A DNA stretch of 64,000 nucleotides from Actinomycetospora sp. NBRC 106375 (GTDB lineage: Bacteria; Actinomycetota; Actinomycetes; Mycobacteriales; Pseudonocardiaceae). The translations under genes and the position numbers were made by a program. Shown here piece by piece: positions 1 to 64,000 of the stretch. The stretch covers positions 186,001 through 250,000 of the forward strand of contig NZ_BSTS01000011.1 of the NCBI RefSeq assembly GCF_030269665.1, read 5' to 3'. Each line of letters begins with the position of its first letter. Position 1 is the first letter of the stretch. The notes beneath the pieces are model-generated. The model was not told where the DNA came from. It worked only from the letters and a program-made list of their open reading frames with translations, and did not search any database.

Positions 1-435
1 GCCGATGTCGGCGAACGCCGACCACAGTTCCTCCTCGCCCAGGGCGGCGAGGAACGACTGGCCGGGCCGCGTGATCAGCGACAGCGGGTAGGCGGTGAAC
101 CACACCGACGCGGTCTCGACGGCCAGGCGCGGGTCGGGGTCGGCGTAGGGGTTCTGCCACATCGCGCCCTGGCCCGAGAACTGCCGGGAGATGGTGTTCG
201 CGTCGGCCAGCATCGACTCCGAGACGAGCCACGCCACGTAGGCCGGGTTGGTGCCGACCGCGTCGCCGTCACGGGCGGCGGCGTTGCGGACGACGCTCTG
301 GCGCACCCGCGGCCGGTGGCGCAGCGCCCGCGGGCGCGCGGGATGGAAGTGCTCGGCGTAGCTGATCCCGGCCGGTTCGAACGGGAGCTCGTCCGCGGTG
401 TCGTCCGTGACCTCGTCGCGGGCCTCGCCGTCCAA
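1..435 (-). CDS. Probable GH13-type glycosyl hydrolase/trehalose synthase-like protein, N-terminal part (runs off the left edge)
   Basis: The first 145 residues of a leftward gene cut by the window edge. Read in the G/C3-rich frame it ends in segments such as SVWFTAYPLSLITRPGQSF and LGEEELWSAFADIG. These resemble, from memory, the N-terminal region of actinobacterial maltose glucosyltransferase/trehalose-synthase-like GH13 proteins; no catalytic residue lies in the visible part. The proposed start is a TTG at 435 behind an AGAAGAGG Shine-Dalgarno-like stretch, because the frame holds no ATG or GTG between that point and the upstream gene. The next gene upstream ends at 473 on the same strand, so co-transcription is possible. 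The family call is tentative; that the region is coding is much surer. Confidence 0.5.
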   Translation of the reverse strand, partial: MDGEARDEVTDDTADELPFEPAGISYAEHFHPARPRALRHRPRVRQSVVRNAAARDGDAVGTNPAYVAWLVSESMLADANTISRQFSGQGAMWQNPYADPDPRLAVETASVWFTAYPLSLITRPGQSFLAALGEEELWSAFADIG

Positions 436-472
436 CCACGCACCTCTTCTCCGAGCCGGGGAGGGACCATGG

Positions 473-1447
473 TCACACGGGGGCGTGATCGACTCCCCGC
501 CGGGCGAGCGGCACGTTCGGCGGGTTCGCGTGCCAGGCCAGGGTCCTGGCGAGGCCGTCGCGCCGCGGGGTCGTCGCGCGCCACCCGAGCTGCTCGGCGG
601 CGGGGCCCGGGTCCGCGACCAGGGTGTGGTCGTCGCGCCGGTCGCCCCGGTCGCCGAAGCCCAGCGGCCCGCCGTAGCCGGCGAGGTCGGCGAGCTCGGT
701 GACGACGTCGGCGATGCTCGCGGTGCGGCCGGAGCCGATGTCGAGGACGTGCCCGGCCCGCTCGCTCGTCGCGGCCCGGACCAGGGCGTCGACGACGTCG
801 TCCACGTACACCCAGTCGACGAGCCGGGTCCCGCTCGACAGCTCCGGCGTGACCCCGTCGAGCACGCACCGGCTGACGTAGGGCACGAGCTTGCCGTCGT
901 CGGGCTGGTCGGGCCCGTAGACCATCGCGATCCGCAGCACCGTCACCGGCAGGTCCCACTGCGCGTGGAACAGCCGGGCGTAGCCGGTGGCGGCGGACTT
1001 CGCGGCCGCGTACGGGGAGCTCGGCGGCTCGTCGCCGTGGGGTTCCTCGAGCGAGCCGGCGAGGACGACCCGGCAGTCGCCGAGCTCGTGCGCGGCGGTC
1101 ATCACCGCGACGGCCGCGCGGGTGTTCGCCTCGAGCATCGGTATCGCCAGGTCGCTCTCGCGGGCGCCCGCCACCTGGCTGGCGAGGTGGAACACGGCCG
1201 CCGGGGCGACGTCGTGCACGACGCGCCCCAGCTCGTCGGGGTCGGTGATGTCGCCGCGGTGCCAGATCACCCCGGGGAGGGCGGGGTCGTGGGGCCCGTC
1301 GCCGCGGGTCAGGGCGTGGATCTCGGCCTCGAGGTGCAGCAGCCGGCGGACCAGGTGCCGGCCCAGGAAGCCGGTCGCGCCGGTGACGAGGACGCGGCGG
1401 CCACGGAGGCCGGTGGCGTCGTGGGGTGCGGCGAGGTCCGGATTCAT
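473..1447 (-). CDS. NAD-dependent epimerase/dehydratase (extended SDR)
   Basis: A 324-residue extended short-chain dehydrogenase-like protein. Near residues 14-25 it has the nucleotide-binding motif VTGATGFLG (GxxGxxG), and later the catalytic YAAAK (YxxxK). The family acts on nucleotide sugars or similar hydroxy/keto substrates in the cytoplasm; the substrate cannot be read from sequence. I chose the ATG at 1447 (MNPDLAAP) rather than an in-frame start at 1498 because the extra 17 residues are arginine-rich and unlike the family. It follows the M24 hydrolase gene by 61 bases on the same strand, so it could be the last gene of the amine-catabolic operon or a separate unit. Confidence 0.85.
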   Translation of the reverse strand: MNPDLAAPHDATGLRGRRVLVTGATGFLGRHLVRRLLHLEAEIHALTRGDGPHDPALPGVIWHRGDITDPDELGRVVHDVAPAAVFHLASQVAGARESDLAIPMLEANTRAAVAVMTAAHELGDCRVVLAGSLEEPHGDEPPSSPYAAAKSAATGYARLFHAQWDLPVTVLRIAMVYGPDQPDDGKLVPYVSRCVLDGVTPELSSGTRLVDWVYVDDVVDALVRAATSERAGHVLDIGSGRTASIADVVTELADLAGYGGPLGFGDRGDRRDDHTLVADPGPAAEQLGWRATTPRRDGLARTLAWHANPPNVPLARRGVDHAPV

Positions 1448-1508
1448 CCGATCGGGGTATCCACGTCGACGGGTTCCCAGACGGGTGAGCCGGACCACGG
1501 GGCGAGCC

Positions 1509-2687
1509 TCAGAGGAGGCGGTCCTCGGCCGGCGCGGAGGAGAGCAGTTCGGGCGCCGCGTCGGTGATCACGATCTGGTCCTCGTACTTCGCGCCCGCGG
1601 AGCCACCCACGCGGCCCGTGTAGGCCTCGACGCTGATGACCATGCCCGGCTCGAGCACCCCGCCGTGGTGGCCGTCGACGACGATCGCCGGGTACTCGTC
1701 GGCGGCGCCGCACCCGTGGGCGAGGAAGGGGTAGCGCTGGGCGCGGTACTCCGCGGGCAGCCGGGGGCCGAGCAGCTCGCCGAGCTCGCGGAACGACCGG
1801 CCGGCGCGGAACTCGGGGATCGCCTCGCGGACGAAGCCGTACGCCGCGCGGTAGGCCTCGCGCAGCTCGCGCGACGGGGCGGCGTCGCCGCAGACGTAGG
1901 TCCGCGAGATGTCGGTGAGGTAGCCGTGCGGCCCCACGAGGTCGGTGTCGAAGGCGACCGGCTCGCCGTCCCGCACGACGCGGCCGGACGCCTCCTGCAT
2001 CCACGGGTTCGTCCGCGGCCCGGAGGAGAGCAGGCGGCTCTCGGAGTGCAGGGCGCCGCTCGCGAAGGCCTCCCGCATGAGGTCCGCCCACAGCTCGAGC
2101 TCGGTGCGCCCGGGCTCGAGGCGCTCGAGGAAGCGCCGCACGGCGACGTCGGTGAGCCGGGCGTTCTCCCGGTGCACCGCCAGTTCGAGATCGGTCTTCA
2201 CCGACCGCGCGACCTCCAGCACGCCGACGGCGTCGACGAGGTGGACCCCGAGCTCGGCCAGCGCGAGGAACACGACGGCCTCGGCCCGGTCGATCCCGAG
2301 GGGCGCGCCGGCCAGCCCGCGCTCGCGCAGCGCGTCGCGGACCTCCGCCATCGCGGCGAGCGCGTGCCCGGCGCTGCGGTCGCCAGACCCGAAGAACGTG
2401 AACGAGGTCGTCGGGCGGATCTCGCCGTCGAACCGCCCGCGGGCGAGCGGGATCGACTCGGTCGGCTCCCAGAGGATCGGGTCGTGCTCGGCGAGCACGA
2501 GCGCCCAGCGGTAGGAGCAGTGCAGGTTCGCCACGAGGTACGACCCGTCGCACGTCGCGTACCGGACGTTGGCGGGGTCGAACAGGAGCGCGGCGGGGAG
2601 GTCGTGCTCACGCAGGGCCTGCTGGGCCCGGGCGAGGCGCTGCGCGCCCAGGGTGCGGACGTCGACGTCGGCGGCGGCCGTCGTCAT
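1509..2687 (-). CDS. M24-family metallohydrolase (creatinase/prolidase/DddP-like)
   Basis: A 392-residue protein of the pita-bread fold. The C-terminal catalytic half shows the expected metal-ligand pattern: Asp residues in AFDTDLVGPHGYLTDISRT, the His of FLAHGCG, a Glu in ISVEAYTG and a late Glu in AKYEDQIVI. The FDTDLVGPxGY form is closer to DddP/creatinase-like members than to classical aminopeptidases. Family members cleave C-N or C-S bonds (creatine, ectoine, DMSP) or X-Pro peptides. Its ATG overlaps the stop of the aldehyde dehydrogenase by four bases (ATGA). Next to a Rieske oxygenase and a sarcosine-oxidase homologue, a role on an N-methylated or betaine-type compound is more likely than peptide cleavage (inference). 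Confidence 0.85.
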   Translation of the reverse strand: MTTAAADVDVRTLGAQRLARAQQALREHDLPAALLFDPANVRYATCDGSYLVANLHCSYRWALVLAEHDPILWEPTESIPLARGRFDGEIRPTTSFTFFGSGDRSAGHALAAMAEVRDALRERGLAGAPLGIDRAEAVVFLALAELGVHLVDAVGVLEVARSVKTDLELAVHRENARLTDVAVRRFLERLEPGRTELELWADLMREAFASGALHSESRLLSSGPRTNPWMQEASGRVVRDGEPVAFDTDLVGPHGYLTDISRTYVCGDAAPSRELREAYRAAYGFVREAIPEFRAGRSFRELGELLGPRLPAEYRAQRYPFLAHGCGAADEYPAIVVDGHHGGVLEPGMVISVEAYTGRVGGSAGAKYEDQIVITDAAPELLSSAPAEDRLL

Positions 2688-4093
2688 CGCGGGCCGACCC
2701 GGGCGACGACGGTCTTGTCCCGCAGGTAGCCGTCGAGCGCGACGAGGCCCCGCTCGCGGCCCGTGCCGGAGAGCTTGGTGCCCCCGAACGGCACCGACGG
2801 TCCGCCGGCGAAGTACTCGTTGATCATCACGTAGCCGGCCTCGACCTGCCCGGCCACGCGCAGCGCGCGGTCGACGTCGCGGGTGTGGATGCCGACCCCC
2901 AGGCCGTAGTCGGTGCCGTTCGCCAGCGCGAGGGCCTGCTCCTCGTCGTCGAACGGCATCGCCACGAGCACCGGCCCGAAGATCTCCTCGCGGGCGATCC
3001 GCATCTCCGGGGTGACGCCGGTGAACGTCACGGGGGCCAGGAAGTGCCCGCGGTCGGGGACGGCGCGGGGTCCGTCGGCGACGACCGCGCCCTCGGCCTG
3101 CCCGAGCGCGACGTAGGACGACACGCGGCGGTGGTGCTCGGCCGAGACCAGCGGACCGAGGTCGGGGTCGTCGATCCCCGGGCCGAGGGTCAGCGCCGCC
3201 GTGCGTGCGACGACGCGGGCGACGAGCTCGTCGTGGACGCCACGCTCGACCAGCAGGCGCGACCCGGCGTCGCAGTACTGCCCGCTGTTCGCCGTCACAC
3301 CCGTGACGACCTGGGCGGCGACGTCGTCGAGGTCGGCGTCGGCGAACACGATCTGCGGGGACTTGCCGCCGAGCTCGGTGACCACCGGCGTGACGTGCTC
3401 CGCGGCCGCGCGCAGCACCGCCCGCCCGGTGGCGACCGAGCCGGTGAACGTCAACGACCCGATGCACGGGTGCCCGGCCAGGGCGTGGCCGGCCTCGGCG
3501 CCGAGGCCCGCGACCACCGTGACCGCGTGCTCCGGCAGGCCCGCCTCGCGCGCGAGCTCGGCGAACCGCAGCGCGGTCAGCGGGGTCTGCTCGGCGGGCT
3601 TGACCACCGCCGTGTTCCCCGCGGCCAGCGCCGGCGCGACGCTGCGGCAGAGCATCGACAGCGGCGCGTTCCACGGCACGATGTGGGCGGTCACGCCCAC
3701 GGGCTCCCGCACGGTCCAGGCGAGCGAGCCGGGGCCGAGCGGGATGGTCTCGCCGTGCAGCTTGTCCGCGGCGCCGGCGTAGTAGTCGAGGTAGCCGACG
3801 CACCCGGCGACCTCGCCGCGGGCGAGCGACAGCGGCTTGCCGGTGTCCCGGGTCTCGAGCCGGGCGAGCTCCTCGCGCTCGGCGTCGACGGCCGCGGCCA
3901 GCGCCCGCAGCAGCCGTCCCCGGTCGGCCGGGGCGATCGTCCGGGTGCGGCGCGCGCCGACCCGGGCCGCGGCGACGGCGCGGTCGACGTCCTCGGCGGT
4001 GCCGCGGGGGACGCGCGCGATGGTCTCCTCGGTCGAGGGGTCCTCGACGGCGATCTCGTGGGTCAGGGTCGCGGCTGTCACGGGCGCGCTCAC
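2684..4093 (-). CDS. NAD(P)-dependent aldehyde dehydrogenase (betaine-aldehyde-dehydrogenase-like)
   Basis: A 469-residue aldehyde dehydrogenase, a normal length for the superfamily. It oxidises an aldehyde to an acid in the cytoplasm. The general base Glu lies in VVTELGGKSPQ, the nucleophilic Cys in SGQYCDAGSR, and the cofactor/oxyanion regions are IVPWNAPL and FTGSVATG. Translation starts at a GTG that overlaps the Rieske oxygenase stop (GTGA), and its own stop overlaps the M24 start, so the three genes are translationally coupled. In this operon it could oxidise an aldehyde released by C-N cleavage, as malic semialdehyde dehydrogenase does in carnitine degradation. The exact substrate is unknown. 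Confidence 0.9.
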   Translation of the reverse strand: MSAPVTAATLTHEIAVEDPSTEETIARVPRGTAEDVDRAVAAARVGARRTRTIAPADRGRLLRALAAAVDAEREELARLETRDTGKPLSLARGEVAGCVGYLDYYAGAADKLHGETIPLGPGSLAWTVREPVGVTAHIVPWNAPLSMLCRSVAPALAAGNTAVVKPAEQTPLTALRFAELAREAGLPEHAVTVVAGLGAEAGHALAGHPCIGSLTFTGSVATGRAVLRAAAEHVTPVVTELGGKSPQIVFADADLDDVAAQVVTGVTANSGQYCDAGSRLLVERGVHDELVARVVARTAALTLGPGIDDPDLGPLVSAEHHRRVSSYVALGQAEGAVVADGPRAVPDRGHFLAPVTFTGVTPEMRIAREEIFGPVLVAMPFDDEEQALALANGTDYGLGVGIHTRDVDRALRVAGQVEAGYVMINEYFAGGPSVPFGGTKLSGTGRERGLVALDGYLRDKTVVARVGPR

Positions 4094-5400
4094 GGGTCGG
4101 GGAACATCCGGGTCATGGTGCTCTCGTCGCCGGAGGGCACGCGGTCGACGCCGACCATCTTGTCGATCACCATGTTCTGGAAGCGGTGCAGCGGCTCCTC
4201 GAACCGGAAGCACATCCGACCGCCGCGGTAGGCCGGGTTCTCGAGGCCCTCCTGGACGCGCTCGACGATCTCGAGGTCCTGGGTGTTCACGAGGTCCCAG
4301 AACTTCGCGAGCTGCTCGACGCCCTCCTCGGCGGTGTCGTCCCCGCCCTCCCCGCCGAGCGACTCGGGGTGGGCGAGCAGCACGGCCGTCTCGACGGTGT
4401 GGTTGGGCGAGACGGGCCGGTTGAACAGCACGAACGCGTGGTTGGGCAGGACGACCAACGCCGTCGACGGGAACAGCCACACGAACCGCCCGCTGTCGGC
4501 GTCCTGCGGGCCGAGCGAGCTCAGCGGGCGCAGCCCGTCCCAGCCGCCGGCGTCGGAGTTGCGCGACACCGGCGTGGTGCACATCCCCGTGTACATCCCG
4601 GGGCCCTGCCACCGGTAGTGGTCGGAGAACTTGGAGACCTTGTTCAGCTCCGGGTGCACCCAGGGCAGGTGGTAGTACTCCATGAAGTTCTCGCCGATGA
4701 GCTTGTGGTTGGCCGCGACGTCGTAGGTGCGGCGGCGCTGGGTCACCCACTCGTCGAGCCGGTAGTCGGCGAACCGCCGGGGCAGGTCCCCGAGCTGGGT
4801 GGCCAGCGGCGACGGGTTCGGCGCCAGGTTGACGAAGAGGAAGAGGCCCCAGGTGTCGACGGCCACCTCGAGCAGCCCGTAGTCGGCGCGGTCGAAGCCC
4901 GTCGCGATCGAGGTGTCGAAGATGGCCTCCTGGCCCTCGGGGATGTCGGAGCCCTCGAACAGCGGGGTCCCCAAGCACGCGCCGTCGGTGTCGTAGGTCC
5001 AGGAGTGGTACGGGCAGCGGATGCGCCCGCGGCGTCCGACCTCGCGGGCGTCGGCGTCGAGCAGCTTCGTCGCGCGGTGGCGGCAGAGGTTGTGGAACGC
5101 GCGCAGCTCGCCGTGCCGGTTGCGGGTGACGAAGATCGACCGCCCGGCGACCTCGACGACGACGCAGGCGCCGTGCCGGGCGACGTCGCTCGTGATGCCG
5201 ACCGGCACCCAGCTGTCGGTGAAGAGGCGGTCCCGCTCGAGGGCGAAGAACTCCGGGCTGGTGTACGCGTCGGGCAGTAGCGTCGAGGCGAGCTCCACCG
5301 GCAGGCGGGTGCTGCGGTACGTGCTCTCCAGCGTGAAGAGCGCCGGGTCGACGGGGCGCGCCGGGAGGGTGGTGTACGGGTTCACACGCGTGTCAGACAT
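4090..5400 (-). CDS. Rieske non-heme iron oxygenase alpha subunit (quaternary-amine oxygenase group)
   Basis: A 436-residue ring-hydroxylating-type oxygenase. The Rieske 2Fe-2S motif is CRHRA...CPYHSW (C-x-H, C-x2-H). The mononuclear iron site is the two His of YYHLPWVHPEL plus the Asp of NTQDLEIVERVQ; the bridging acid is the Glu of ENFMEYYH. Overall layout resembles the GbcA/CntA/stachydrine-demethylase group, which hydroxylate glycine betaine, carnitine or related betaines. No ferredoxin-reductase gene lies beside it, so electrons must come from elsewhere. It overlaps the upstream flavoprotein by eight bases and the downstream dehydrogenase by four. The group assignment rests on motifs and context; the substrate is not determined. 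Confidence 0.87.
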   Translation of the reverse strand: MSDTRVNPYTTLPARPVDPALFTLESTYRSTRLPVELASTLLPDAYTSPEFFALERDRLFTDSWVPVGITSDVARHGACVVVEVAGRSIFVTRNRHGELRAFHNLCRHRATKLLDADAREVGRRGRIRCPYHSWTYDTDGACLGTPLFEGSDIPEGQEAIFDTSIATGFDRADYGLLEVAVDTWGLFLFVNLAPNPSPLATQLGDLPRRFADYRLDEWVTQRRRTYDVAANHKLIGENFMEYYHLPWVHPELNKVSKFSDHYRWQGPGMYTGMCTTPVSRNSDAGGWDGLRPLSSLGPQDADSGRFVWLFPSTALVVLPNHAFVLFNRPVSPNHTVETAVLLAHPESLGGEGGDDTAEEGVEQLAKFWDLVNTQDLEIVERVQEGLENPAYRGGRMCFRFEEPLHRFQNMVIDKMVGVDRVPSGDESTMTRMFPDP

Positions 5401-6631
5401 GGAAGCTCCGCGGAAAGCTCGGGTCGGTCAGGGCGGGCCGGGTGATCGAGAAGGCGTCGATCGGGTGCGAGGGCTCGTGTCCGAGCGCGAGGTCGGCGAG
5501 CAGCCGCCCGATGAGGGCGGCGAACTTGAAGGCGTGACCGGCGCCGTTGGCGACCGTGATCTGCGGGTGCTCCGGCAGCGTGTCCAGCACGAAGTCCTGG
5601 TCCGGCGGGACGGTGTAGAGGCAGGTCTTCGAGTAGAGCTCCGGCCCGCCGAAGCGGGGGACGTGTTGCTCGAGGAAGTCGGCGTACCGGCCGCGGCGCA
5701 CCGGATCCGGGTCGAAGGTCCGGTCGTCCGCGGTGGTCTCCTCGCCGCCCATGTGCTGGCCGAGCTTGGTCGCGACCTCGCCGTAGACCGGGAAGCCGTA
5801 GAAGTTGTGGCGGCCGTGCCACATGAAGACCGGGAAGTGCGACGGCGCGAACTCCGCGAGGTGCGGCGTCGCGTAGTACGTGACCTGCTCGCGCAGGACG
5901 GTCAGGGGCAGCTGGGTCCCGGTCTCGGCGAGCACCTGGTTGGTCCACGCGTCGGAGGTGACGACGACACGGTCGGCGTGCAGGGTCTCGGTGTCGGTGA
6001 CCACCGCGACGCCCTCGCCGTCCGGCCGGATGGCGCGCACCGGGGTGTGCGCGCGGACCTCGGCGCCGTGGGCGCGGGCGAGCGCGAGGTGCACGGCGTT
6101 GGCCCGCGCGGCGTCGACGATGCCCGACTCGGGCTGGTAGAGCGCCTGCTCGCCGCCGTCGACCCGGAACTGGGGCCAGCGGGCGACGAGCTCGTCGGCG
6201 TCGAGGCGCTCGTAGGCGACGCCGAAGCGGTCGAACATCGCGGTGTAGCCCTCGATGTTGCGGTTGCCGGTGGCGGCGCCCCGGCGGGCGACGCGGTCCT
6301 CGATCACCAGCCCGCCGGTGCGCGTGACGATCTGCTGGCGGGACTCGGCCTCGACCTCGTCCCAGGCCTTGTAGGCCGGGGCGGCCAGCGCCGCGTAGTG
6401 CTGCTCGTGCTGGGCGAGCCGGATGATCCGGGAGTGGTCCTGGGAGGCTCCCCGGGTGTGGCCGAGCTCGAACTGCTCGAGGCCGAGGACGCCCGCGCCT
6501 GCTCCGGCTGCCCCGCCGTCCCCGCCGTCCCCGCCGTCCCCGCCGGTCTCGCCGATCTCGCTCGCGAGCCGGTAGAGGGCGGCCGACCCCAGGCCTCCGA
6601 GGCCGACGACGATGACCCGATAAAACGACAT
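5393..6631 (-). CDS. Monomeric sarcosine oxidase / N-methyl amino acid oxidase-like flavoprotein
   Basis: A 412-residue FAD amine oxidase with the N-terminal dinucleotide motif VVGLGGLGSAA and, near the C-terminus, CLYTVPPDQDFVLD, whose Cys corresponds to the residue that holds FAD covalently in monomeric sarcosine oxidase. The family oxidises N-methyl groups of sarcosine, N-methyltryptophan or cyclic imino acids, giving formaldehyde and H2O2. The start at 6631 (MSFYRVIVVG) has GGAG upstream. Oddly, the loop after the first helix carries a Gly/Asp-rich stretch (GGDGGDGGDGG) encoded by 9-base repeats at about 6511-6545. It is first in the run with the Rieske, ALDH and M24 genes and is divergent from the LysR gene at 6783. 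Confidence 0.87.
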   Translation of the reverse strand: MSFYRVIVVGLGGLGSAALYRLASEIGETGGDGGDGGDGGAAGAGAGVLGLEQFELGHTRGASQDHSRIIRLAQHEQHYAALAAPAYKAWDEVEAESRQQIVTRTGGLVIEDRVARRGAATGNRNIEGYTAMFDRFGVAYERLDADELVARWPQFRVDGGEQALYQPESGIVDAARANAVHLALARAHGAEVRAHTPVRAIRPDGEGVAVVTDTETLHADRVVVTSDAWTNQVLAETGTQLPLTVLREQVTYYATPHLAEFAPSHFPVFMWHGRHNFYGFPVYGEVATKLGQHMGGEETTADDRTFDPDPVRRGRYADFLEQHVPRFGGPELYSKTCLYTVPPDQDFVLDTLPEHPQITVANGAGHAFKFAALIGRLLADLALGHEPSHPIDAFSITRPALTDPSFPRSFHV

Positions 6632-6749
6632 TTCGGACTCCTGCGGGCGCCCAGGGGCGCGCCGAGACGGTGGTGGGGGTGCACCGCCGGCGTCGGCGCC
6701 GTGGTGTCTGCTCGCAGTGTCGGCGCCGGAATCTGTCCACGTCCATCGA

Positions 6750-6779
6750 AACGTCGGACTCATGATCTTGTACGTTCAT
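6750..6779. promoter_or_regulatory. Possible LysR operator between the amine operon and its regulator
   Basis: Two weak inverted repeats sit in the divergent gap: AACGT-N17-ACGTT (6750-6776) and ATGA-N10-TCAT (6762-6779). They lie just before the LysR start at 6783, where autoregulatory sites often occur. The arms are short and could be chance; position is the main argument. Confidence 0.3.
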
Positions 6780-6782
6780 TGC

Positions 6783-7709
6783 ATGATTGACCGGCGCCTC
6801 GGCGTGCTCCAGGCGATCGCGCGGCACGGCACCGTGACGGCCGCCGCGGAGGTCTGCCGGCTCACGCCGTCGGCGGTCTCGCACCAGATGCAGGCCCTCG
6901 CGCGCGAGCTCGACGTCGTGCTGCTCGAGCCCGTCGGGCGCACCGTCCGGCTCACCCCGGCGGCGCACACGCTGATCGCCCACGCGGAGACGCTGACCGC
7001 GCAGTGGGAGCACGCGCGGGCCGACCTCGCTGCCCACCGCAGCGGGGACGTCGGGGGCACGCTGCGCTTCGCCGGGTTCTCCAGCGCCGCCGCGGTGGTC
7101 GTCCCGCGGGCCCTCGACCTGCTCCGCGACGAGTACCCGGCCCTGCGCGTGCACCTGCGCGAGAGCGAGCCCGCACGCTCGTTCGACCTGCTCGCGGCCG
7201 ACGACACCGACCTCGCCGTCGTGGTCGCGACGCCGAGCATCCCGCCCGCCTCGGACGCGGCGTTCGACCAGCACCAGCTCTTCGACGAGCCCCTCGATAT
7301 CCTCGTCGGGCCCGACCACCCGCTGGTCGGGCGCGACACCGTCGGCCTCGGCGATCTCGCGGCCGATCCGTGGATCTGCGGCAACACCGGCCGCGCGTAC
7401 CACCAGCTGGTGACGCTCGCCTGCACCGCGGCCGGCTTCGCACCCGACATCGCGCACTACGCCGACGAGTGGGACACCGGGGCGGCCCTCGTGGCGCGTG
7501 GCTTCGGGGTGGCGCTGGTGCCGCGGCTCGCCGACCTGCCCGCCCACCACGACACCCGGCGCCTCCGGATCACCACCGACCCCGTGCCCACGCGCCGCGT
7601 CATCGCCGCCGTCCGGGCGGGCTCCGGACTCCAGCCCACCATCGCGGCGGGCCTGGACGCCCTGCGGCGTGTCGCGGCCACCGACCTGCCGGCCCTCGAA
7701 CAGGACTAG
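6783..7709 (+). CDS. LysR-family transcriptional regulator
   Basis: A 308-residue LysR-type regulator with an N-terminal winged HTH (LGVLQAIARHGTVTAAAEVC...SAVSHQMQALAREL) and a periplasmic-binding-protein-like effector domain (VGGTLRFAGFSSAAAVVVP...GFGVALVPRLADL). I chose the ATG at 6783 over an in-frame start 66 bases upstream because MIDRRLGVLQ is the usual family beginning and the paralogue at 12520 starts with the same MIDxRL. It is divergent from the sarcosine-oxidase/Rieske operon and is probably its regulator. The close similarity to the LysR at 11618-12520 suggests related effectors. No convincing Shine-Dalgarno precedes the ATG. Confidence 0.9.
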   Translation: MIDRRLGVLQAIARHGTVTAAAEVCRLTPSAVSHQMQALARELDVVLLEPVGRTVRLTPAAHTLIAHAETLTAQWEHARADLAAHRSGDVGGTLRFAGFSSAAAVVVPRALDLLRDEYPALRVHLRESEPARSFDLLAADDTDLAVVVATPSIPPASDAAFDQHQLFDEPLDILVGPDHPLVGRDTVGLGDLAADPWICGNTGRAYHQLVTLACTAAGFAPDIAHYADEWDTGAALVARGFGVALVPRLADLPAHHDTRRLRITTDPVPTRRVIAAVRAGSGLQPTIAAGLDALRRVAATDLPALEQD

Positions 7710-7713
7710 CCGG

Positions 7714-7833
7714 ACGCCGGGACGCCGGGACGCCGGGACGCCGGGACGCCGGGACGCCGGGACGCCGGGACGCCGGGACGCCGGGACGCCGGGACGCCGG
7801 GACGCCGGGACGCCGGGACGCCGGGACGCCGGG
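7714..7833. repeat. Perfect 8-bp tandem repeat, 15 copies of ACGCCGGG
   Basis: From 7714 to 7833 the unit ACGCCGGG repeats 15 times without a single difference, followed by a partial copy. It fills most of the 170-base gap between the convergent stops of the LysR gene (7709) and the DUF222/HNH gene (7880). Because 8 is not a multiple of 3 it is open in several frames, but nothing suggests translation. Perfect identity implies recent slippage expansion, so copy number probably varies between strains. Confidence 0.97.
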
Positions 7834-7879
7834 ACGGCAGTGTCGGTCGGCCGGTGCCGTCCGGCGACCCACCCGCCTG

Positions 7880-10054
7880 TCAGAAGGGCGGCGGGCCGTC
7901 GTAGCGGGACGGTGTCGGGGACAGCGGCGGTGGGGTCGTGCGGCGCCGCTCGGCGCGGAGGCCGCGGAGGTGGTCGTCCTCGTCGTCCGTGACGTCCTCG
8001 GGCCAGCCGTCGGGCGGGAGGGGTCGCGGCCGGGCAGCGGGTCGCGGGTCGGGCAGGGGGTCGATGACCCGCTTCGGCGCGGTGACGTGCGTGACGCCGG
8101 CACGGGTGCGGATGACGAAGCGCCCGGCGGCGGGTTGGCTGACACACCAGCCCGCGCGGTGCTTGGCGCGGTGGTGATGGGTGCACCAGGCACCCAGGTT
8201 CCAGGAGGCGGTCGGCCCGCCGTAGGCGTGGTCCCGCGTGTGGTCGATCTCGGCGCGGTGGGCGGGACGGCGGCAGCCCGGGACGACGCAGCAGCGGTCG
8301 CGCACGCGGATCCAGCGGTCGAGTTCGGCGCCGGGGCGCCGCCGCGACCACTGGTCGAGGTCGTCGTCGGCGTCCGGCGGCCGCCCGGGACCGGAGGTGG
8401 CGGCGAGGTCCCGGGCGCGGGTCTGGAGCTCGCGGATCAGCGGTGCCCAGCCGGGATGTCGGTCGGGATCGAGGGCAGCGAGCAGCGTCGTCGGGACCTG
8501 GAGCTCGACGATGCTGGCGGCGCGCTGTGAGCGCTGTCTGCCCCGCGTCCGGTGTTCGCCGCGGGGCCGGGGATGTCGTGTCGACGGTGGCGGCGGTCGG
8601 CGGCGGGTGAGCAGGACGTGCGCGAGCCGCCCGTCGTGGTCGGTCAGGACCACGCGCCATTCACCGTGGCGGTGTGCGTGGAGCATGGCGAGGGCGTCGT
8701 GGGGCAGCACGGTGCCGTAGCCGGGGACGGTGGCGGGGTGCTGGTCGAGCCCGAGGGCGGTGCTGAGCCGGATGCGGAGCTCGACGGAGCCCTGCCGCAG
8801 CCGCCCCGGTGTGCGGTCCGGCGGCCCGTGCGGGTCGAGCAGCTCCGGCTCCGGCGCACCGGGTCGGGGTGGCAGGCCGAGGAGGTCGAGCACGCCCTGC
8901 TCGGCGGCGGGGCGTGGTGAGGGGATCACCCGGCGGGCCGCTCCGCCCTCGCCGGCCTCGCTGCCACCGCGCTCCGTCACGTCCGGGGCGGGAGTGGGGG
9001 TGTCGACGGGATCGCTGTCCGGATCGACCGGCCCACCGGACGCGCTCGACCCGCCCTCGGGCTCGTCCCCGAGATCGGGTGCCTCGCCGCGATCGTCGTC
9101 GTCGGGACCGTGGTCGTCGTCGGGACCGGAGTCGTCGGGACCGGAGTCGTCGGGACCGGAGTCGTCGGGACCGCCATCGTCGGGGTCGTCACCCGTGGGG
9201 TCGTCGGGACCAGCGTCGTGGGTTCCGCCGTCGGGATCGTCGGGGTTGGTGGCGGCGTGGTACTCGGCGGCCATCTGGATCGCGATGCTGCGGTCGTCCA
9301 CGCCGGCGGTGGAGCCGTCGAGCAGCCGCATCCCGACCTGCAGGCGCAGCTGCTTGATCGGGGTCAGCACCCCGAGCGCGCGCACCGCCGCGGCCAGCGC
9401 ATCGATCCGTGCCTGCGAGGCGATGCCGTCCGGAGCCGGGGCGTCGACGAACGACAACGTCGCCGTGCCCGACGGGTTCGCCGAGAGCAGCACCTGGGCG
9501 CGGGACTCGGCGCGCTTGCGGCGCCGCTCGGCCCAGCCCGGGTCCACCGCCCCGATCACCGACTCGATGCGCTCCTGCAGCGCCCGCACGGGCAATCCCG
9601 GCGCCTCGGGCAGCACGACCTGGCAGACCTCGTGCGCGTGGTCCTCGGACAGGTCGGCGGTCCACTCGCTCACGGTGCGGGCCTTGGTCTCGTCCAACCA
9701 GCCCGCGTGCAGCGCCTCGCCGACCTCGGGCAGGCGCACGAGCAGATCATCGGCCAGGTTCAACCGCCGCGCGGCCATCGTCGACGACCACCCCAGCAGC
9801 GCCGAGGCCTCGTCACGGGAGAACTCGTCGAGCTCGGGGCGCCGCACACACGTGTCGGCCTCGGCGCGCCCGAGATGGTGCAGCGCGTCGAACAGCGTCG
9901 CGGTGGCCCGGTTGTGCACCCGCCAGCAGTCCCGCACGTACGAGCCCAGAGCCTCCCCGGTCAACGCGCCCGGCGAGACACCCTCCAGGGCAGCGACCAG
10001 CGTCGCGTCGGGCTCGGCCTCCCGGCCGACCCGTACACCCTGGTCGATGCTCAC
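7880..10054 (-). CDS. DUF222 / HNH endonuclease-domain protein (13E12 repeat family)
   Basis: A 724-residue member of the actinobacterial 13E12 family. The N-terminal half is the helical DUF222 domain. A long disordered acidic linker follows (about residues 260-360, rich in Asp, Pro, Gly and Ser, with GPDDS repeated several times and encoded by 15-base repeats around 9110-9180). The C-terminal HNH motif runs through CRRPAHRAEIDHTRDHAYGG to WCTHHHRAKH. These genes are abundant and variable in actinobacteria; a nuclease or homing-type activity is assumed from the HNH fold but the role is unknown. The GTG at 10054 was chosen because upstream residues change to a non-coding composition. Confidence 0.88.
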   Translation of the reverse strand: MSIDQGVRVGREAEPDATLVAALEGVSPGALTGEALGSYVRDCWRVHNRATATLFDALHHLGRAEADTCVRRPELDEFSRDEASALLGWSSTMAARRLNLADDLLVRLPEVGEALHAGWLDETKARTVSEWTADLSEDHAHEVCQVVLPEAPGLPVRALQERIESVIGAVDPGWAERRRKRAESRAQVLLSANPSGTATLSFVDAPAPDGIASQARIDALAAAVRALGVLTPIKQLRLQVGMRLLDGSTAGVDDRSIAIQMAAEYHAATNPDDPDGGTHDAGPDDPTGDDPDDGGPDDSGPDDSGPDDSGPDDDHGPDDDDRGEAPDLGDEPEGGSSASGGPVDPDSDPVDTPTPAPDVTERGGSEAGEGGAARRVIPSPRPAAEQGVLDLLGLPPRPGAPEPELLDPHGPPDRTPGRLRQGSVELRIRLSTALGLDQHPATVPGYGTVLPHDALAMLHAHRHGEWRVVLTDHDGRLAHVLLTRRRPPPPSTRHPRPRGEHRTRGRQRSQRAASIVELQVPTTLLAALDPDRHPGWAPLIRELQTRARDLAATSGPGRPPDADDDLDQWSRRRPGAELDRWIRVRDRCCVVPGCRRPAHRAEIDHTRDHAYGGPTASWNLGAWCTHHHRAKHRAGWCVSQPAAGRFVIRTRAGVTHVTAPKRVIDPLPDPRPAARPRPLPPDGWPEDVTDDEDDHLRGLRAERRRTTPPPLSPTPSRYDGPPPF

Positions 10055-10123
10055 GAACCCGACGCTAGACCCGACCCCCGACAACCAAAGACGATCAAGA
10101 GACGGCCCCGTAGCGTCGACGGG

Positions 10124-10453
10124 ATGGCGACGACGAAGACCGCGGGCAGGGGATCGTCGATCCCCGGAGCGGGGTGGGTGCGGCCCTGGCTTCAGCTCGC
10201 CGAGATCGCGGTGTCGGCGCCCGTCGTCGTCGGCTACCGCACGACGCGGCTCGTGCTGGGCGGCTGGCCGCCGCCGGCGCGGGAACGCCGTGAGCTGGTC
10301 CGGATGGTCACCGAGAAGGCGGACGCCTTCGGCCGCGCGGCCGTGGCCGCGGTGACCACCCCGCCCAGGGACGCGGCGGCCGCCGTCGGTGCCGTCGTCG
10401 CCCCCGTGCACCGCAGCGTCGTCGCCAACCGTCGACGCCTCGCGCGGAGCTAG
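10124..10453 (+). CDS. Small phasin-like protein (hypothetical)
   Basis: A 109-residue protein starting at an ATG a few bases after a TAGCGT -10-like element. It has an amphipathic segment (WVRPWLQLAEIAVSAPVVVG), then a basic stretch and ERRELVRMVTEKADAFGRAA, followed by Ala-rich helix. This resembles, from memory, short actinobacterial proteins annotated as polyhydroxyalkanoate granule-associated phasins; the similarity is modest. It is divergent from the DUF222/HNH gene and its TAG stop overlaps the TAG stop of the convergent enolase-superfamily gene (ctag at 10450-10453). Coding status is fairly sure, function is not. Confidence 0.6.
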   Translation: MATTKTAGRGSSIPGAGWVRPWLQLAEIAVSAPVVVGYRTTRLVLGGWPPPARERRELVRMVTEKADAFGRAAVAAVTTPPRDAAAAVGAVVAPVHRSVVANRRRLARS

Positions 10454-11571
10454 TCACCCCAGACCGCCACCGGCTCGCCGAGCACGTCCTCGTCGACCGT
10501 CGCGCCGAGTCCGGGCGCCGTGCCGGGACGGATGCCGTCGTCGGTGCGGACCGTGTCGAGGGCGGCCACCCTGCGTGTGACCATGTCCTCGCAGTTCAGC
10601 ACGCCGCGCAGGAGACGAGTGGGGACCGTCGCGCCGAGGTGCAGGATGGCGGCGAGGGCCAGCGACGAGCCGACAGTGTCCTGGACGGTGATCGTCAGCC
10701 CGGAGGCTCGGCAGAGGTCGCGGTGACGGCGTCCCGGCGTCAGCCCGCCCGCCTTCGAGATCTTCAGGTTGATTCCGTCCGCGGCCCCGCCCGCGGCGAC
10801 GGCGACGTCGGCGTCGAGCGCGGCGAGCTCGTCGACAACGATCGGGCACGAGCAGCGCCGGCGCAGCGAGGCCGTCTCGCTCCACGTCGCGCATGGCGCC
10901 TCGAGCGCGAAATCGAGCCCGGGCGGTAGCAGCCCGAGCATGCGCAGCGCCGACTCGACGACCAGCCCGCCGTTGGCGTCGACGAGGAAGAACTCGCCGG
11001 GCTGTCGATCGGCGAGGCTCGCGGCGATCCGTTCCGCGTCGAGCGCCGGGCCACCCTCGGCCTCGGACGCCCCGATCTTCACCGAGTGCGCGCGGTACCC
11101 CCGCGCGCGATACGCGGCGACCTGCGCGCGCATCGCCTCCGGGTCCCCGGCGCCGAGCGACGACATCATCGGGAGGGCGGTGTCGGTGGACCCGCCGAGC
11201 AGCTCGCAGACCGGCAGCCCGACCGACCGGCCGAACGCGTCCCAGCACGCGACGTCGAGCGCGGTACGGGCGTCCTGGTGGCCGGTGAGGGTGCGGTCCA
11301 TGACGTCGCCGATGCGTTCGGTGCGCCGTGGGTCGGCGCCGAGCAGTGCCGGGGCGAGCAGCCCGATGGCCGCGCGGGTCCCGGCCGGGTGGGCGGCGAT
11401 GTAGGTCGACCCGAACGGCGTGCTCTCGCCCCAGCCCTCGGTGCCGTCGTCGCAGGTGACACGCACGATCGAGGCCTCGAAGGACGTGTAGGTGCGCCCT
11501 CCTGAGAGGTGGTAGACGCCGCCGGCGTAGGGGAGCTCGACGTCGTACAACGCGATGCGCGTGATCCTCAC
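10450..11571 (-). CDS. Enolase-superfamily (MLE subgroup) racemase/epimerase/dehydratase, hydroxyproline-betaine epimerase-like
   Basis: A 373-residue muconate-lactonizing-enzyme subgroup protein. Acid/base lysines are visible in AHSVKIGA and in INLKISKAGGLT; metal ligands are the Asp of LVDANGG, the Glu of FALEAPC and the Asp of IVVDELA. From memory, the order and wording of these motifs match 4R-hydroxyproline betaine 2-epimerase (HpbD) and cis-3-hydroxyproline dehydratase relatives better than mandelate racemase. That fits the neighbouring betaine-type operon, but the link is inference. It starts at a GTG 46 bases after the LysR gene on the same strand, so the two probably form one transcript. 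Confidence 0.85.
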   Translation of the reverse strand: MRITRIALYDVELPYAGGVYHLSGGRTYTSFEASIVRVTCDDGTEGWGESTPFGSTYIAAHPAGTRAAIGLLAPALLGADPRRTERIGDVMDRTLTGHQDARTALDVACWDAFGRSVGLPVCELLGGSTDTALPMMSSLGAGDPEAMRAQVAAYRARGYRAHSVKIGASEAEGGPALDAERIAASLADRQPGEFFLVDANGGLVVESALRMLGLLPPGLDFALEAPCATWSETASLRRRCSCPIVVDELAALDADVAVAAGGAADGINLKISKAGGLTPGRRHRDLCRASGLTITVQDTVGSSLALAAILHLGATVPTRLLRGVLNCEDMVTRRVAALDTVRTDDGIRPGTAPGLGATVDEDVLGEPVAVWGD

Positions 11572-11617
11572 GCCGCGAGAGTCTCGGGTGCCCCACTCGC
11601 GAGGTCCAGCGGCGACC

Positions 11618-12520
11618 TCAGCCCGCGAGAATCTCGGCCACGACGCCGTCGATCGTCCCGAGGGCGTGCGCGATCGTCGGCTGCCCCGCCGCGCCGGCCC
11701 GGGTCAGCGCGGCGATGTGCCGGACCGGCGCCGACGGCCCGGTCAGCGGGATGCGCACGACGTCGTCGCGGTGCAGCGGGGCGAGGCGGGGCAGCAGGTA
11801 GACGCCGAGGCCGTGGGCGACGAGGGCGGCGCCGGTGTCCCACTCGGCCGAGTAGTGCGCCACCGCCGGGCGGAAGCCGGCGGCCTGGCACGCGCTCAGG
11901 AGCAGCCGGTAGTAGGGGCTCTCCGGCGGCGAGACGATCCAGGACTCCCTCGCCGCGTCCCGGAGGCTCAACCGCGACCGCGTGGTCAGGCGGTGGCCGG
12001 CCGGGACGGCGAGGTCGATGCGGTCGTCGAACAGCGGGCGCTGGTCGAAGCGGGTGTCGGTGATGGGCGGCACCCGGTCGTCCACCACCAGGAGGGCCAG
12101 GTCGCCGTCGCCGGAGAGCAGGAGGTCGATGCACCGGGCGGGCTCGGCCTCCCTGACCTGGATCTCCAGGTCGGGGAATCTCGCGCGCAACGCGGCGGCC
12201 GTCGGAGCGAGCAGGGTCATGGCGGTGGAGAAGCCGCACAGCCCGATGCGTCCCGCGGCGTCCCCGACGGCCGCGAGCTCGGCCCGCGCGCTCTCCGCGC
12301 GAGCGTGCAGCGCGTCCGCGTGCCGCAGCAGGATCCGCCCGGCGGCGGTCGGCTCCATGCGGCGTCCGACCTGGGTGACGAGGTCGACCCCGAGCTCCTC
12401 GGACAGCCCGCGCAGCTGCTGGGAGACCGCCGACGGCGTGAAGTGCAGCACCTGGGCGGCCGCGGTCACCGACCCGTGGTGGGCCACGAGCTGCAGCGTC
12501 CGCAACCGGTGGTCGATCAT
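11618..12520 (-). CDS. LysR-family transcriptional regulator
   Basis: A 300-residue LysR regulator with the N-terminal HTH MIDHRLRTLQLVAHHGSVTA...FTPSAVSQQLRG and an effector domain ending in GLGVYLLPRLAPL. It is a paralogue of the LysR at 6783-7709: both start MIDxRL, and both contain EWDTGAALVA near the same position. It precedes the enolase-superfamily gene in a likely operon and is divergent from the frameshifted MFS gene, so it probably controls both. A perfect 13-base inverted repeat abuts its ATG. Confidence 0.92.
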   Translation of the reverse strand: MIDHRLRTLQLVAHHGSVTAAAQVLHFTPSAVSQQLRGLSEELGVDLVTQVGRRMEPTAAGRILLRHADALHARAESARAELAAVGDAAGRIGLCGFSTAMTLLAPTAAALRARFPDLEIQVREAEPARCIDLLLSGDGDLALLVVDDRVPPITDTRFDQRPLFDDRIDLAVPAGHRLTTRSRLSLRDAARESWIVSPPESPYYRLLLSACQAAGFRPAVAHYSAEWDTGAALVAHGLGVYLLPRLAPLHRDDVVRIPLTGPSAPVRHIAALTRAGAAGQPTIAHALGTIDGVVAEILAG

Positions 12521-12533
12521 GTAGCAACGCTAC
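12521..12533. promoter_or_regulatory. Inverted repeat GTAGC-AAC-GCTAC directly at the LysR start codon (operator)
   Basis: A perfect 5-3-5 inverted repeat begins on the base next to the LysR ATG (12518-12520). It has a T-N11-A form typical of LysR recognition sites. Binding here would block the regulator's own start region and could activate the divergent MFS gene. Confidence 0.5.
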
Positions 12534-12592
12534 ACGGGAGTTGCAGCAACGTGAGCTGGTCCTGAAAGGTCGACGGCGGCACGGTCGCCGGT

Positions 12593-14103
12593 GTGCCGAC
12601 GACCGCGCAAACCCCGACGTCCGTGCTCACCCCGACGACCGTGCCCACCCCGACGATCCCCGCCGCACCCTCCGAACCGTCCCGCGCCGCACACCGGTGG
12701 CTGCTCGCCACGCTGACGCTGCTCGCCGCCGGCGCCAACATGCCCAGCCCGCTCTACCCCACCTACCAGCAGCAGTTCGGCTTCGGCGACCTCACGCTAA
12801 CGGCCGTCTACGCCGTGTACGCGCTGGTCACGGTGCCGGCGCTCCTGGTGATCGGGCCGCTCGGCGACCGGCTCCCGCCGCGCGCGGTCCTGCGCGGCGG
12901 GTGCTCGCCGCCGCGGCGGGCTCGCTCTGCCTCGCCCTGGCGACGAGCACCGGCTGGCTGGTCGCGGGACGCGTGGCCTACGGGGTCGCCCTCGGTGCGG
13001 TCACCGGGGTGGGCGTCGCCCTGGCCGCCCGCACCGGACGTCCCGGCCGCGGCGCGGCGAGCGGGGCGCTCGCGTTCCTCCTGGGCTCGGCCGTCGGCCC
13101 GCCGGCGACGGGCCTGCTCGCCCGGTTCGCGCCGTGGCCGACGGTCCTGCCGTTCGCCCTGCACCTCGTCCTGCTCGCCGCGGTGCTCGTCGGGCTCCGG
13201 ACCGTCCGGCAGGCACCCCACGCACCCGACACCACGCCGCACGACACAGGGACCCACGACACGACGCCCCACGACACCGGGACCCACGACACCACCCACG
13301 ACCGGCGGCCCCGGATGTCGCCCGCCGCCCGTCGCGCCGTGCTCGTCGCGACCGTCAACGGCTTCCTCGGGTGGACGGTCGTCGGGCTCTTCCTCGGCCT
13401 CGTCCCGACGGTGCTGGACCGCGTTCTCAGGGTGGGCGACCCGGCCGTCACGGGTGCGGTCGCCGGCGGCGTCGTCGCGGTCTCGCTCGTCACCCCGCCG
13501 GTGCTGCGCCGCCTCGGCCCGCGGCGCGGCCAGGTGGTCGGGCTCGTCGCCGTCGTCGTCCCGCTCGCCATCCTGACCGCCGGCGCCGGATCCCTGACGG
13601 TCGTCCTCGTGGCCGCCGCGGTCGCGGGCCTCGCCCACGGGCTGCTCTACGGCGGCGCCGTCGCGACGGTGGCCGCGACCGCCCCGCCCGCCCGGGCCAG
13701 CGGGATCACCGCGGCGGTGCACGTCGCCTGCAACGTCGGGGTCGGGCTGCCGACGCTCGTGGCCGGCGTCGCGACGGCGTTGGTCCCGCTGACGACGACG
13801 GTGTCGGTCGTCGCCGCCCTGGCCCTCGTCCTCAGCGCGGCCGTCCTCGCCCCGACCGCACGGCTCGCGGGACGCGCGCGCGTCACCGAGCGTTGTGGAA
13901 GATCACGCCCAGCACGTGGCGGTCCCCGGTGTGCACGGCCGACACGCCGTGGCGCATCTGCACCCGGTGGTACCCGCGCGACCCCTGCTTCGGGCGGTGT
14001 CGCACCGGGAAGATCACGGCCTGCCCGAGGCCGGGGCGCGCGACCATGGGCCGGGACTGCTGGCGCGGCCGCTGCTCGACGAACACGCTCTCGCCGCCCG
14101 TGA
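12593..14103 (+). pseudogene. MFS transporter gene interrupted by a one-base frameshift
   Basis: Two consecutive frames together make one major-facilitator protein. The first frame (GTG at 12593) encodes a Thr/Pro-rich leader, then RWLLATLTLLAAGANMPSPL and ...IGPLGDRLPPRAVLRGG. The protein then continues in the -1 frame from about 12901 as VLAAAAGSLCLALATSTGW onward. One extra G in the GGG run at 12899-12901 would restore a continuous frame. The central loop between the two six-helix halves is rich in His, Asp and Thr and is encoded by 24-base repeats. The second frame runs to 14103, overlapping the convergent 2OG oxygenase gene by 221 bases, so its C-terminus may also be altered. It is divergent from the LysR gene. 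Confidence 0.75.
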
Positions 14104-14614
14104 AGTCGACGTCCGGCGTGTTGAGCATGACCAGCACCTGCAGCGGGAAGGTCAGGTCGCCGTAGACGTCCTGGTGCAGGCAGTTGTAGCCCGTGGGCCC
14201 GTAGCGCAGCACCAGCGGCGTGGGCTTGCGCTGCCCCGCGGCGGCGCAGGCCTCCACGAGGCCCTCGTGCGTCTCCGGGAACGGCTGCTCGCCCAGGAGC
14301 CCCGTCCACCGGTTCGCGATGGCCGCGAGCGGCGGGTACAGCCGGGTCCGCAGTTCGGTCACCAACGGCGGGAGCGGGTCGGCGAAGTACCGGTACCGGC
14401 CCTCGCCGAAGGAGAGCCGTGCCATGTCGACGGTGGAGCGGAAGGCCCCGTCGTCGTCGAAGACGTCGATCATCTGCCGGCACTGCTCGGGGTCCAGGAG
14501 CGGCCCGGTCATCGCGAAACCGTCGCGGTCGAGCCGCGCGGCGAGCTCGGGCCAGTCGAGCCCGTCGAGCGCCGGGACGGAGACGCCGTGGTCGAGAGTC
14601 GTGTCGGTCGCCAT
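13883..14614 (-). CDS. 2-oxoglutarate/Fe(II)-dependent dioxygenase (prolyl-hydroxylase-like, Oxygenase-NA type)
   Basis: A 243-residue double-stranded beta-helix oxygenase. The iron-binding HxD is in NCLHQDVYGD, the distal His is in the C-terminal MRHGVSAVHTGDRHVLG segment, and nearby arginines could bind 2-oxoglutarate. The family hydroxylates proteins or small molecules using O2 and 2-oxoglutarate. The ATG at 14614 starts a normal N-terminus for this group. It stands alone: its stop overlaps the end of the broken MFS gene, and a 179-base gap without recognisable genes separates it from the flavin monooxygenase upstream. Substrate unknown. Confidence 0.82.
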   Translation of the reverse strand: MATDTTLDHGVSVPALDGLDWPELAARLDRDGFAMTGPLLDPEQCRQMIDVFDDDGAFRSTVDMARLSFGEGRYRYFADPLPPLVTELRTRLYPPLAAIANRWTGLLGEQPFPETHEGLVEACAAAGQRKPTPLVLRYGPTGYNCLHQDVYGDLTFPLQVLVMLNTPDVDFTGGESVFVEQRPRQQSRPMVARPGLGQAVIFPVRHRPKQGSRGYHRVQMRHGVSAVHTGDRHVLGVIFHNAR

Positions 14615-14793
14615 GTCCGGGAGAACACCGCCGCCGACCCGGGCGTGGCACCGGTCGCTCCCGGCACATGATCAGGAGCGCGTCATGCACCCGCGGCACG
14701 CCGACGAGGGTGACGACGTGCCCGTGATCTCCGCGGAACGGCGGGCGTGCCCCTCGCGGGCTGCGATCGGCGGACGCGGCGCCGGCCACGGGC

Positions 14794-16155
14794 TCAGCGG
14801 CGATGGCCCGCCGCGGGGTGGTCCTTCGCGGCGCGCGGGCCCGCTCCGCCGAGCACCTCGCGCAGCGTCCCGGCGGGCGGGATCGCCGGCATCCGGCCGC
14901 GCCGGCGCAGCTCGGGGACGACGAGCCGGGCGACGTCGACGAACGTGCCGGGCGTGACGGCGTAGGCGAGGTTGAAGCCGTCAGCGCCGGTCTCGTCGAC
15001 CCAGTGCTCCATCGCGTCGGCGACCTCGGTGGGGGAGCCGACGACGACCGGCCCGCGGCCGCCGACCGCGAGGTGGGCGGTGACCTCGGCGAGCGTCCAC
15101 TCCCGGTCGGGGTCGTCGGTGGTGAACGACGCGAGCGCCGAGCGCCCGGCGTCGGTCTCGACGTGGCGCAGCGGCTCGTGCGGGTCGAGCCCGCCGAGGT
15201 CCAGGCCCGTCCAGCCCCCGAACAGCGCGAGCGCACCCTCCTGCGACGCCACCGCGAGGTACTCGTCGTAGCGCTTCCGCGCCTCGGCGGCGGTCGGGGC
15301 CACCACCGGCGCGAGCTGCACGAAGATCGTCACGGACTCCGGGTCGCGGCCGGCCTCGGCGGCCGCGGCGCGGATGCCCGCCACCGACTTGGCGACGACC
15401 GTCGTCGACGGGCCGGAGACGAACACCGCCTCGGCGTGGCGGCCGGCGAAGGCCTGCCCCCGCGACGACGCTCCCGCCTGGAAGATCGTCGGCGTGCGCT
15501 GCGGGGACGGCTCGCACAGGAAGGGCCCGGGGACGTCGAACCACGTGCCGTGGTGGGCGACGTCGTGCACCTTCGCCGGGTCGGTGTAGACGCCGCGCTC
15601 GGCGTCGCGCACCACCGCGTCGTCCTCCCAGGAACCCTCCCAGAGCTTGTAGCAGACCTCGAGGTACTCCTCGGCCATCTCGTAGCGCTGGTCGTGGGGG
15701 AGCTGGTCGCCCAGCCCCAGGTTCGCCGCGGCGCTGGCCAGGTAGCCCGTGACGACGTTCCAGCCCACCCGGCCCTTCGTCAGGTGGTCGAGCGTGGCGA
15801 ACCGGCGGGCGAGCGCGTACGGGTGCTCGTAGCTCACCGACACCGTGATGCCGAACCCGAGCCGCGAGGTCGCCGCGGCCATCGCCGGCACCGGCAGCAT
15901 CGGATCCCCGAGCGGCACCTGCGTCCCCGCGCGCAGGGCGGCGTCGCGGGAGCCGCCGTAGACGTCGTAGATCCCGAGGACGTCGGCGAGGAACAGCGCG
16001 TCGAACCCCGCGTCCTCGAGCACGCGGGCCAGGTCGACCCAGTGCTCGACGTCGGTGTAGCGGAAGCCCTCGTCGCTCGGGTGGCGCCACAGCCCGGCGG
16101 ACTGGTGGCCCGCGCAGTTCATGGCGAAGGCGTTGAGGTGGATGCGGCGGGACAC
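14794..16155 (-). CDS. FMNH2-dependent monooxygenase of the NtaA/SnaA/DszA family
   Basis: A 453-residue TIM-barrel flavin monooxygenase of the bacterial-luciferase superfamily. Recognisable segments are GLWRHPSDEGFRYTDVEHWV near the N-terminus, DALFLADVLGIYD, TKGRVGWNVVTGYL and PTIFQAGASSRGQAFAGRHA, all typical of the NtaA/DszA group. These enzymes oxidise small S- or N-containing compounds with reduced FMN supplied by a separate reductase, such as the one at 50612-51148. It begins at a GTG 16 bases after the MHS transporter gene on the same strand, so uptake and oxidation of one compound are probably coupled. Confidence 0.93.
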   Translation of the reverse strand: MSRRIHLNAFAMNCAGHQSAGLWRHPSDEGFRYTDVEHWVDLARVLEDAGFDALFLADVLGIYDVYGGSRDAALRAGTQVPLGDPMLPVPAMAAATSRLGFGITVSVSYEHPYALARRFATLDHLTKGRVGWNVVTGYLASAAANLGLGDQLPHDQRYEMAEEYLEVCYKLWEGSWEDDAVVRDAERGVYTDPAKVHDVAHHGTWFDVPGPFLCEPSPQRTPTIFQAGASSRGQAFAGRHAEAVFVSGPSTTVVAKSVAGIRAAAAEAGRDPESVTIFVQLAPVVAPTAAEARKRYDEYLAVASQEGALALFGGWTGLDLGGLDPHEPLRHVETDAGRSALASFTTDDPDREWTLAEVTAHLAVGGRGPVVVGSPTEVADAMEHWVDETGADGFNLAYAVTPGTFVDVARLVVPELRRRGRMPAIPPAGTLREVLGGAGPRAAKDHPAAGHRR

Positions 16156-16171
16156 GACGACAGGATTCCCC

Positions 16172-17485
16172 TCAGGCCGCGAGCGGGTCGAAAGCGGTCT
16201 CGCGGGCGGCCACCGCCGCCACCGTGGTGACCACCGACAGCACCGCGGTGAACGCCACCACGGGCCAGAACGATCCGGTGTCGCCGACGAGCGCGGCGGC
16301 GACGAGCGGCGCGAACCCGCCCGCGACCACCGAGCCGATGCCGTAGCCGAGCGAGGCGCCGCTGTAGCGCAGCCGCGTCGAGAACAGCTCGGCGAACCAC
16401 GCGGCCTGCGGGCCGTACATCGCGTCGTGGGTGACGTTGATGCCGATGATCATGGCGAGGACGATCAGCACCGTCGACCCGGTGCCGACCGCGAGGAAGA
16501 ACAGCGCCAGCGCGATCGTGCCGCCCACCGAGCCGACGAGGTACGGCGTCCGCCGCCCGATCCGGTCGGACAGCATCGCCCACAGCGGCGTCGTCGCGAG
16601 CCCGAGCGCCGAGGTGATCACCACGGCGAGGAGCCCGGCGCTGTTCGCCTTCCCGAGCTCGCCGGCGATGTAGGTCAGCCCGTAGGTCGTGAGCAGCACG
16701 AACAGCGCGATCTGGGAGAGCCGCAGGCCGGTGGTGACCAGGACGTTGCGCGGCGCCTCCCGGAACACCTCGACGATCGGCAGCCGCGCGACCTCGCCGG
16801 ACTCCCGCAGGGTCCGGAACGCGGCCGCGTCGGAGATGCGCAGGCGGATGAACAGCCCGACGCCGACCAGCAGCACGCTCGCGAGGAACGGCAGGCGCCA
16901 CGCCCACGCGAGGAACGCCTCGTCGCCGGCGAGCACCCGCACCAGGAACAGGGAGCCGGTGGCGAGCAGCATGCCCGCGGGCGACCCGAGCTGGGTGAAG
17001 CTGCCGAAGAAACCGCGCCGCCGGGCCGGGGCGTGCTCGACGCCGAGGATCGCGGCGCCGGCCCACTCGCCGCCGACCGCGAGGCCCTGCACGATGCGCA
17101 GCACCACGAGCAGGATCGGTGCCCCGACGCCGATCGAGGCGTAGGTGGGCAGCACGCCGATCGCGGTCGTGGCCAGACCCATGATCACCAGGGCGGCGAC
17201 CAGCACGACCTTGCGCCCGAGCCGGTCGCCGAGGTGCCCGGAGATCACCGCGCCGATCGGGCGGGCGCCGAAGCCCGCCGCGTAGGTCGCGAACGCCGCG
17301 AGCGTGCCCGTCGTCGGGTCGACGGACGGGAAGAACAGCTGGTTGAACACCAGCGCCGTGGCGGTGGCGTAGAGGTAGAAGTCGTACCACTCGATCGTCG
17401 TGCCGACGGCGCTCGCGAGGGCGACGCGGCGCGGGGTGTGGACGGTCTCGGCAGGGGCGACGGACCCCGTGGGTGCCGTGGACAT
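16172..17485 (-). CDS. MFS transporter, metabolite:H+ symporter (MHS) family
   Basis: A 437-residue, twelve-helix transporter. Family marks are GTTIEWYDFYLYATATAL in helix 1, GARPIGAVISGHLGDRLGRK in the first cytoplasmic loop and RIVQGLAVGGEWAGA in helix 4. MHS members (ProP, ShiA, KgtP) import osmolytes or organic acids with protons. It precedes the NtaA-type monooxygenase by 16 bases in a likely two-gene operon. The ATG at 17485 follows a GGAG-like site. Confidence 0.92.
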   Translation of the reverse strand: MSTAPTGSVAPAETVHTPRRVALASAVGTTIEWYDFYLYATATALVFNQLFFPSVDPTTGTLAAFATYAAGFGARPIGAVISGHLGDRLGRKVVLVAALVIMGLATTAIGVLPTYASIGVGAPILLVVLRIVQGLAVGGEWAGAAILGVEHAPARRRGFFGSFTQLGSPAGMLLATGSLFLVRVLAGDEAFLAWAWRLPFLASVLLVGVGLFIRLRISDAAAFRTLRESGEVARLPIVEVFREAPRNVLVTTGLRLSQIALFVLLTTYGLTYIAGELGKANSAGLLAVVITSALGLATTPLWAMLSDRIGRRTPYLVGSVGGTIALALFFLAVGTGSTVLIVLAMIIGINVTHDAMYGPQAAWFAELFSTRLRYSGASLGYGIGSVVAGGFAPLVAAALVGDTGSFWPVVAFTAVLSVVTTVAAVAARETAFDPLAA

Positions 17486-17516
17486 GGAGGACTCCGGGAG
17501 GGCGGGACGGACGGTG

Positions 17517-17535
17517 GCTGACGTGTGACGTCAGC
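17517..17535. promoter_or_regulatory. Inverted repeat GCTGAC-N7-GTCAGC upstream of the MHS transporter
   Basis: A 6-7-6 inverted repeat 32 bases before the transporter ATG at 17485. A second, stronger palindrome with the related core GACGT lies 32 bases further along. The position suits an operator for the transporter/monooxygenase operon; the binding protein is unknown. Confidence 0.4.
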
Positions 17536-17566
17536 GACAGCCGCTGCTCGCCGTGCGCAGGAGGTC

Positions 17567-17585
17567 GACGTGGCGTCGCCACGTC
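17567..17585. promoter_or_regulatory. Perfect 19-bp palindrome GACGTGGCG-T-CGCCACGTC
   Basis: Nine-base arms with a one-base centre and no mismatch, in the divergent gap between the MHS transporter and serA, about 107 bases upstream of serA. This is unlikely by chance, so it is probably a regulator binding site. An imperfect hairpin (about 17614-17639) follows it toward serA. Confidence 0.55.
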
Positions 17586-17691
17586 AGCACCCTCCGCACA
17601 CCCATGAGCGGGAACTCTCGGGTGCCGGGCCCCGGGAGTCAACCGCCCGGGGGACGCGTCACGTCGGCGCGCGGCGGCCTAGTCTCGTCGC

Positions 17692-18891
17692 GTGAAGGCT
17701 CTTCTCCTGGAGAACATCCACCCCGTCGCCGCGGACGCGCTGCGCGCCCGGGGCATCGAGGTCGACGCGCGGTCGGGGTCGTTGTCGGGCGCGGAGCTGG
17801 CCGAGGCTCTGCCCGGGGTGTCGTTGCTGGGGATCCGGTCGAACACGACGGTGACCGCGGAGGTCCTGGACGCGGGCAAGGATCTGTTGGCGGTGGGGTG
17901 TTTCTGTATCGGCACCAACCAGGTCGATCTGCCCGCTGCCGCGGAGCGGGGGGTGGCGGTGTTCAACGCCCCGTTCTCCAACACCCGCAGTGTGGTGGAG
18001 CTGGTGCTCGGGGAGATCATCGCGTTGGTGCGGCGGTTGCCGGAGAAGACCGCGCGGATGCACGAGGGGGTGTGGGACAAGTCGGCGCGCGGTAGCCACG
18101 AGTTCCGGGGCCGGACGTTGGGGATCGTGGGTTACGGCAACATCGGCACGCAGTTGTCGAACATCGCCGAGGCGGTGGGGCTGCGGGTGATCTTCTATGA
18201 CACCCAGGACCGGTTGGCGCACGGCAATGCCCGCAAGGTGGGGTCGTTGGAGGCGTTGCTGGCCGAGGCCGATGTGGTGAGCCTGCATGTGGACGGCCGT
18301 CCGGGGAACGCGGGGTTGTTCGGGGCGGAGCAGTTCGCTGCGATGAAGCCGCGGTCGATCTTCATCAACGCGTCGCGGGGGATGGTGATCGATGACGAGG
18401 CGTTGCGGGAGAACATCCTGTCCGGGCATCTGGCGGGGGCGGCGATCGATGTGTTCCCGATCGAGCCCAAGGCGCAGGGCGACACCTTCTCCTCGCCGTT
18501 GCGCGGGCTGGACAACGTGATCCTGACCCCGCACGTGGGCGGGTCGACTCAGGAGGCCCAGGAGGAGATCGGGCACTTCGTCGCGACCAAGCTGACCGGC
18601 TTCGTCGACACCGGCGTCACCGCCCTGTCGGTCGACCTCCCCGAGGTCGCCCTGCCCGCGGCACCCACGGCCTTCCGGATGGGCTACCTGCACGAGAACA
18701 CCCCGGGGGTGCTGGCGGGGATCAACCAGATCCTGCTCGACAGCGGGGTGAACGTGGTCAGCCAGGCGCTCTCGACCCGCGGCGAGCGCGGCTACGTGCT
18801 CACCGACACCGAGGCCGCCGTCCCCGAGGAGACCCTCGCCGAGCTGCGCCGCTCCCCGCACACCGTCTGGCTGCGGACATGGACGCCCTGA
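17692..18891 (+). CDS. serA: D-3-phosphoglycerate dehydrogenase (ACT-domain form)
   Basis: A 399-residue 2-hydroxyacid dehydrogenase that oxidises 3-phosphoglycerate in the first step of serine synthesis. The NAD-binding motif is GIVGYGNIGTQ; catalytic Arg, Glu and His lie in INASRGMVID, AIDVFPIEP and LTPHVGGSTQEAQ. The C-terminal 75 residues (GYLHENTPGVLAGINQILLD...) form an ACT domain of the E. coli SerA type, where serine gives feedback inhibition. It starts at a GTG. Codon use in about 17770-18590 (many TTG, GTG, GGG and GAT) differs from the rest of the gene and its neighbours, which suggests a recombinant segment. A second serA copy elsewhere in the genome is possible. Confidence 0.93.
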   Translation: MKALLLENIHPVAADALRARGIEVDARSGSLSGAELAEALPGVSLLGIRSNTTVTAEVLDAGKDLLAVGCFCIGTNQVDLPAAAERGVAVFNAPFSNTRSVVELVLGEIIALVRRLPEKTARMHEGVWDKSARGSHEFRGRTLGIVGYGNIGTQLSNIAEAVGLRVIFYDTQDRLAHGNARKVGSLEALLAEADVVSLHVDGRPGNAGLFGAEQFAAMKPRSIFINASRGMVIDDEALRENILSGHLAGAAIDVFPIEPKAQGDTFSSPLRGLDNVILTPHVGGSTQEAQEEIGHFVATKLTGFVDTGVTALSVDLPEVALPAAPTAFRMGYLHENTPGVLAGINQILLDSGVNVVSQALSTRGERGYVLTDTEAAVPEETLAELRRSPHTVWLRTWTP

Positions 18892-18901
18892 GACGCCCTG
18901 A

Positions 18902-19696
18902 TCAGCCCAGCTCCACCGCGTCGCCCCGCCGCACCGTCCCGCCCCGCACGACCTCCGCGTAGACACCGGCGCACGGCAGCACGCCGAAGCCCGGCACGTC
19001 GACGCGGTTGTCGGTGAGCAGCGGCCGCAGCGCTTCGGGGGCCCGGGGCCGGTCGCCGTGCTCGAGGGTCGGCACCGAGCAGCGCGGGGTCGGCAGCACG
19101 ACGCGGAGCACGACCTCGCCGACGGTGAGCTCGCGGCCGACCCAGTCGGTCTCGGCGAACGGCTGCCCGTCCGACTCGATGATCAGGTTCGGCCGGTAGC
19201 GGACCGGGTCCACGCCGAGGCGGTCGAGGGTCGGCGTGGTGATCAGGTGCACCGGTGCGTAGTCGACGAACGTGTCGGCGGCGCTGCCCATGGAGATCTC
19301 CAACGTGGGCGCGGCGACCTCGGACTCGACGCCCTGGGCGAGCACGTCCTCGGGATCGGGGCGCTCGACCTCGGCGCCCTGCGGGCGTGTCGCGGCGACC
19401 GTGACCTCGCGGCCCAGGTCGGCGGCGAGCTCGGAGGGCAGGCGCGGGTCGTCGACGTCGCGCACGTGGCCGTCGGGGGCCGTGACCTGCACCCGGTCGT
19501 CCTGCGCGGCCGCCGAGTACTGCAGCAGCCGGCGCCACAGGCGCGGGTGCTTCGCGGTCGCGACGAGGCCGGTGGTCGCGTCGAGCAGCCCGTAGCGCCG
19601 GTCGAGCGCGAGCCCGGCCGCGGTGATCTCGGCCTGCTCGACCGGCTGGCCGAGCATCGACTTGACGGGGTAGCGGGTCAGCGTCGACACGCGCAC
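18902..19696 (-). CDS. MOSC domain-containing protein
   Basis: A 264-residue protein with an N-terminal MOSC_N beta-barrel (LTRYPVKSMLGQPVEQAEI...DRRYGLLDATTGLVATAKHP) and a C-terminal MOSC domain bearing the conserved Cys in LPTPRCSVPTLEHG. MOSC proteins carry sulfur or bind molybdenum cofactor, as in YcbX/mARC-type reductases of N-hydroxylated compounds. It begins at a GTG with GGAGGA upstream. It follows the BVMO-like gene by 16 bases in the same direction and is probably co-transcribed with it and the LysR gene. Confidence 0.9.
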   Translation of the reverse strand: MRVSTLTRYPVKSMLGQPVEQAEITAAGLALDRRYGLLDATTGLVATAKHPRLWRRLLQYSAAAQDDRVQVTAPDGHVRDVDDPRLPSELAADLGREVTVAATRPQGAEVERPDPEDVLAQGVESEVAAPTLEISMGSAADTFVDYAPVHLITTPTLDRLGVDPVRYRPNLIIESDGQPFAETDWVGRELTVGEVVLRVVLPTPRCSVPTLEHGDRPRAPEALRPLLTDNRVDVPGFGVLPCAGVYAEVVRGGTVRRGDAVELG

Positions 19697-19712
19697 GGGG
19701 GTCCTCCGGGGG

Positions 19713-20825
19713 TCAGTGGGGTACGGGCAGCGCGGCGACCTCGCCCGCGATGTGCACGGCCTCGCGGTGGAGGTGCACGCACGGGGCGGTGCCGCGCTCG
19801 GGCGGGGTCGGGGTGAACAGCGGGCCGGTCACCGTGAGCCGTTCCCGGGCCGGCGGCCCGGCGTCGGGCTCGTCGGCGACGACGAGGACGTCGAGCGGCC
19901 GGACGGTGCCGTCGGCGAGTGCGAGGCCCGCGCCCTCCACGGCGGTCACGTCCTCGCGGGCGATCACGGAGACGTGGTCGCGACGCACCGCCTCGAGCCA
20001 GCCGCCGTCGAGCGTCACCGGCCCCGGTGGGCCGGCGGGCACGAGCAGCTCGACGAGCCGCGGGTCGTCGCCGAGCCGGGCCCGCATGGCGTCGCGGTCG
20101 GCCGCGGGTGGGGTCGCGTCGGGCGCCTCGCGTGTCGCGGCGAACCGGTCGCGGTAGGCGTCGCGCTCCCGCCAGCCGTAGACCGGGTTGACGCGCGGGA
20201 CGACGTCCCGCGGCCTGTCGGCGACGACGGTCAGGTGCGCCACCGCGTCCACGACCGCGGGGACGAGCTGGATCGTCGAGGCCGTGGTCCCCAGCACCCC
20301 GACGCGCTGTCCGCGCAGGTCGTGGCGGTCCTCCCGCCAGGACGCGGTGCGCAGCACGGTCCCGGCGAAGCCGTCGACGGCGACCGCGGGCTCCGCGGGG
20401 AGCCGTCCCGTGCACGCGACGAGTGCCCGCGCGCGGACGGTCTCCCCGCGGTCGGTGCGCACCGTCCACGCCTCGCCGTCGTGCTCCGCGGCGGTGACCG
20501 TCGTCGACAGGGCGATGTCGCGGCGCAGGTCGAGCCGGTCGGCGACGAAGCGGAACCAGCGCTGGACCTCGTAGCCGGCCGGGTGCGGCTCGCTCCAGCC
20601 CCACTCGCGGTAGAGCTGCTCGGAGAAGAAGTACTGGTAGACGTGGCACGGGGTGTCCAGGTGCGAGCCCGGGAAGGCGTGCCACCACCACGTGCCGCCG
20701 ACGTTGCCCGCCGCGTCATAGGCCCGCACCCGCAGCCCCCGCTCGCGCAGCAGCGCCAGCACCGCCAGGCCGCTGTAGCCGGCGCCGATGACGACGGCGT
20801 CGAGGGTCTCGGGCACGGGACTCAT
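19713..20825 (-). CDS. Short, degenerate Baeyer-Villiger/flavin-containing monooxygenase-like protein
   Basis: A 370-residue flavoprotein with an intact FAD motif (AVVIGAGYSGLAVL) and the BVMO-like segment GGTWWWHAFPGSHLDTPCHV. The type I BVMO fingerprint FxGxxxHxxxW appears as FAGTVLRTASW, with Arg in place of His. The second nucleotide motif is VLGTTASTIQ, without the usual GxGxxG. The protein is also over 100 residues shorter than typical BVMOs. It may therefore not use NADPH in the usual way, or may be a flavin-dependent enzyme of a different type. Its ATG overlaps the LysR stop by four bases. Confidence 0.75.
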   Translation of the reverse strand: MSPVPETLDAVVIGAGYSGLAVLALLRERGLRVRAYDAAGNVGGTWWWHAFPGSHLDTPCHVYQYFFSEQLYREWGWSEPHPAGYEVQRWFRFVADRLDLRRDIALSTTVTAAEHDGEAWTVRTDRGETVRARALVACTGRLPAEPAVAVDGFAGTVLRTASWREDRHDLRGQRVGVLGTTASTIQLVPAVVDAVAHLTVVADRPRDVVPRVNPVYGWRERDAYRDRFAATREAPDATPPAADRDAMRARLGDDPRLVELLVPAGPPGPVTLDGGWLEAVRRDHVSVIAREDVTAVEGAGLALADGTVRPLDVLVVADEPDAGPPARERLTVTGPLFTPTPPERGTAPCVHLHREAVHIAGEVAALPVPH

Positions 20826-21772
20826 CCTGCCCCGGCCGGGGCCTCGGTGGCGCCGCCCCGCCCGCCCGCGATCTCGCGGAGCAACCGGTGGAAGCGGCGC
20901 GTCGCGGGGGAGCGGTGCGCCTCCGCGGGCCCGGTCACCGTCAGGACCCGGCCCCCGAGGTCGACCGCGGTCGCGTACTCCCGGACGCCGTCCCCCGGTG
21001 CCTGGGAGAGCGTCAGGTCGGGGACGATCGTCGCGCCGAGGCCGGCGGCGACCAGCGCGAGCATCGTGTGCGACTCCGTGCAGACGTGGCGGTGCCCGCT
21101 CTCGACGCCGTGGTCCGCGCAGAGCTGGTCGAGCAGCCGGTGCGCGCCGTGGCGCTGCGGCGACGTCACCCACGGGCCGGCGAGGAGCTCGGCGAGCGTG
21201 TCCGGCGTGGCCCGGACACGCGGGACGACGACCCGGAAGGCGTCGCGGCACAGGTCGTGCTCGACCAGCCCCCGGTGCGGGCCGGTGGTGGGCGCGGTGG
21301 CGTCCGAGTAGCGCTCGCCGAGCAGCAGGTCCAGTTCGCCGGCCCGCAGGAAGTCCAGGCCCTCGGCCGCGGTGACCTCGTGGACCTCCACCCGCAGCGC
21401 CGGATCGCTCACCGCGACCTCGTGCAGCGCGGGCACGACGAAGGCGCCGAGCGCGGTCGCGAAGCCGCCCACGCGCACGGTGCCCCGCGTGCCCTCGCGC
21501 AGGCGGTCGGCCTCGCGCGACGCCTCGGCGAGGGCGACGGCGACGTCGTCGGCCCGCTCGGCCAGCGCGAGCCCGGCCGTGGTCAGCGCGACGGCCCGCC
21601 CGCCGCCGCGCCGCGTCCGGTCGAGCAGCGCCAGCTTCGTCTCCGACTCGAGGCGCGTGAGGTGCTGGGAGACGCCCGACGCCGTGAGGTGCAGCGCCGC
21701 GGCGGCGGCCTGCACGCTCCCGGTCCGGTGCACGGCACGCAGCACCAACAGCCGGTGGGGATCGATCGGCAT
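20822..21772 (-). CDS. LysR-family transcriptional regulator
   Basis: A 316-residue LysR regulator: HTH LLVLRAVHRTGSVQAAAAAL...SGVSQHLTRLE, then an effector-binding domain ending in GLGATIVPDLTLSQ. It heads a leftward unit with the BVMO-like and MOSC genes (four-base overlap with the former) and is divergent from the SMR pump genes. A palindrome covers its start codon, so autoregulation and control of the divergent pump are likely. Confidence 0.92.
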   Translation of the reverse strand: MPIDPHRLLVLRAVHRTGSVQAAAAALHLTASGVSQHLTRLESETKLALLDRTRRGGGRAVALTTAGLALAERADDVAVALAEASREADRLREGTRGTVRVGGFATALGAFVVPALHEVAVSDPALRVEVHEVTAAEGLDFLRAGELDLLLGERYSDATAPTTGPHRGLVEHDLCRDAFRVVVPRVRATPDTLAELLAGPWVTSPQRHGAHRLLDQLCADHGVESGHRHVCTESHTMLALVAAGLGATIVPDLTLSQAPGDGVREYATAVDLGGRVLTVTGPAEAHRSPATRRFHRLLREIAGGRGGATEAPAGAG

Positions 21773-21787
21773 TCACCGATACTGAAT
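21771..21787. promoter_or_regulatory. Inverted repeat ATTCA-N7-TGAAT overlapping the LysR start codon
   Basis: Perfect 5-base arms with a 7-base centre; the first two bases are part of the LysR ATG (21770-21772). It lies between the LysR gene and the SMR genes and fits a T-N11-A LysR site. Confidence 0.5.
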
Positions 21788-21844
21788 CACTGGGCGAGGA
21801 ACTGTCACTCCCGCTGACGGCCGATCGGGCTCACCATCGAGACC

Positions 21845-22177
21845 GTGGGTTCACGAGGTGTGGTGCTGCTGGCCGGCACCGTGGTGTGCGAGGTGCTGGG
21901 CACCGTGTCGTTGTCCGCGTCCGACGGGTTCACGCGCCCGGCGGCGACGCTCGGCGTGCTCACGGGCTACGCCGTGGCCGTGCTCCTGTTCTCCCGGGCC
22001 CTCGAGCACGGCCTGCCGCTCGGCATCGCCTACGGCACGGTCACCGGCTGCGGGCTGGTCTCGGCGACGGTCCTGTCGGCGGCCGTGCTCGGCGATCCCG
22101 TCACCCCGGTCCAGGCCGGCGGCCTCGCACTGATCCTCGGCGGGGCACTGCTGCTGCAGCGGCGGGTGCCGGCGTGA
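21845..22177 (+). CDS. SMR-family multidrug/quaternary-compound exporter subunit (has the essential Glu)
   Basis: A 110-residue, four-helix small multidrug resistance protein. The first helix contains TVVCEVLGTVSLSASDG, in which the Glu corresponds to Glu14 of EmrE that binds drug and protons. Helix 2 contains TGYAVAVLLFSRALEHGLPLG, typical of the family. It starts at a GTG and its stop overlaps the start of a second SMR gene (GTGA), the arrangement of heterodimeric pumps such as EbrAB or NepAB. The LysR divergent from it may control it. Confidence 0.9.
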   Translation: MGSRGVVLLAGTVVCEVLGTVSLSASDGFTRPAATLGVLTGYAVAVLLFSRALEHGLPLGIAYGTVTGCGLVSATVLSAAVLGDPVTPVQAGGLALILGGALLLQRRVPA

Positions 22178-22491
22178 TCGAGACCCTGCTCCTGCTCGGG
22201 TCGGTGCTGACCCAGGGCCTGTCCCTCGCCGCCATGCGGGCCTCGGACGGGCTGCGCCGGGCCCCGTGGTCGGCGACGGCGTTCCTCGCGATGGGGGCGT
22301 CGGTGCTGCTCATGTCCCGTGCCCTCGCGCTGGGGATGCCGCTGGCGGTCGGCTACGGCATCTGGAGCGGCGCCGGCATCGCCCTCGCGGCGACCACGGG
22401 CGCCCTCGTCTTCGCCGACCGTCTCGCGCGTGTCCACCTGGCCGGCCTGGCGCTGGTCCTTGCCGGGGTGCTGCTGGTCCACGGCGGGTGA
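22174..22491 (+). CDS. SMR-family partner subunit with Gln replacing the essential Glu
   Basis: A 105-residue, four-helix SMR protein. Aligned on the shared ASDG that follows helix 1, the essential Glu position is Gln (LTQGLSLAAMRASDG). The rest of the fold is normal (VGYGIWSGAGIALAATTG, LAGLALVLAGVLLV). It probably works only as a dimer with the upstream Glu-containing subunit. Its TGA stop is also the first three bases of the -35 element of the next operon's promoter. Confidence 0.88.
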   Translation: MIETLLLLGSVLTQGLSLAAMRASDGLRRAPWSATAFLAMGASVLLMSRALALGMPLAVGYGIWSGAGIALAATTGALVFADRLARVHLAGLALVLAGVLLVHGG

Positions 22492-22516
22492 ACCGTTCGG
22501 CCCTGCCGTCCGTGTC
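22489..22516 (+). promoter_or_regulatory. ECF-sigma promoter TGAACC-N16-CGTGTC of the sigma/anti-sigma operon
   Basis: A TGAACC -35 (22489-22494) and CGTGTC -10 (22511-22516) are separated by exactly 16 bases. As I recall it, this is the form reported for M. tuberculosis SigL promoters. It lies 39 bases before the membrane-protein start, so the operon containing the sigma gene is probably autoregulated. The same pattern occurs on the minus strand at 30252-30279. Confidence 0.75.
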
Positions 22517-22554
22517 CGAGGGGTGAGGGACCTACCACCGAGAGGACGACGCCC

Positions 22555-22953
22555 ATGGTCACCCACGCCGCCGCCGCACCCCGTGCCGTCGCCGCCCCGC
22601 TGACCGCGGTCCGGATCACCGCCGTGCTGTCGGTGATCGTCCTGGCCTGGCAGTTCGTCACCGCGGGCGCGCTGCTGCCGCGCGGCGGCCCGATCGGGCT
22701 GCACGCCACCGGCGCGATCGTGCTGCACGTCGTGCTCGGGCTGCTCGCGATCGCGGCGATCCTCTGGTCCCGCGCGGCCCGGGGCCCGTGGTGGCCCGCG
22801 GTCCTCGCGGTGGTCGTGTTCGTGCTGTCGTTCGCCCAGGCCTACGCGGGTGAGCACGGCATCCTCGCTCTGCACGTCCCGTGCGCCATGCTCCTCACCG
22901 TGGGCACGGTGTGGGTGGCCGCCTGGTCGTTCACCTCGGCCGCCCGGACCTGA
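22555..22953 (+). CDS. Four-helix membrane protein, unknown function, first gene of the ECF sigma operon
   Basis: A 132-residue protein with about four hydrophobic segments (VRITAVLSVIVLAWQFVTAG, GAIVLHVVLGLLAIAAIL, WWPAVLAVVVFVLSFAQAY, LHVPCAMLLTVGTVWVAAWS). It contains His residues in helices and resembles no family I can name with certainty. It starts 39 bases after the ECF-type promoter and ends 11 bases before the sigma factor gene, so it belongs to that operon. It could be a sensor or a target of the stress response. Confidence 0.78.
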   Translation: MVTHAAAAPRAVAAPLTAVRITAVLSVIVLAWQFVTAGALLPRGGPIGLHATGAIVLHVVLGLLAIAAILWSRAARGPWWPAVLAVVVFVLSFAQAYAGEHGILALHVPCAMLLTVGTVWVAAWSFTSAART

Positions 22954-22964
22954 CAGGGGGTGGG

Positions 22965-23477
22965 GTGACGTCCGAGGAGGATCTCATCCGGCTGCTCCAC
23001 GAGCGCCACGGCGCCGTGCTGTGGGCGGTCGCCCTGCGGACCACGTCCGACCCGGGGCGCGCGCAGGACGCGGTGCAGGAGACGCTGCTGCGCGCCTGGC
23101 GCCACCCCGACGCCCTCGACGAGAGCCGCGGCGACCCGCGTCCCTGGCTGCTGCGCACCCTGCGCAACGTGCTGATCGACGACTGGCGCGCCCGCTCGGC
23201 CCGTCCCGAGGTGCTCTACGACGACGTGCCCGAGGCCGGGGACCGCACCGTCGCCGACCACGCCGACGCCGCGGCGCAGACGTGGGTCGTGGCCGCCGCC
23301 CTGGCCCGGCTCACCCCGGAGCACCGCGCGGTCCTCGGCGAGTGCTACTACCGCGGCCGCACCGTGGGCGAGGCCGCGGCCGCGCTCGGCATCCCGCCGG
23401 GCACGGTGAAGTCGCGGACCCACTACGCGCTGCGCGCCCTGCGCCTGGTGCTCGAGGAGATGGGGGTGGGGTCATGA
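22965..23477 (+). CDS. ECF RNA polymerase sigma factor (SigL-like)
   Basis: A 170-residue group 4 sigma factor. Region 2 is LIRLLHERHGAVLWAVAL...AQDAVQETLLRAWRHP with the core-binding and -10 recognition parts (LLRTLRNVLIDDWRARSARP); region 4 is LTPEHRAVLGECYYRGRTVG...IPPGTVKSRTHYALRALR. The GTG at 22965 was chosen because upstream in-frame residues overlap the membrane-protein gene and do not look like sigma region 2. Its stop overlaps the anti-sigma start (ATGA). The operon's own promoter and that of the gene at 30196 have the same TGAACC/CGTGTC form, probably its recognition sequence. Confidence 0.92.
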   Translation: MTSEEDLIRLLHERHGAVLWAVALRTTSDPGRAQDAVQETLLRAWRHPDALDESRGDPRPWLLRTLRNVLIDDWRARSARPEVLYDDVPEAGDRTVADHADAAAQTWVVAAALARLTPEHRAVLGECYYRGRTVGEAAAALGIPPGTVKSRTHYALRALRLVLEEMGVGS

Positions 23478-24148
23478 GCTGCCGGCACCGGTTCGATGTC
23501 GGGGTCTACGTCCTCGGCGCCCTCGAGCCGGCGGAGCGCGAGGCGTTCGAGTCCCACCTGCCCGGCTGCGCCGACTGCGCGCGCTCGCTGGGCGAGGTCG
23601 CGGGGCTGCCGGGCCTGCTGTCCCGCGTGCCGGAGGGCGATCGCGACGCCGAGCCCCTCGCGGACCCGCCCCCGGACCTCCTCGCCGGCACCCTGCGCCG
23701 CGTGCGACGCCGTCGGCGGACGGCCTGGGTGCTCGCCGCGGCCGCGGTCGTCGTCGCGCTGCTCGGCGGCGGTCTCGTGGGCTGGGCGGTCCTCCCCGCC
23801 ACCACGGGCACGGCGGCGACCCCGCCCGTGCGCGAGATGGCCCTGCCGCCCGTCGCGGACTCGCCGTCGTCCGGTCTCGCCGACCTCACGGCGCGCCCGT
23901 GGGGCACCGAGATCGCGCTGAGCTGCCTCTACCACGGCGCGGAACGCCCACCCGCGCCTCCGGACGCCCCGCGCACCACGTACGTCCTGGTCGTGCGCGG
24001 GCCCGACGGCAGCGAGCAGCAGGTCGCCCGCTGGAGCCCGCCGCCGGACCAGGACGTCCGGGTCTCCGCGGCCACCGACCTCCCGCCGGACCGCGTGCGC
24101 GGGCTGGAGGTCCGCACCGCCGACGGCGCGACGGTCATGCGCTCCTGA
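23474..24148 (+). CDS. ZAS-type anti-sigma factor (RslA/RskA-like), membrane anchored
   Basis: A 224-residue regulator of the adjacent sigma factor. The N-terminal cytoplasmic domain has the zinc-binding H-x3-C-x2-C motif HLPGCADC. One transmembrane helix follows at about residues 78-102 (TAWVLAAAAVVVALLGGGLV), then an extracytoplasmic domain of about 120 residues resembling the RskA C-terminal fold. Thiol oxidation or zinc loss in the ZAS motif, or proteolysis, would release the sigma factor. The four-base overlap with the sigma gene ensures stoichiometric production. Confidence 0.92.
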   Translation: MSCRHRFDVGVYVLGALEPAEREAFESHLPGCADCARSLGEVAGLPGLLSRVPEGDRDAEPLADPPPDLLAGTLRRVRRRRRTAWVLAAAAVVVALLGGGLVGWAVLPATTGTAATPPVREMALPPVADSPSSGLADLTARPWGTEIALSCLYHGAERPPAPPDAPRTTYVLVVRGPDGSEQQVARWSPPPDQDVRVSAATDLPPDRVRGLEVRTADGATVMRS

Positions 24149-24159
24149 GCGCCCGGATC

Positions 24160-24204
24160 GGCCGCGGGGGCTCGGGACGGCGCGGATCCCGAGGCCTCGC
24201 GGCC
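24160..24204 (+). terminator. GC-rich hairpin ending the sigma/anti-sigma operon
   Basis: 18-base arms (24160-24177 and 24187-24204) pair with two mismatches around a 9-base loop, starting 12 bases after the anti-sigma stop. No U-run follows, which is common for actinobacterial terminators. Confidence 0.65.
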
Positions 24205-24224
24205 CGCTCGGCGAGACTGGGGGT

Positions 24225-24793
24225 GTGAGCGCGGCACCCAGCGACGACGGCTCGCGGGCGGGCGCGTGGCGGGCGTGGGCCCGCGGGCTGTTCCGCCTGC
24301 GTGGCGCGCGCTTCGACGGCGTCGATGCCGTGCGTGCGGGCGGCTGCGCCGGCGGGGTGGTGCTGATCGGGTGGCTGGCGCCCCCGGGCCCTGGTGGCGG
24401 CGACGTTGCGGGCCGCCGCTCGCGTGGTCCCGCACCTCGCCGACCGCAGCACGACTGGCCCGACGGCGCGCGGCGCGCCGGGACCTCAACCAGCAGGTCC
24501 TCGCCCTCGCCGACGCGCACCACGTCGGCGAGCTCGCCGCGCCTGTCCGGCCCGACCCCCGGACCACGCTGTGGTGGCCGGCCCTCGACACCACGCACCG
24601 CCTGGCCCACCGTGTCCTCGCGGCCTGCTGGGCGCTCGACACGACCGACGCCGGAGCCCTGCCCGCCGACCGCGCCGAGCGCCTCGTCGCCGAGCTCGAC
24701 GCGCTGGCGCGGGGGAGGGCGTCGGACCCCTCGGGCGCGGACGACTTCCTCGAGCCCGAGGTGGACGCCCTGCGCGGCTCCCTGCCGGGCTGA
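24225..24793 (+). pseudogene. Unknown protein gene with two apparent one-base insertions
   Basis: Three successive frames each have strong G/C third positions. Frame one (GTG at 24225) gives a start followed by RAWARGLFRLRGARFDGVDA and VVLIGWLAP. From about 24385 the next frame gives RALVAATLRAAARVVPHLADR. From about 24450 the third gives LARRRAARRDLNQQVLALAD and continues to a stop at 24793. Removing one C from the CCCCC run at 24381-24385, and one base near 24450-24458, yields a continuous protein of about 189 residues. I do not recognise the family; it is mainly helical with one hydrophobic stretch. It is convergent with the TetR gene, with three bases between stops. Either a pseudogene or sequence error. 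Confidence 0.5.
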
Positions 24794-24796
24794 GCG

Positions 24797-25339
24797 CTAC
24801 GGGCGCAGGCTCTCGACGACCAGGTCGAGCAGCCGCTCGGCCTGCTCGCGGCCGTCCTCCCCGGCCGGGACGCGCCACACGGCGCCCATGAGCAGCAGGA
24901 CGTCGTCGGGGTCGAGGCCGGGCCGCATGCTGCCGTCGGCCTCCCCGGCCCGCAGCAGCGTGGTGATCGCCCCGATCACCGGCCCGTAGGTCTCGGTGGT
25001 GGCGGCCGCGTGGTTCTCGGCCGTCAGCGCGTCCCCGAGACCCCGCTTGAGCCGGATGTACCCGGCCAGGATCGCGAACCAGGCCCGCAGGGCCACCAGC
25101 GGCGGCTCACGCTCGAGCAGCTCGGGCACCCGGTCGACCAGCCGTTGGACCTCGGCGCGGTAGACCGCGAGCACGAGGGCCTCACGGTGCGGGAAGTGCC
25201 GGTACAGCGTGCCGGCGCCGACCCCCGCCCGGCCCGCGATCGAGTTCAGCGACGCGTCGCCGTCCTCGGCCAGGGCCGCCGCGGCGACCTCCAGGATGCG
25301 CGCGCGGTTCTGGCGCGCGTCGCTGCGGGCCGGGGGCAC
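24797..25339 (-). CDS. TetR-family transcriptional repressor
   Basis: A 180-residue TetR regulator with the N-terminal HTH ILEVAAAALAEDGDASLN...AGVGAGTLYRHFPHREALV and an all-helical ligand domain. It starts at a GTG and is divergent from the aldo/keto reductase gene. Two near-identical palindromes in the gap are its likely operators, making it the repressor of the reductase operon and of itself. The ligand is unknown; an aldehyde or electrophile would fit the target. Confidence 0.92.
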   Translation of the reverse strand: MPPARSDARQNRARILEVAAAALAEDGDASLNSIAGRAGVGAGTLYRHFPHREALVLAVYRAEVQRLVDRVPELLEREPPLVALRAWFAILAGYIRLKRGLGDALTAENHAAATTETYGPVIGAITTLLRAGEADGSMRPGLDPDDVLLLMGAVWRVPAGEDGREQAERLLDLVVESLRP

Positions 25340-25363
25340 GGGTGCGGTCCACCTCCTCGCGAA

Positions 25364-25410
25364 GCGGAGAGTTCTCCGCTACGTTGGTCCTCGTACCGGA
25401 GAACTCTCCG
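25364..25410. promoter_or_regulatory. Two TetR operators, CGGAGA-N2-TCTCCG
   Basis: Palindromes GCGGAGAGTTCTCCGC (25364-25379) and CGGAGAACTCTCCG (25397-25410) share the core CGGAGA-NN-TCTCCG. Their centres are 32 bases apart, about three helical turns, so two dimers would bind the same DNA face. They lie between the divergent TetR and aldo/keto reductase genes. Confidence 0.85.
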
Positions 25411-25442
25411 ATTCATCCGACCACGATCCCGGAGGATCGGCA

Positions 25443-26492
25443 ATGGAGTACGTGAAGCTGGGGGCGACGGGTCTCGACGTCTCCCGGATCGCCATCGGCG
25501 CGATGACCTACGGCGAACCGGGCCGCGGGCACCCGGTCTGGTCGCTCGACGAGGAGTCGAGCCGGCCACTGATCAAGCACGCGCTCGACCGGGGGATCAA
25601 CCTCTTCGACACCGCGAACATGTACTCGCAGGGGTCGTCGGAGGAGATGCTGGGCCGCGCGCTGCGGGACTTCGCCGACCGCGACGACGTCGTGATCGCC
25701 ACGAAGCTGCGCCACCCGATGCGTCCCGGCCCCAACGGCAAGGGCCTCTCGCGCAAGGCCGTCCTGACGGAGGTGGACCACAGCCTGCGCCGCCTCGGCA
25801 CCGACTACATCGACCTCTACCAGGTGCACCGCAACGACCCGTCGACGCCGCTCGAGGAGACCCTCGAGGCGCTGCACGACGTGGTGAAGGCCGGCAAGGT
25901 CCGCTACCTGGGTGCGTCGTCGATGCACGCCTGGGAGTTCGCGAAGGCCCTGCACCTGCAGCGCGAGCACGGGTGGACCCGCTTCGTCGCCATGCAGGAC
26001 CACTACAACCTCCTCGCGCGCGAGGAGGAGCGGGAGATGCTGCCACTGTGTGCCGACGAGGGCGTCGGCACCGTCGTCTGGAGCCCGCTGGCGCGCGGAC
26101 GGCTCGCGCGGCCCTACGACGACGCCAGGGCCACCGCCCGGAGCGCCGACGACGGCGACTACGCCGACCTGCTCTACACCCCGGCCACGGCCGACGCCGA
26201 CCGCCGCATCCTCGACGCCGTCGGCGCGGTCGCCGCGGCGCGCGGCGTCTCCCGGGCGCAGGTCGCCCTCGCGTGGCTGCGCTCCCACCCGGTGGTCGTC
26301 GCGCCCCTCGTCGGCGCCAGCAGCGCCGCGCAGATCGACGAAGCCGTGGACTCCCTCGCCCTCGACCTCACCGACGAGGAGATCGCGACCCTGGAGACCC
26401 CCTACACCCCGCGGCACGACTTCCAGGGCATCTCCGACGACCGCGAGCTCCAGAGGATCATGGCGCGCGTCCCGGGGTTCGCCCCCGCCTGA
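25443..26492 (+). CDS. Aldo/keto reductase
   Basis: A 349-residue NADPH-dependent TIM-barrel reductase. The catalytic tetrad is Asp and Tyr in NLFDTANMYSQG, Lys in IATKLRHP and His in YQVHRND; cofactor binding involves SPLARGRLA and the C-terminal LVGASSAAQIDEAV. The family reduces aldehydes and ketones such as lipid-derived carbonyls. The ATG at 25443 follows GGAGG. It is controlled by the adjacent TetR operators and is followed, 13 bases on, by the SGNH hydrolase and alkylation-repair genes. Confidence 0.94.
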   Translation: MEYVKLGATGLDVSRIAIGAMTYGEPGRGHPVWSLDEESSRPLIKHALDRGINLFDTANMYSQGSSEEMLGRALRDFADRDDVVIATKLRHPMRPGPNGKGLSRKAVLTEVDHSLRRLGTDYIDLYQVHRNDPSTPLEETLEALHDVVKAGKVRYLGASSMHAWEFAKALHLQREHGWTRFVAMQDHYNLLAREEEREMLPLCADEGVGTVVWSPLARGRLARPYDDARATARSADDGDYADLLYTPATADADRRILDAVGAVAAARGVSRAQVALAWLRSHPVVVAPLVGASSAAQIDEAVDSLALDLTDEEIATLETPYTPRHDFQGISDDRELQRIMARVPGFAPA

Positions 26493-26505
26493 TAGATGTG
26501 GAGCC

Positions 26506-27285
26506 GTGCGGTACGCGGCGATCGGGGACAGCTTCACCGAGGGCGTCGGCGACGAGCGCGGCGACGGGGCGGTGCGCGGGTGGGCGGACCTCGTGGCCGC
26601 CGGTCTCGCCGCGGCCCGGGGCGCGCCGATCTCCTACGCCAACTTCGCGGTGCGGGGCCGGTTGCTCGACGACATCGTCACCGGCCAGCTGGACGCGGCG
26701 CTGGGTCTCGACCCGCCACCCACGCTGCTCACGCTCAACGGCGGCGGCAACGACATGCTGCGGCCCCACACCGACGTCGCGGAGCTCGCCGAGCGCACCG
26801 CCCCCGTGGTGCGCCGGTGCGCCGACGCCGGGGTGCGCCTCGTGCTGATCAGCGGCGCGGACCCGTCGGACCACATGCCCCTCGGTCGGGTCGTGCGCCG
26901 CCGCGGCGAGGAGCTGACCGCGCGCATCGCCGAGCTCGCCGCTGCCCACGACGTCACGTACGTCGACTGCTTCCACGACACCGAGCTGCACCGCCCGATC
27001 TACTGGTCGCCCGACCGCCTGCACCTCGGCCCGGCGGGCCACCGGCGCGCGGCCGGGCTGATCCTGCGCGGCATCCTCGGCGGCGGGGAGGTCCCAGCGA
27101 CCACCGGCAGCGACCTGCGCCGCGGTCCGCTCGCCCAGCTCCGCTACCACCGCGAGCACGTGCTGCCCTGGGTGGGCCGGCGGCTGCGCGGCGAGTCGTC
27201 GGGCGACACCGCCACCGCCAAGCACCCCGACTGGGTCACCGTGCCTGCCACGCGCACCGTGGCGGCGGGGTTCTCCGGAGCGTGA
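26506..27285 (+). CDS. SGNH/GDSL-family hydrolase
   Basis: A 259-residue esterase/lipase-like hydrolase without a signal peptide. Block I is YAAIGDSFTEGVGD (nucleophilic Ser), block III is TLNGGGNDML (Gly and Asn of the oxyanion hole) and block V is WSPDRLHLGPAGH (catalytic Asp and His). It starts at a GTG and its stop overlaps the AlkB-like gene (GTGA). Likely cytoplasmic deacylase or esterase activity; the substrate is not known. Confidence 0.9.
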   Translation: MRYAAIGDSFTEGVGDERGDGAVRGWADLVAAGLAAARGAPISYANFAVRGRLLDDIVTGQLDAALGLDPPPTLLTLNGGGNDMLRPHTDVAELAERTAPVVRRCADAGVRLVLISGADPSDHMPLGRVVRRRGEELTARIAELAAAHDVTYVDCFHDTELHRPIYWSPDRLHLGPAGHRRAAGLILRGILGGGEVPATTGSDLRRGPLAQLRYHREHVLPWVGRRLRGESSGDTATAKHPDWVTVPATRTVAAGFSGA

Positions 27286-27950
27286 CGTTCGAGCTGCTCC
27301 CGCGCGAGCGCCGGGAGCTCGCACCCGGCGCGGTGCACGTCCCGGACTGGCTCGGCCGCGACCGGCAGCGCTCCCTCGTCGACGCGTGCCGCCGCTGGGC
27401 GGTCGAGGGCCCGGGCATCCGGGCGGCGACGCTGCCGAACGGCGCGCGGATGAGCGTGCAGACCGTCTGCCTGGGCTGGCACTGGGTCCCGTACCGCTAC
27501 TCGCGCACCCGCGACGACCAGGACGGGTCGTCCGTCGCGGAGCTGCCCACCTGGCTCGCCGACCTCGGACGCGAGGCCGTGGCGACGGCGTACGACGACC
27601 CGGCCCTCGGCCGCGGCTACGCCCCGGACATCGCGCTGGTGAACCACTACACCGCCGACGCGAAGCTCGGGATGCACCGAGACTCCGACGAACGCGCGCC
27701 CGACCCCGTCGTGTCGTTCTCGCTCGGCGCGCCGTGCCTGTTCCGGCTCGGCAACCCGCACTCGCGCGGGCGCCCGTGGGCCGACGTCGAGCTGCGCTCG
27801 GGTGACCTGCTCGTGTTCGGCGACGAGAGCCGCCTCGCCTACCACGGCGTCCCGTCCGTGCTGGCCGACGACGACGGCGACGCCGCCGCGATCGGGCTCG
27901 CCGAGGGCCGGCTCAACATCACCCTGCGGGTGTCGGGGTTCGCGGCGTGA
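27282..27950 (+). CDS. AlkB-like 2OG/Fe(II) dioxygenase (alkylated nucleic acid repair)
   Basis: A 222-residue protein the length of E. coli AlkB. It carries the family pattern NHYTADAKLGMHRDSDE (substrate loop plus iron-binding HxD), the distal His in LAYHGVPS and the diagnostic RxNxTxR as RLNITLR. AlkB enzymes oxidatively remove methyl or etheno groups from bases such as 1-methyladenine and 3-methylcytosine. It overlaps the SGNH gene before it and the Ada-type zinc domain after it by four bases each, so these products are made together. Confidence 0.93.
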   Translation: MTFELLPRERRELAPGAVHVPDWLGRDRQRSLVDACRRWAVEGPGIRAATLPNGARMSVQTVCLGWHWVPYRYSRTRDDQDGSSVAELPTWLADLGREAVATAYDDPALGRGYAPDIALVNHYTADAKLGMHRDSDERAPDPVVSFSLGAPCLFRLGNPHSRGRPWADVELRSGDLLVFGDESRLAYHGVPSVLADDDGDAAAIGLAEGRLNITLRVSGFAA

Positions 27951-28171
27951 GCTACCGGCTGATCGGCGCGGACGGCCGCCCGTACAGCTCGGCCTCGCCC
28001 GGCACCCTCGGCGGCCACCGCCGTCTGAGGATCTACGGCCGGCTCGACTGCCCGAGCGCCCTGCGGTGGCTCGCCCGCGGCCACTACGCCCGCCACCGCG
28101 TCTTCTTCGCCGACGAGGCCACCGCCCGCGCCGCGGGGTACCGCCCCTGCCGGGTGTGCAGCGCACACTGA
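27947..28171 (+). CDS. Stand-alone Ada metal-binding domain protein
   Basis: A 74-residue protein consisting of only the Ada N-terminal zinc-binding fold: GRLDCPSALRW, HRVFFADEATARAAGYRPC and the terminal CRVCSAH supply the expected Cys pattern. In full-length Ada this domain accepts methyl groups from DNA phosphotriesters and turns Ada into an activator. Here it has no AraC-type HTH or methyltransferase domain attached. It overlaps the AlkB-like gene by four bases, so it may act with it as a DNA-alkylation sensor or repair helper (inference). Confidence 0.88.
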   Translation: MSYRLIGADGRPYSSASPGTLGGHRRLRIYGRLDCPSALRWLARGHYARHRVFFADEATARAAGYRPCRVCSAH

Positions 28172-28176
28172 GGGCC

Positions 28177-28929
28177 GTGGCGCGGTCGAGCTCGGGGGAG
28201 TCGGTGCTCGAGCGCGTCGTGCGCATCCTCGAGGCGTTCACCCCGGACACGCCGGCGCTGCAGATCTCGGAGGTCGCGCGTCGCGCCCGGCTGCCCGTCG
28301 CGACCGCGTCGCGGCTCGTCGCGGAGCTCGTGGAGCACGGCCTGCTCGCCCGCGACGACGACCGGCACGTGCGGATCGGCACCCGCCTGTGGGAGCTGGG
28401 CCTGCGCGCGTCGCCGACGCTGTCGCTGCGCGAGACCGCGATGCCGGTGATGGAGCAGCTCCTCGCGACGGTCGGCCACCACGCCCAGCTCGGCGTGCTC
28501 GACGGCGACGAGGTGCTGTTCGTCGAGCGCCTGTCCGCCGACCACGCGGTCATCAACATCACCCGCATCGCGGCCCGGCTGCCGCTGCACGCCTCGTCGT
28601 CCGGGCTCGTGCTGCTCGCCTACGGTTCGACGGTGCTGCAGGAGCGCATCCTCGGCACGCCGCGCCACCGCTACACGCCGGCGACGGTCTGCGAGCCCGG
28701 CCGGTTGCGCGTGCTCCTGGCCGAGGTCCGCAAGCAGGGCTTCGCGCTCTGCCCGGGCTTCATCCACCCCGACGCGACCGGCATCGCCGTCCCGATCCGC
28801 ACCGCGGACCGGCAGGTGATCGCCGCCGTCTCGGTGGTCGTCCCGAACGACGAGCGGGCGCGCGGCCACCTCGCGACGCTCACGGCGGCGGCACGCCGGA
28901 TCGAGCACCGTCTCGCGGACGCCCCCTGA
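28177..28929 (+). CDS. IclR-family transcriptional regulator
   Basis: A 250-residue IclR regulator: winged HTH SVLERVVRILEAFTPDTPAL...LPVATASRLVAELVEHGLL, then the effector domain with RLPLHASSSGLVLLAYG and the late ALCPGFIHPDATGIAVPI. The GTG at 28177 is five bases after the Ada-domain stop. IclR proteins often control aromatic-acid catabolism. It is convergent with the FAD monooxygenase gene and near the P450/reductase genes, which are likely targets. Confidence 0.92.
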   Translation: MARSSSGESVLERVVRILEAFTPDTPALQISEVARRARLPVATASRLVAELVEHGLLARDDDRHVRIGTRLWELGLRASPTLSLRETAMPVMEQLLATVGHHAQLGVLDGDEVLFVERLSADHAVINITRIAARLPLHASSSGLVLLAYGSTVLQERILGTPRHRYTPATVCEPGRLRVLLAEVRKQGFALCPGFIHPDATGIAVPIRTADRQVIAAVSVVVPNDERARGHLATLTAAARRIEHRLADAP

Positions 28930-28930
28930 G

Positions 28931-30196
28931 CTACCCCACCGCATCCCGGCGGGACGCGTCGTGCTCGCGCCGGCGGGCCCGCAGACCCCGACGCACTGAC
29001 GAGGCCCCGCGGCGCAGGCGCCGCAGGGCCGGCTGCTGGGTGGCGCGCAGCAGGTGCCAGCGCCAGGTCGGGGCGTCGCCGCGCCGTCGCCACAGCGACC
29101 ACGCGAGGTGGAGGTCGTCGACGGCGTCGCCCGGCCGCGCCGAGGACGTCGGCGCCGCGGACGGCCGGACGAGATCGGCGAACCACGCCGTGCTCCGGTC
29201 GGCCTCGTCCTGCAGCGGCGCCAGGACGGCCCGCCGCTCGGCCTCGTAGCCGGCGAAGGCCTCCGCGAGCGGGCCCTCGTCGGCCAGGCGGGCCCCGAGA
29301 GCCCGGGCGTCGCCGAGCGCGAGCGAGGTGCCCGAGCCGATCGTGAAGTGCGTGGTGTGGGCGGCGTCGCCGACCAGGACGAGGTTGCCGACGTGCCAGC
29401 GACCGAGCTCCACCCGCTGGAAGCGCGTCCACGGGGCGGGACGGTCGGGAGCGGGTCGCTGCGCCTCCGCCACCAGCAACGACTCCCCGTCGAGCAGGTG
29501 CGCGAACAGCTCCTCGAGGGCGCGCAGGCACGCCTCGACCGGCATCCGGTCGAGGCCGAGTGCCCGCCACGTCGGCTCCGGGCACTCGACGATGAAGGTG
29601 CTGCGGTCGGCGCGGAACGCGTAGGCGTGGCACCACATCCAGCCCGCGCCGGTGTCGACGAACCCGAAGGTGAAGGTCGGGAACCGCCGCGCGGTACCGA
29701 GCCAGATGTAGGGGTGCCAGGAGAGCGTCGCCCGGGCGCCGAGCGCGGCCTCGTGGGCGGCGCGCCGCGCGCTGTTGACGCCGTCCGCCGCGACGACGAC
29801 GTCGGCGCCCGCGAGCAGGTCGGGACCGGGGTCGGACGTCCCGAACCGGACGTCGACGTCGAGCTCGCGGGCCCGCGCGGTGAGCAGCCCGAGCAGCTCC
29901 TGGCGGCCCACCGCGTACCCGGACCCGCCGAGGAACACGGGCGCCCGCCGGCCCACCTGCAGCAGCTGGCCGTCCCAGACCTCCGCCGCCGCGCTCAGCG
30001 CCCGCGCCGAGACCGGGTCGTTCCGGTGCATCGTGTCGAGCAGGTCGTCCCAGAACACGACCCCCCAGCCGTGGGTGACCCCCGGCGGGTTGCGCTCCAC
30101 GACGACGATCTCGTCCCGCGCGCCCGCCAGCCGGGCGGTGATCGCCGTGTACAGCCCGGCCGGGCCGCCGCCCACGCACACGATCCGGCGCTCCAT
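28931..30196 (-). CDS. FAD-dependent monooxygenase, salicylyl-CoA 5-hydroxylase/anthraniloyl-CoA monooxygenase type
   Basis: A 421-residue class A flavin hydroxylase. Motifs are IVCVGGGPAGLYTAITARL (FAD), GWGVVFWDDLLDTM and VLVGDAAHTTHFTIGSGTSLA (second FAD motif). The GWGVVF and HFTIGSGT wording is characteristic of salicylyl-CoA hydroxylase and the N-terminal domain of 2-aminobenzoyl-CoA monooxygenase, which act on aryl-CoA thioesters. It lacks the C-terminal reductase domain of the bifunctional enzymes. The ATG at 30196 follows GGAGG. A perfect ECF-type promoter lies about 55 bases upstream, which would place it in the stress sigma regulon. Confidence 0.9.
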   Translation of the reverse strand: MERRIVCVGGGPAGLYTAITARLAGARDEIVVVERNPPGVTHGWGVVFWDDLLDTMHRNDPVSARALSAAAEVWDGQLLQVGRRAPVFLGGSGYAVGRQELLGLLTARARELDVDVRFGTSDPGPDLLAGADVVVAADGVNSARRAAHEAALGARATLSWHPYIWLGTARRFPTFTFGFVDTGAGWMWCHAYAFRADRSTFIVECPEPTWRALGLDRMPVEACLRALEELFAHLLDGESLLVAEAQRPAPDRPAPWTRFQRVELGRWHVGNLVLVGDAAHTTHFTIGSGTSLALGDARALGARLADEGPLAEAFAGYEAERRAVLAPLQDEADRSTAWFADLVRPSAAPTSSARPGDAVDDLHLAWSLWRRRGDAPTWRWHLLRATQQPALRRLRRGASSVRRGLRARRREHDASRRDAVG

Positions 30197-30251
30197 CCGA
30201 CCTGCCTCCCCGGTGCACGGCCCGGCCGCCGCCCGCGGCCCTCCACCTCTG

Positions 30252-30279
30252 GACACGGAGCCCGGGACCCGCGGGTTCA
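30252..30279 (-). promoter_or_regulatory. Second TGAACC-N16-CGTGTC promoter, before the FAD monooxygenase
   Basis: On the minus strand, TGAACC (30279-30274), a 16-base spacer and CGTGTC (30257-30252) repeat exactly the promoter of the sigma/anti-sigma operon at 22489. It points toward the monooxygenase start at 30196 with a leader of about 50 bases. Confidence 0.72.
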
Positions 30280-30301
30280 CCGCTCGTCTCCCATTGGATG
30301 A

Positions 30302-30312
30302 GAACGCCGTTC
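30302..30312. promoter_or_regulatory. Small palindrome GAACG-C-CGTTC in the aromatic-module divergent promoter region
   Basis: A perfect 5-1-5 palindrome 23 bases upstream of the ECF-type -35 and 56 bases before the reductase start. It could be an IclR site. Arms are short, so this is only a candidate. Confidence 0.3.
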
Positions 30313-30367
30313 CGCCGACTCGGCCCCGCCCGTCACCGTCACCGGCAGCTCGACGGAGGAGGCGGAT

Positions 30368-31309
30368 GTGGAGAGCGACCGGCTCGTGGTCGTCGCGAAG
30401 GAGCCCGCGGCGGACGACGTGGTGACGCTGGTGCTCGCCCGGCCCGACGGGGGTCGGCTGCCGGACTGGGCGCCGGGAGCGCACATCGACGTCACGCTCC
30501 CGACCGGCGCGACGCGGCAGTACTCGCTCTGCGGCGACCGCTGGGACGCGCACACCTACCGGATCGGCGTGCTGCGCGAACCCGCCGGCCGTGGCGGCTC
30601 GGCCTACGTGCACGACGAGCTGGACACGGGCGACCTCGTCGCCTTCGGCGGGCCGCGCAACGACTTCGCGATGGTGCCCTCGCCCCGCTACCTGTTCGTC
30701 GCGGGCGGCATCGGGATCACGCCGTTGCTGCCGATGATCCACCAGGCGGATCTCGTCGGGGCCGACTGGTCGCTGCTCTACGGCGGCCGGCGCCGCGGTT
30801 CGATGGCGTTCGTCGGCGAGCTCGCCCGCTACGGCGACCGCGTCCACGTCCGGCCCGAGGACGAGCACGGCCTGCTGCCGCTCGCCGCCTGGCTCGGGGA
30901 CGCCGACGACGACACCGTCGTCTACTGCTGCGGTCCGGCCCCGCTGCTGGACGCCGCCGAGCGCGCGGCGGCGCACCGGCCGCGCCACCGCCTGCGCACC
31001 GAGCGCTTCACCGCCCCCGAGCTGGGCGCCCCGGTGCGCGACGCGCCGTTCGAGGTCGAGCTGGCGCGCACGGGCACGACGGTGACGGTGCTGCCGCAGG
31101 GCACGGTGCTCGACGCCGCACGCCGCGTCGGGGCGACCGCGCTGTCCTCGTGCGAGCAGGGCCTGTGCGGCACCTGCGAGACCACGGTGCTCGCCGGTGT
31201 CCCCGACCACCGCGACTCGATCCTCGCCGACCACGAGCGCGCCGCCGGCGACTGCATGTTCCCGTGCGTGTCCCGGTCGTGCACCGACCGTCTCGTGCTC
31301 GACCTCTAG
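30368..31309 (+). CDS. Phthalate-dioxygenase-reductase-type oxidoreductase (FMN, NADH, 2Fe-2S)
   Basis: A 313-residue single-chain electron-transfer protein. The flavin domain has RQYSLCGD, the nucleotide domain YLFVAGGIGITPLLPMI and VVYCCGPAPLLDA, and the C-terminal plant-type 2Fe-2S domain has the Cys pattern SSCEQGLCGTC...C. Order (flavin, NAD, ferredoxin) matches VanB/PDR reductases. The GTG at 30368 follows GGAGGAGG. Eight bases separate it from the P450 gene, so it is almost certainly the P450's redox partner. Confidence 0.93.
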   Translation: MESDRLVVVAKEPAADDVVTLVLARPDGGRLPDWAPGAHIDVTLPTGATRQYSLCGDRWDAHTYRIGVLREPAGRGGSAYVHDELDTGDLVAFGGPRNDFAMVPSPRYLFVAGGIGITPLLPMIHQADLVGADWSLLYGGRRRGSMAFVGELARYGDRVHVRPEDEHGLLPLAAWLGDADDDTVVYCCGPAPLLDAAERAAAHRPRHRLRTERFTAPELGAPVRDAPFEVELARTGTTVTVLPQGTVLDAARRVGATALSSCEQGLCGTCETTVLAGVPDHRDSILADHERAAGDCMFPCVSRSCTDRLVLDL

Positions 31310-31317
31310 GAGAGCCC

Positions 31318-32523
31318 ATGACCACGACGGCACCCGCCATCCCGGTGAACCACGTCGACCCGTTCTCACCCGAGGTGCTCGAGGACCCCCTGCCGTTCCA
31401 GCACGCGCTGCGCGAGGCGGGGCCGGTGGTGCACCTGGCGCAGCACGACGTGTACGCGATGGGCCGCTACGAGCATGTCCGCGCGGCGCTGGTCGACTGG
31501 CAGCGCTTCCCGTCCGGCGCCGGTGTCGGGCTCGCGAACTGGCGCTACGAGAAGCCGTGGCGCCCGCCGAGCCTGCTGCTCGAGACCGACCCGCCCCACC
31601 ACGACGCGCCCCGTGCGGTGCTCGCCCCGATCCTGTCGCCGCGGGCGCTGCGCCGGCTGCGTGAGCAGTGGTGTACCGAGGCCGAGACCCTCGTCGACGA
31701 GGTCCTGGCGAGCGGTCCCGAGGTCGACGCCATGTCCACGCTCGCCGAGGCCTTCCCGCTGCGCGTCTTCCCCGACGCCGTCGGGATCCCCCGCGAGGGT
31801 CGCGAGCACCTGCTGCCCTACGGCGACCACCTGTTCAACGCCTTCGGCCCCGAGAACGCGCTGGTCGCGAAGGGCGCGCCGACGCTGCCCGAGCACGCGG
31901 GGTGGGTGAACGCGCAGTGCGCCCGCGACCGCCTCGCCGAGGGCGGGTTCGGCGCGCAGATCTGGGCGGCCGCCGACCGCGGTGACATCACCCCGGAGCA
32001 GGCCCCGCTCGTCGTCCGCTCGTTGCTGTCCGCCGGCGTCGACACCACGGTGCACGGGCTGGGCGCCTGCCTGTCCGCCATGGCCACCCATCCCGAGCAG
32101 TGGGCGCGGCTGCGCGCACAGCCCGGCCTGGCGCGCGTCGCCTTCGACGAGGCGGTGCGCTGGGAGTCGCCGGTGCAGACGTTCTTCCGGATCGCCGACG
32201 TCGACGTGTCCGTGGGCGGCACCGTCGTGCCCGAGGGCCGCAAGATCCTCATGTTCCTCGGCTCGGCGAACCACGACCCGCGGCGCTGGGACGCCCCGGA
32301 CGTTTTCGACCTCGACCGCGACCCCTCCGGCCACGTCGGGTTCGGCATGGGCCTGCACCAGTGCGTCGGCCAGCACGTGGCCCGCCTCGAGGCGGAGGCG
32401 CTGCTGACCGCCCTGGCTCGCCGGGTGGAGCGGATCGCACCGGCCGGGACGCCGCGCCGGCACCACAACAACACGATGCGGGGCTGGGAGTCCCTCCCGG
32501 TGCGGCTGGTGCCCGCCGTCTAG
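31318..32523 (+). CDS. Cytochrome P450, CYP199A-like (para-substituted benzoate O-demethylase)
   Basis: A 401-residue soluble P450. The oxygen-activation helix has SAGVDTTVHG, the ExxR is EAVRW, and the heme Cys lies in FGMGLHQCVGQ. Many segments (WRPPSLLLETDPPHHDAPRA, FPLRVFPDAVGIPREGREH, SPVQTFFRI, LMFLGSANHDPRRW, NNTMRGWESLPV) match, from memory, CYP199A2 and CYP199A4, which demethylate 4-methoxybenzoate and oxidise other para-substituted benzoates. Known CYP199A enzymes use a separate ferredoxin and reductase; here the gene follows a fused PDR-type reductase by eight bases. The ATG has AGGAG upstream. Confidence 0.93.
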   Translation: MTTTAPAIPVNHVDPFSPEVLEDPLPFQHALREAGPVVHLAQHDVYAMGRYEHVRAALVDWQRFPSGAGVGLANWRYEKPWRPPSLLLETDPPHHDAPRAVLAPILSPRALRRLREQWCTEAETLVDEVLASGPEVDAMSTLAEAFPLRVFPDAVGIPREGREHLLPYGDHLFNAFGPENALVAKGAPTLPEHAGWVNAQCARDRLAEGGFGAQIWAAADRGDITPEQAPLVVRSLLSAGVDTTVHGLGACLSAMATHPEQWARLRAQPGLARVAFDEAVRWESPVQTFFRIADVDVSVGGTVVPEGRKILMFLGSANHDPRRWDAPDVFDLDRDPSGHVGFGMGLHQCVGQHVARLEAEALLTALARRVERIAPAGTPRRHHNNTMRGWESLPVRLVPAV

Positions 32524-32597
32524 CGTGCCGGGGCGCCGGACCGGGAGCGCCCTGACGGCCCTGTCCTCCGGCGTCGGGGCCGGTCAGGATGGTGTCC

Positions 32598-32732
32598 ATG
32601 GACCCGGTGCACCCCGCGACCACGCCCGACGACGTCGAGACCGCCGTCGCCGCGACCCCCGAGCCCGACCCCGACATCGCGGCGCTGCACGCCGCGGAGG
32701 CGGTCGCCAACGACTACCACCCGGAGCGCTGA
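32598..32732 (+). CDS. Possible small acidic protein (44 residues)
   Basis: An ATG at 32598 (another in frame at 32589) opens a 44-residue acidic peptide ending in AEAVANDYHPER. G/C third positions are strong and the composition (Asp, Glu, Pro, Ala) is protein-like. Its end overlaps the convergent methyltransferase gene by 19 bases. I see no family; a gene is plausible but unproven. Confidence 0.4.
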   Translation: MDPVHPATTPDDVETAVAATPEPDPDIAALHAAEAVANDYHPER

Positions 32733-33520
32733 CCCCACGCCGTGATCATCGGTGACGTCGCCAGGTCGGGCACCCGCCCGTCGGCGACGTTCCGGACGTG
32801 GGTGTCGATCTCCTCGGCCGTCGCGATGCCGCCCTCGACCAGCCGCTCGCAGATGTGCTCGACCGTGGCGATCTCGAGGGTCGCGCCGGCGTCCGCGGTG
32901 ATCGGGAAGTAGGCGTCCGCGCCCACCGCCGTCAGACCCGCCGCGCGCAACCGTCGCGGCAGCGTGCGCCCGTAGGCGAGGTCGGCGCCGCGGCCGGCCA
33001 TCAGCGTGCGGAACCCGTGGCGCAGCCGGTTCGCGAGCTCCTGCTCGGGCCCGTACTCGTCGGGGCAGAGCAGCGGCTGCAGCCCCGGGTCGGCCTCCTC
33101 GACCACCAGCCACCCGCCCGGGCGCAGCGCCCCGGCCATCGCGGCCAGCGCCGCGTCCCGCCGCGGCACGTGGGTCAGCACCAGCCTGGCGTGGACGAGG
33201 TCGAGGTCGTCGGCGGGGGGTTCCTCGACGCCGACGTCGTGGCGCAGCACCCGCAGCGGCGCCCGGGGCTCCGGGTCCTCGAGCCACGACGTGTCGATGT
33301 CCGTGGCGAGCACGAGCCCGCCCGCACCGACGGCCCCGGCGAGCTCGTCCGGCACGCTGCGGCCCCCGGCGCCGACCTCCCAGCAGCGCCAGCCCGGCGC
33401 GAGGCCGCGCGCGGTGAGGTGGCGCAGCGTCGACGGGTCGAACAGCGCCGCGAGCGCGGTGAACCGGGCGCCGGCCTCGGTGCGCCGGTTGTCGAGCAGA
33501 TAGCCCTCGTCGTCGGCCAT
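32714..33520 (-). CDS. SAM-dependent class I methyltransferase
   Basis: A 268-residue Rossmann-fold methyltransferase. The SAM-binding motif I is RCWEVGAGGRSVPDEL, the acidic residue after strand 2 is in LATDIDTSW, motif IV is DLVHARLVLTHVP and the following strand is LRPGGWLVVEEADPG. The family transfers methyl groups to diverse small molecules; the C-terminal half gives no substrate clue. The ATG is at 33520. It stands alone between the P450 and the lipoprotein gene. Confidence 0.88.
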   Translation of the reverse strand: MADDEGYLLDNRRTEAGARFTALAALFDPSTLRHLTARGLAPGWRCWEVGAGGRSVPDELAGAVGAGGLVLATDIDTSWLEDPEPRAPLRVLRHDVGVEEPPADDLDLVHARLVLTHVPRRDAALAAMAGALRPGGWLVVEEADPGLQPLLCPDEYGPEQELANRLRHGFRTLMAGRGADLAYGRTLPRRLRAAGLTAVGADAYFPITADAGATLEIATVEHICERLVEGGIATAEEIDTHVRNVADGRVPDLATSPMITAWGQRSGW

Positions 33521-33589
33521 CGGGCCATCCTGGTCGGCCCGGTCCGATCCGACATCAGGTCCTCACAAGGTTCCTGACATGCTCCGCGG

Positions 33590-34648
33590 GTGATCGTCCC
33601 CGGGACCGTGTCCAGGCTCGTGGCGGCCCTGTCCACCGTGGTGGTGCTCGTGCTCGTGCTCGCGGGCGCCTGCTCCGGCGCCGGCAGCGGCCCCGGCCCC
33701 GGCTCGGGCGGCGGGTCCGCGGCGGACGCCGGCCCGGAACCCACCCGTGACGTCTACGCCCGGCCCTTCGCGTGGGACTCGATCTGGAACCTGCCGCTCG
33801 CGACGAGCGCGCAGTACCAGGAGACCGACCTGCAGATCGGCTCGCTCTACCCCGACGTCGAACCGATCTCGCTCGACCCCGACGCCCCGGTCAAGCAGCT
33901 CGACGGCGACCCCGGCGGCGCCGTGCTCGTCGATCCCGACCTCCACGCCGACGGCACCTACAACAACTGCGCGACGCTGCTGCGGGACTCCCCGGACCGG
34001 ACCACGGTCGTCCAGGGCCAGCCGCTGCGCCTCGACCGCGGGGGCGACCCCAGCTGGGAGTACGGCTGGGCCCCGGTGTCGCTGACGGGCACCGGCATCC
34101 CGGGGTGCCACGGCGGATCGGGCCTGTCGGGCATCGGCGGCACGATCCGCGAGGGCGAGCTGTCGGGAGACCAGCCGATCCGCCACGCGCTCAAGATCAG
34201 CCTGCCGTGCGACACCAGCTGCTCCCCGGCGAACGGCGGGCACCGCTGGCCGGCGAGCAAGGCCGACTCGGGCTACGAGGGCAAGTACGGCGGCGACGAC
34301 CCGGACATCGGCATGGGCACGCTGCTCGCCCTCCCGCCCGACACCGACCTCTCGGGGATCACCGACCCGGACGTCCGCAAGGTCGCCCAGGCCCTGCAGA
34401 CTTACGGCGGCTACGTCGTCGACGAGAGCGGGGGCGCGCCGGAGGGGTCCCTCGACGTGCAGTCGACCGCCGTCCGCGAGTTCCCGTCGATCGACTCGGG
34501 CGAGATGCGCGGTGTCATGAACCAGCTCGCCGCCGTCACGAACAACACCGAGGGCACGCCGGGTGGCGGCGAGCTCGGCACGCCGCGGCGCGCCCCCTGC
34601 GCGCCGGCGTTCAGCGACGGCACCGGTGGTGCGCCGCCGGGCTGCTGA
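33590..34648 (+). CDS. Secreted lipoprotein of unknown function
   Basis: A 352-residue protein with a lipoprotein signal: VSRLVAALSTVVVLVLVLAG followed by the lipobox LAGAC, Cys at about residue 28. A Gly/Ser linker follows. The mature part begins RPFAWDSIWNLPL, a phrase I have seen in uncharacterised actinobacterial exported proteins, and has several Cys pairs (LPCDTSCSP) that could form disulfides outside the cell. No catalytic motif is recognised. It starts at a GTG about 70 bases from the divergent methyltransferase start. Confidence 0.75.
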   Translation: MIVPGTVSRLVAALSTVVVLVLVLAGACSGAGSGPGPGSGGGSAADAGPEPTRDVYARPFAWDSIWNLPLATSAQYQETDLQIGSLYPDVEPISLDPDAPVKQLDGDPGGAVLVDPDLHADGTYNNCATLLRDSPDRTTVVQGQPLRLDRGGDPSWEYGWAPVSLTGTGIPGCHGGSGLSGIGGTIREGELSGDQPIRHALKISLPCDTSCSPANGGHRWPASKADSGYEGKYGGDDPDIGMGTLLALPPDTDLSGITDPDVRKVAQALQTYGGYVVDESGGAPEGSLDVQSTAVREFPSIDSGEMRGVMNQLAAVTNNTEGTPGGGELGTPRRAPCAPAFSDGTGGAPPGC

Positions 34649-34660
34649 TCCCCCGGCCCG

Positions 34661-35473
34661 TCACCGTCCGGTGAACTCCGGTGCCCGCTTCGCGAAGAAC
34701 GCCGCCACGCCTTCGACACGGTCCTCGCTGGCCACCACGCGCGCCACGGCGTCGTCGGTGTCGGCCCAGCCGCGGTTGTCGGCGTCGCGCAGCGCGGCGT
34801 CGAGCGCCTGCAGCGTCGCCTGCACGGCCACGGGCGACCGCGCGGCGACCCGGTCGGCGAGCTCGAGGGCCCGCGCCTCGGCGCGGCCGGGCTCGACGAG
34901 CTCGGTGACGAACCCGAGCTCGTGGGCCCGCTCGACCGGCAGCGGGTCCCCGGTCAGCAGCATCTGCCGGGCCACCGAGGGCGGCAGCGCGCGCGGGCCC
35001 CGGAACAGCGCGCCGCAGTTGGCGGCGAGGCCGAGCCCGACCTCGGGCAGCGCGAACCGTGCCGTGGTCGAGGCGATCACGAAGTCGCAGGCCAGCGCGA
35101 TCTCGAAGCCGCCCCCGAACGCGATGCCCTCCACGGCGGCGATCAGCGGCGTCGTCCGCCGCCGGGCGACGACGCCGTAGTTGCCGCCCCGCGGCGTCGG
35201 CGCGCCGGGACCGACGCTGATGTCGGTGCCGGCGCTGAACGCCTCCGGGCCCCCGGTGAGCACGCCGCACCGCAGCTCGGGGTCGTCGTCGAGGGTGGTC
35301 AACGCGGTGTCGAGCGCGGTCGTCATCGCGACGTCGATGGCGTTGCGCTTGTCGGTGCGCTCCATGCGCATCGCCAGGACGTGGCCCCGGCGCTCGGTCC
35401 GCAGGCGGGCGGCGACCTCGTCGGCGGTCGGCGGCGGGGGCTCGGGCCACAGGGTGCTCACTGACGGGAGCAT
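34661..35473 (-). CDS. Enoyl-CoA hydratase/isomerase family protein
   Basis: A 270-residue crotonase-fold protein. The oxyanion-hole segments are FSAGTDISVG and AFGGGFEIALACDFV; catalytic acids are the Glu of GGFEIAL and the Glu of FALPEVGLGL, both present, so hydratase activity is likely. The C-terminal helix (VASEDRVEGVAAFFAKRAPEF) is the normal family ending. An N-terminal extension of about 25 residues is Pro-rich. It is alone on this strand, convergent with the lipoprotein gene. Confidence 0.9.
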   Translation of the reverse strand: MLPSVSTLWPEPPPPTADEVAARLRTERRGHVLAMRMERTDKRNAIDVAMTTALDTALTTLDDDPELRCGVLTGGPEAFSAGTDISVGPGAPTPRGGNYGVVARRRTTPLIAAVEGIAFGGGFEIALACDFVIASTTARFALPEVGLGLAANCGALFRGPRALPPSVARQMLLTGDPLPVERAHELGFVTELVEPGRAEARALELADRVAARSPVAVQATLQALDAALRDADNRGWADTDDAVARVVASEDRVEGVAAFFAKRAPEFTGR

Positions 35474-35552
35474 GTCTCAATCCTGAACAGTTCGCGAAGG
35501 AGGTGCCGAGCGGCACCTAGTGTCACCGCGAGCTGGCGAAAGGAGACCCCCG

Positions 35553-35774
35553 GTGCCGGACACCACCACGGCCGTCGTCGACGATCCTCGGGCCGCACGT
35601 CGACGGGAGCGCGCGCAGCTCGCGCGCTACCTCGTCGAGCGCTACGCCGCGGGGGAGAGCCTCATGCGGCTCTCCGAGGACACCGGCCGGAGCTTCGGCC
35701 ACGTCCGCAAGCTCCTGCTCGACGCCGGGGTCACCCTGCGTCCCCGTGGCGGGAGCCGGCTCCGCACGACGTGA
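35553..35774 (+). CDS. Small helix-turn-helix protein
   Basis: A 73-residue protein with one HTH (YAAGESLMRLSEDTGRSFGH...VRKLLLDAGV) and a basic tail LRPRGGSRLRTT. Actinobacteria commonly carry such short HTH proteins of unknown role. The GTG at 35553 has AAAGGAG in front. It is divergent from the enoyl-CoA hydratase gene, and its last 44 bases overlap the end of the convergent helR gene. Confidence 0.8.
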   Translation: MPDTTTAVVDDPRAARRRERAQLARYLVERYAAGESLMRLSEDTGRSFGHVRKLLLDAGVTLRPRGGSRLRTT

Positions 35775-37959
35775 GCGCGGGCGCTCCCGTGAGCCCGGCG
35801 AGGGCCGGCGGGAGCGGGTCCCGGTGCAGGACCCCGAGGCGCTGGGTGGCCCGGGTCAGGGCGACGTAGAGCTCGGCCGCGCCGCGCGGGCCGTCGGCGA
35901 GGATCCGGTCCGGGTCGACGACGAGCACGGCGTCGAACTCGAGCCCCTTGGTCCCCGACGGCGTCACGGCACCCTCCGTCCCGGGCGGGCCGATCACGAC
36001 GCACGTGCCCTCCCGGGCGGCCTCGTCGCGCCGGAACTCCTCGACGGCGGCCGCGAGGTCGTCGTCGGCGACCTGCCGCGACCACGGCCGGACACCGCTC
36101 GCGCGCACCGACTCCGGCGGGCGGACGTCGGGGGCGAACTCGGCGAGCACGGCGGCCGCGACGCCCATGATCTCCGCCGGGGTCCGGTAGTTGACGGTCA
36201 GCGAGCGGTACACCCACCGGCCGGCGACGTAGCGGTCGAGCATCGCGCCCCACGAGGTCGCCCCGGCCGGTGACCGGCGCTGCGCCAGGTCGCCGACCAC
36301 CGTGAGCGACCGGCTCGGGCAGCGGCGCATCAGCACGCGCCAGTCCATCGCGGACAGCTCCTGGGCCTCGTCCACCACGACGTGGCGATAGGTCCAGTCG
36401 CGGTCGGCCGACGCCCGGTCGACGAGGTCGCGGGTGTCCCGTTCCTCGAAGCGATCGGCGAGGGCCCCGGCGTGGAGGAGGTCGTCGACGGTGACGCCGA
36501 CGTCCTCGTCCAGCTCCTCGCGGTCGAGCGTGAGGATCTCCATGACGCCCGCGGCGTACTCCGCCTCCTCCTGCCGGGAGCGGTCCGCCGCGCGGGCGGC
36601 GGCCTTCTCCGCCGCCGGGTCCGGGCCCAGCAGGTCGACGAGCTCGTCGAGCAGCGGCACGTCGGACACCGTCCAGGCGTCGCCGTCGGCCCGCCCCAGA
36701 GCGGGGTCCGCGCCCGCGGCGCGCAGGCGCTCGGGCGACGCGTAGAGCGTGGCGAGTACCGCCTCGGGGGTGAGGACCGGCCAGAGCGCGTCGAGCACGC
36801 CGGTGAACGCCTCGTTCCCCGCGAGCTCGTCGCGCAGCTCGGCGGTGAGGCCGCGCCACGCGTCCCGGTCCCGCGGCGTGAGCCACCCGCGCCCGATCCG
36901 GGCGGCGGCCCGCTCGGTGAGGACGTAGGCGACGATGTCGGCGAACACCGCGCGGGCCTCGTTGTGCGGCCGTCCGCCGGCGCGGGCCTCCTCGCGGGCC
37001 CAGGCCGCGGTCTCGCCGTCGACCCGGACGGTGACGTCCCCGATCTCGACCGGCAGCGGCTCGTCCGGCAGGCGCTGACGGTCAGCGACGGCCGCCGCGA
37101 GCACGTCGAGGATCGCGAGTGACCCCTTGGCCCGGGCGGCCTGCGGGGTGTCCTCGGCGGTGACGTGCCGGCCCGGAACGAGGTCGCCCGTCGTCGTGAA
37201 CACCACGTCGGACTCGCCCAGCGACGGCAGGACGCGCCCGATGTGGTCGAGGAACGCCGGGTTGGGCCCGACCACGAGCACGCCGTGGCGCTCCATGCGC
37301 TCGCGCTGGGTGTAGAGCAGGTAGGCGACGCGGTGCAGCGCCACGACGGTCTTCCCGGTGCCGGGCCCGCCCTCGATCACGGTGACGCCCGGGTGGTCGA
37401 GCCGGATGATCTCGTCCTGCTCGGCCTGGATGGTCGCGACGATGTCGCGCATCCCCTCGCCCCGGGGCGCGTTGACCGCCGCGAGCAGCGCGGCGTCGCC
37501 GTGCGCGCCGGCGCCCGGGCGGCCCAGCTCCTCGTCGGTGAAGGAGAGCAGCCGCCGTCCGCGCGTGTGGAACTGCCGGCGCAGGCGCAGACCCTCGGGA
37601 TGGGCGCCGGTGGCGGTGTAGAACGGCCGCGACGCCGGGGCCCGCCAGTCGAGCAGGACGGGCTCGTCGTGGTCGTCGCGCAGCCCGATCCGCCCGATGT
37701 ACGAGCGGTCCCCGTCGACGCCGTCGAGCCGGCCGAAGCACAGCCCGTCGTCCGCGACGTCGAGACGCCGCACCACCCGTGCCGACGCGCGGACCTGCAC
37801 GTCACGGTCCATGGGCGTCATGCCGTCGCCGGCCAGCGCGGTCTCGTACTCGCCCGCGGCTCGCGCGCGCTCGGCGTCGAGCCGCGCGTGGAGCCCGCCC
37901 AGGTACTCCCGTTCCGTTCGCAGTTCCTCGTCGTATCCCGCGCTGTCGTCAGGGTGCAC
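35731..37959 (-). CDS. helR: HelR: RNA polymerase recycling/rifamycin-protection ATPase (HelD family)
   Basis: A 742-residue superfamily-1 helicase-like ATPase. The N-terminus is a charged coiled coil (EELRTEREYLGGLHARLDAE...), the arm that in HelD proteins enters the polymerase secondary channel. Walker A is EGGPGTGKTVVALH, Walker B/motif II HVVVDEAQELSAMDW and motif III VVGDLAQRRSPAG, with C-terminal motifs GTKGLEFDAVLVVD and LYVALTRATQRL. HelR dislodges rifamycins and stalled polymerase from RNAP. A 19-bp inverted repeat of RAE type 58 bases upstream supports HelR over a plain UvrD-like helicase and implies induction by rifamycins. Confidence 0.88.
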   Translation of the reverse strand: MHPDDSAGYDEELRTEREYLGGLHARLDAERARAAGEYETALAGDGMTPMDRDVQVRASARVVRRLDVADDGLCFGRLDGVDGDRSYIGRIGLRDDHDEPVLLDWRAPASRPFYTATGAHPEGLRLRRQFHTRGRRLLSFTDEELGRPGAGAHGDAALLAAVNAPRGEGMRDIVATIQAEQDEIIRLDHPGVTVIEGGPGTGKTVVALHRVAYLLYTQRERMERHGVLVVGPNPAFLDHIGRVLPSLGESDVVFTTTGDLVPGRHVTAEDTPQAARAKGSLAILDVLAAAVADRQRLPDEPLPVEIGDVTVRVDGETAAWAREEARAGGRPHNEARAVFADIVAYVLTERAAARIGRGWLTPRDRDAWRGLTAELRDELAGNEAFTGVLDALWPVLTPEAVLATLYASPERLRAAGADPALGRADGDAWTVSDVPLLDELVDLLGPDPAAEKAAARAADRSRQEEAEYAAGVMEILTLDREELDEDVGVTVDDLLHAGALADRFEERDTRDLVDRASADRDWTYRHVVVDEAQELSAMDWRVLMRRCPSRSLTVVGDLAQRRSPAGATSWGAMLDRYVAGRWVYRSLTVNYRTPAEIMGVAAAVLAEFAPDVRPPESVRASGVRPWSRQVADDDLAAAVEEFRRDEAAREGTCVVIGPPGTEGAVTPSGTKGLEFDAVLVVDPDRILADGPRGAAELYVALTRATQRLGVLHRDPLPPALAGLTGAPALTSCGAGSRHGDAG

Positions 37960-38016
37960 GCGTCTCCCGATCCCGAAGCCGTTCTCGACAACGGCGGGAA
38001 TGGTCCGCCCCGACCC

Positions 38017-38035
38017 GGGTCTTGCCGCAAGACCC
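38017..38035 (-). promoter_or_regulatory. Rifamycin-associated element (RAE) upstream of helR
   Basis: A perfect 19-bp inverted repeat, GGGTCTTGC-C-GCAAGACCC, ends 58 bases before the helR ATG. Size, symmetry and the CTTGC/GCAAG core match the RAE I know from rifamycin-inducible actinobacterial genes. A TATAGC -10-like hexamer lies beside it (38043-38048, minus strand). Confidence 0.8.
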
Positions 38036-38075
38036 GTGGTCCGCTATACGTTGGACACGGCGGAAGGAGCGGCGC

Positions 38076-38975
38076 TCAGTCGCGCCCGAAGATGGCGTGC
38101 CCGTCCGCGTAGCCGAGATCCACCAGCGTCGTCCCCGGCGACTCCCGCGCCACCGCGTCCCGGATCGGCGCCGTGTCCATCGGCCGCGAGAAGCCGGGCA
38201 GCCAGTCATCGTGGTGGCACGGCACGATCGTCCGCGCGCCGAGCGCCGCGGCCTGCTCGGCCACGAAGTCGGCGGTCGTGCCCTGCACCGGCTCGCCGTC
38301 CCGGTTGCCGCGGCCGGCCACGGCGAGGATCGCGACGTCCGGGCTCTCCCCGGCGAGCACGCCGCTCCAGCAGCCGATGCTGTCCTGGAACAGCAGCGAG
38401 CCCTCCGAGGTCTCGACGACGAACACCAGCGCGCCGCCGTCGCCCCGCTCACCGAGCCGGGCCGCGGCCAGGTGGGCCTTGACGTCGTCGCCCATCGCGT
38501 CGAAGCCCGCCCACAGCGCGGCCATGCGCTCGCCGCGGTCCTGGAAGGTCAGCCCGAGCTCGCCCAGGCAGACCTCGTCGGCGGGCGGCATCGGCTGCGA
38601 CGACCACACGCACGAGTGCAGGCTCGGCAGCACGCGCACCGAGGTCGTGGCGTCGAGGGCGACGCGCTCGCCGCCGGCCACGGCGAGGAGCTGGTCCTCC
38701 GGGACGCCGGCGTCGGCGAGCACCCGCACCGACTCGTACGAGCCGACGACCCTCGCGCCGGTGCGCCGCGCGATCCGCTCGGCGCCCCACACGTGGTCGA
38801 AGTGGCTGTGGCCGACGAGGATCCAGTCGGCCTCGGTGACGTCGTCGACCCCGACGCCGCTCTGCTCCGCGTCGGGGACCCGGTCGAGGTAGGCGTCGAG
38901 GAAGACCGTCAGGCCCTCCGCCGTGCGCAGACGGAACGTCGCGCAGCCGTACCAGTCCAGTGTCGCGGTGCCCAC
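38076..38975 (-). CDS. Metallo-beta-lactamase-fold hydrolase
   Basis: A 299-residue MBL-fold protein with the dinuclear metal motif GHSHFDHVWG (HxHxDH), a further His in LPSLHSCVW and the late IVPCHHDDWLP. The N-terminus LDWYGCATFRLRTAEGLTVF is like UlaG/YtnP-type members that act on small molecules or RNA. It starts at a GTG. The long hairpins between 39044 and 39164 lie just upstream. Substrate unknown. Confidence 0.87.
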   Translation of the reverse strand: MGTATLDWYGCATFRLRTAEGLTVFLDAYLDRVPDAEQSGVGVDDVTEADWILVGHSHFDHVWGAERIARRTGARVVGSYESVRVLADAGVPEDQLLAVAGGERVALDATTSVRVLPSLHSCVWSSQPMPPADEVCLGELGLTFQDRGERMAALWAGFDAMGDDVKAHLAAARLGERGDGGALVFVVETSEGSLLFQDSIGCWSGVLAGESPDVAILAVAGRGNRDGEPVQGTTADFVAEQAAALGARTIVPCHHDDWLPGFSRPMDTAPIRDAVARESPGTTLVDLGYADGHAIFGRD

Positions 38976-39043
38976 GGCGACGAGCTTCTCGCCGTGGCTG
39001 CTCCGGTGCCAGTCCGGGCGGGGTGGTCGGGTGGGCGACGGAG

Positions 39044-39101
39044 ATCAGGAGCGCGTGGTCCACCGCGGAACGGGCCGGCGCGTCGATGGTGCGCTCCTGA
39101 T
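39044..39101. repeat. Inverted repeat, 11-bp perfect arms
   Basis: ATCAGGAGCGC (39044-39054) and its complement GCGCTCCTGAT (39091-39101) flank 36 bases. The left arm and following bases resemble a stretch at about 14670-14695. It lies between the MBL gene and a stronger hairpin; it may be structural RNA, an operator or a small intergenic repeat. Confidence 0.5.
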
Positions 39102-39113
39102 CGATCACCCACG

Positions 39114-39164
39114 GAACGAACGGCGCTCTCGCTGCTTCGGAAGCAGCGAGAGCGCCGTTCGTTC
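39114..39164 (-). terminator. 24-bp perfect hairpin, probable terminator of the membrane-protein gene
   Basis: Arms 39114-39137 and 39141-39164 are perfectly complementary over 24 bases with a 3-base CGG loop. The hairpin begins 12 bases after the end of the leftward membrane-protein gene (39176). There is no U-run, but a stem this long would be a strong barrier in either direction. Confidence 0.7.
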
Positions 39165-39175
39165 GTCATGAGGTG

Positions 39176-39739
39176 TCAGCGGCGGGCCCACCGCCACCGG
39201 CGCCGCAGCAGCACGGTCTCGGAGTCGGTCGGCCCCGCGCGCATCGAGACGACGACCGAGCGCTGGACGAGCACGACGGCGCCGATCAGCACCGCCGCCA
39301 TCGGGAGCTCGAGCAGCAGCGCGGAGAGGGCGCTGACCAGGACGTCGGAACGCTGCGCGGTGGTGGTGTCGAACCAGGCGTCGCAGACGAGCAAGGTCGC
39401 GGTGATGAGGGCGGGGTAGACGAGCGCGGGCCGGGCCCGCCAGGTCATCCAGGCCGTCATCGCCAGCCCGACCACGAGCGCGACGTCGAACCCGACCCAC
39501 GCGAGCGTCCAGTGCCGCGCCTCGTACCGGTGGGGGAGCGTGGCCGCGAGGATGCCGATCCACGGCACGAGCACGAGCGACCCGATCGCCGCGACCAGCA
39601 GGAAGCGCCGCCGTCGCCGGCCCGCGGGCAGCTCGGGGCGCGAGACGCCGCGCGCCGTCACGCGCCGGACGAGGTCCTGGCGCTCCTCGACGGACATCCG
39701 CTCGAGGTCCTCGTCGCTCCACCGCGGGGACGTGTCCAC
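39176..39739 (-). CDS. Four-helix membrane protein, unknown function
   Basis: A 187-residue protein with a charged N-terminal cytoplasmic region (WSDEDLERMSVEERQDLVRR), then about four transmembrane helices: RFLLVAAIGSLVLVPWIGIL, WTLAWVGFDVALVVGLAMTA, ALVYPALITATLLVCDAWFD and LLLELPMAAVLIGAVVLVQR. A basic cytoplasmic tail ends it. No catalytic motif; similar proteins are common and uncharacterised in actinomycetes. It starts at a GTG at 39739. Confidence 0.75.
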   Translation of the reverse strand: MDTSPRWSDEDLERMSVEERQDLVRRVTARGVSRPELPAGRRRRRFLLVAAIGSLVLVPWIGILAATLPHRYEARHWTLAWVGFDVALVVGLAMTAWMTWRARPALVYPALITATLLVCDAWFDTTTAQRSDVLVSALSALLLELPMAAVLIGAVVLVQRSVVVSMRAGPTDSETVLLRRRWRWARR

Positions 39740-39868
39740 GTGCGCAGCATGGCGGGCGGCCCGCCGGCCGGGAAGTACGCCGACGGGCGGTGACGGGTCG
39801 GGGAACACTCGGCGACGACCGGCGCGGACGGCTTCGGCGTCCGCCGCGGCGTCGGGACACTCTCCACC

Positions 39869-40129
39869 GTGGTGCACCTGCGGCGCTCGGAGCACGCCGG
39901 CGCGGACCTCGTCGCCGTCTCGCTGATGCTGGACCCGGACGACCACCGGGCGCTGGTCCTCGCGCCCGGCCGCGTCAGGATCGTCGACCACGAGGTGGCC
40001 GACCGCCTCGAGCGGCTGGTCGACGCGGCCCTGGCCCACGCGACGGCCGCGGGACGGGAGGCGCCGCTCGATCTCGACCGGCTCGCCGACCGCGCGGCCA
40101 CCGACGTCGCCGCCCGCCGGGCGCGGTGA
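39869..40129 (+). CDS. Small hypothetical protein (86 residues)
   Basis: A GTG at 39869 opens an 86-residue protein with alternating hydrophobic strands and helices (LVAVSLMLDPDDHRALVLAP, VADRLERLVDAALAHATAAG). G/C third positions support coding. No family recognised. It is followed by the 167-base leader region of lon. Confidence 0.5.
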   Translation: MVHLRRSEHAGADLVAVSLMLDPDDHRALVLAPGRVRIVDHEVADRLERLVDAALAHATAAGREAPLDLDRLADRAATDVAARRAR

Positions 40130-40153
40130 GCGGACAAGATCTGGACGAGTGGC

Positions 40154-40165
40154 GCGAACGTTCGC
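40154..40165. promoter_or_regulatory. Perfect 12-bp palindrome GCGAACGTTCGC upstream of lon
   Basis: A self-complementary dodecamer 131 bases before the lon ATG. It contains the GTTCGC half-site known from ClgR-controlled protease genes, but the arms are oriented and spaced differently from the GTTCGC-N5-GCG consensus, so regulator identity is open. Confidence 0.4.
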
Positions 40166-40296
40166 CTGAGGAGAACGACGGCTCCACTGGTCAGGATCTC
40201 GCGGCCCGGGGCGCCGGCTCCGAGGACCTCCCCAGGAATATCGAAGCCGCTTCAACACTTGTAGCTGCTACCAAGCACGAGTGATGGGGTGACGAG

Positions 40297-42612
40297 ATGA
40301 CCGAGCTGTTGCTGGTCCCCGTCGACGACAACGTGATCTTCCCGGGCATGACCGTCGTGGTGCCGGCCTCCGAGGTGGGTGCCGAGGAGGGCGAGCAGGT
40401 GCTGCTCGTCCCGCGCCACGAGGGTCGCTTCGCCGGCGTCGGCACCGTCGCCGACGTCATGGGCCGTACCCGGATGCCGAACGGCGTGACCGCCGTGCAG
40501 CTGACCGGGGCCCACCGCGGGAAGGCCGGGACGGGCAGCGCCGACGGCGCAGGACACCTGCGCGTCGACGTGACGCCCCACCCGGACGACACGGAGCGCG
40601 ACGGACGGATCCGCGAGCTGGAGAGCACGTACCGCGCGGTGGTCGAGGAGGTCCTCGAGCTGCGCGGCGACGACGGACGGGTGTCGACGTTCCTGCGGGG
40701 CATCGACGAGCCCGGCCCCCTGGCCGACACCGCCGGCTGGGCGCCGGAGATCCCGTACGACGAGAAGGTGGCCCTGCTCGAGACGCTCGACGTGCGCGAG
40801 CGGCTGGAGCTGGCCGTGCGCCTGCAGCGCGAGCGTCTCGCGGAGCTGCAGGTGCGCAAGTCGCTGCGCGAGGACGTCGAGTCCGGCGCGGCGAAGCAGC
40901 AGCGCGAGTACGTGCTGCGCCGCCAGCTGGAGGCCATCCGCAGGGAGCTCGGCGAGGGTTCCGAGGGCGGAGACGGGTCCGACGACTACCGGGCGAAGAT
41001 CGCCGAGGCCGGCATGCCCGACCACGTGCGCGAGCAGGCCGAGCGCGAGCTCGCCCGCCTCGAGCGCAGCGGCGAGCAGTCCGGCGAGTCGTCGATGATC
41101 CGGACCTACCTGGACTGGCTGCTGGCCCTGCCGTGGGCGCAGCGCTCGGAGGAGCAGCTGGACCCGGTCGGTGCACGGACGGTGCTCGACGCCGACCACA
41201 CCGGCCTCGAGGACGTGAAGGACCGCATCGTCGAGTACCTGGCCGTCCGCAAGCTGCGCCGTGACCGGGGCGTGGAGGACGACGGGGGCAAGGCCGGGAC
41301 GATCCTGACGCTGGTCGGCCCGCCCGGCACCGGCAAGACCTCGATCGGCGAGTCGGTCGCCCGGGCGATGGGTCGCGAGTTCGTGCGGATGTCGCTGGGC
41401 GGCGTCCGCGACGAGGCCGAGATCCGCGGGCACCGGCGGACCTACGTCGGCGCCCTGCCCGGCCGCCTCGTGCGGGCCCTGCGCGACGCGGGCACGATGA
41501 ACCCGGTGATCCTGCTCGACGAGGTGGACAAGGTCGGCGCCGACTGGCGCGGCGACCCGTCCGCCGCGTTGCTCGAGGTCCTGGACCCGGCGCAGAACCA
41601 CGCGTTCCGCGACCACTACCTGGACGTCGAGATCGACCTCTCGCAGGTCGTGTTCCTCGCGACGGCCAACCAGATGGACACGATCCCGGGTCCGCTGCTC
41701 GACCGCATGGAGGTCATCTCCTTCGACGGCTACACGGTCGAGGAGAAGGTCGCCATCGCGCGGGACCACCTGCTGCCACGCCAGGTCCGCGCCGCCGGTC
41801 TGACGACCGACGACGTGACGGCCGACGAGTCGGCGCTGCGCCTCGTGGTGTCGGAGTACACCCGCGAGTCCGGCGTCCGGCAGCTCGACCGCGCGCTCGG
41901 CAAGCTGACCCGCAAGATCGCCACGGAGATCGCCTCCGGGGCGGCGGAGGTCACCGTCGACACCGACGTGGTGCGCAAGCACCTCGGCCGGCAGAAGGTG
42001 TTCACCGAGTCCGTCGAGCGGACCGCGGTGCCCGGCGTCGCGACCGGCATGGCCGTGACGGGGTCGGGCGGCGACGTCCTGTTCATCGAAGCCGCCTCCA
42101 TGACCGGCGACGAGGGCCTGGTCCTCACCGGCCAGCTCGGCGACGTCATGAAGGAGTCCGCCCGGATCGCCCTGTCGTGGGTGCGCTCGCACGCCGCGGA
42201 GCTGGGCATCGCCGAGGACGCGTTCACGGGACGCTCGTTCCACGTGCACGTCCCCGCGGGCGCGATCCCGAAGGACGGCCCGTCGGCCGGCGTCACGATG
42301 GCCACCGCGCTGGTGTCGCTGCTGACCGGGCGTCCGGTGCGGCACACCGTCGCGATGACCGGCGAGCTGACGCTGCAGGGTCGCGTGCTGCCGATCGGCG
42401 GCGTGAAGCAGAAGGTCCTGGCTGCGCACGCGGCCGGCCTGACGCAGATCGTCGTGCCGGAGCGCAACCGCGCCGACCTCGACGACGTCCCCGCGGACGT
42501 CGCCGGGCAGCTGGAGTTCCACCCGTCGATGACCATCCGTGAGGTCCTCGACGTCGCCCTCGAGCCGGCGCCGGAGTCGATCTCGGAGCCGACCCTCGAG
42601 GTGGCGGCCTGA
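40297..42612 (+). CDS. lon: ATP-dependent protease Lon (LonA)
   Basis: A 771-residue LonA protease, normal length. The N-terminal LON substrate-binding domain ([20 protein letters not shown]) is followed by a coiled-coil helical region, the AAA+ module with Walker [15 protein letters not shown] and Walker [12 protein letters not shown], and the C-terminal protease with the Ser of [11 protein letters not shown] and the Lys of [11 protein letters not shown]. It degrades misfolded and regulatory proteins in the cytoplasm. The HxlR gene begins one base after its stop. Stress control is likely; a 12-bp palindrome lies in the leader. Confidence 0.98.
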
Positions 42613-42613
42613 C

Positions 42614-42931
42614 ATGTGCTCGCGGGAGCCGGTACCGCCCGAGGTGCGCGCGCTGGCGGCGCTGCTGGAGCGACGGTGGTCGCTCTCGGTGCTCTACGCC
42701 GCGCACCTCGGCGCGGTCCGGTTCTCCGAGTTCGAGCAGGCCCTCGGCCAGGTGCCGCCCGCGACGCTCGCGGCGCGCCTGGCCGATCTCGAGTCCGCGG
42801 GGCTCATCGAGCGCCGCGTGCTCCCGACCCGCCCCCCGCGCACGGAGTACGTGCTCACGACGGAGGGCGAGCGCCTCGCGCCCATGCTCGAGGCCCTGAC
42901 GGCCTGCAGCCGCGACCGTCGCCACCGCTGA
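42614..42931 (+). CDS. HxlR-family transcriptional regulator
   Basis: A 105-residue winged-helix protein: ALAALLERRWSLSVLYAAHL, RFSEFEQALGQVPPATLAARLADLESAGL and a wing RPPRTEYVLTTEGERL. The only N-terminal Cys is residue 2 (MCSREP); HxlR members often sense electrophiles or redox through such a Cys. It begins one base after the lon stop, so it is made with Lon. Confidence 0.85.
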   Translation: MCSREPVPPEVRALAALLERRWSLSVLYAAHLGAVRFSEFEQALGQVPPATLAARLADLESAGLIERRVLPTRPPRTEYVLTTEGERLAPMLEALTACSRDRRHR

Positions 42932-42942
42932 GCGGCCCGGCG

Positions 42943-43707
42943 TCACTCCACCGCGGCGGCGAGGGCGTCCCCGGTCGGCATGGCGGCGCGGCCGCCGGGC
43001 GCGGCCACGCAGAGGGCGGCCGCGACGCCGGCCACGTAGAGCGCGTCCTCGAGCTCCTGGCCCACGGCGAGACCCGCGGTGAGCACCCCGGCGAGGGTGG
43101 CGCCGGCGCCTGCCGGGTCCGCGACGGTCGTCTCCGGCGCGGGCAGGCGGCGCACCCGCCCGTCCTCGACCAGGAGCGCGCCCTCCGCGCCGAGCGTCAC
43201 GACCACCGGGCCGCCGGACCAGGAGTGCAGCGTCGCCGCCCCCGCGGCCACCGAGGCCGGGTTCGCGGCGCGCTCGCCGCCGCCGAGCCGCAGCAGCTCG
43301 GTGAGCTCGCCGGCGTTCGGCGTCAGCACCGGGTGGAGGTCGAACAGCCCGACGACGGTGTGGACGACGGGCGCGGGATCGAGCACGCAGGGCACGCGCA
43401 GGCCGGTGGCGGTGCCGACCCCGGCGGCGATCGCGGCGGCCGGGATCTCGCTGCTGACCAGGACGGCGCCCAGCTCGGCCGCGCCGTTCAGGACCGCCCG
43501 GACGTGGGGTGCCTCGAGGTGGCCGCTCTCGACGACCTGCACGTCGTCGACGACGACGCCCTCTCCCCGGAGCTCGTCGAGGGCCGCGGCGCCGGCGTCG
43601 TCCACCGCGCCGACGAGCCGGACCTCGGCGCCGATCCGCGCCGCGGCGACCGCGGCGTCGGCGCCCTTCCCGTCGATCGCACCGACGACGACCATCGACG
43701 GGCTCAT
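42943..43707 (-). CDS. PfkB/ribokinase-family pseudokinase
   Basis: A 254-residue protein clearly of ribokinase descent (AAVAAARIGAEVRLVGAVDD; LTPNAGELTELLRLGG; VVVTLGAEGALLVEDG; CVAAPGGRAAMPTGDALAAA). It is about 50 residues shorter than ribokinases. The segment between strand 1 and GKGA(N/D) (lid and substrate strands) is missing, as is the middle lid strand. The catalytic GAGD motif reads DPAGAGATLAGVL, with Ala in place of the base Asp. It is therefore probably not a kinase; a binding or regulatory role is possible. The ATG at 43707 has AGGAGG upstream. Confidence 0.8.
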   Translation of the reverse strand: MSPSMVVVGAIDGKGADAAVAAARIGAEVRLVGAVDDAGAAALDELRGEGVVVDDVQVVESGHLEAPHVRAVLNGAAELGAVLVSSEIPAAAIAAGVGTATGLRVPCVLDPAPVVHTVVGLFDLHPVLTPNAGELTELLRLGGGERAANPASVAAGAATLHSWSGGPVVVTLGAEGALLVEDGRVRRLPAPETTVADPAGAGATLAGVLTAGLAVGQELEDALYVAGVAAALCVAAPGGRAAMPTGDALAAAVE

Positions 43708-43802
43708 GTCATGCCTCCTGGTGACGACGCGGCGTGGTCCCGCAGAGCCTGCCCCAGGTGCCGGTCCGCGGCACGACCGCGCTCTTTCCGGGCCCCCACA
43801 AC

Positions 43803-43828
43803 AATGGTTTCGGCGTGCCGAAACCATT
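43803..43828. promoter_or_regulatory. 26-bp palindrome, 12-bp perfect arms
   Basis: AATGGTTTCGGC (43803-43814), GT, and GCCGAAACCATT (43817-43828). It lies in the 374-base gap between the divergent pseudokinase and manganese-exporter genes, about 50 bases upstream of the riboswitch promoter. Operator or terminator function is possible; the binding protein is unknown. Confidence 0.6.
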
Positions 43829-43877
43829 CATGGGTCGGGCCCCACAATTCCTCACCCGTGAGTGCGATCACCGCGGA

Positions 43878-43907
43878 ATGACAATTCCCGGGATCGTCGG
43901 ATAGGTT
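43878..43907 (+). promoter_or_regulatory. Housekeeping-type promoter for the riboswitch transcript
   Basis: ATGACA (43878-43883) and TAGGTT (43902-43907) are 18 bases apart. Transcription from here would begin at about 43914, just before the riboswitch aptamer. Confidence 0.45.
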
Positions 43908-43913
43908 CTCGGG

Positions 43914-44036
43914 CAAGCGAAGGGGAGTAGCTCCCAACATCGCGGTCGACACACTGACGCCCCGCGCGTCCGGCCGCGGCGGCCGCCGGGTCCCGGCGGC
44001 GGGCGAGACCTTCGGCGTCGACCCGCAGGGTCGGGC
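43914..44036 (+). ncRNA. yybP-ykoY family (Mn2+) riboswitch
   Basis: The conserved 5' element GGGGAGTAGC (43922-43931), the internal CGGTCGACACACTGACGCC and the 3' element GAGACCTTC (44005-44013) occur in the correct order. P1 can form between CGAAGG (43918-43923) and CCTTCG (44009-44014). A perfect GCCGCCGGG/CCCGGCGGC stem (43982-44000) is the variable arm. The switch precedes a GDT1/MntP-like manganese exporter, the classic target, which Mn2+ induces. Downstream, GGGTCGGGC (44028-44036) can pair either with CGACCC (44019-44024) or with GCCCGACC (44071-44078) next to the Shine-Dalgarno, which suggests a translational switch. Confidence 0.85.
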
Positions 44037-44081
44037 CGGAGCGCGCCTCGGTCCGATCCGACCGAGAGGAGCCCGACCGCC

Positions 44082-44678
44082 GTGACCGGCCTGCTCGCCG
44101 CGACCGCCCTGAGCTTCGCCGTCATCTTCGTCGCCGAGCTGGGCGACAAGTCCCAGCTGATGGCGCTCACCTTCGCCACCCGGTTCAAGGCGCTGCCCGT
44201 CCTGCTCGGCATCGCCGCGGCCACGGCGGTCACGCACGCGGTCTCGGTCGGTGTCGGCTACCTGCTCGGGGCCGCGATCCCGACCTTCTGGATCTCGCTG
44301 GTCGCGGCTGTCGCGTTCCTCGCGTTCGGGCTCTGGACGCTGCGCGGCGACACCCTCACCGAGAACGAGAAGGACAAGGGCGCCACCACCTCGCGCTCCG
44401 CGTTCGGCGCGGTGGCCGTCGCGTTCTTCCTCGCCGAGCTCGGCGACAAGACCATGCTCGCCACGATCACGCTCGCCGCCCAGCACCCCGGGGCCGGCGG
44501 TATCACCGGTGTCTTCGTCGGCTCGACCGTCGGCATGGTCGCCGCGGACGCCCTCGCGATCGTCGTGGGCCGGGTGCTCGGCCGGAACCTCCCCGAGAAG
44601 GCCATCCGGATCGGCGCCGCCGTGCTGTTCTTCGCCTTCGGCATCTGGCTCGCGGTCGAGGCCTTCGCCGGCGCCTGA
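44082..44678 (+). CDS. GDT1/TMEM165 (UPF0016) family manganese exporter
   Basis: A 198-residue membrane protein with two homologous halves of three helices. Each half carries the signature E-x-G-D-K: VAELGDKSQLMALTF and LAELGDKTMLATITL. The family exports Mn2+ or Ca2+ in exchange for H+. A cytoplasmic loop (GDTLTENEKDKGATTSR) joins the halves. The GTG at 44082 has GAGGAG upstream. The Mn2+ riboswitch in its leader supports a manganese-efflux role. Confidence 0.93.
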   Translation: MTGLLAATALSFAVIFVAELGDKSQLMALTFATRFKALPVLLGIAAATAVTHAVSVGVGYLLGAAIPTFWISLVAAVAFLAFGLWTLRGDTLTENEKDKGATTSRSAFGAVAVAFFLAELGDKTMLATITLAAQHPGAGGITGVFVGSTVGMVAADALAIVVGRVLGRNLPEKAIRIGAAVLFFAFGIWLAVEAFAGA

Positions 44679-46283
44679 TCACTCCGGGCCGGGCGCCCCG
44701 CGCAGGCCGAGCTCCTCGTTGTCGAGCTCGGCCTGGACGACCAGCAGGACGGCGTCGTCGATCACGGACTCGTCGCGCAGGTGGAGCAGCAGCCGGCGGC
44801 GCTCGTGCAGCAGCGCGATCCGCAGCTCGGTCTCGACGGCGGCGTCCTCGCGGGCGTCGTCCAGCGCGTCCGCGTCGCTGCCGTGGGCGGGGTCGAGCAC
44901 GTGGCGGCGGTGCTCGTGCTCCGCCCGGACGCGGGCGACCAGGCCCTCGGGCATCTCGTGGTCGGCCGCCAGGCGGGGGAGGGCCTCGAGCGCGGCGTCC
45001 AGGGTCCGCTTGCGCGCGACCAGGACCTGCCGGTCGAAGGAGGTGTCGGGCCCGAAGTGCCCGAAGCGGATCACCGCGGGCAGCGTGAGCCCCTGCCCGA
45101 CCAGCGTCACGAGGATGACGCCGAAGGCGATCACGATGAGCAGGTCGCGGTCGGGGAAGGGCGCGCCGGTCGTGGTCGTCAGCGGCACCGCGAGCGCGAT
45201 CGCGAGCGACACCGCGCCCCGGAAGCCCGACCACGCCAGCGGCAGCCGCCCGCGTGCCCCGATGCGCCGGGCCCGCTGCGACGCGCGGCGGTCGAGCAGG
45301 CGGATCAGGTAGGGGATCGTGAACATCCAGAGCAGCCGCACGACCACGACGACCACGGCCACGAGGAGCGCGGCCAGCACGGCCGCGCCGAGCGACCGCG
45401 ACGACACCTCCCGCAGCGCCCGCGGCAGCTGCAGCCCGACGAGGACGAAGAGCGCGGCGTTGAGCAGGAACGTCGTGATCTGCCAGAAGGAGTATGACTG
45501 CACGCGGGTCCGCGCGCTGATGATGCGCGGGCCGACCCGGCTGATCGCGAGCCCGGCCACGACCACCGCGAGCACCCCCGACGCATGGATCTCCTCGGCG
45601 AGCAGGAACGCGACGAAGGGCGTGAGGACGCTGATGACGCTGCCGAGCAGGGCGTCGCCCGCGATCCGCCGCGCCGTGACCGCCAGCCAGGCCACGAGCG
45701 CGCCGACGGCCGTCCCGCCGAGGTAGGACAGCGCGAACGCGCCGAGGGCACCGAGCGGCTCGAACTCCTCGGCGCCCGTGGCCGCGGCGACCGCGACCCC
45801 GAACAGCACCAGCGCCGTGCCGTCGTTGACCAGGCTCTCGGCGCGCAGCATCGTCAGCTGCCGGCGGGGCAGGGCGCGGGCCACCGCGGCGACCGCGGTC
45901 GCGTCCGTCGGCGCCACGATGGCTCCCAGCACGAACGCGACCGCCCACCCCATCCCGAGCAGGTGGTGCGCCGCGGCGGCGACCGCGGCGGCGGTGGCGA
46001 GCACGAGGAACACCGAGGAGAGCACGAGGGTCCGCAGGTCGTTGCGGATCTCCTGCAGCGACGTCGTCAGCGACTCCCAGTAGAGCAGCGCCGGCAGGAA
46101 CAGGAGCACGACCAGCTCGGGGGGCACCCGCAGGCCCGAGGTGGCCGGGACGAACGCCAGCGCCAGCCCGCCGAGGGTCAGCAGGACCGGCGCGTTCGCC
46201 CCGGTCCTGCGCGCGACGACGGAGAGCACGAGGATCACCACGCCGAACAGGACGAGGACGGTCAGTCCCGTGGGGTCGTACAC
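44679..46283 (-). CDS. Na+/H+ antiporter, CPA1 (NhaP/YjcE) family
   Basis: A 534-residue antiporter with about twelve helices in the first 400 residues. Conserved cation-site segments are GAIVAPTDATAVAAVAR and AESLVNDGTALVLFG; LAWSGFRGAVSLAIALA is the family's later signature. A cytoplasmic tail of about 130 residues, rich in His, Arg, Glu and coiled-coil-like, follows. It exports Na+ or K+ in exchange for protons. The gene starts at a GTG and its stop is immediately next to the stop of the convergent manganese exporter gene. Confidence 0.93.
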   Translation of the reverse strand: MYDPTGLTVLVLFGVVILVLSVVARRTGANAPVLLTLGGLALAFVPATSGLRVPPELVVLLFLPALLYWESLTTSLQEIRNDLRTLVLSSVFLVLATAAAVAAAAHHLLGMGWAVAFVLGAIVAPTDATAVAAVARALPRRQLTMLRAESLVNDGTALVLFGVAVAAATGAEEFEPLGALGAFALSYLGGTAVGALVAWLAVTARRIAGDALLGSVISVLTPFVAFLLAEEIHASGVLAVVVAGLAISRVGPRIISARTRVQSYSFWQITTFLLNAALFVLVGLQLPRALREVSSRSLGAAVLAALLVAVVVVVVRLLWMFTIPYLIRLLDRRASQRARRIGARGRLPLAWSGFRGAVSLAIALAVPLTTTTGAPFPDRDLLIVIAFGVILVTLVGQGLTLPAVIRFGHFGPDTSFDRQVLVARKRTLDAALEALPRLAADHEMPEGLVARVRAEHEHRRHVLDPAHGSDADALDDAREDAAVETELRIALLHERRRLLLHLRDESVIDDAVLLVVQAELDNEELGLRGAPGPE

Positions 46284-46329
46284 GCCACCGCCCTCCCGCC
46301 CGCCGTGTCCTGGAGCTGACGCTAGGGCA

Positions 46330-47295
46330 CTACTCCGGCGGCCCCCAGCCCAGCGCGCCCTGCCGACGGTGCTCGCGCAGGCGGGTGAGGACGTCCTCGC
46401 GCAGCTCCGAGGGCAGGAGCTCCGCGATCTGCTCCCGGCGCAGGGGCAGGTCGAGGAGGCTGAGCTTGACCCGGCTGCGTTGGGCGTGGCGGTCCGGGTC
46501 GAGGCGTACGACCTGGGCGGCGTCCGGGTGCGGGCGCGCGGTGGCGACCGCGCCCGGCGGGAACGCGAGCGTCATGACCCCGTCGACGCGCAGGACGGCG
46601 TCGTCGACGTGGGTCTGCCGGATCCGCACCGCGTCGCCGGCGGGCAGCACGATGGAGTGCGACAGCCCCGACATCGGGGCCACCGGGGTGAGGGCGAGGA
46701 CGTCGGCGTTCGGCGAGATCACGGGTCCGCCCGCCGCGTAGTTGTAGGCGGTCGAGCCCGTCGGCGTGGCCAGCACGAGGGCGTCGCAGCGGTAGTAGCC
46801 GAACTGCGTGCCCTCGACCTCCAGGTCCAGCTCGACCGAGCCGCCCGGCGCGCCGGCGCCGAGGACGACGTCGTTGAACGCGACGACCGTCGCGCCGTCG
46901 TGGTCGATCTCGACGCAGCTGTGCTCCTCGACCTCGTAGCGGTGCTCGGCGAGGCGGTCCAGGGCCGGCCCGATCTCGGCCGGCACGACCTCGACGAGGA
47001 AGCCGACGTTGCCGTGGTTGACGCCGAGCACCGGCACCGGGCGGTCGACGGTCAGCCGCATCGCGCCGAGCATCGTGCCGTCGCCACCCAGGCTGACCAG
47101 CGCGTCGACGCGATCCAGGAACTCGGGCTCGGGCAGCACCTCGACCCCCGGCGGCACCCGCGCGGCCTCCGGCGCGCGCGCCACCACCGTCACGGCGTGC
47201 CGGTCGCCCCACGCCAGGAGCGCACGCAGCGAGTCGTCCACCGGCTTCGTCGGGTGGACCACGACGCCGACGCACGCCAACCGAGGTCGCACCAT
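46330..47295 (-). CDS. nadK: NAD kinase
   Basis: A 321-residue NAD kinase that makes NADP. The diagnostic GGDG motif is SLGGDGTMLGAMRL; VNHGNVGFLVE, AFNDVVLG and ALVLATPTGSTAYNYAAGGP are the other conserved blocks. Length is normal. The ATG at 47295 gives the usual N-terminus (VGVVVHPTKP). It lies alone on the minus strand, divergent from the ferredoxin-reductase-like gene. It may be a second copy beside a housekeeping NAD kinase. Confidence 0.93.
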   Translation of the reverse strand: MVRPRLACVGVVVHPTKPVDDSLRALLAWGDRHAVTVVARAPEAARVPPGVEVLPEPEFLDRVDALVSLGGDGTMLGAMRLTVDRPVPVLGVNHGNVGFLVEVVPAEIGPALDRLAEHRYEVEEHSCVEIDHDGATVVAFNDVVLGAGAPGGSVELDLEVEGTQFGYYRCDALVLATPTGSTAYNYAAGGPVISPNADVLALTPVAPMSGLSHSIVLPAGDAVRIRQTHVDDAVLRVDGVMTLAFPPGAVATARPHPDAAQVVRLDPDRHAQRSRVKLSLLDLPLRREQIAELLPSELREDVLTRLREHRRQGALGWGPPE

Positions 47296-47408
47296 GACGT
47301 CGATCGTGCCGAAACGGGACGCCGCCCGCGATCTCCGGGCCCGCGGGGCGGGCCGGCGACGCCGGTCGGCGGGTGACGGGCGCCCGCGGGAGGGCCAGAG
47401 TGGACGTC

Positions 47409-48638
47409 ATGGCCGGACACGTGATCGTCGGGGCGTCGCTCGCCGGGGCGTCCGCCGCAGGGACGCTGCGCGAGGAGGGGTACGACGGCCCCGTCGTCCT
47501 CCTCGGCGCCGAGCGGACCGTGCCCTACGAGCGGCCCCCGCTGTCGAAGGAGTACCTCATGGGCAGCAAGGAGCTCGAGGCGGCCTACGTCCACCCGCCC
47601 GCGTGGTACGTCGAGCACGACATCGACCTGCGCCTCGGCGCCGAGGTGGTGGGCATCGACCGCGACGCGGGCGCGGTCACCCTCGCGGACGGCGGGACCG
47701 TCGGCTACGACCGCCTGCTGCTGACGACCGGAGCCTCGCCGCGCCGGCTCCCGGTCGAGGGGGCCGACCTCGACGGGGTGCACACGCTGCGGACCGCGGA
47801 CGACGCGGTGACGCTGCGCGGGCTGCTCGCGGACGGCGGGCGGCGCCTGGTGGTGATCGGGTCGGGGTGGATCGGCCTCGAGGTCGCCGCCGCGGGCCGC
47901 ACCCACGGCAACGAGGTGGTCGTGGTCGAGCAGGAGGACACCCCGCTCAAGGTCGCGCTGGGCGCCGAGCTGGGGGCGGCGTTCGGGGCGCTGCACCGCG
48001 AGCACGGCGTCGACCTGCGTCTGTCCTCGGGGGTCCGGCGGATCACCGGCACCGGCGGGCACGTCACGGGCGTCGAGCTGGCGGACGGGAGCACGGTGCC
48101 CGCCGACGACGTCCTCGTCGCCATCGGCGCGGCACCGAACGTCGACCTCGCCCGGACCGCAGGCCTGGCGGTGGCGGACGGGATCCGGGTCGACGCGGCG
48201 CTGCGCACCGCCGACCCGCGTGTCTTCGCCGCGGGCGACGTGGCGTCGGCCGACCACCCGCTGGCCGGGATCCCGGTGCGCACGGAGCACTGGGCGAACG
48301 CGCTCAACGGCGGGCCGGCGGCCGCGCGGTCGATGCTCGGCCAGGACGTCTCGTACGACCGGCTGCCGTACTTCTTCACCGACCAGTACGACCTGGGCAT
48401 GGAGTACTCGGGCTTCGGCGCGCTCGCCGGGGACGCCCGGCTGGTCTACCGCGGCGACCGCGACGGCCGGGAGTTCGTGGTGTTCTGGGTCGACAGGGCC
48501 GGCCGTGTCGTGGCGGGCATGAACGTCAACGTCTGGGACCAGACCGACGCCATCCAGGCGCTGGTGCGCCGCTCGTTCGCCGCGCCCGTCGACGTCGACC
48601 GGCTCGGTGACCCGGCGGTGCCCCTCGCCGAGCTCTGA
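47409..48638 (+). CDS. Ferredoxin/rubredoxin reductase-type FAD oxidoreductase
   Basis: A 409-residue two-dinucleotide-binding flavoprotein. FAD motif VIVGASLAGASAAGTLRE, NAD(P) motif VVIGSGWIGLEVAA, the C-terminal FAD motif RVFAAGDVASADH, and a reductase C-terminal domain with YFFTDQYDLGMEYSGF. It passes electrons from NAD(P)H to a small iron-sulfur protein. It could serve orphan oxygenases such as the Rieske protein at 4090-5400, which has no reductase beside it (inference). No ferredoxin gene is adjacent. Confidence 0.92.
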   Translation: MAGHVIVGASLAGASAAGTLREEGYDGPVVLLGAERTVPYERPPLSKEYLMGSKELEAAYVHPPAWYVEHDIDLRLGAEVVGIDRDAGAVTLADGGTVGYDRLLLTTGASPRRLPVEGADLDGVHTLRTADDAVTLRGLLADGGRRLVVIGSGWIGLEVAAAGRTHGNEVVVVEQEDTPLKVALGAELGAAFGALHREHGVDLRLSSGVRRITGTGGHVTGVELADGSTVPADDVLVAIGAAPNVDLARTAGLAVADGIRVDAALRTADPRVFAAGDVASADHPLAGIPVRTEHWANALNGGPAAARSMLGQDVSYDRLPYFFTDQYDLGMEYSGFGALAGDARLVYRGDRDGREFVVFWVDRAGRVVAGMNVNVWDQTDAIQALVRRSFAAPVDVDRLGDPAVPLAEL

Positions 48639-48684
48639 CCCGGCCCGGTAGACAGGAGCCCTGCGGGTCGGTGGGGGGTGTGGT

Positions 48685-49665
48685 GTGACGGCGGTGTCGG
48701 AGCCGCGGAGCTACGAGTTCTCGACCGAGGACCCGGATCTCGCCTACGAGATGATCTGCTCCCGCTACACGGACAGCACCATCCGGGTCTCCGGGCACCG
48801 CGAGCAGTTCCGGTTGCGCGTGCGGGGCACCGACACCGACCTGTTCACCCTCGAGCGGATGCGGCAGACGGTCGCGTTCCACACCAGCACGTCCCCGAGC
48901 GGTGCGCTGTTCGTGGCCCGGGCGAACGAGGGCCGCTGCGAGGTGGCGACCCCGGAGCGCGCGGTGCGCTTCGGCGCCGGGGAGACGGTGCTGATCGACC
49001 CGGAGCGGCCCCTCGAGGTGCTCCTCGACGACGTCGACTACGACGTCGTGCGGCTCGACCTCGCCGCGACCGCGCAGCTGGCGGCCGACGCGTCCGGGCT
49101 GGATGCCGCAGACGTCCGGTTCCGGCTGTCCCGACCGGTCTCGGACGGGCGCGCGCGGCACTGGCGGGCGGTGACCGAGCACGTGCGGCGCGAGGTGCTC
49201 GGCAACGACGAGATCGCCGCCAGCCCGCTCGCGCGCGCCGAGGCGTTCCGCCTCCTGGCCACGGCCCTGATCCACACCTTCCCGAACACGGCGCTGGAGG
49301 CCCTCGAGGACCCGGCCCACCCCGGCCCCGGTGTCGGGGAGCCCGCGGTGGTGCGCCGGGCGATCGAGTACATCGAGGGCCACGCCGGGGAGCCGATCGA
49401 CGTCGCCGACATCGCGGCCGCCGCCGGCATCGGTCCGCGCGGGCTGCAGCACGCCTTCCGGCGGCACCGCGACACGACCCCGCGCGACCAGCTCCGCACG
49501 ACCCGCCTCGACCGCGCCCACCGCGATCTCCAGGACGGCGACCCCGGGCACGGCGACACCGTCTCGGGCATCGCCCACCGCTGGGGCTTCACGCACCTCG
49601 GGCGCTTCACCGCGGCCTACCGCGACCGGTTCGGGGTCGCGCCGAGCGAGACCCTGCGTCGCTGA
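48685..49665 (+). CDS. AraC-family transcriptional regulator
   Basis: A 326-residue regulator. The N-terminal two thirds is an AraC-binding-like domain (FSTEDPDLAYEMICSRYTDS...). The C-terminal double HTH contains PIDVADIAAAAGIGPRGLQH and VSGIAHRWGFTHLGRFTAAY with the family's final FGVAPSETLRR. It starts at a GTG 46 bases after the reductase gene. A 248-base stretch to the next gene holds no recognisable element. Confidence 0.92.
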   Translation: MTAVSEPRSYEFSTEDPDLAYEMICSRYTDSTIRVSGHREQFRLRVRGTDTDLFTLERMRQTVAFHTSTSPSGALFVARANEGRCEVATPERAVRFGAGETVLIDPERPLEVLLDDVDYDVVRLDLAATAQLAADASGLDAADVRFRLSRPVSDGRARHWRAVTEHVRREVLGNDEIAASPLARAEAFRLLATALIHTFPNTALEALEDPAHPGPGVGEPAVVRRAIEYIEGHAGEPIDVADIAAAAGIGPRGLQHAFRRHRDTTPRDQLRTTRLDRAHRDLQDGDPGHGDTVSGIAHRWGFTHLGRFTAAYRDRFGVAPSETLRR

Positions 49666-49913
49666 GCGCGTCGCTCCTGGTCGCTACGCGAGATCACGAG
49701 TACGGTTCGCGACAGGCGGTCCCGCGCGGCGGCTCGTTCGCTCGGGGGAGCGGACGGAGTGGCGGCGCGCGCCGCGGGCTCTCCGATGGTGGGTCCAACC
49801 GCGCGGCCCACTCCGTCGCCCGGAGCCACCGCTCCCGACCGCGCCTCCCCCCGGTGCGGTCGCCTGGTGGCTCCGGGTCCGTCTCCTCCCTCGGGCGGCG
49901 AGGTGGTGTGGGC

Positions 49914-50114
49914 GTGGACGCCGAGTCGTGCGACGGGTACGTCGTCGTGGTGGTGCGCCGGGAGAGCGGCGAGGCCGAGTGCTACGGCCCGTTCGACGAG
50001 GTCGCCGAGGCTGCCGACTTCGTCATGCGTGCGCGCGAGGAGTCCGCGGCACCGGAGTTCGACGACGTCGACGTCGACGTGCTGCGCTGGCACCGCATGG
50101 ACCTCGGGGACTGA
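49914..50114 (+). CDS. Small acidic hypothetical protein (66 residues)
   Basis: A 66-residue protein: CDGYVVVVVRRESGEAECYG, PFDEVAEAADFVMRAREE and an acidic end (FDDVDVDVLRWHRMDLGD). The strand-turn-helix pattern suggests a compact alpha/beta fold. I chose the GTG at 49914; another GTG at 49908 is possible. Its stop is followed by the 21-bp palindrome at 50132-50177. Confidence 0.65.
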   Translation: MDAESCDGYVVVVVRRESGEAECYGPFDEVAEAADFVMRAREESAAPEFDDVDVDVLRWHRMDLGD

Positions 50115-50131
50115 CGCTGCTCCGACCGGCC

Positions 50132-50177
50132 CATGTGAGTGATTTTCCCGGCCATAGCCGGGAAAATCACTCACATG
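50132..50177. repeat. 21-bp perfect inverted repeat with a 4-base loop, containing the next gene's start codon
   Basis: The arm at 50132-50152 (beginning CATGTGAGTGATTTTCC) and its exact complement at 50157-50177 are separated by CATA. The second arm ends with the ATG (50175-50177) of the VOC gene. It contains an A/T-rich TGATTTTC/GAAAATCA block unlike the surrounding DNA. It could terminate transcription of the upstream gene, bind a dimeric regulator, or as RNA hide the start codon. Confidence 0.85.
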
Positions 50178-50615
50178 CTGCTGAGCGGGGTGGACCACAT
50201 CGCCGTGCTGACCCACGACCCGGCGCGGATGGGCGCGTTCTACGAGGCCGTCTTCGACGCGGAGATCGGGCCGACGCGACCGCACGGCCAGCAGGGCGAG
50301 GAGACGATGACGGTGATGCGGATCGGCCCGCACACCGAGCTCAACGTCTTCACCGTCCCGAGCAGCGACGGCGCGGACCGCCAGACGCCGATGTGGCACC
50401 GGGGCCGGCTCGACCACTTCGGCCTGCACGCCGGGTCGTACGCCGCGTTCGCGACGATCCGCGAGCGGCTGATCGACCAGGGCGCCTCGGACGGCACCGT
50501 CAACGACTTCGGCGGGGCCTTCAGCATGTTCTTCCGCGACCCCGACGGGCTCGAGGGCGAGGTGCTGGTGCCCAAGGCCGCCGACGGGTCGCACCCGGTG
50601 CGGGGTGGCGGGTGA
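50175..50615 (+). CDS. VOC (glyoxalase/dioxygenase superfamily) protein
   Basis: A 146-residue protein with two beta-alpha-beta-beta-beta modules: GVDHIAVLTHDPARMGAFYE and RLDHFGLHAGSYAAFATIRE, then FFRDPDGLEGEVLVP. His and Glu residues at the metal positions (DHIAV, DHFGL, EGEV) are present. The family includes glyoxalases, extradiol dioxygenases and resistance proteins; the function is not set. The ATG at 50175 lies at the end of the hairpin arm, which leaves no room for a free Shine-Dalgarno when folded. Its stop overlaps the FMN reductase start. Confidence 0.85.
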   Translation: MLLSGVDHIAVLTHDPARMGAFYEAVFDAEIGPTRPHGQQGEETMTVMRIGPHTELNVFTVPSSDGADRQTPMWHRGRLDHFGLHAGSYAAFATIRERLIDQGASDGTVNDFGGAFSMFFRDPDGLEGEVLVPKAADGSHPVRGGG

Positions 50616-51148
50616 CCGCGGTCCTCCTCCTCTCGGGGAGCACGCGGGCCGGCTCGACCAGCACCGCCGCGCTGCGCACGCTCGCCGCCCTGGAGCCCGA
50701 CCGCACGCGCCTGTACGCCGAGCTGGTCGCGCTCCCGGCGTTCGACCCTGATCTCGACGCGGACCCGCTGCCGCCGCCCGTGGCGCGGCTGCGCGCGGCG
50801 CTCGGCGAGGCCGCCGGGGTGCTCGTCTGCACGCCGGAGTACGCGGGCGCCCTGCCCGGCGCGTTCAAGAACCTGCTCGACTGGACCGTCGGCGGCCACG
50901 AGATGCCCGGGCTCCCGGTCGGCTGGGTCAACGTGTCGTCGATCGCCGCCCCGACGGGCGGGCGCGGCGCGCACGACGAGCTGCGCACGGTGCTCGGCTA
51001 TGTGCAGGCGCGCGTGGTCGACGACGCCTGCCGCCGCCACCCGCTGTCCCGCGGCGACGTCGGTGCCGACGGCCTGGTCGCGGACCCGGCGACGCACCGG
51101 GTGCTCCGCGAGGTGCTGGCGGCAGTGCTCAGCGCTGGCCGGGCCTGA
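50612..51148 (+). CDS. NAD(P)H-dependent FMN reductase
   Basis: A 178-residue flavodoxin-fold reductase. LLLSGSTRAGSTSTAALRTL binds the FMN phosphate, and CTPEYAGALPGAFKNLLDWT is the family signature. Such enzymes supply reduced FMN to two-component monooxygenases (for example the one at 14794-16155) or reduce quinones. It starts at a GTG overlapping the VOC stop by four bases; its last 20 bases overlap the end of the convergent thioesterase gene. Confidence 0.9.
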   Translation: MTAVLLLSGSTRAGSTSTAALRTLAALEPDRTRLYAELVALPAFDPDLDADPLPPPVARLRAALGEAAGVLVCTPEYAGALPGAFKNLLDWTVGGHEMPGLPVGWVNVSSIAAPTGGRGAHDELRTVLGYVQARVVDDACRRHPLSRGDVGADGLVADPATHRVLREVLAAVLSAGRA

Positions 51149-51776
51149 GCTCGACGAACAGCGCCGAGGCCTCGGCGCAGAGCCGGTCGCCCTCGGAGAG
51201 GGTGCCCCGCAGGTAGCGCTTCCGGCCCTCCGCGCGCTCGAACCACGCCGCGACCCGCAGGTCGGTGTCGATCGGTGCGACCGAGCGGTAGTCGACGTGG
51301 AGGTACGCGGTCCGGGAGCGGGGACGCCCGCCGGAGATGTCGAGCCGGCCGAGCACGTCGTCGAACAGGTACGGGATCGCCCCGCCGTGGACGACGCCGT
51401 TGCTGCCCAGGAAATGCGCGCCGAAGCGGACGTGCCCGGTCACGCGGTCGTCGCCGATCTCGTCGATGTGCAGCGGCGGGGCGCCGAGCGCGCCCCGCCC
51501 GGGGGCGGCGAGCAGGCGCCCCGAGAGCCGCGCGGTCTCCTCCACCGCGCAGTCGGCCAGCGCGGCGTTGATCTCGGCGATCGCCTTGGTGGTGCGCGTG
51601 ACGAGCTCGCCGTCCGGGGCCGCGGCCGCGACGCGGTCGAGGAGCTCCCGGAGCTCGTCGATCATGTCCGTGTAGCCCTCGGGGACCGGCTGTCCCGACC
51701 AGGTCTCCCGGTCGGGGGCGTGCGGGTCGGTGCGGGCCAGCGGGGCGGAGAGCCCGTTCTCCTGCTCGTCGCCCAC
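51129..51776 (-). CDS. PaaI-type hotdog-fold thioesterase
   Basis: A 215-residue protein with a C-terminal hotdog domain: VRFGAHFLGSNGVVHGGAIP contains the active-site HGG/N pattern, followed by YLHVDYRSVAPIDTDLRVAA. An N-terminal helical region of about 80 residues precedes it, as in mycobacterial homologues. It hydrolyses acyl-CoA thioesters. I chose the GTG at 51776; an earlier in-frame start adds an Arg-rich stretch that does not look coding. Confidence 0.85.
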   Translation of the reverse strand: MGDEQENGLSAPLARTDPHAPDRETWSGQPVPEGYTDMIDELRELLDRVAAAAPDGELVTRTTKAIAEINAALADCAVEETARLSGRLLAAPGRGALGAPPLHIDEIGDDRVTGHVRFGAHFLGSNGVVHGGAIPYLFDDVLGRLDISGGRPRSRTAYLHVDYRSVAPIDTDLRVAAWFERAEGRKRYLRGTLSEGDRLCAEASALFVELRPGQR

Positions 51777-51879
51777 GTCTGCTCCTGACTCCCGGCGCCT
51801 GGTCCACCTCACCGTGGTCCACTCCCGCCCGCGACGCACCCCCGGGGTCCCGCGACGTGCACAGCCTCACGTCCGCGGG

Positions 51880-52149
51880 CTACCACCCCAGCTCGCCGTC
51901 GTCCTCGGCGAAGACGCCGGTCGGCCCGTCGGGACCGATCGTGGCCATGCGGACCACGGTCGCCGCGCTGACCTCGACCGGGCGGCCGAGCGGGTTGGCC
52001 GCGCCCCCGAGCTCGGTCGCGGTGTAGCCGGGCTCGACGGCGTTGATCTTCACCCCGGGCTCGGCCCGCGCGTACTGCACCGTGAGCATCGAGACGGCCG
52101 CCTTGCTCGCGCCGTAGACGGCGACACGCTGGTCGTCGCCACCGACGAC
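51880..52149 (-). pseudogene. Short-chain dehydrogenase, 3' remnant
   Basis: About 90 C-terminal residues of an SDR remain: the catalytic YGASK in VAVYGASKAAVSMLTVQYA, then VKINAVEPGYTATELGG and a normal end at 51880. The Rossmann motif and first two thirds of the gene are absent. The reading frame runs into a fragment of a different gene on the opposite strand at about 52120-52150. This looks like the left side of a deletion junction. Confidence 0.8.
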
Positions 52150-52248
52150 GTGCGGATCATGGTCTACACCGCCGAGCCGGGCACCGAGGACGCCGAGCGC
52201 CTCGCGCTGGCGGTCGTCCTCGGTACCCAGACCCTGGTCGAGCGCTGA
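52120..52248 (+). pseudogene. MmyB-type HTH regulator, 3' remnant
   Basis: The last 42 or so residues of a regulator remain: TLVVATDDVRIMVYTAEPGT and LALAVVLGTQTLVER. This resembles the C-terminal ligand domain (MmyB fold) of XRE-type regulators that are commonly divergent from SDR genes in actinobacteria. The HTH and most of the ligand domain are missing. It meets the SDR remnant at about 52120-52150. Confidence 0.6.
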
Positions 52249-52254
52249 CGACGG

Positions 52255-53151
52255 TCAGGCGTCCCGGTACGCGCCGGCCTTGATGTCGGAGAGCAGGCCC
52301 GGGCCCGTCGGGGTCCAGTCGAACGTCTCCCGGGTCCAGTCGCTCGACGCCGCCAGGTCGAGGGAGAAGAAGCGCCCGATGAAGCCGAAGTGGTCGACCG
52401 CGTCCTCGGGCGCCACGGACGTCACCGGGACGCCGAGGGCGTCGCCGATGGCCTGGGCGATCTCGCGGGTCGGGATCGCCTCCTCGGCCACGGCGTGCAG
52501 GCGCGCCCCGGCCGGCGCCTGCTCGAGCCCGAGCCGCACGAGGCGTGCGGCGTCGGAGCGGTGCACCGCCGACCAGCGCGCGGCGCCGTCGGCGACGTAC
52601 GCGGAGACACCGTGGCGCTTGGCGGCCGCCGTGATCAGGGCGATGAAGCCGTGGTCGCCGTCGCCGTGGGTGGTCGGCGCGAACCGGGCGGCCACGGCCC
52701 GCACGCCCCGGTCGACGTAGGCGAACGCGAGGTTCTCGGTGCCGCCGCGCGGGGCGTCGGGTCCGATCCCGCGCGACGGGTCGGCCTCGGTGGACGGGCG
52801 GCCGACGGCGAGCCCGGCGACGCCGGACGCCAGCACCAGCGGCCGGCCGGTCCCGACGAGCGCCTCGGCGAGGGTCTCGACGGCCGCCCGCTCGGCGCGG
52901 TCGGACTCCTTCGGGTTCGCCCAGTCGTGCTTGTTCGCGAGGTGGACGACGCCCTCGGCGTCGCGCGCGCCGCGGCGCAGGGCGTCGAGGTCGTCGAGGT
53001 CGCCGCGCAGGACCGCGGCGCCCTTCGCCTCGAGGGACGACGCCGAGCCCTCGGAGCGGGCGAGGCCGACGACCTCGTGACCCGCGGCGAGCAGCTCGTC
53101 GACGGTGGCGGAGCCGATCCATCCGCTGGCTCCGGTGACGAAAACACGCAT
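52255..53151 (-). CDS. NAD-dependent epimerase/atypical SDR
   Basis: A 298-residue extended/atypical SDR. The nucleotide motif is VFVTGASGWIGSATVDELL, followed by VVGLARSEGSASSLEAKGAA and AEGVVHLANKHDW. The active-site Tyr region (GGTENLAFAYVDRGVRAVA) lacks a plain YxxxK. The late FDWTPTGPGLLSDI is typical of actinobacterial NAD(P)-binding proteins of this type, which are often TetR-controlled. The ATG at 53151 is divergent from the TetR gene, with two operators between. Confidence 0.88.
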   Translation of the reverse strand: MRVFVTGASGWIGSATVDELLAAGHEVVGLARSEGSASSLEAKGAAVLRGDLDDLDALRRGARDAEGVVHLANKHDWANPKESDRAERAAVETLAEALVGTGRPLVLASGVAGLAVGRPSTEADPSRGIGPDAPRGGTENLAFAYVDRGVRAVAARFAPTTHGDGDHGFIALITAAAKRHGVSAYVADGAARWSAVHRSDAARLVRLGLEQAPAGARLHAVAEEAIPTREIAQAIGDALGVPVTSVAPEDAVDHFGFIGRFFSLDLAASSDWTRETFDWTPTGPGLLSDIKAGAYRDA

Positions 53152-53183
53152 CGTGCGTGGCCTCCTCTGCCCTCCCGGGCGTC

Positions 53184-53231
53184 ATGTCAGCTGCTGACAT
53201 CACTGTAGACCCTCATGTCAGTGGCTGTCAT
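53184..53231. promoter_or_regulatory. Two TetR operators, ATGTCAG-N3-CTGACAT
   Basis: ATGTCAGCTGCTGACAT (53184-53200) is perfect; ATGTCAGTGGCTGTCAT (53215-53231) has one mismatch. Centres are 31 bases apart, about three helical turns, between the divergent epimerase and TetR genes. Confidence 0.85.
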
Positions 53232-53239
53232 CGCCTAGG

Positions 53240-53824
53240 ATGGACGGCATGGTGCGGTGGCAGCCCGGAGCGCGCGAGCGGCTGCAGGCCGCCGCGCTCG
53301 AGCGCTTCGCCGCGCAGGGCTTCGAGGGCACGACGGTCGCCGAGATCGCCGCGACCGCCGGCCTCACCGAGCGCACGTTCTTCCGCTACTTCGCCGACAA
53401 GCGCGAGGTGCTCTTCGCCGGCCAGGACGAGTTCGAGCGGCTGTTCGTCGACGGCATCGCGCGGGCCCCGGACGCCGACCCGATGGGCCTCGTCGCCGCG
53501 GCGCTCGAGGGCGCGACCACGTTCTTCGCCGAGGAGCGCCGGCCCTGGTCGCGGGCGCGCCAGGTCGTCATCGACGCCGACCCGGGCCTGCAGGAGCGCG
53601 AGCTGCTCAAGCTCTCCGGCCTCGCCGCGGCCATGACACGGGGCCTGCGGCACCGGGGCGTCGACCCGATCCCGGCGGCGCTCGCCGCGGAGAGCGGGGT
53701 CGCGGTGTTCCGGGTGGCGTTCGGGACGTGGATCGCGGAGGGCGAGGAGCGCTCCCTGATCGACATCCAGCGTGCGGTGCTCGCCGAGCTGCGCACGGTG
53801 GTGGACGGTCAGCCCGTGGGGTGA
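53240..53824 (+). CDS. TetR-family transcriptional repressor
   Basis: A 194-residue TetR regulator with HTH RLQAAALERFAAQGFEGTTV...GLTERTFFRYFADKREVLF. The ligand domain resembles the TetR_C group often annotated in actinobacteria next to SDR genes. The ATG at 53240 or 53249 may be used; either is a few bases after operator two. It most likely represses the divergent epimerase and itself. Confidence 0.92.
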   Translation: MDGMVRWQPGARERLQAAALERFAAQGFEGTTVAEIAATAGLTERTFFRYFADKREVLFAGQDEFERLFVDGIARAPDADPMGLVAAALEGATTFFAEERRPWSRARQVVIDADPGLQERELLKLSGLAAAMTRGLRHRGVDPIPAALAAESGVAVFRVAFGTWIAEGEERSLIDIQRAVLAELRTVVDGQPVG

Positions 53825-53828
53825 CCGA

Positions 53829-54059
53829 TCAGTCCTGCGCGTCCCGCAGCGCCAGCACCACCCGCATGACGTGCTCGACCGCCGTCTCGAACACCGCGCC
53901 CCGCAGCTCGCCGCGGTCGGCCAGGTTCTGGGCCGCGAAGCCGAGCATCCGCTCCGGGCCGAGGCGTCGCACCAGCAGCGCCGCGATCTCCTCGAGGTCG
54001 AGGCCGGGGTGGTCCAGGCGCGTCAGGGCGAACTCGACGATCAGCTCCTCGTCGGTCAC
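53829..54059 (-). CDS. Small helical hypothetical protein (76 residues)
   Basis: A 76-residue acidic, helical protein (TDEELIVEFALTRLDHPGLD; LEEIAALLVRRLGPERMLGF; FETAVEHVMRVVLALRDAQ). No family recognised. The GTG at 54059 is 71 bases after the alpha/beta hydrolase gene, so it may be the last gene of the molybdenum-hydroxylase operon. Its stop lies 4 bases past the TetR stop, convergent. Confidence 0.65.
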   Translation of the reverse strand: MTDEELIVEFALTRLDHPGLDLEEIAALLVRRLGPERMLGFAAQNLADRGELRGAVFETAVEHVMRVVLALRDAQD

Positions 54060-54130
54060 GGCGGCCTCCCTCCCCCCGGGGTGCCCATCATGCGCCGTCG
54101 CCGGCGGGGGAGGTCCGTTCGAGGCCGACG

Positions 54131-54955
54131 TCACCCGCATGCCACGGCGAAGTCCTCGACCAGACCGTTGAACACCGCCGGGAGCTCGAGGTTGGTGAGG
54201 TGCCCGGTGCGGGGGAGGACGGCGAGACCGGCGTCCGGCAGCGTGGCGGCGAGCATGAGGTTGGCGTCGAGCGCGTCGCGGTCGCTGTCGCCGACGACGA
54301 GCAGGGCGGGCACGCGCAGGCCCGCGAGCTCGTCGCGCAGGTCGTAGAGCGAGGGGCGCGCGGCCTGGACCCCGCGCATCGTCAGGGCGGCGCCGGTGGG
54401 GTCGTGCTCGGCGAGGATCCGCAGGTGCTCGGCGTGGCCCTCCGGGTCCCTCCTGCGCAGCGGCTGCCGGGCCGGGCGGTTCCCGTAGTCGGCGGCGACC
54501 GCGGGGCTGCCGTCGCGCTCGTAGGCGTCGGCGAGGGCGAGCGCGTCGGCGCGGAAGGCGGCGGTGTGGTCGGGGTGGGCGCCGTACCCGCAGCCGGCGA
54601 CGACGATCCCCTGGCACCGCTCGGGGTGGCGCAGGCCGAGGTGCAGCGTCGCGAAGCCGCCCATCGAGTTGCCGACGACGAGGGCCCGTGCGATGCCGAG
54701 GGCGTCGAGGACGGCGACGGCGTCGGCGACCGCGTGGTCCTGCGAGTAGGCCGCCGGGTCGGTCGGCACCGCCGAGGGCGGGTAGCCGCGGGCGTCGTAG
54801 GTGACGCAGCGCCGGTGCGCCGCGAAGTGCGCGACCTGCGGCGCCCAGGAGCGGTGGTCGCCGCCGAACTCGTGGACGAAGAGGATCGGCGTCCCGTCCT
54901 CCGGCCCGTGGACCTGCACCGCGAGCTCGACGCCGTCCGGACCGGTGACGATCAC
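54131..54955 (-). CDS. Alpha/beta-fold hydrolase
   Basis: A 274-residue alpha/beta hydrolase. Nucleophile elbow GNSMGG, acid in LLVVGDSDRDALD, catalytic His in PRTGHLTNLE; oxyanion segment FVHEFGGDHRSW. Similar enzymes open lactones (3-oxoadipate enol-lactonase) or cleave C-C bonds in ring degradation. The GTG at 54955 overlaps the stop of the ligase before it. In this operon it could hydrolyse a ring-opened or ester intermediate (inference). Confidence 0.9.
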   Translation of the reverse strand: MIVTGPDGVELAVQVHGPEDGTPILFVHEFGGDHRSWAPQVAHFAAHRRCVTYDARGYPPSAVPTDPAAYSQDHAVADAVAVLDALGIARALVVGNSMGGFATLHLGLRHPERCQGIVVAGCGYGAHPDHTAAFRADALALADAYERDGSPAVAADYGNRPARQPLRRRDPEGHAEHLRILAEHDPTGAALTMRGVQAARPSLYDLRDELAGLRVPALLVVGDSDRDALDANLMLAATLPDAGLAVLPRTGHLTNLELPAVFNGLVEDFAVACG

Positions 54956-56388
54956 GGGGCCTCCCCGAGGACGGTTCGCTGGATCTTGCCCATGGCGTTG
55001 CGGGGCAGCGCGTCGAGGAAGCGCACGGACTTCGGCACCTTGTACGGCACGAGGCGCTCGCGCGCGGCGGCCAGCAGCGCGTCGGGGTCGGGCGCGGGGG
55101 ACCCGGCCACCACGAACGCGGTGACCTCCTCGCCCCAGCGCGCGCTGGGCACCCCGGCCACCGCGACCTCGGCCACGCCCGGCTGCCCGGCGAGCACGGC
55201 CTCCACCTCCCCGGGCACGACGTTGTGGCCGCCCGTGATGATCAGCTCCTTGAGCCGCCCGACGATCGTCAGGCGGCCCTCGGCGTCGAGGCGGCCGAGG
55301 TCGCCGGTGCGGAACCACCCGTCGAAGCGGAAGGCCTCGGGGGCGACGCCGCCCCAGTAGGTGTCGATGACCTGCGGGCCACGCAGCTCGATCTCGTCCT
55401 GGTCGCCGAGGCGCAGCTCGACGCCCGGCAGCGGGAAGCCGACGGTGCCCGCCACCCGCGGGCCGTCGTAGGGGTTGGAGACGTCCAGGCCGCTCTCGGT
55501 GAGGCCGTAGCGCTCGAGAGGGACCTGGCCGAGGTGCTCGGCGACCCGGTCCGCGACCGGCGGGGGGAGCGGCGCCGACCCCGACACCGCGAGCCGCAGC
55601 CGGGCCATGCCGGCGAGCACGGGCGGGCGCTCCAGCAGCCGGTGCCACATCGCGGGGACACCGAAGAAGACCGTGGTGTCGGGGTGGACCGGCGCGGCCG
55701 GGTCGAAGCGCGACCCGAGCCGGGCGGTGGTGCCGGCGATCAGCGTCATGTGCAGGCCGCCGAGCCCGTGCTGGTGGAACAGGGGCAGGGCGTGGCTCAG
55801 GACGTCGCCGTCGTGCCACCGCCAGGCGAGCATCGCGGCGCGGGCCGAGGCCAGGAGGTTCGCGTGGGTGATCGGCACGCCCTTGGGCGCGCCGGTGGTG
55901 CCCGAGGTGAAGGCGAGCACCGCGACGTCGCCGTTGCCGGGACGCTCGACGGTGCCCACGGGCCGGCGCGGGCGCGCGGCGGCCAGGGCGGACAGCCTCG
56001 CGTCGTCCAGGACGAAACGGGCACCCGCGGCGTCGACCACGGACCGCACCGCCGCGGCCGGCTGCACGGGGTCGACCGGGACGACGGCGGCGCCGAGGCG
56101 CTGGACCGCGAGGTAGGCGACGACGAACCGCACCGAGGCCGGGGCGGCGAGCACGACCGTGTCCGCCGGTCCGACACCACGCTCGGCGAGCAGACCCGCG
56201 GCCGCGGCGACGGCAGCGTCGAGCCGCCCGTGGGTCAGGGCCTCGCCGTCGACCTCGACCGCGACCCGGTCGGGGCGCGCGGCGGCCGACGCCGCGGCGA
56301 CCGCGGGCAGCGTGCCGGCGGCGAGCTCGGCGCGCAGGGTGTCGGGGACGGGCCCGCCGAGGTGGCGGGCCCACGCGTCACGGGTCAC
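54952..56388 (-). CDS. Acyl-CoA ligase (AMP-forming)
   Basis: A 478-residue adenylate-forming enzyme. The ATP motif is VLAFTSGTTGAPKGVPITH, followed by YGLTESG, the hinge GWFRTGDLGRLDAEGRLTI and the C-terminal Lys in ALPRNAMGKIQR. It converts a carboxylic acid to its CoA thioester. Overlaps: GTGA with the hydrolase after it and 11 bases with the molybdenum-hydroxylase small subunit before it. Two CoA ligases in one operon suggest activation both of the substrate and of a later product. Confidence 0.92.
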   Translation of the reverse strand: MTRDAWARHLGGPVPDTLRAELAAGTLPAVAAASAAARPDRVAVEVDGEALTHGRLDAAVAAAAGLLAERGVGPADTVVLAAPASVRFVVAYLAVQRLGAAVVPVDPVQPAAAVRSVVDAAGARFVLDDARLSALAAARPRRPVGTVERPGNGDVAVLAFTSGTTGAPKGVPITHANLLASARAAMLAWRWHDGDVLSHALPLFHQHGLGGLHMTLIAGTTARLGSRFDPAAPVHPDTTVFFGVPAMWHRLLERPPVLAGMARLRLAVSGSAPLPPPVADRVAEHLGQVPLERYGLTESGLDVSNPYDGPRVAGTVGFPLPGVELRLGDQDEIELRGPQVIDTYWGGVAPEAFRFDGWFRTGDLGRLDAEGRLTIVGRLKELIITGGHNVVPGEVEAVLAGQPGVAEVAVAGVPSARWGEEVTAFVVAGSPAPDPDALLAAARERLVPYKVPKSVRFLDALPRNAMGKIQRTVLGEAP

Positions 56389-56848
56389 CGCGACCCGCCG
56401 CCGCCTCCTCGACCGCGTCCACGATCCCCACGTACCCCGTGCACCGGCAGATGTTCCCGGCCATCTCCGCGCGGATGCGCGCGCGGTCGGGCGCGGGCTC
56501 GGTGTCCAGCAGGTGGGCGGCCGTCATGAGCATCCCGGGCGTGCAGGCGCCGCACTGCAGCCCGTGGCACCGGGAGAACGCCTCCTGCAGCGGGTGCAGG
56601 GTGCCGTCCTCGGCCGCGAGGCCCTCGACCGTCTCCACCGCCGCGCCGTCGGCCTGCACGGCGAACATCAGGCACGCGCGGGCGGGGAGCCCGTCGACGA
56701 TCACGGTGCACGCGCCGCACACCCCGTGCTCGCAGCCCAGGTGGGTGCCGGTGAGACCGAGGTCCTCCCGCAGGGCGTCGGCGAGGGTGCGGCGCGGCTC
56801 GACCTCGACGCGGTGCCGCTCGCCGTTGACGGTCAGGACGATCTTCAC
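56378..56848 (-). CDS. Molybdenum hydroxylase 2Fe-2S subunit (CoxS/CutS-like)
   Basis: A 156-residue small subunit with two 2Fe-2S domains: plant-type GCEHGVCGACTV near the N-terminus and the helical GLQCGACTPGM...GNICRCTGY. Electrons pass from the molybdenum centre of the large subunit through these clusters to FAD on the medium subunit. It starts at a GTG overlapping the medium subunit's stop by four bases. Confidence 0.96.
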   Translation of the reverse strand: MKIVLTVNGERHRVEVEPRRTLADALREDLGLTGTHLGCEHGVCGACTVIVDGLPARACLMFAVQADGAAVETVEGLAAEDGTLHPLQEAFSRCHGLQCGACTPGMLMTAAHLLDTEPAPDRARIRAEMAGNICRCTGYVGIVDAVEEAAAGRGDP

Positions 56849-57684
56849 GCGGCCTCCGGGGTGCGGTGCCCCGCGAGCTGCGTCAGCGCCCGCGCGGTCA
56901 TCTGCTCGGTGAGCGCGCGCCGGTACCCGGCGCTGCCGTGCAGGTCGGACGGGGGGTCGACGTCGTCGGCGGCGGCCGCCGCGAGGATCGCGACGCGGTC
57001 GGCCGAGAGCCCGCCGTCACAGGTGGCGAGGTCGCCGGGATCGACGAGGTGGGGCACCCCGGCGACGCCGCCGACCACCACCCGCAGCCGGTCGCCGAAG
57101 CGGGCGGCCGCGACCGACACGATCGCGAAGTCGCCGTGCCGGCGCGCGAACTCGGCGAAGCCCCACGCGTCGGGCACGGGGAGCTCGACGCCCGTGATCA
57201 TCTCGGTCTCGGCGAGCGAGCTCTGCAGCGCGCCCACGAAGAGCTCGTCGGCGCCGAGTCGTCGCGTCCCGCCGGGCCCGGCGACGTGCACGGCGCCGTC
57301 GCACGCCCGCAGCACCGCGGGGAGCTCGGCCGACGGGTCGGCGTGGGCGAGGCTCCCGGCCAGCGTGCCCCGGCTGCGGATGGCCGTGTGCCCGATCCAG
57401 CGCGCGGCCTCGGCGGCCAGCGGGTGGTGATCCTGCCCGGCGAGGTGGAGGTGCCGCACGAGCGCCCCGGCGTGCAGCACGCCGTCGCGCACGACGAGGC
57501 CGTCCAGCCCGGGGACGCGGTTGACGTCGACGAGCACGGCGGGGCGCGCCAGGCGCAGCGCGAGCAGCGGCACCAGGCTCTGCCCGCCGGCGAGGATCTT
57601 CCCCTCGCCGTCGGCGGCGCCCAGGGCGGCCACGGCGTCGGCGACGTCGGTGGCGCGGTGGTAGGAGAACGGCGGGCACTTCAC
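56845..57684 (-). CDS. Molybdenum hydroxylase FAD subunit (CoxM-like)
   Basis: A 279-residue FAD-binding subunit. FAD motifs are ILAGGQSLVPLLALRLARP and RSRGTLAGSLAHADPSAEL (TxGGxxAxxDP-like). The C-terminal CO-dehydrogenase flavoprotein domain follows (VSVAAARFGDRLRVVVGGVA). It takes electrons from the 2Fe-2S subunit. Four-base overlaps link it to both neighbours. Confidence 0.95.
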   Translation of the reverse strand: MKCPPFSYHRATDVADAVAALGAADGEGKILAGGQSLVPLLALRLARPAVLVDVNRVPGLDGLVVRDGVLHAGALVRHLHLAGQDHHPLAAEAARWIGHTAIRSRGTLAGSLAHADPSAELPAVLRACDGAVHVAGPGGTRRLGADELFVGALQSSLAETEMITGVELPVPDAWGFAEFARRHGDFAIVSVAAARFGDRLRVVVGGVAGVPHLVDPGDLATCDGGLSADRVAILAAAAADDVDPPSDLHGSAGYRRALTEQMTARALTQLAGHRTPEAA

Positions 57685-60017
57685 GGCGACACCAGCTCCC
57701 AGACCCGCGCGGGCGTCACGGGCAGGTCGTCGACCTCGACCCCGAGCGCGTCGAGCAGCGCCCCGGCGACCACCGCGTTCGGTGCCAGCGTGCCGCCCTC
57801 GCCCACGCCGCGGACATGGGTGGGGTTGGCACCCTCGGTGCACACGTGCCCGATGCGCAGCTCGGGGATCTCGCCGGCGGTCGGCATGAGGTAGTCGAGC
57901 AGGGTGCCGGTCGACAGGTTCCCGTCCTCGTCGTAGACGAGGTGCTCGTACATCGCGCCGCCGATGCCCTGCGCGATCGACCCGGCCACCTGTCCCGCCA
58001 CGATCACGGGGTGGACGATCCGCCCGGCGTCCTCGACGCACACCCAGTCGAGGATGCCGATCTCGCCGGTCGCGGGGTCGAACTCCAGCGCGGCGATCTG
58101 GACGCCGGCGGCGAACGCCCCGCGGATCGGGTCGTAGAACTTCGTCGACTCCAGCCCGGGCTCGAAGCCCTCGGGCAGGCGGTCGGAGCGCAGGTAGGCG
58201 ACCTCGGCGACCTCGGCCAGCGCGATGACCGGCTTCTCCTGCCCGCGGACGTGCACCTGCCCGGCGCGCAGGTCCAGGTCGGAGACGTCGACCTCGCACA
58301 GCGCCCCGGCCAGCGCCAGGGCCTTCGCCCGCACGTCCGCGCCGGCCAGGTGTGCGGCGCCGCCGCCGATGACGGCCTGCCGCGACGAGAACGCCCCGAA
58401 GCCCCACAGGGACGAGTCGGTGTCGCCGATCCGGACGTCGACCGCGTCGTAGTCCACGCCCAACGCGTCGGCGACGACCTGGGCCATCGTCGTCTCGAGA
58501 CCCTGTCCCTGCGACGTGACGCCGGAGAAGACGGTGACCGCGCCGTCGGGGTTGATGCGCACCGTGCAGGCGTCGTGGCCGGTGCGGAACGGCATCCGCG
58601 GCCCGGCCGACGCGGCGCGCCCGAGACCGGTCAGCTCGTTGTAGATCCCGACGCCGATCCCGAGCGGGCGCCCGCCGACCTTGCGGCGCCGGCCCTGCTC
58701 GGCTCGCCAGCCGGCGAGGTCGAACATCGCCACGGCCCGGTCGAGGCAGGCCTCGTAGGCCCCGGAGTCGTCGACGAGCCGGGACGGCATCCGGTACGGG
58801 ACGTCGGCGGGCAGGATGAGGTTGCGGCGGCGCAGCGCGATCGGGTCCATGTCCAGCGCGCGGGCCCCGGAGTCGAGCAGCGCCTCCATCGCGAACACCG
58901 TCGCCGGGCGCGCGACTCCGCGGTACGGGCCCGAGGGGCTCGTGTTGGTGGTGACGCCGCGGACGGTGCACGCGTAGTGCGCGAGCTTGTAGGGGCCGGT
59001 CAGCAGGCCGCCGGCCATGAGGGGCTCGATCCCCGCGGTCCACGGGTAGACGGAGTAGGCGCCGACGTTGCACCACACGTCGGCCCGCACGGCGAGCAGC
59101 TCGCCGTCCGCGGCGAACCCCGCGCGCAGCACGTAGCGGTGGTCGCGGGCGTGGGTGGCGGCGAGGAGGTGCTCGACGCGGTCCTCGACCCACTTGAGCG
59201 GGATGCCGGGCGTGGCCATCGCCATCAGGCACAGCGCGACGTCCTCGGGGTAGAGCACGGCCTTGACGCCGAAGCCGCCCCCGACGTCCGGGGCGATCAC
59301 GCGGATGTTGCCCTCGGGCAGGTCGAGCAGCTCGGCGAGCTGGGTGCGCACGAGGTGGGGCACCTGGGTGCCCGACCAGAACGTCAGCCGCCGGTCGGCG
59401 GCCTCGTAGCGGGCGACACCGGCGCGGCACTCGATGGGGTTGCCGCCGTGCCGGTTGGTGGTCAGGTCCCGGTCGACGACGACGTGCGCGCCGGCGAGGG
59501 CGTCGTCGACGTCGCCGGCGGTGAACGTCCGCGAGAGCAGCAGGTTGTCGGGTGCCTCGTCGTGCACGGGGTCCGTGATCCCGGCGTCCCACGCGCACAC
59601 CGTCGGCGTCAGGGGCTCGTAGTCCACGACCACGGCCTCGGCGCCGTCCTCGGCGAGGTAGCGGTCGTCGGCGACCACCGCGGCGACCGCCTCCCCGGCG
59701 AAGCGCACCTTGTCGCGGGCGAGCGGGGGCTGGTCGGTCTCGACGTAGCCGGGCAGCGCCGAGAGCGCGCGCAGCGCGACCGACGCGAGCGCCGGGTGCT
59801 CCCCGGTGAACACCGCCGTGACGCCGTCGACCGCGAGCGCCCCGTCGGTGTCGATCCCCGTGATGCGGCCGTGCGCCAGGGGGCTGCGCACGAACGCGAC
59901 GTGGCGCATCCGGGGCAGGGCGAGGTCGGACACGTAGCGACCGCGCCCGGTGAGCAGGCGCGCATCCTCCTTGCGGCGCACCGGGGTGCCGCTGGCCGGT
60001 CGGTGGTCACCGGTCAT
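57681..60017 (-). CDS. Molybdenum hydroxylase large subunit (xanthine dehydrogenase/CoxL form II-like)
   Basis: A 778-residue molybdopterin subunit. It starts TPVRRKEDARLLTGRGRYVS, as usual. Cofactor segments include GGGFGVKAVLYPED, GVTSQGQGLETTMAQVV and the catalytic Glu of GVGEGGTLAPNAV. The active-site loop reads SGPYRGVARPAT, not the AYRCSFR of true CO dehydrogenase, so it should hydroxylate an organic substrate (aromatic ring, N-heterocycle or aldehyde) using water. The ATG at 60017 overlaps the SDR stop; an upstream in-frame start is within that gene. Confidence 0.94.
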   Translation of the reverse strand: MTGDHRPASGTPVRRKEDARLLTGRGRYVSDLALPRMRHVAFVRSPLAHGRITGIDTDGALAVDGVTAVFTGEHPALASVALRALSALPGYVETDQPPLARDKVRFAGEAVAAVVADDRYLAEDGAEAVVVDYEPLTPTVCAWDAGITDPVHDEAPDNLLLSRTFTAGDVDDALAGAHVVVDRDLTTNRHGGNPIECRAGVARYEAADRRLTFWSGTQVPHLVRTQLAELLDLPEGNIRVIAPDVGGGFGVKAVLYPEDVALCLMAMATPGIPLKWVEDRVEHLLAATHARDHRYVLRAGFAADGELLAVRADVWCNVGAYSVYPWTAGIEPLMAGGLLTGPYKLAHYACTVRGVTTNTSPSGPYRGVARPATVFAMEALLDSGARALDMDPIALRRRNLILPADVPYRMPSRLVDDSGAYEACLDRAVAMFDLAGWRAEQGRRRKVGGRPLGIGVGIYNELTGLGRAASAGPRMPFRTGHDACTVRINPDGAVTVFSGVTSQGQGLETTMAQVVADALGVDYDAVDVRIGDTDSSLWGFGAFSSRQAVIGGGAAHLAGADVRAKALALAGALCEVDVSDLDLRAGQVHVRGQEKPVIALAEVAEVAYLRSDRLPEGFEPGLESTKFYDPIRGAFAAGVQIAALEFDPATGEIGILDWVCVEDAGRIVHPVIVAGQVAGSIAQGIGGAMYEHLVYDEDGNLSTGTLLDYLMPTAGEIPELRIGHVCTEGANPTHVRGVGEGGTLAPNAVVAGALLDALGVEVDDLPVTPARVWELVSP

Positions 60018-60778
60018 GGCATCGCGAACCCGCCGTTGACGGACACCACCTGGCCCGTGGTCCACGACGAGCACGGCGAGGCCAGCAGCAGGATCGTCGG
60101 CGTCACGTCCTCGGGGCGCCCGAGGCGGCGCAGCGGGTAGAGCGCGGTGATCTTCTTGAGGCGCTCGTCGTCGGTGCCGCCCGCGTGGTCGGAGAACCGG
60201 TCGGTCTGCACGAGCCCGATCGAGACGGCGTTGGCGCGGATGCCGTGGCGGGCGAGCTCCTTCGCCAGCGACTTCGTCAGGCCGAGCGTCGAGGAGCGCG
60301 CCGTCGCGGTGACCGTGAGCCCCGACTCGCCGACCCGCCCGGAGTCGCCCATCAGCGAGACGATCGCGCCGCCGCCGTGCTCGGACATCCGCCGCGCGAC
60401 GGCGTGGGAGATCCGGACGGTGCCCGTCACCGTCACGTCGATCTCGGCGGCGAACTCGGACGCCGAGCGCTCGAGGAAGCGGCCCCGGCTCGTCACGGCC
60501 GCGTTGTTCACCAGCACCCCGATCGGCCCGAGCCCGGACTCGACGGTCTCGATCGCGCGGGCGACCGCGTCGTCGTCGCGGGTGTCGACGGCCACCGCGA
60601 GCGCCTTGACCCCCGACGCCCGCGCGGCCTCGGCGGCCTCCTCGGCGCCGGCGGACGAGGTGTTGTAGCCGAACGCCACCTGGGCGCCCTCGGCGGCGAA
60701 CGCCTCGCCGATGGCGCGGCCGAGGCCCTGTCCGGCCCCCGTGACGAGCACGGTGGTGCCGGCGAGCTGCAGATCCAT
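60014..60778 (-). CDS. Short-chain dehydrogenase-like protein lacking the catalytic Tyr and Lys
   Basis: A 254-residue classical SDR fold: LVTGAGQGLGRAIGEAF (TGxxxGxG), NNAAV, and a normal end TTGQVVSVNGGFAMP. The YxxxK motif should lie before LGLTKSLAKELA; the residues there are TVTATARSSTLGLTK, giving Thr and Arg where Tyr and Lys are expected. The catalytic Ser is also uncertain (IVSLMGDSGR). It may be a non-catalytic subunit, use different chemistry, or act on CoA esters in an unusual way. ATGA overlap with the large subunit. Confidence 0.85.
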   Translation of the reverse strand: MDLQLAGTTVLVTGAGQGLGRAIGEAFAAEGAQVAFGYNTSSAGAEEAAEAARASGVKALAVAVDTRDDDAVARAIETVESGLGPIGVLVNNAAVTSRGRFLERSASEFAAEIDVTVTGTVRISHAVARRMSEHGGGAIVSLMGDSGRVGESGLTVTATARSSTLGLTKSLAKELARHGIRANAVSIGLVQTDRFSDHAGGTDDERLKKITALYPLRRLGRPEDVTPTILLLASPCSSWTTGQVVSVNGGFAMP

Positions 60779-60791
60779 GGGGCTCCTGTCC

Positions 60792-61583
60792 TCAGATCGC
60801 GACGAACCGTCGCCGGTCGCCGAAGGTGACGACGCGGCCGAAGGCGAGGCCGGGGAAGTGGGCGGCCGCGACGGCGTCCTCGGTGTCGACGACCTCGTCG
60901 GCGAGCCGGTTCCGGACGGCCTGCGCGGCGTCCGGGTCGACGTCGAACGTGGCCTGCCAGTCGGGCTCGGCGAGCTCGACCACCGAGTGCGCGACGTCGC
61001 CGATCAGCAGGGCACGCCGCCCGCGGCTGGACACGACGTAGGTGGTCGAGCCCGGTGTGTGCCCCGGGGTCGGGCGAGCGTCCAGGCCGGGCGCGACGGT
61101 GTGCGCGGCGTCGAAGGTCTCCAGGCGGTCGCGCAGCGGCGCGAGCTTGCGCACCGCACCCGGGTCGGCGTCGGGGGCGTCGACGAAGTGCGCCCAGTCG
61201 GCCGCGTGGACGCGGTAGGTGGCGTGCGGGAACACCACCTCGCCCCTGCTGGTGGCCCAGCCGACGTGGTCGAAGTGGAGGTGGGTGAACACGACGTCGG
61301 TCACCTGGTCCGGGGTGACGCCGAGGCCGGCCAGGGCGTCGATCATCCCGCCGCCCCGGTAGCGGTCGTTGTGGATCCGGCCGACGCCGGCGTCGACGAG
61401 CACCAGCCGGTCGCCCGTGCGCAGCAGGAACCCGCCGAGGGTCAGCGCGAGGTCGCCGTGGGCGTCGAGCTGCTCGGGGTGGCAGGCCCAGCGGTCGCCG
61501 CCCGGCGCGGACAGGACCTCGCGGGCATTCTCCCGTCCGGTGCCGTCGACGACCGGGACGACGTGCAGGTCGCCGACCCTCAT
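60792..61583 (-). CDS. MBL-fold metallohydrolase (quorum-quenching-lactonase/thioesterase-like)
   Basis: A 263-residue MBL-fold enzyme: FTHLHFDHVGW (HxHxDH), PTPGHTPGST, and LIGDVAHSVVELAEPDW. The arrangement is like AttM/AHL-lactonase relatives. It probably opens a lactone or cleaves a thioester in the pathway. ATG overlaps the first ligase's stop by four bases; 13 bases separate it from the SDR. Confidence 0.9.
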   Translation of the reverse strand: MRVGDLHVVPVVDGTGRENAREVLSAPGGDRWACHPEQLDAHGDLALTLGGFLLRTGDRLVLVDAGVGRIHNDRYRGGGMIDALAGLGVTPDQVTDVVFTHLHFDHVGWATSRGEVVFPHATYRVHAADWAHFVDAPDADPGAVRKLAPLRDRLETFDAAHTVAPGLDARPTPGHTPGSTTYVVSSRGRRALLIGDVAHSVVELAEPDWQATFDVDPDAAQAVRNRLADEVVDTEDAVAAAHFPGLAFGRVVTFGDRRRFVAI

Positions 61584-63088
61584 GCGGGCGCCCGGTCGTC
61601 GGTGAGCAGGCGCGCGAGCTCGAAGCGCCGGATCTTGCCCGACCCCGTGCGCGGGATGGCGTCGACCGGGAGGAACGCGACCGGGACCTTGAACCAGGCC
61701 AGACGTTCCCGGCAGTACGCCGCGACCGCGTCCGGGTCCGGCGCGCCCACGACGAACGCCACCGGTTCCTCACCGAGATCGGGGTGCGCCCGGCCGACGA
61801 CCGCGGCGTCGGCGACCCCCGGCGCGGCGAGCAGGACGCTCTCGATCTCGGCCGGGTAGATGTTCTCGCCGCCCCGGATGATCATTTCCTTGGTGCGGCC
61901 GCTGATCGTCAGGTAGCCGTTCTCGTCGGCCCGGGCCAGGTCGCCGGTGCGGTACCAGCCGTCGACGAGCACGCTCGCGGTCTGCTCCGGCCTGCCCCAG
62001 TAGCCGCGCATGACGTTCGGGCCGCGCACCCACAGCTCGCCCTCGCCGCCGGGCGGGGCGTCGGTGCCGGTGGCCGGGTCGACGAGCCGCACCGCGAGCC
62101 CCGGCAGCGGCAGCCCGCACGAGCCGGCGGGCCGCGCCCCGTGCGGCCAGTTCATCGTGACCATCGTCGAGGTCTCGGTGATGCCGTAGCCGTCGAGCAG
62201 CGGCACCGCGAACGCCTGCTCGAAGGCCCGGTCCACGGTCGCGGGCAGGATCGCGCCGGCCGAGATCGCGAGCCGCAGCCGGTGGCGCGGGGCGCGGTCG
62301 CCGGCGGCCTGCACCAGGTACGAGAAGCCGGTCGGGACGCCGGGCAGGACGGTGTGGCGCTGGTCGCCGGCCAGGAGCTCGAGGATCCGGCCGGGGGAGA
62401 AGCGCGGCAGGATGCGCTCGCTCGCGCCGGTCGCCACGACCCCGAGCACGCAGAGGTCCAGGGCGTAGGAGTGGAACAGCGGCAGCGCCGAGAGCACGAC
62501 GTCGTCGGGGCCGAGGCCGACGATCGGCGCCCAGCACGCCGCGACCACCCAGAGGCAGCTGCGCAGCGTCAGCTCCACGCCCTTGGGGCGCCCTGTCGTG
62601 CCGGAGGTGTAGAGCATGAACGCGGTCGCGTCGAGGTCGGCCGGGTCGGGCGCGACGACGTCGGGCTCGGTCGCGATCAGGTCGGCGTACGACCCGCCGG
62701 TGCCCACCACGACCGTCGCGACGTCCGGGCCGACCAGCCCGGCGTGCGCGGTGTCGGTGACCACGAGGCGGGCGCCGCTGTCGGCGAGCATGTAGTCGAT
62801 CTCCGCCGGCGCGGCGTCCGGGTTGAGGCACACCGCCACCCCGCCGGCGCGCGGGATCGCGAGGTAGGTCTCGACGGTCTCGACGGCGTTGCCCAGGACC
62901 ATCGCGACGCGGTCGCCCGGGCCCACGCCGCGGGCGGCGAGGTGCCCGGCGAGCCTGCGGGTGGTGGTCGCGAGCTCGGCCCACGTGACGCTGCGGGCGT
63001 CGTCGGCGAACGCGACCGCACCGGGCCGCCCGGCGGCGTGGCCGTCGAGCAGCTCGTGGACGGGCCGGATCACCTCGGTACGCAGCAT
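61580..63088 (-). CDS. Acyl-CoA ligase (AMP-forming), first gene of the operon
   Basis: A 502-residue class I adenylate-forming enzyme. Motifs: MLYTSGTTGRPKGVELT, GYGITETSTMV, GWYRTGDLARADENGYLTI, MIIRGGENIYPAEIE and the catalytic Lys in PRTGSGKIRR. It is typical of fatty- or aryl-acid CoA ligases. I chose the ATG at 63088 (GGGAGG upstream) over 63196, because the longer version would run over the TetR operators. It is divergent from the TetR gene. Confidence 0.93.
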   Translation of the reverse strand: MLRTEVIRPVHELLDGHAAGRPGAVAFADDARSVTWAELATTTRRLAGHLAARGVGPGDRVAMVLGNAVETVETYLAIPRAGGVAVCLNPDAAPAEIDYMLADSGARLVVTDTAHAGLVGPDVATVVVGTGGSYADLIATEPDVVAPDPADLDATAFMLYTSGTTGRPKGVELTLRSCLWVVAACWAPIVGLGPDDVVLSALPLFHSYALDLCVLGVVATGASERILPRFSPGRILELLAGDQRHTVLPGVPTGFSYLVQAAGDRAPRHRLRLAISAGAILPATVDRAFEQAFAVPLLDGYGITETSTMVTMNWPHGARPAGSCGLPLPGLAVRLVDPATGTDAPPGGEGELWVRGPNVMRGYWGRPEQTASVLVDGWYRTGDLARADENGYLTISGRTKEMIIRGGENIYPAEIESVLLAAPGVADAAVVGRAHPDLGEEPVAFVVGAPDPDAVAAYCRERLAWFKVPVAFLPVDAIPRTGSGKIRRFELARLLTDDRAPA

Positions 63089-63104
63089 CGCGCCTCCCGA
63101 CTGA

Positions 63105-63169
63105 CGAACGCTCGTTAGCAAGGTAGCGAGGGTCACGGCAGGGACACAAGGCTCACTAACGCTCGTTCG
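63105..63169. promoter_or_regulatory. Two TetR operator candidates sharing AACG-CT-CGTT
   Basis: GAACGCTCGTTA (63106-63117) and TAACGCTCGTTC (63157-63168) flank the divergent promoters of the ligase operon and the TetR gene, 51 bases apart. The second is followed by further CGTTCGTTC. The TAACG-N2-CGTTA form is typical of TetR sites. Confidence 0.65.
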
Positions 63170-63188
63170 TTCGTGGCACGATGCCGCC

Positions 63189-63806
63189 GTGCGCACGGAG
63201 CCGTCCGACCTCGCGACCCGCCGGGTGTCACGGGCGGCCCTGACCCCCGACGTCGTGCTCGACGCGGCGCTGACCCTCTTCGCCCGGCGCGGCTACCACG
63301 GCACGGCGCTGAGCGAGATCGCCGAGGCGCTGGCGGTGCGCACGCCCAGCCTCTACAACCACATGGGCTCGAAGCACGACCTCCTGCGCACGATCGTCGA
63401 CCGCACGACCGCGGCCGTCCTCGACGACTTCCACGCGGTGCTCGATCCGGACGACCCGCCCGCGACGCAACTGCGCCGCGCGGCCCGGGTCTACGCGTAC
63501 CGCCACGCCACCCATCGGCGCGAGGCGCTCGTGGTCAACCGCGACACCGGCAGCCTCGAGGAACCGGCGTTCGGGGAGATGCAGGCCCGCCGACGCGAGC
63601 ACGAGCACGCGCTGCGGGCCGTGATCACCCGTGGCGTGGAGACCGGGGACTTCGCCGTCGAGTCGCCGGCGCTCGCCTCGTTCGCCATCCGGGAGATGTG
63701 CGTCAGCGTCGCGCGGTGGTTCTCCCCGGACGGCGCCCTGACCGCCGAGCAGGTGGCCGACCAGTACAGCGGGTTCGCGCTCCGCCTGGCCGGCTCATCC
63801 CCCTGA
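63189..63806 (+). CDS. TetR-family transcriptional regulator (CoA-catabolism type)
   Basis: A 205-residue TetR protein: HTH VVLDAALTLFARRGYHGTALS...VRTPSLYNHMGSKHDLL and a TetR_C ligand domain (RRAARVYAYRHATHRREALV; FAIREMCVSVARWFSPDGAL) like KstR2/FadR-like repressors that respond to acyl-CoA. The GTG at 63189 is 100 bases from the divergent ligase start. It is probably the repressor of the molybdenum-hydroxylase operon. Confidence 0.92.
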   Translation: MRTEPSDLATRRVSRAALTPDVVLDAALTLFARRGYHGTALSEIAEALAVRTPSLYNHMGSKHDLLRTIVDRTTAAVLDDFHAVLDPDDPPATQLRRAARVYAYRHATHRREALVVNRDTGSLEEPAFGEMQARRREHEHALRAVITRGVETGDFAVESPALASFAIREMCVSVARWFSPDGALTAEQVADQYSGFALRLAGSSP

Positions 63807-64000
63807 GGCGGCGACGATCTCGCCGTGCGGGATCGAGAACCACCCGTCGGGATCGCGCGACCAGTCCGTCCACGCCGCCGCGATGTCGCGCAGCTCGTCC
63901 GCGGTCGGAGTCGACGATGCGCTCGGCCCACTGCCCACCCCACCAGCGGCGCTCGGCGTCGGTGGCGAAGCACCAGATCGAGGCGCCGGGGGTGACCGCC
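63795..64000 (-). pseudogene. SAM-dependent methyltransferase, C-terminal part, frame disrupted (runs off the right edge)
   Basis: From the right edge one frame encodes ASIWCFATDAERRWWGGQWA and ERIVDS. The continuation is in another frame as TADELRDIAAAWTDWSRDPD and ends GWFSIPHGEIVAASGG at 63795. The WWG and DPDGWF phrases are typical of the C-terminus of actinobacterial small-molecule methyltransferases. About a dozen residues expected between RIVDS and TADEL are missing and the frame changes at about 63905-63915, so a small deletion has broken the gene, or the sequence is wrong there. It overlaps the TetR end by 12 bases. Confidence 0.6.

What the first reader, a model, noticed from the sequence alone, without database searches (positions are those of the whole stretch)
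22489..30279. ECF sigma factor with a matching promoter on its own operon and on a distant flavin monooxygenase
TGAACC-N16-CGTGTC occurs exactly twice in intergenic DNA: at 22489-22516, before the membrane protein/sigma/anti-sigma operon, and on the minus strand at 30279-30252, about 55 bases before the salicylyl-CoA-hydroxylase-like gene. Both are correctly oriented. A 12-base exact match with fixed spacing is rarely expected by chance in 64 kb. This predicts a SigL-like autoregulated sigma factor whose regulon includes an aryl-CoA monooxygenase, an unusual target for a ZAS-type stress response.
Basis: partly seen in the sequence, partly recalled or inferred. Interest (0 to 1): 0.7.

Follow-up and report, generated by a model that had tools for sequence, protein, structure and literature searches.

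The report
SigL-type sigma factor and its promoters
A known kind of stress-responsive sigma factor in a soil bacterium controls its own operon and probably also switches on a flavin monooxygenase gene that, in this genome, sits with its promoter inside an otherwise unbroken three-gene cassette; a modest but testable case of a stress regulon picking up a new gene.

Summary
TGAACC-N16-CGTGTC occurs exactly twice in the window, at the stated places, and five times in the 6.79 Mb genome; the other three lie inside genes by my gene caller. The sigma factor is a SigL homologue, the next gene an RslA-like ZAS anti-sigma factor. Site 1 is a real autopromoter by footprinting: 6 of 6 genus genomes with this sigma (own included) and 19 of 19 further family loci keep GAACC-N16-CGTG there, while flanks diverge. 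Site 2, 55 bp before the monooxygenase, is the second-best fit in the window to a matrix trained on relatives' autopromoters. But it is not conserved: 0 of 13 genus homologues and 0 of 71 wider relatives carry the core, and the count of N16 matches is not itself outstanding (spacers 7 and 28 give as many). The monooxygenase with site 2 lies between an IclR gene and a box + reductase + P450 operon that directly follow IclR in 11 of 11 other genus loci examined (11 of 17 other genomes). Best reading: autoregulated SigL plus one lineage-specific recruited target (0.70). The 'salicylyl-CoA' substrate and thiol stress are inferred. A new member of a known kind.

The parts
22489..22516 (+). SigL-type promoter (TGAACC-N16-CGTGTC) of the membrane protein-sigL-rslA operon; its first TGA is also the stop of the upstream SMR gene
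   Evidence: kept in 6 of 6 sigma-bearing genus genomes, own included, and in 19 of 19 family loci outside the genus with at most 2 mismatches
22555..22953 (+). small membrane protein, first gene of the operon; no family above cut-off
   Evidence: kept in 6 of 6 genus loci
22965..23477 (+). ECF sigma factor, SigL homologue
   Evidence: NF007227 215.2 bits, cut-off 202 (13); PDB 6dv9 SigL E 1.3e-41 (15, 68)
23474..24148 (+). RslA-like anti-sigma factor: zf-HC2 with H28-x3-C32-x2-C35, hydrophobic stretch after about residue 82 (by eye)
30252..30279 (-). second SigL-type promoter; start predicted at about 30243, 47-nt leader (inferred)
28931..30196 (-). FAD monooxygenase (resembles VioD and the N-terminal half of salicylyl-CoA hydroxylase)
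28177..28929 (+). IclR-family regulator (PcaR/PobR-like, below that model's cut-off), next to the reductase-P450 operon in relatives
30290..30313 (+). conserved box CCCATTGGATGAGAACGCCGTTCC, putative IclR operator, 10 bp from the second SigL -35
   Evidence: 12 of 12 loci within 4 mismatches of the chosen consensus; only place in the window with up to 7 mismatches
30368..31309 (+). FNR-type reductase with C-terminal 2Fe-2S domain
31318..32523 (+). cytochrome P450

Best explanation
The operon 22555-24148 is a SigL/RslA system. The anti-sigma factor holds SigL; on thiol oxidation (as shown for RslA of M. tuberculosis) it loses zinc and lets SigL go. SigL then transcribes from GAACC-N16-CGTG promoters: its own operon (22489-22516) and, in this genome, the FAD monooxygenase (30279-30252, minus). 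The monooxygenase with its promoter lies between an IclR gene and the box-reductase-P450 operon that directly follows IclR in relatives, most simply through an insertion, so that one oxygenase came under stress control while the adjacent operon kept its own box. Shown here: identity of the parts, the conserved autopromoter, the match quality of the second site, the different gene order. Inferred: that SigL uses the second site, the redox signal, the direction of the change (insertion rather than loss elsewhere), the substrate.
For: SigL identity: PDB 6dv9 E 1.3e-41 over residues 3-168; SigL His54, which sets -12 specificity (PMC6372665, passages), aligns with His47, and Asp60 with Glu53 (by eye). 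Autopromoter: GAACC-N16-CGTG invariant in the 22 relatives' sites aligned. Second site: a matrix from 21 unique relatives' sites gives 25.8 bits (site 1) and 22.1 (site 2), next best in the window 14.1, best in 58 other own-genome loci scanned 16.6; cmsearch 19.0 and 16.1, next 9.0. On the 26 positions outside the two hexamers it ranks 6th of the 23 exact N16 sites of the genus; 2.4% of window positions do as well (two of the five above it were in the training set). Gene order: in 11 of 11 other loci the box begins -2 to 70 bp from the aligned end of IclR, here 1,364 bp, and none of the 11 has the GAACC-N16-CGTG core in the roughly 500 bp before the reductase.
Against: No relative of the monooxygenase carries the site: 0 of 13 other genus homologues and 0 of 71 of the 75 GTDB loci have the core in 300 bp upstream (four loci with no or partial 5' end dropped; three of the 71 are also among the 13). 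With up to 2 mismatches 2 of 71 do, fewer than for control spacers (4 and 4). G006, G010 and G016 have both sigma and homologues (44-60%) without the site; the own 65% paralogue lacks it. The number of N16 matches in the genome is not outstanding (N7 has 6, N28 has 5), and 13 of 33 control hits are intergenic too. The non-core score of site 2 is -0.02 bits, neutral in absolute terms (site 1: 3.5), and a genic site, L002, is only 4 bits lower. Genome-wide the model's E-value is 0.10, with 150 of 16,086 candidates scored, and a C16 site with a 2-base shorter spacer scores higher (17.1) though no same-strand gene follows in the 1.5 kb held. No transcript data.
Confidence: 0.7

Rival explanations
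1. The second site is a chance match; the monooxygenase is driven by the IclR-type box next to it or by the housekeeping sigma factor, together with the divergent reductase-P450 operon.
For: The conserved box lies 10 bp from the -35, in the shared 171-bp gap; the site is on no homologue; its spacer holds a perfect 10-bp palindrome ACCCGCGGGT (49), which could be an operator; other spacers give as many matches in the genome, many of them intergenic; model E-value genome-wide 0.10.
Against: Only 3 of 33 control-spacer hits lie promoter-like, that is within 150 bp before a same-strand start, which makes about 0.1 per spacer and genome; the whole 38-base stretch fits SigL promoters 8 bits better than any other place in the window but site 1.
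Confidence: 0.22
2. Another ECF sigma factor of this genome uses the second site; SigL serves only its own operon.
For: The first look gave 72 candidates for sigma-like stretches in the genome, so cross-recognition is possible.
Against: Only one passes 1e-30; the nine exact N16 sites in the 12 genus genomes without a sigma hit all have non-core scores below -10.
Confidence: 0.05
3. The system is decaying and neither motif is used any more.
For: No sigma at 1e-30 in 12 of 18 genus genomes (two of the 12 are under 90% complete).
Against: Sigma and anti-sigma reading frames are intact here and the autopromoter is kept in all six sigma-bearing genomes.
Confidence: 0.02

Closest known systems
SigL-RslA of Mycobacterium tuberculosis (PDB 6dv9, 3hug)
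   Same: Sigma aligned over nearly its whole length; anti-sigma with H-x3-C-x2-C; CG-T-G -10 with C or A at -9, as in the SigL consensus of PMC6372665 (passages); direct autoregulation of SigL is stated in PMC10449499 (passage).
   Different: A membrane protein gene leads the operon here; the second target is a FAD monooxygenase, not pks7-pks10 or Rv1138c-Rv1139c (PMC13002591, passage) or the mpt53 operon (PMC2806251, passages). Rv1138c is listed as an oxidoreductase; whether it resembles our enzyme was not tested.
Salicylyl-CoA 5-hydroxylase/oxidoreductase (NF006101) and VioD (NF053547)
   Same: FAD monooxygenase part, residues 4-344; E 7.4e-95 (13); PDB 3c4a E 2.4e-30 (14)
   Different: Below both curated cut-offs; lacks the oxidoreductase half of the salicylyl-CoA enzyme
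IclR-controlled aromatic oxygenase cassettes (PcaR/PobR type; recalled as a kind)
   Same: IclR gene next to oxygenase genes, conserved box in the gap
   Different: Here a divergently transcribed gene with a different promoter type stands between them; that IclR binds the box is not shown

Membership tests
SigL (ECF sigma, NF007227 subfamily) | Sequence above curated cut-off, regions 2 and 4 | tested here: met
   215.2 bits, cut-off 202 (13); Sigma70_r2 and r4 (12). The model's own name is only 'sigma-70 family'; SigL rests on PDB 6dv9 (15)
SigL | -10 specificity residues His54 and Asp60 | tested here: inconclusive
   His kept (His47); Asp60 aligns with Glu53, with Asp52 beside it (68, by eye)
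SigL | Adjacent anti-sigma factor and autoregulatory promoter sequence | tested here: met
   Overlapping reading frames; promoter conserved. Transcription itself not tested
RslA / ZAS anti-sigma | H-x3-C-x2-C zinc motif | tested here: met
   H28, C32, C35 invariant in the 7 aligned
RslA | Redox release of zinc and of sigma | not testable with these tools
   Shown for M. tuberculosis RslA (PMC2877774, abstract and passages)
NCBIfam anti-sigma equivalog NF052375 | Curated cut-off | tested here: not met
   44.3 bits, cut-off 100 (13); so called RslA-like, not that equivalog
Salicylyl-CoA 5-hydroxylase (NF006101) | Curated cut-off and both domains | tested here: not met
   318.6 of 1078 bits, positions 2-344 of 768 (13)
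SigL regulon member (monooxygenase) | SigL-dependent transcript | not testable with these tools
   Sequence evidence only

The most novel reading that the evidence does not exclude
A thiol-stress sigma factor acquired a cytosolic flavin monooxygenase as its only strong target besides itself in this genome, when the gene together with a SigL promoter entered an IclR-reductase-P450 cassette that is unbroken in the 11 other genus loci examined; the shared 171-bp gap then lets two control systems (SigL and the IclR-type box) meet back to back, so that stress and substrate jointly set two oxygenases.
Probability: 0.35. Interest if true: 0.5.

Novelty: new member of a known kind. Interest (0 to 1): 0.35.

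Why it matters
If true, it is a clear snapshot of how an ECF regulon keeps its autoregulatory core and swaps its targets: the autopromoter is held over a family, while the best secondary sites seen in sigma-bearing genus genomes precede different genes (a monooxygenase here, a Ser/Thr kinase in G010, a CDP-alcohol phosphatidyltransferase in G011, an unassigned gene in G006). The prediction is small, precise and cheap to test.

Tried and rejected
Rejected: that the other exact genomic matches extend the regulon (three of three lie in genes). Rejected: an N-terminal extension of the monooxygenase through the promoter (coding score -11.1; alignments with relatives begin at residue 2-4 in nearly all). 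Rejected: that the monooxygenase is a conserved SigL target. Found wanting: the count of N16 matches against other spacers and the reversed-pattern control, which is poorly matched, since sigma-less genus genomes also show 12 forward against 2 control hits. My core scan used a spacer of 17 by mistake and missed even the known site; corrected. The gene caller is home-made (codon log-odds) and wrongly marked site 2 as genic. One search was given 22 of the 24 non-own autopromoter sites; L082 and L084 were left out as near-copies of L079. Order level: 29 loci fetched of 111 genomes with a hit; best match within 1 mismatch of TGAACC/CGTGT in 23 of 29, N16 among the best in 21; spacers 12-20 over 1,500 bp were allowed and no chance control was made; three loci on short contigs were scanned whole. 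Paper searches: ECF sigma with Actinomycetospora, 0 papers; SigL, monooxygenase, RslA, two of three, 16 listed, none about such a target by title and abstract start; motif letters, 20 of 21,432 listed, nothing usable; ECF19/SigL/promoter motif, 20 of 36 listed, nothing usable; Rv1138c with oxidoreductase and FAD, 1 paper; two SigL regulon searches. Papers seen as passages only: PMC6372665, PMC13002591, PMC2877774, PMC10326535 (53, not used), PMC10449499, PMC2806251. Hahn 2005 and Dainese 2006 are not held, so TGAACC as the literature -35 is recalled.
Full report
What is there. Site 1 (22489-22516, +) precedes three genes read in one direction: a small membrane protein, an ECF sigma factor and a zinc-finger anti-sigma factor whose start overlaps the sigma stop. 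Site 2 (30252-30279, -) ends 55 bp before ATG 30196 of an FAD monooxygenase.

Identity of the regulators. The sigma passes NCBIfam NF007227 (215.2 bits, cut-off 202) and its best solved relative is M. tuberculosis SigL (6dv9, E 1.3e-41). The anti-sigma has H28-x3-C32-x2-C35, invariant in seven aligned relatives, and its only solved relative at E 0.001 is RslA (3hug_B, E 3.5e-9). For RslA, oxidation joins the CXXC cysteines, frees zinc and lowers affinity for SigL eight-fold (PMC2877774, abstract and passages). The redox signal is inferred, not shown, for this pair.

Site 1 is a promoter under selection. A sigma hit at 1e-30 occurs in 6 of 18 genus genomes (three genomes of the genus are under 90% complete). 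In all six, own included, TGAACC-N16-CGTGT[CA] stands 476-547 bp before the aligned sigma start and just before the membrane protein, while the flanks differ. Of 297 family genomes 25 have a relative at 1e-50, the six included; in 17 of the 19 loci outside the genus the site is found with at most one mismatch, always N16, and in the other two (L078, L081) with two. GAACC-N16-CGTG is invariant in the 22 aligned. At order level 21 of 29 fetched loci have an N16 site within one mismatch of TGAACC/CGTGT among their best (without a chance control).

Site 2, for. A matrix trained on 21 unique relatives' autopromoters, own site left out, scores site 1 at 25.8 bits, site 2 at 22.1 and the next best place in the window at 14.1; the best in 58 other own-genome loci is 16.6. 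A cmsearch model gives 19.0, 16.1 and 9.0 in the window. Outside the two hexamers, site 2 ranks 6th of the 23 exact N16 sites found in the genus; the six best are all in sigma-bearing genomes, and the other 17 (nine from genomes without a sigma hit; 16 of the 17 in genes) score lower (L062 and L066 were also in the training set; the caller marks site 2 as genic). Of 33 control-spacer hits only 3 lie within 150 bp before a same-strand start, so about 0.1 chance promoter-like match per spacer and genome.

Site 2, against. The five N16 matches in the genome are not outstanding in number: 6 at N7 and 5 at N28, and 13 of the 33 control hits are intergenic by my caller. The non-core score of site 2 is -0.02 bits, neutral in absolute terms, against 3.5 for site 1 and -4.0 for the genic site L002. 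Over the whole genome its model E-value is 0.10 (150 of 16,086 candidates scored); a C16 site with a spacer two bases shorter scores 17.1, with no same-strand gene in the 1.5 kb held after it. Of 14 monooxygenase places in the genus only the window's own has the core upstream; of 71 GTDB relatives (75 found, four dropped for missing or partial 5' ends; three of the 71 are also genus places) none has; with two mismatches allowed 2 of 71 have something, fewer than control spacers (4 and 4).

Why it is not conserved. No relative of the monooxygenase above 65% identity was found in these searches. The neighbouring reductase, in contrast, has a 70-85% relative in 16 of the 17 other genus genomes. 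In all 11 loci fetched besides the own (11 of those 17 genomes) an IclR gene lies before it, with a box like CCCATTGAATGAGAACGCCGTTCC (at most 4 mismatches) in the gap; from the aligned IclR end to the box it is -2 to 70 bp there and 1,364 bp here. A P450 relative is present in each (the order was seen in 8). The monooxygenase and site 2 thus fill a stretch found only in this genome among those examined, beside the box at 30290-30313; an insertion is the simplest reading, loss in the others is not excluded.

What the regulon looks like elsewhere. In 14 of the 19 sigma-bearing family genomes outside the genus there are 96 exact TGAACC-N16-CGTGTM sites against 9 for the reversed pattern, 10-12 in each of the five genomes of genus g16; the reversed pattern is a poor control (12 against 2 even in genus genomes without sigma). 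Of the 96, 30 loci were fetched: 12 sites in genes, 18 between genes, 11 of these with a start within 200 bp. Six of the 11 products were scanned: secreted repeat lipoprotein, VTT-like (below cut-off), Rieske, DUF3455, two without a family. Within the genus the best secondary sites precede a Ser/Thr kinase (G010), a CDP-alcohol phosphatidyltransferase (G011; start about 117 bp on, with a short open frame between) and an unassigned gene of uncertain start (G006).

Mechanism and verdict. Most likely: an autoregulated SigL-RslA switch whose second strong promoter in this genome drives a newly placed monooxygenase, 0.70. The main rival is a chance site beside an IclR-type operator, 0.22. The enzyme's substrate is unknown: it fails the salicylyl-CoA hydroxylase cut-off. 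The finding is a new member of a known kind with one lineage-specific twist.

Noticed in passing
window 28177-32523 and L238-L248: IclR - box - reductase - P450 cassette in 11 of 11 other genus loci examined; only the window has a gene between IclR and the box.
   Followed up: yes
window 22555-22953; L073-L091: A membrane protein gene leads the sigL operon in 6 of 6 genus loci and an open frame of similar size and look in the six family loci inspected, but tblastn finds no similarity between the genus version and any of the 19 family loci.
   Followed up: partly
L300, L310 (also G031:C1:4314311, G069:C90:103440): In two other genera a second SigL-type site faces away from the sigL operon (coordinates); after L310 comes a Rieske-type protein (77), after L300 one that looks alike by eye (75): perhaps a bidirectional SigL promoter.
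   Followed up: partly
L269, L276, L277, L286 and others of genus g60: SigL relatives there have TGAACC-N16-CGTAT instead of CGTGT before the sigma gene, a natural shift of the -10 element.
   Followed up: no
G000:C15:166137, C30:47519, C43:71: The same stretch TGAACCTACGACGGCGTGTC near three contig ends, probably one repeated element that broke the assembly.
   Followed up: no
L244, between IclR and the box: A long inverted repeat (GTGAGCGAAGTTCCCGGC...GCCGGGAACTTCGCTCAC) between the IclR gene and the box, not seen by eye in the other loci printed.
   Followed up: no
G000:C13:160081-161319: A 65% paralogue of the monooxygenase in the same genome, without a SigL site.
   Followed up: partly
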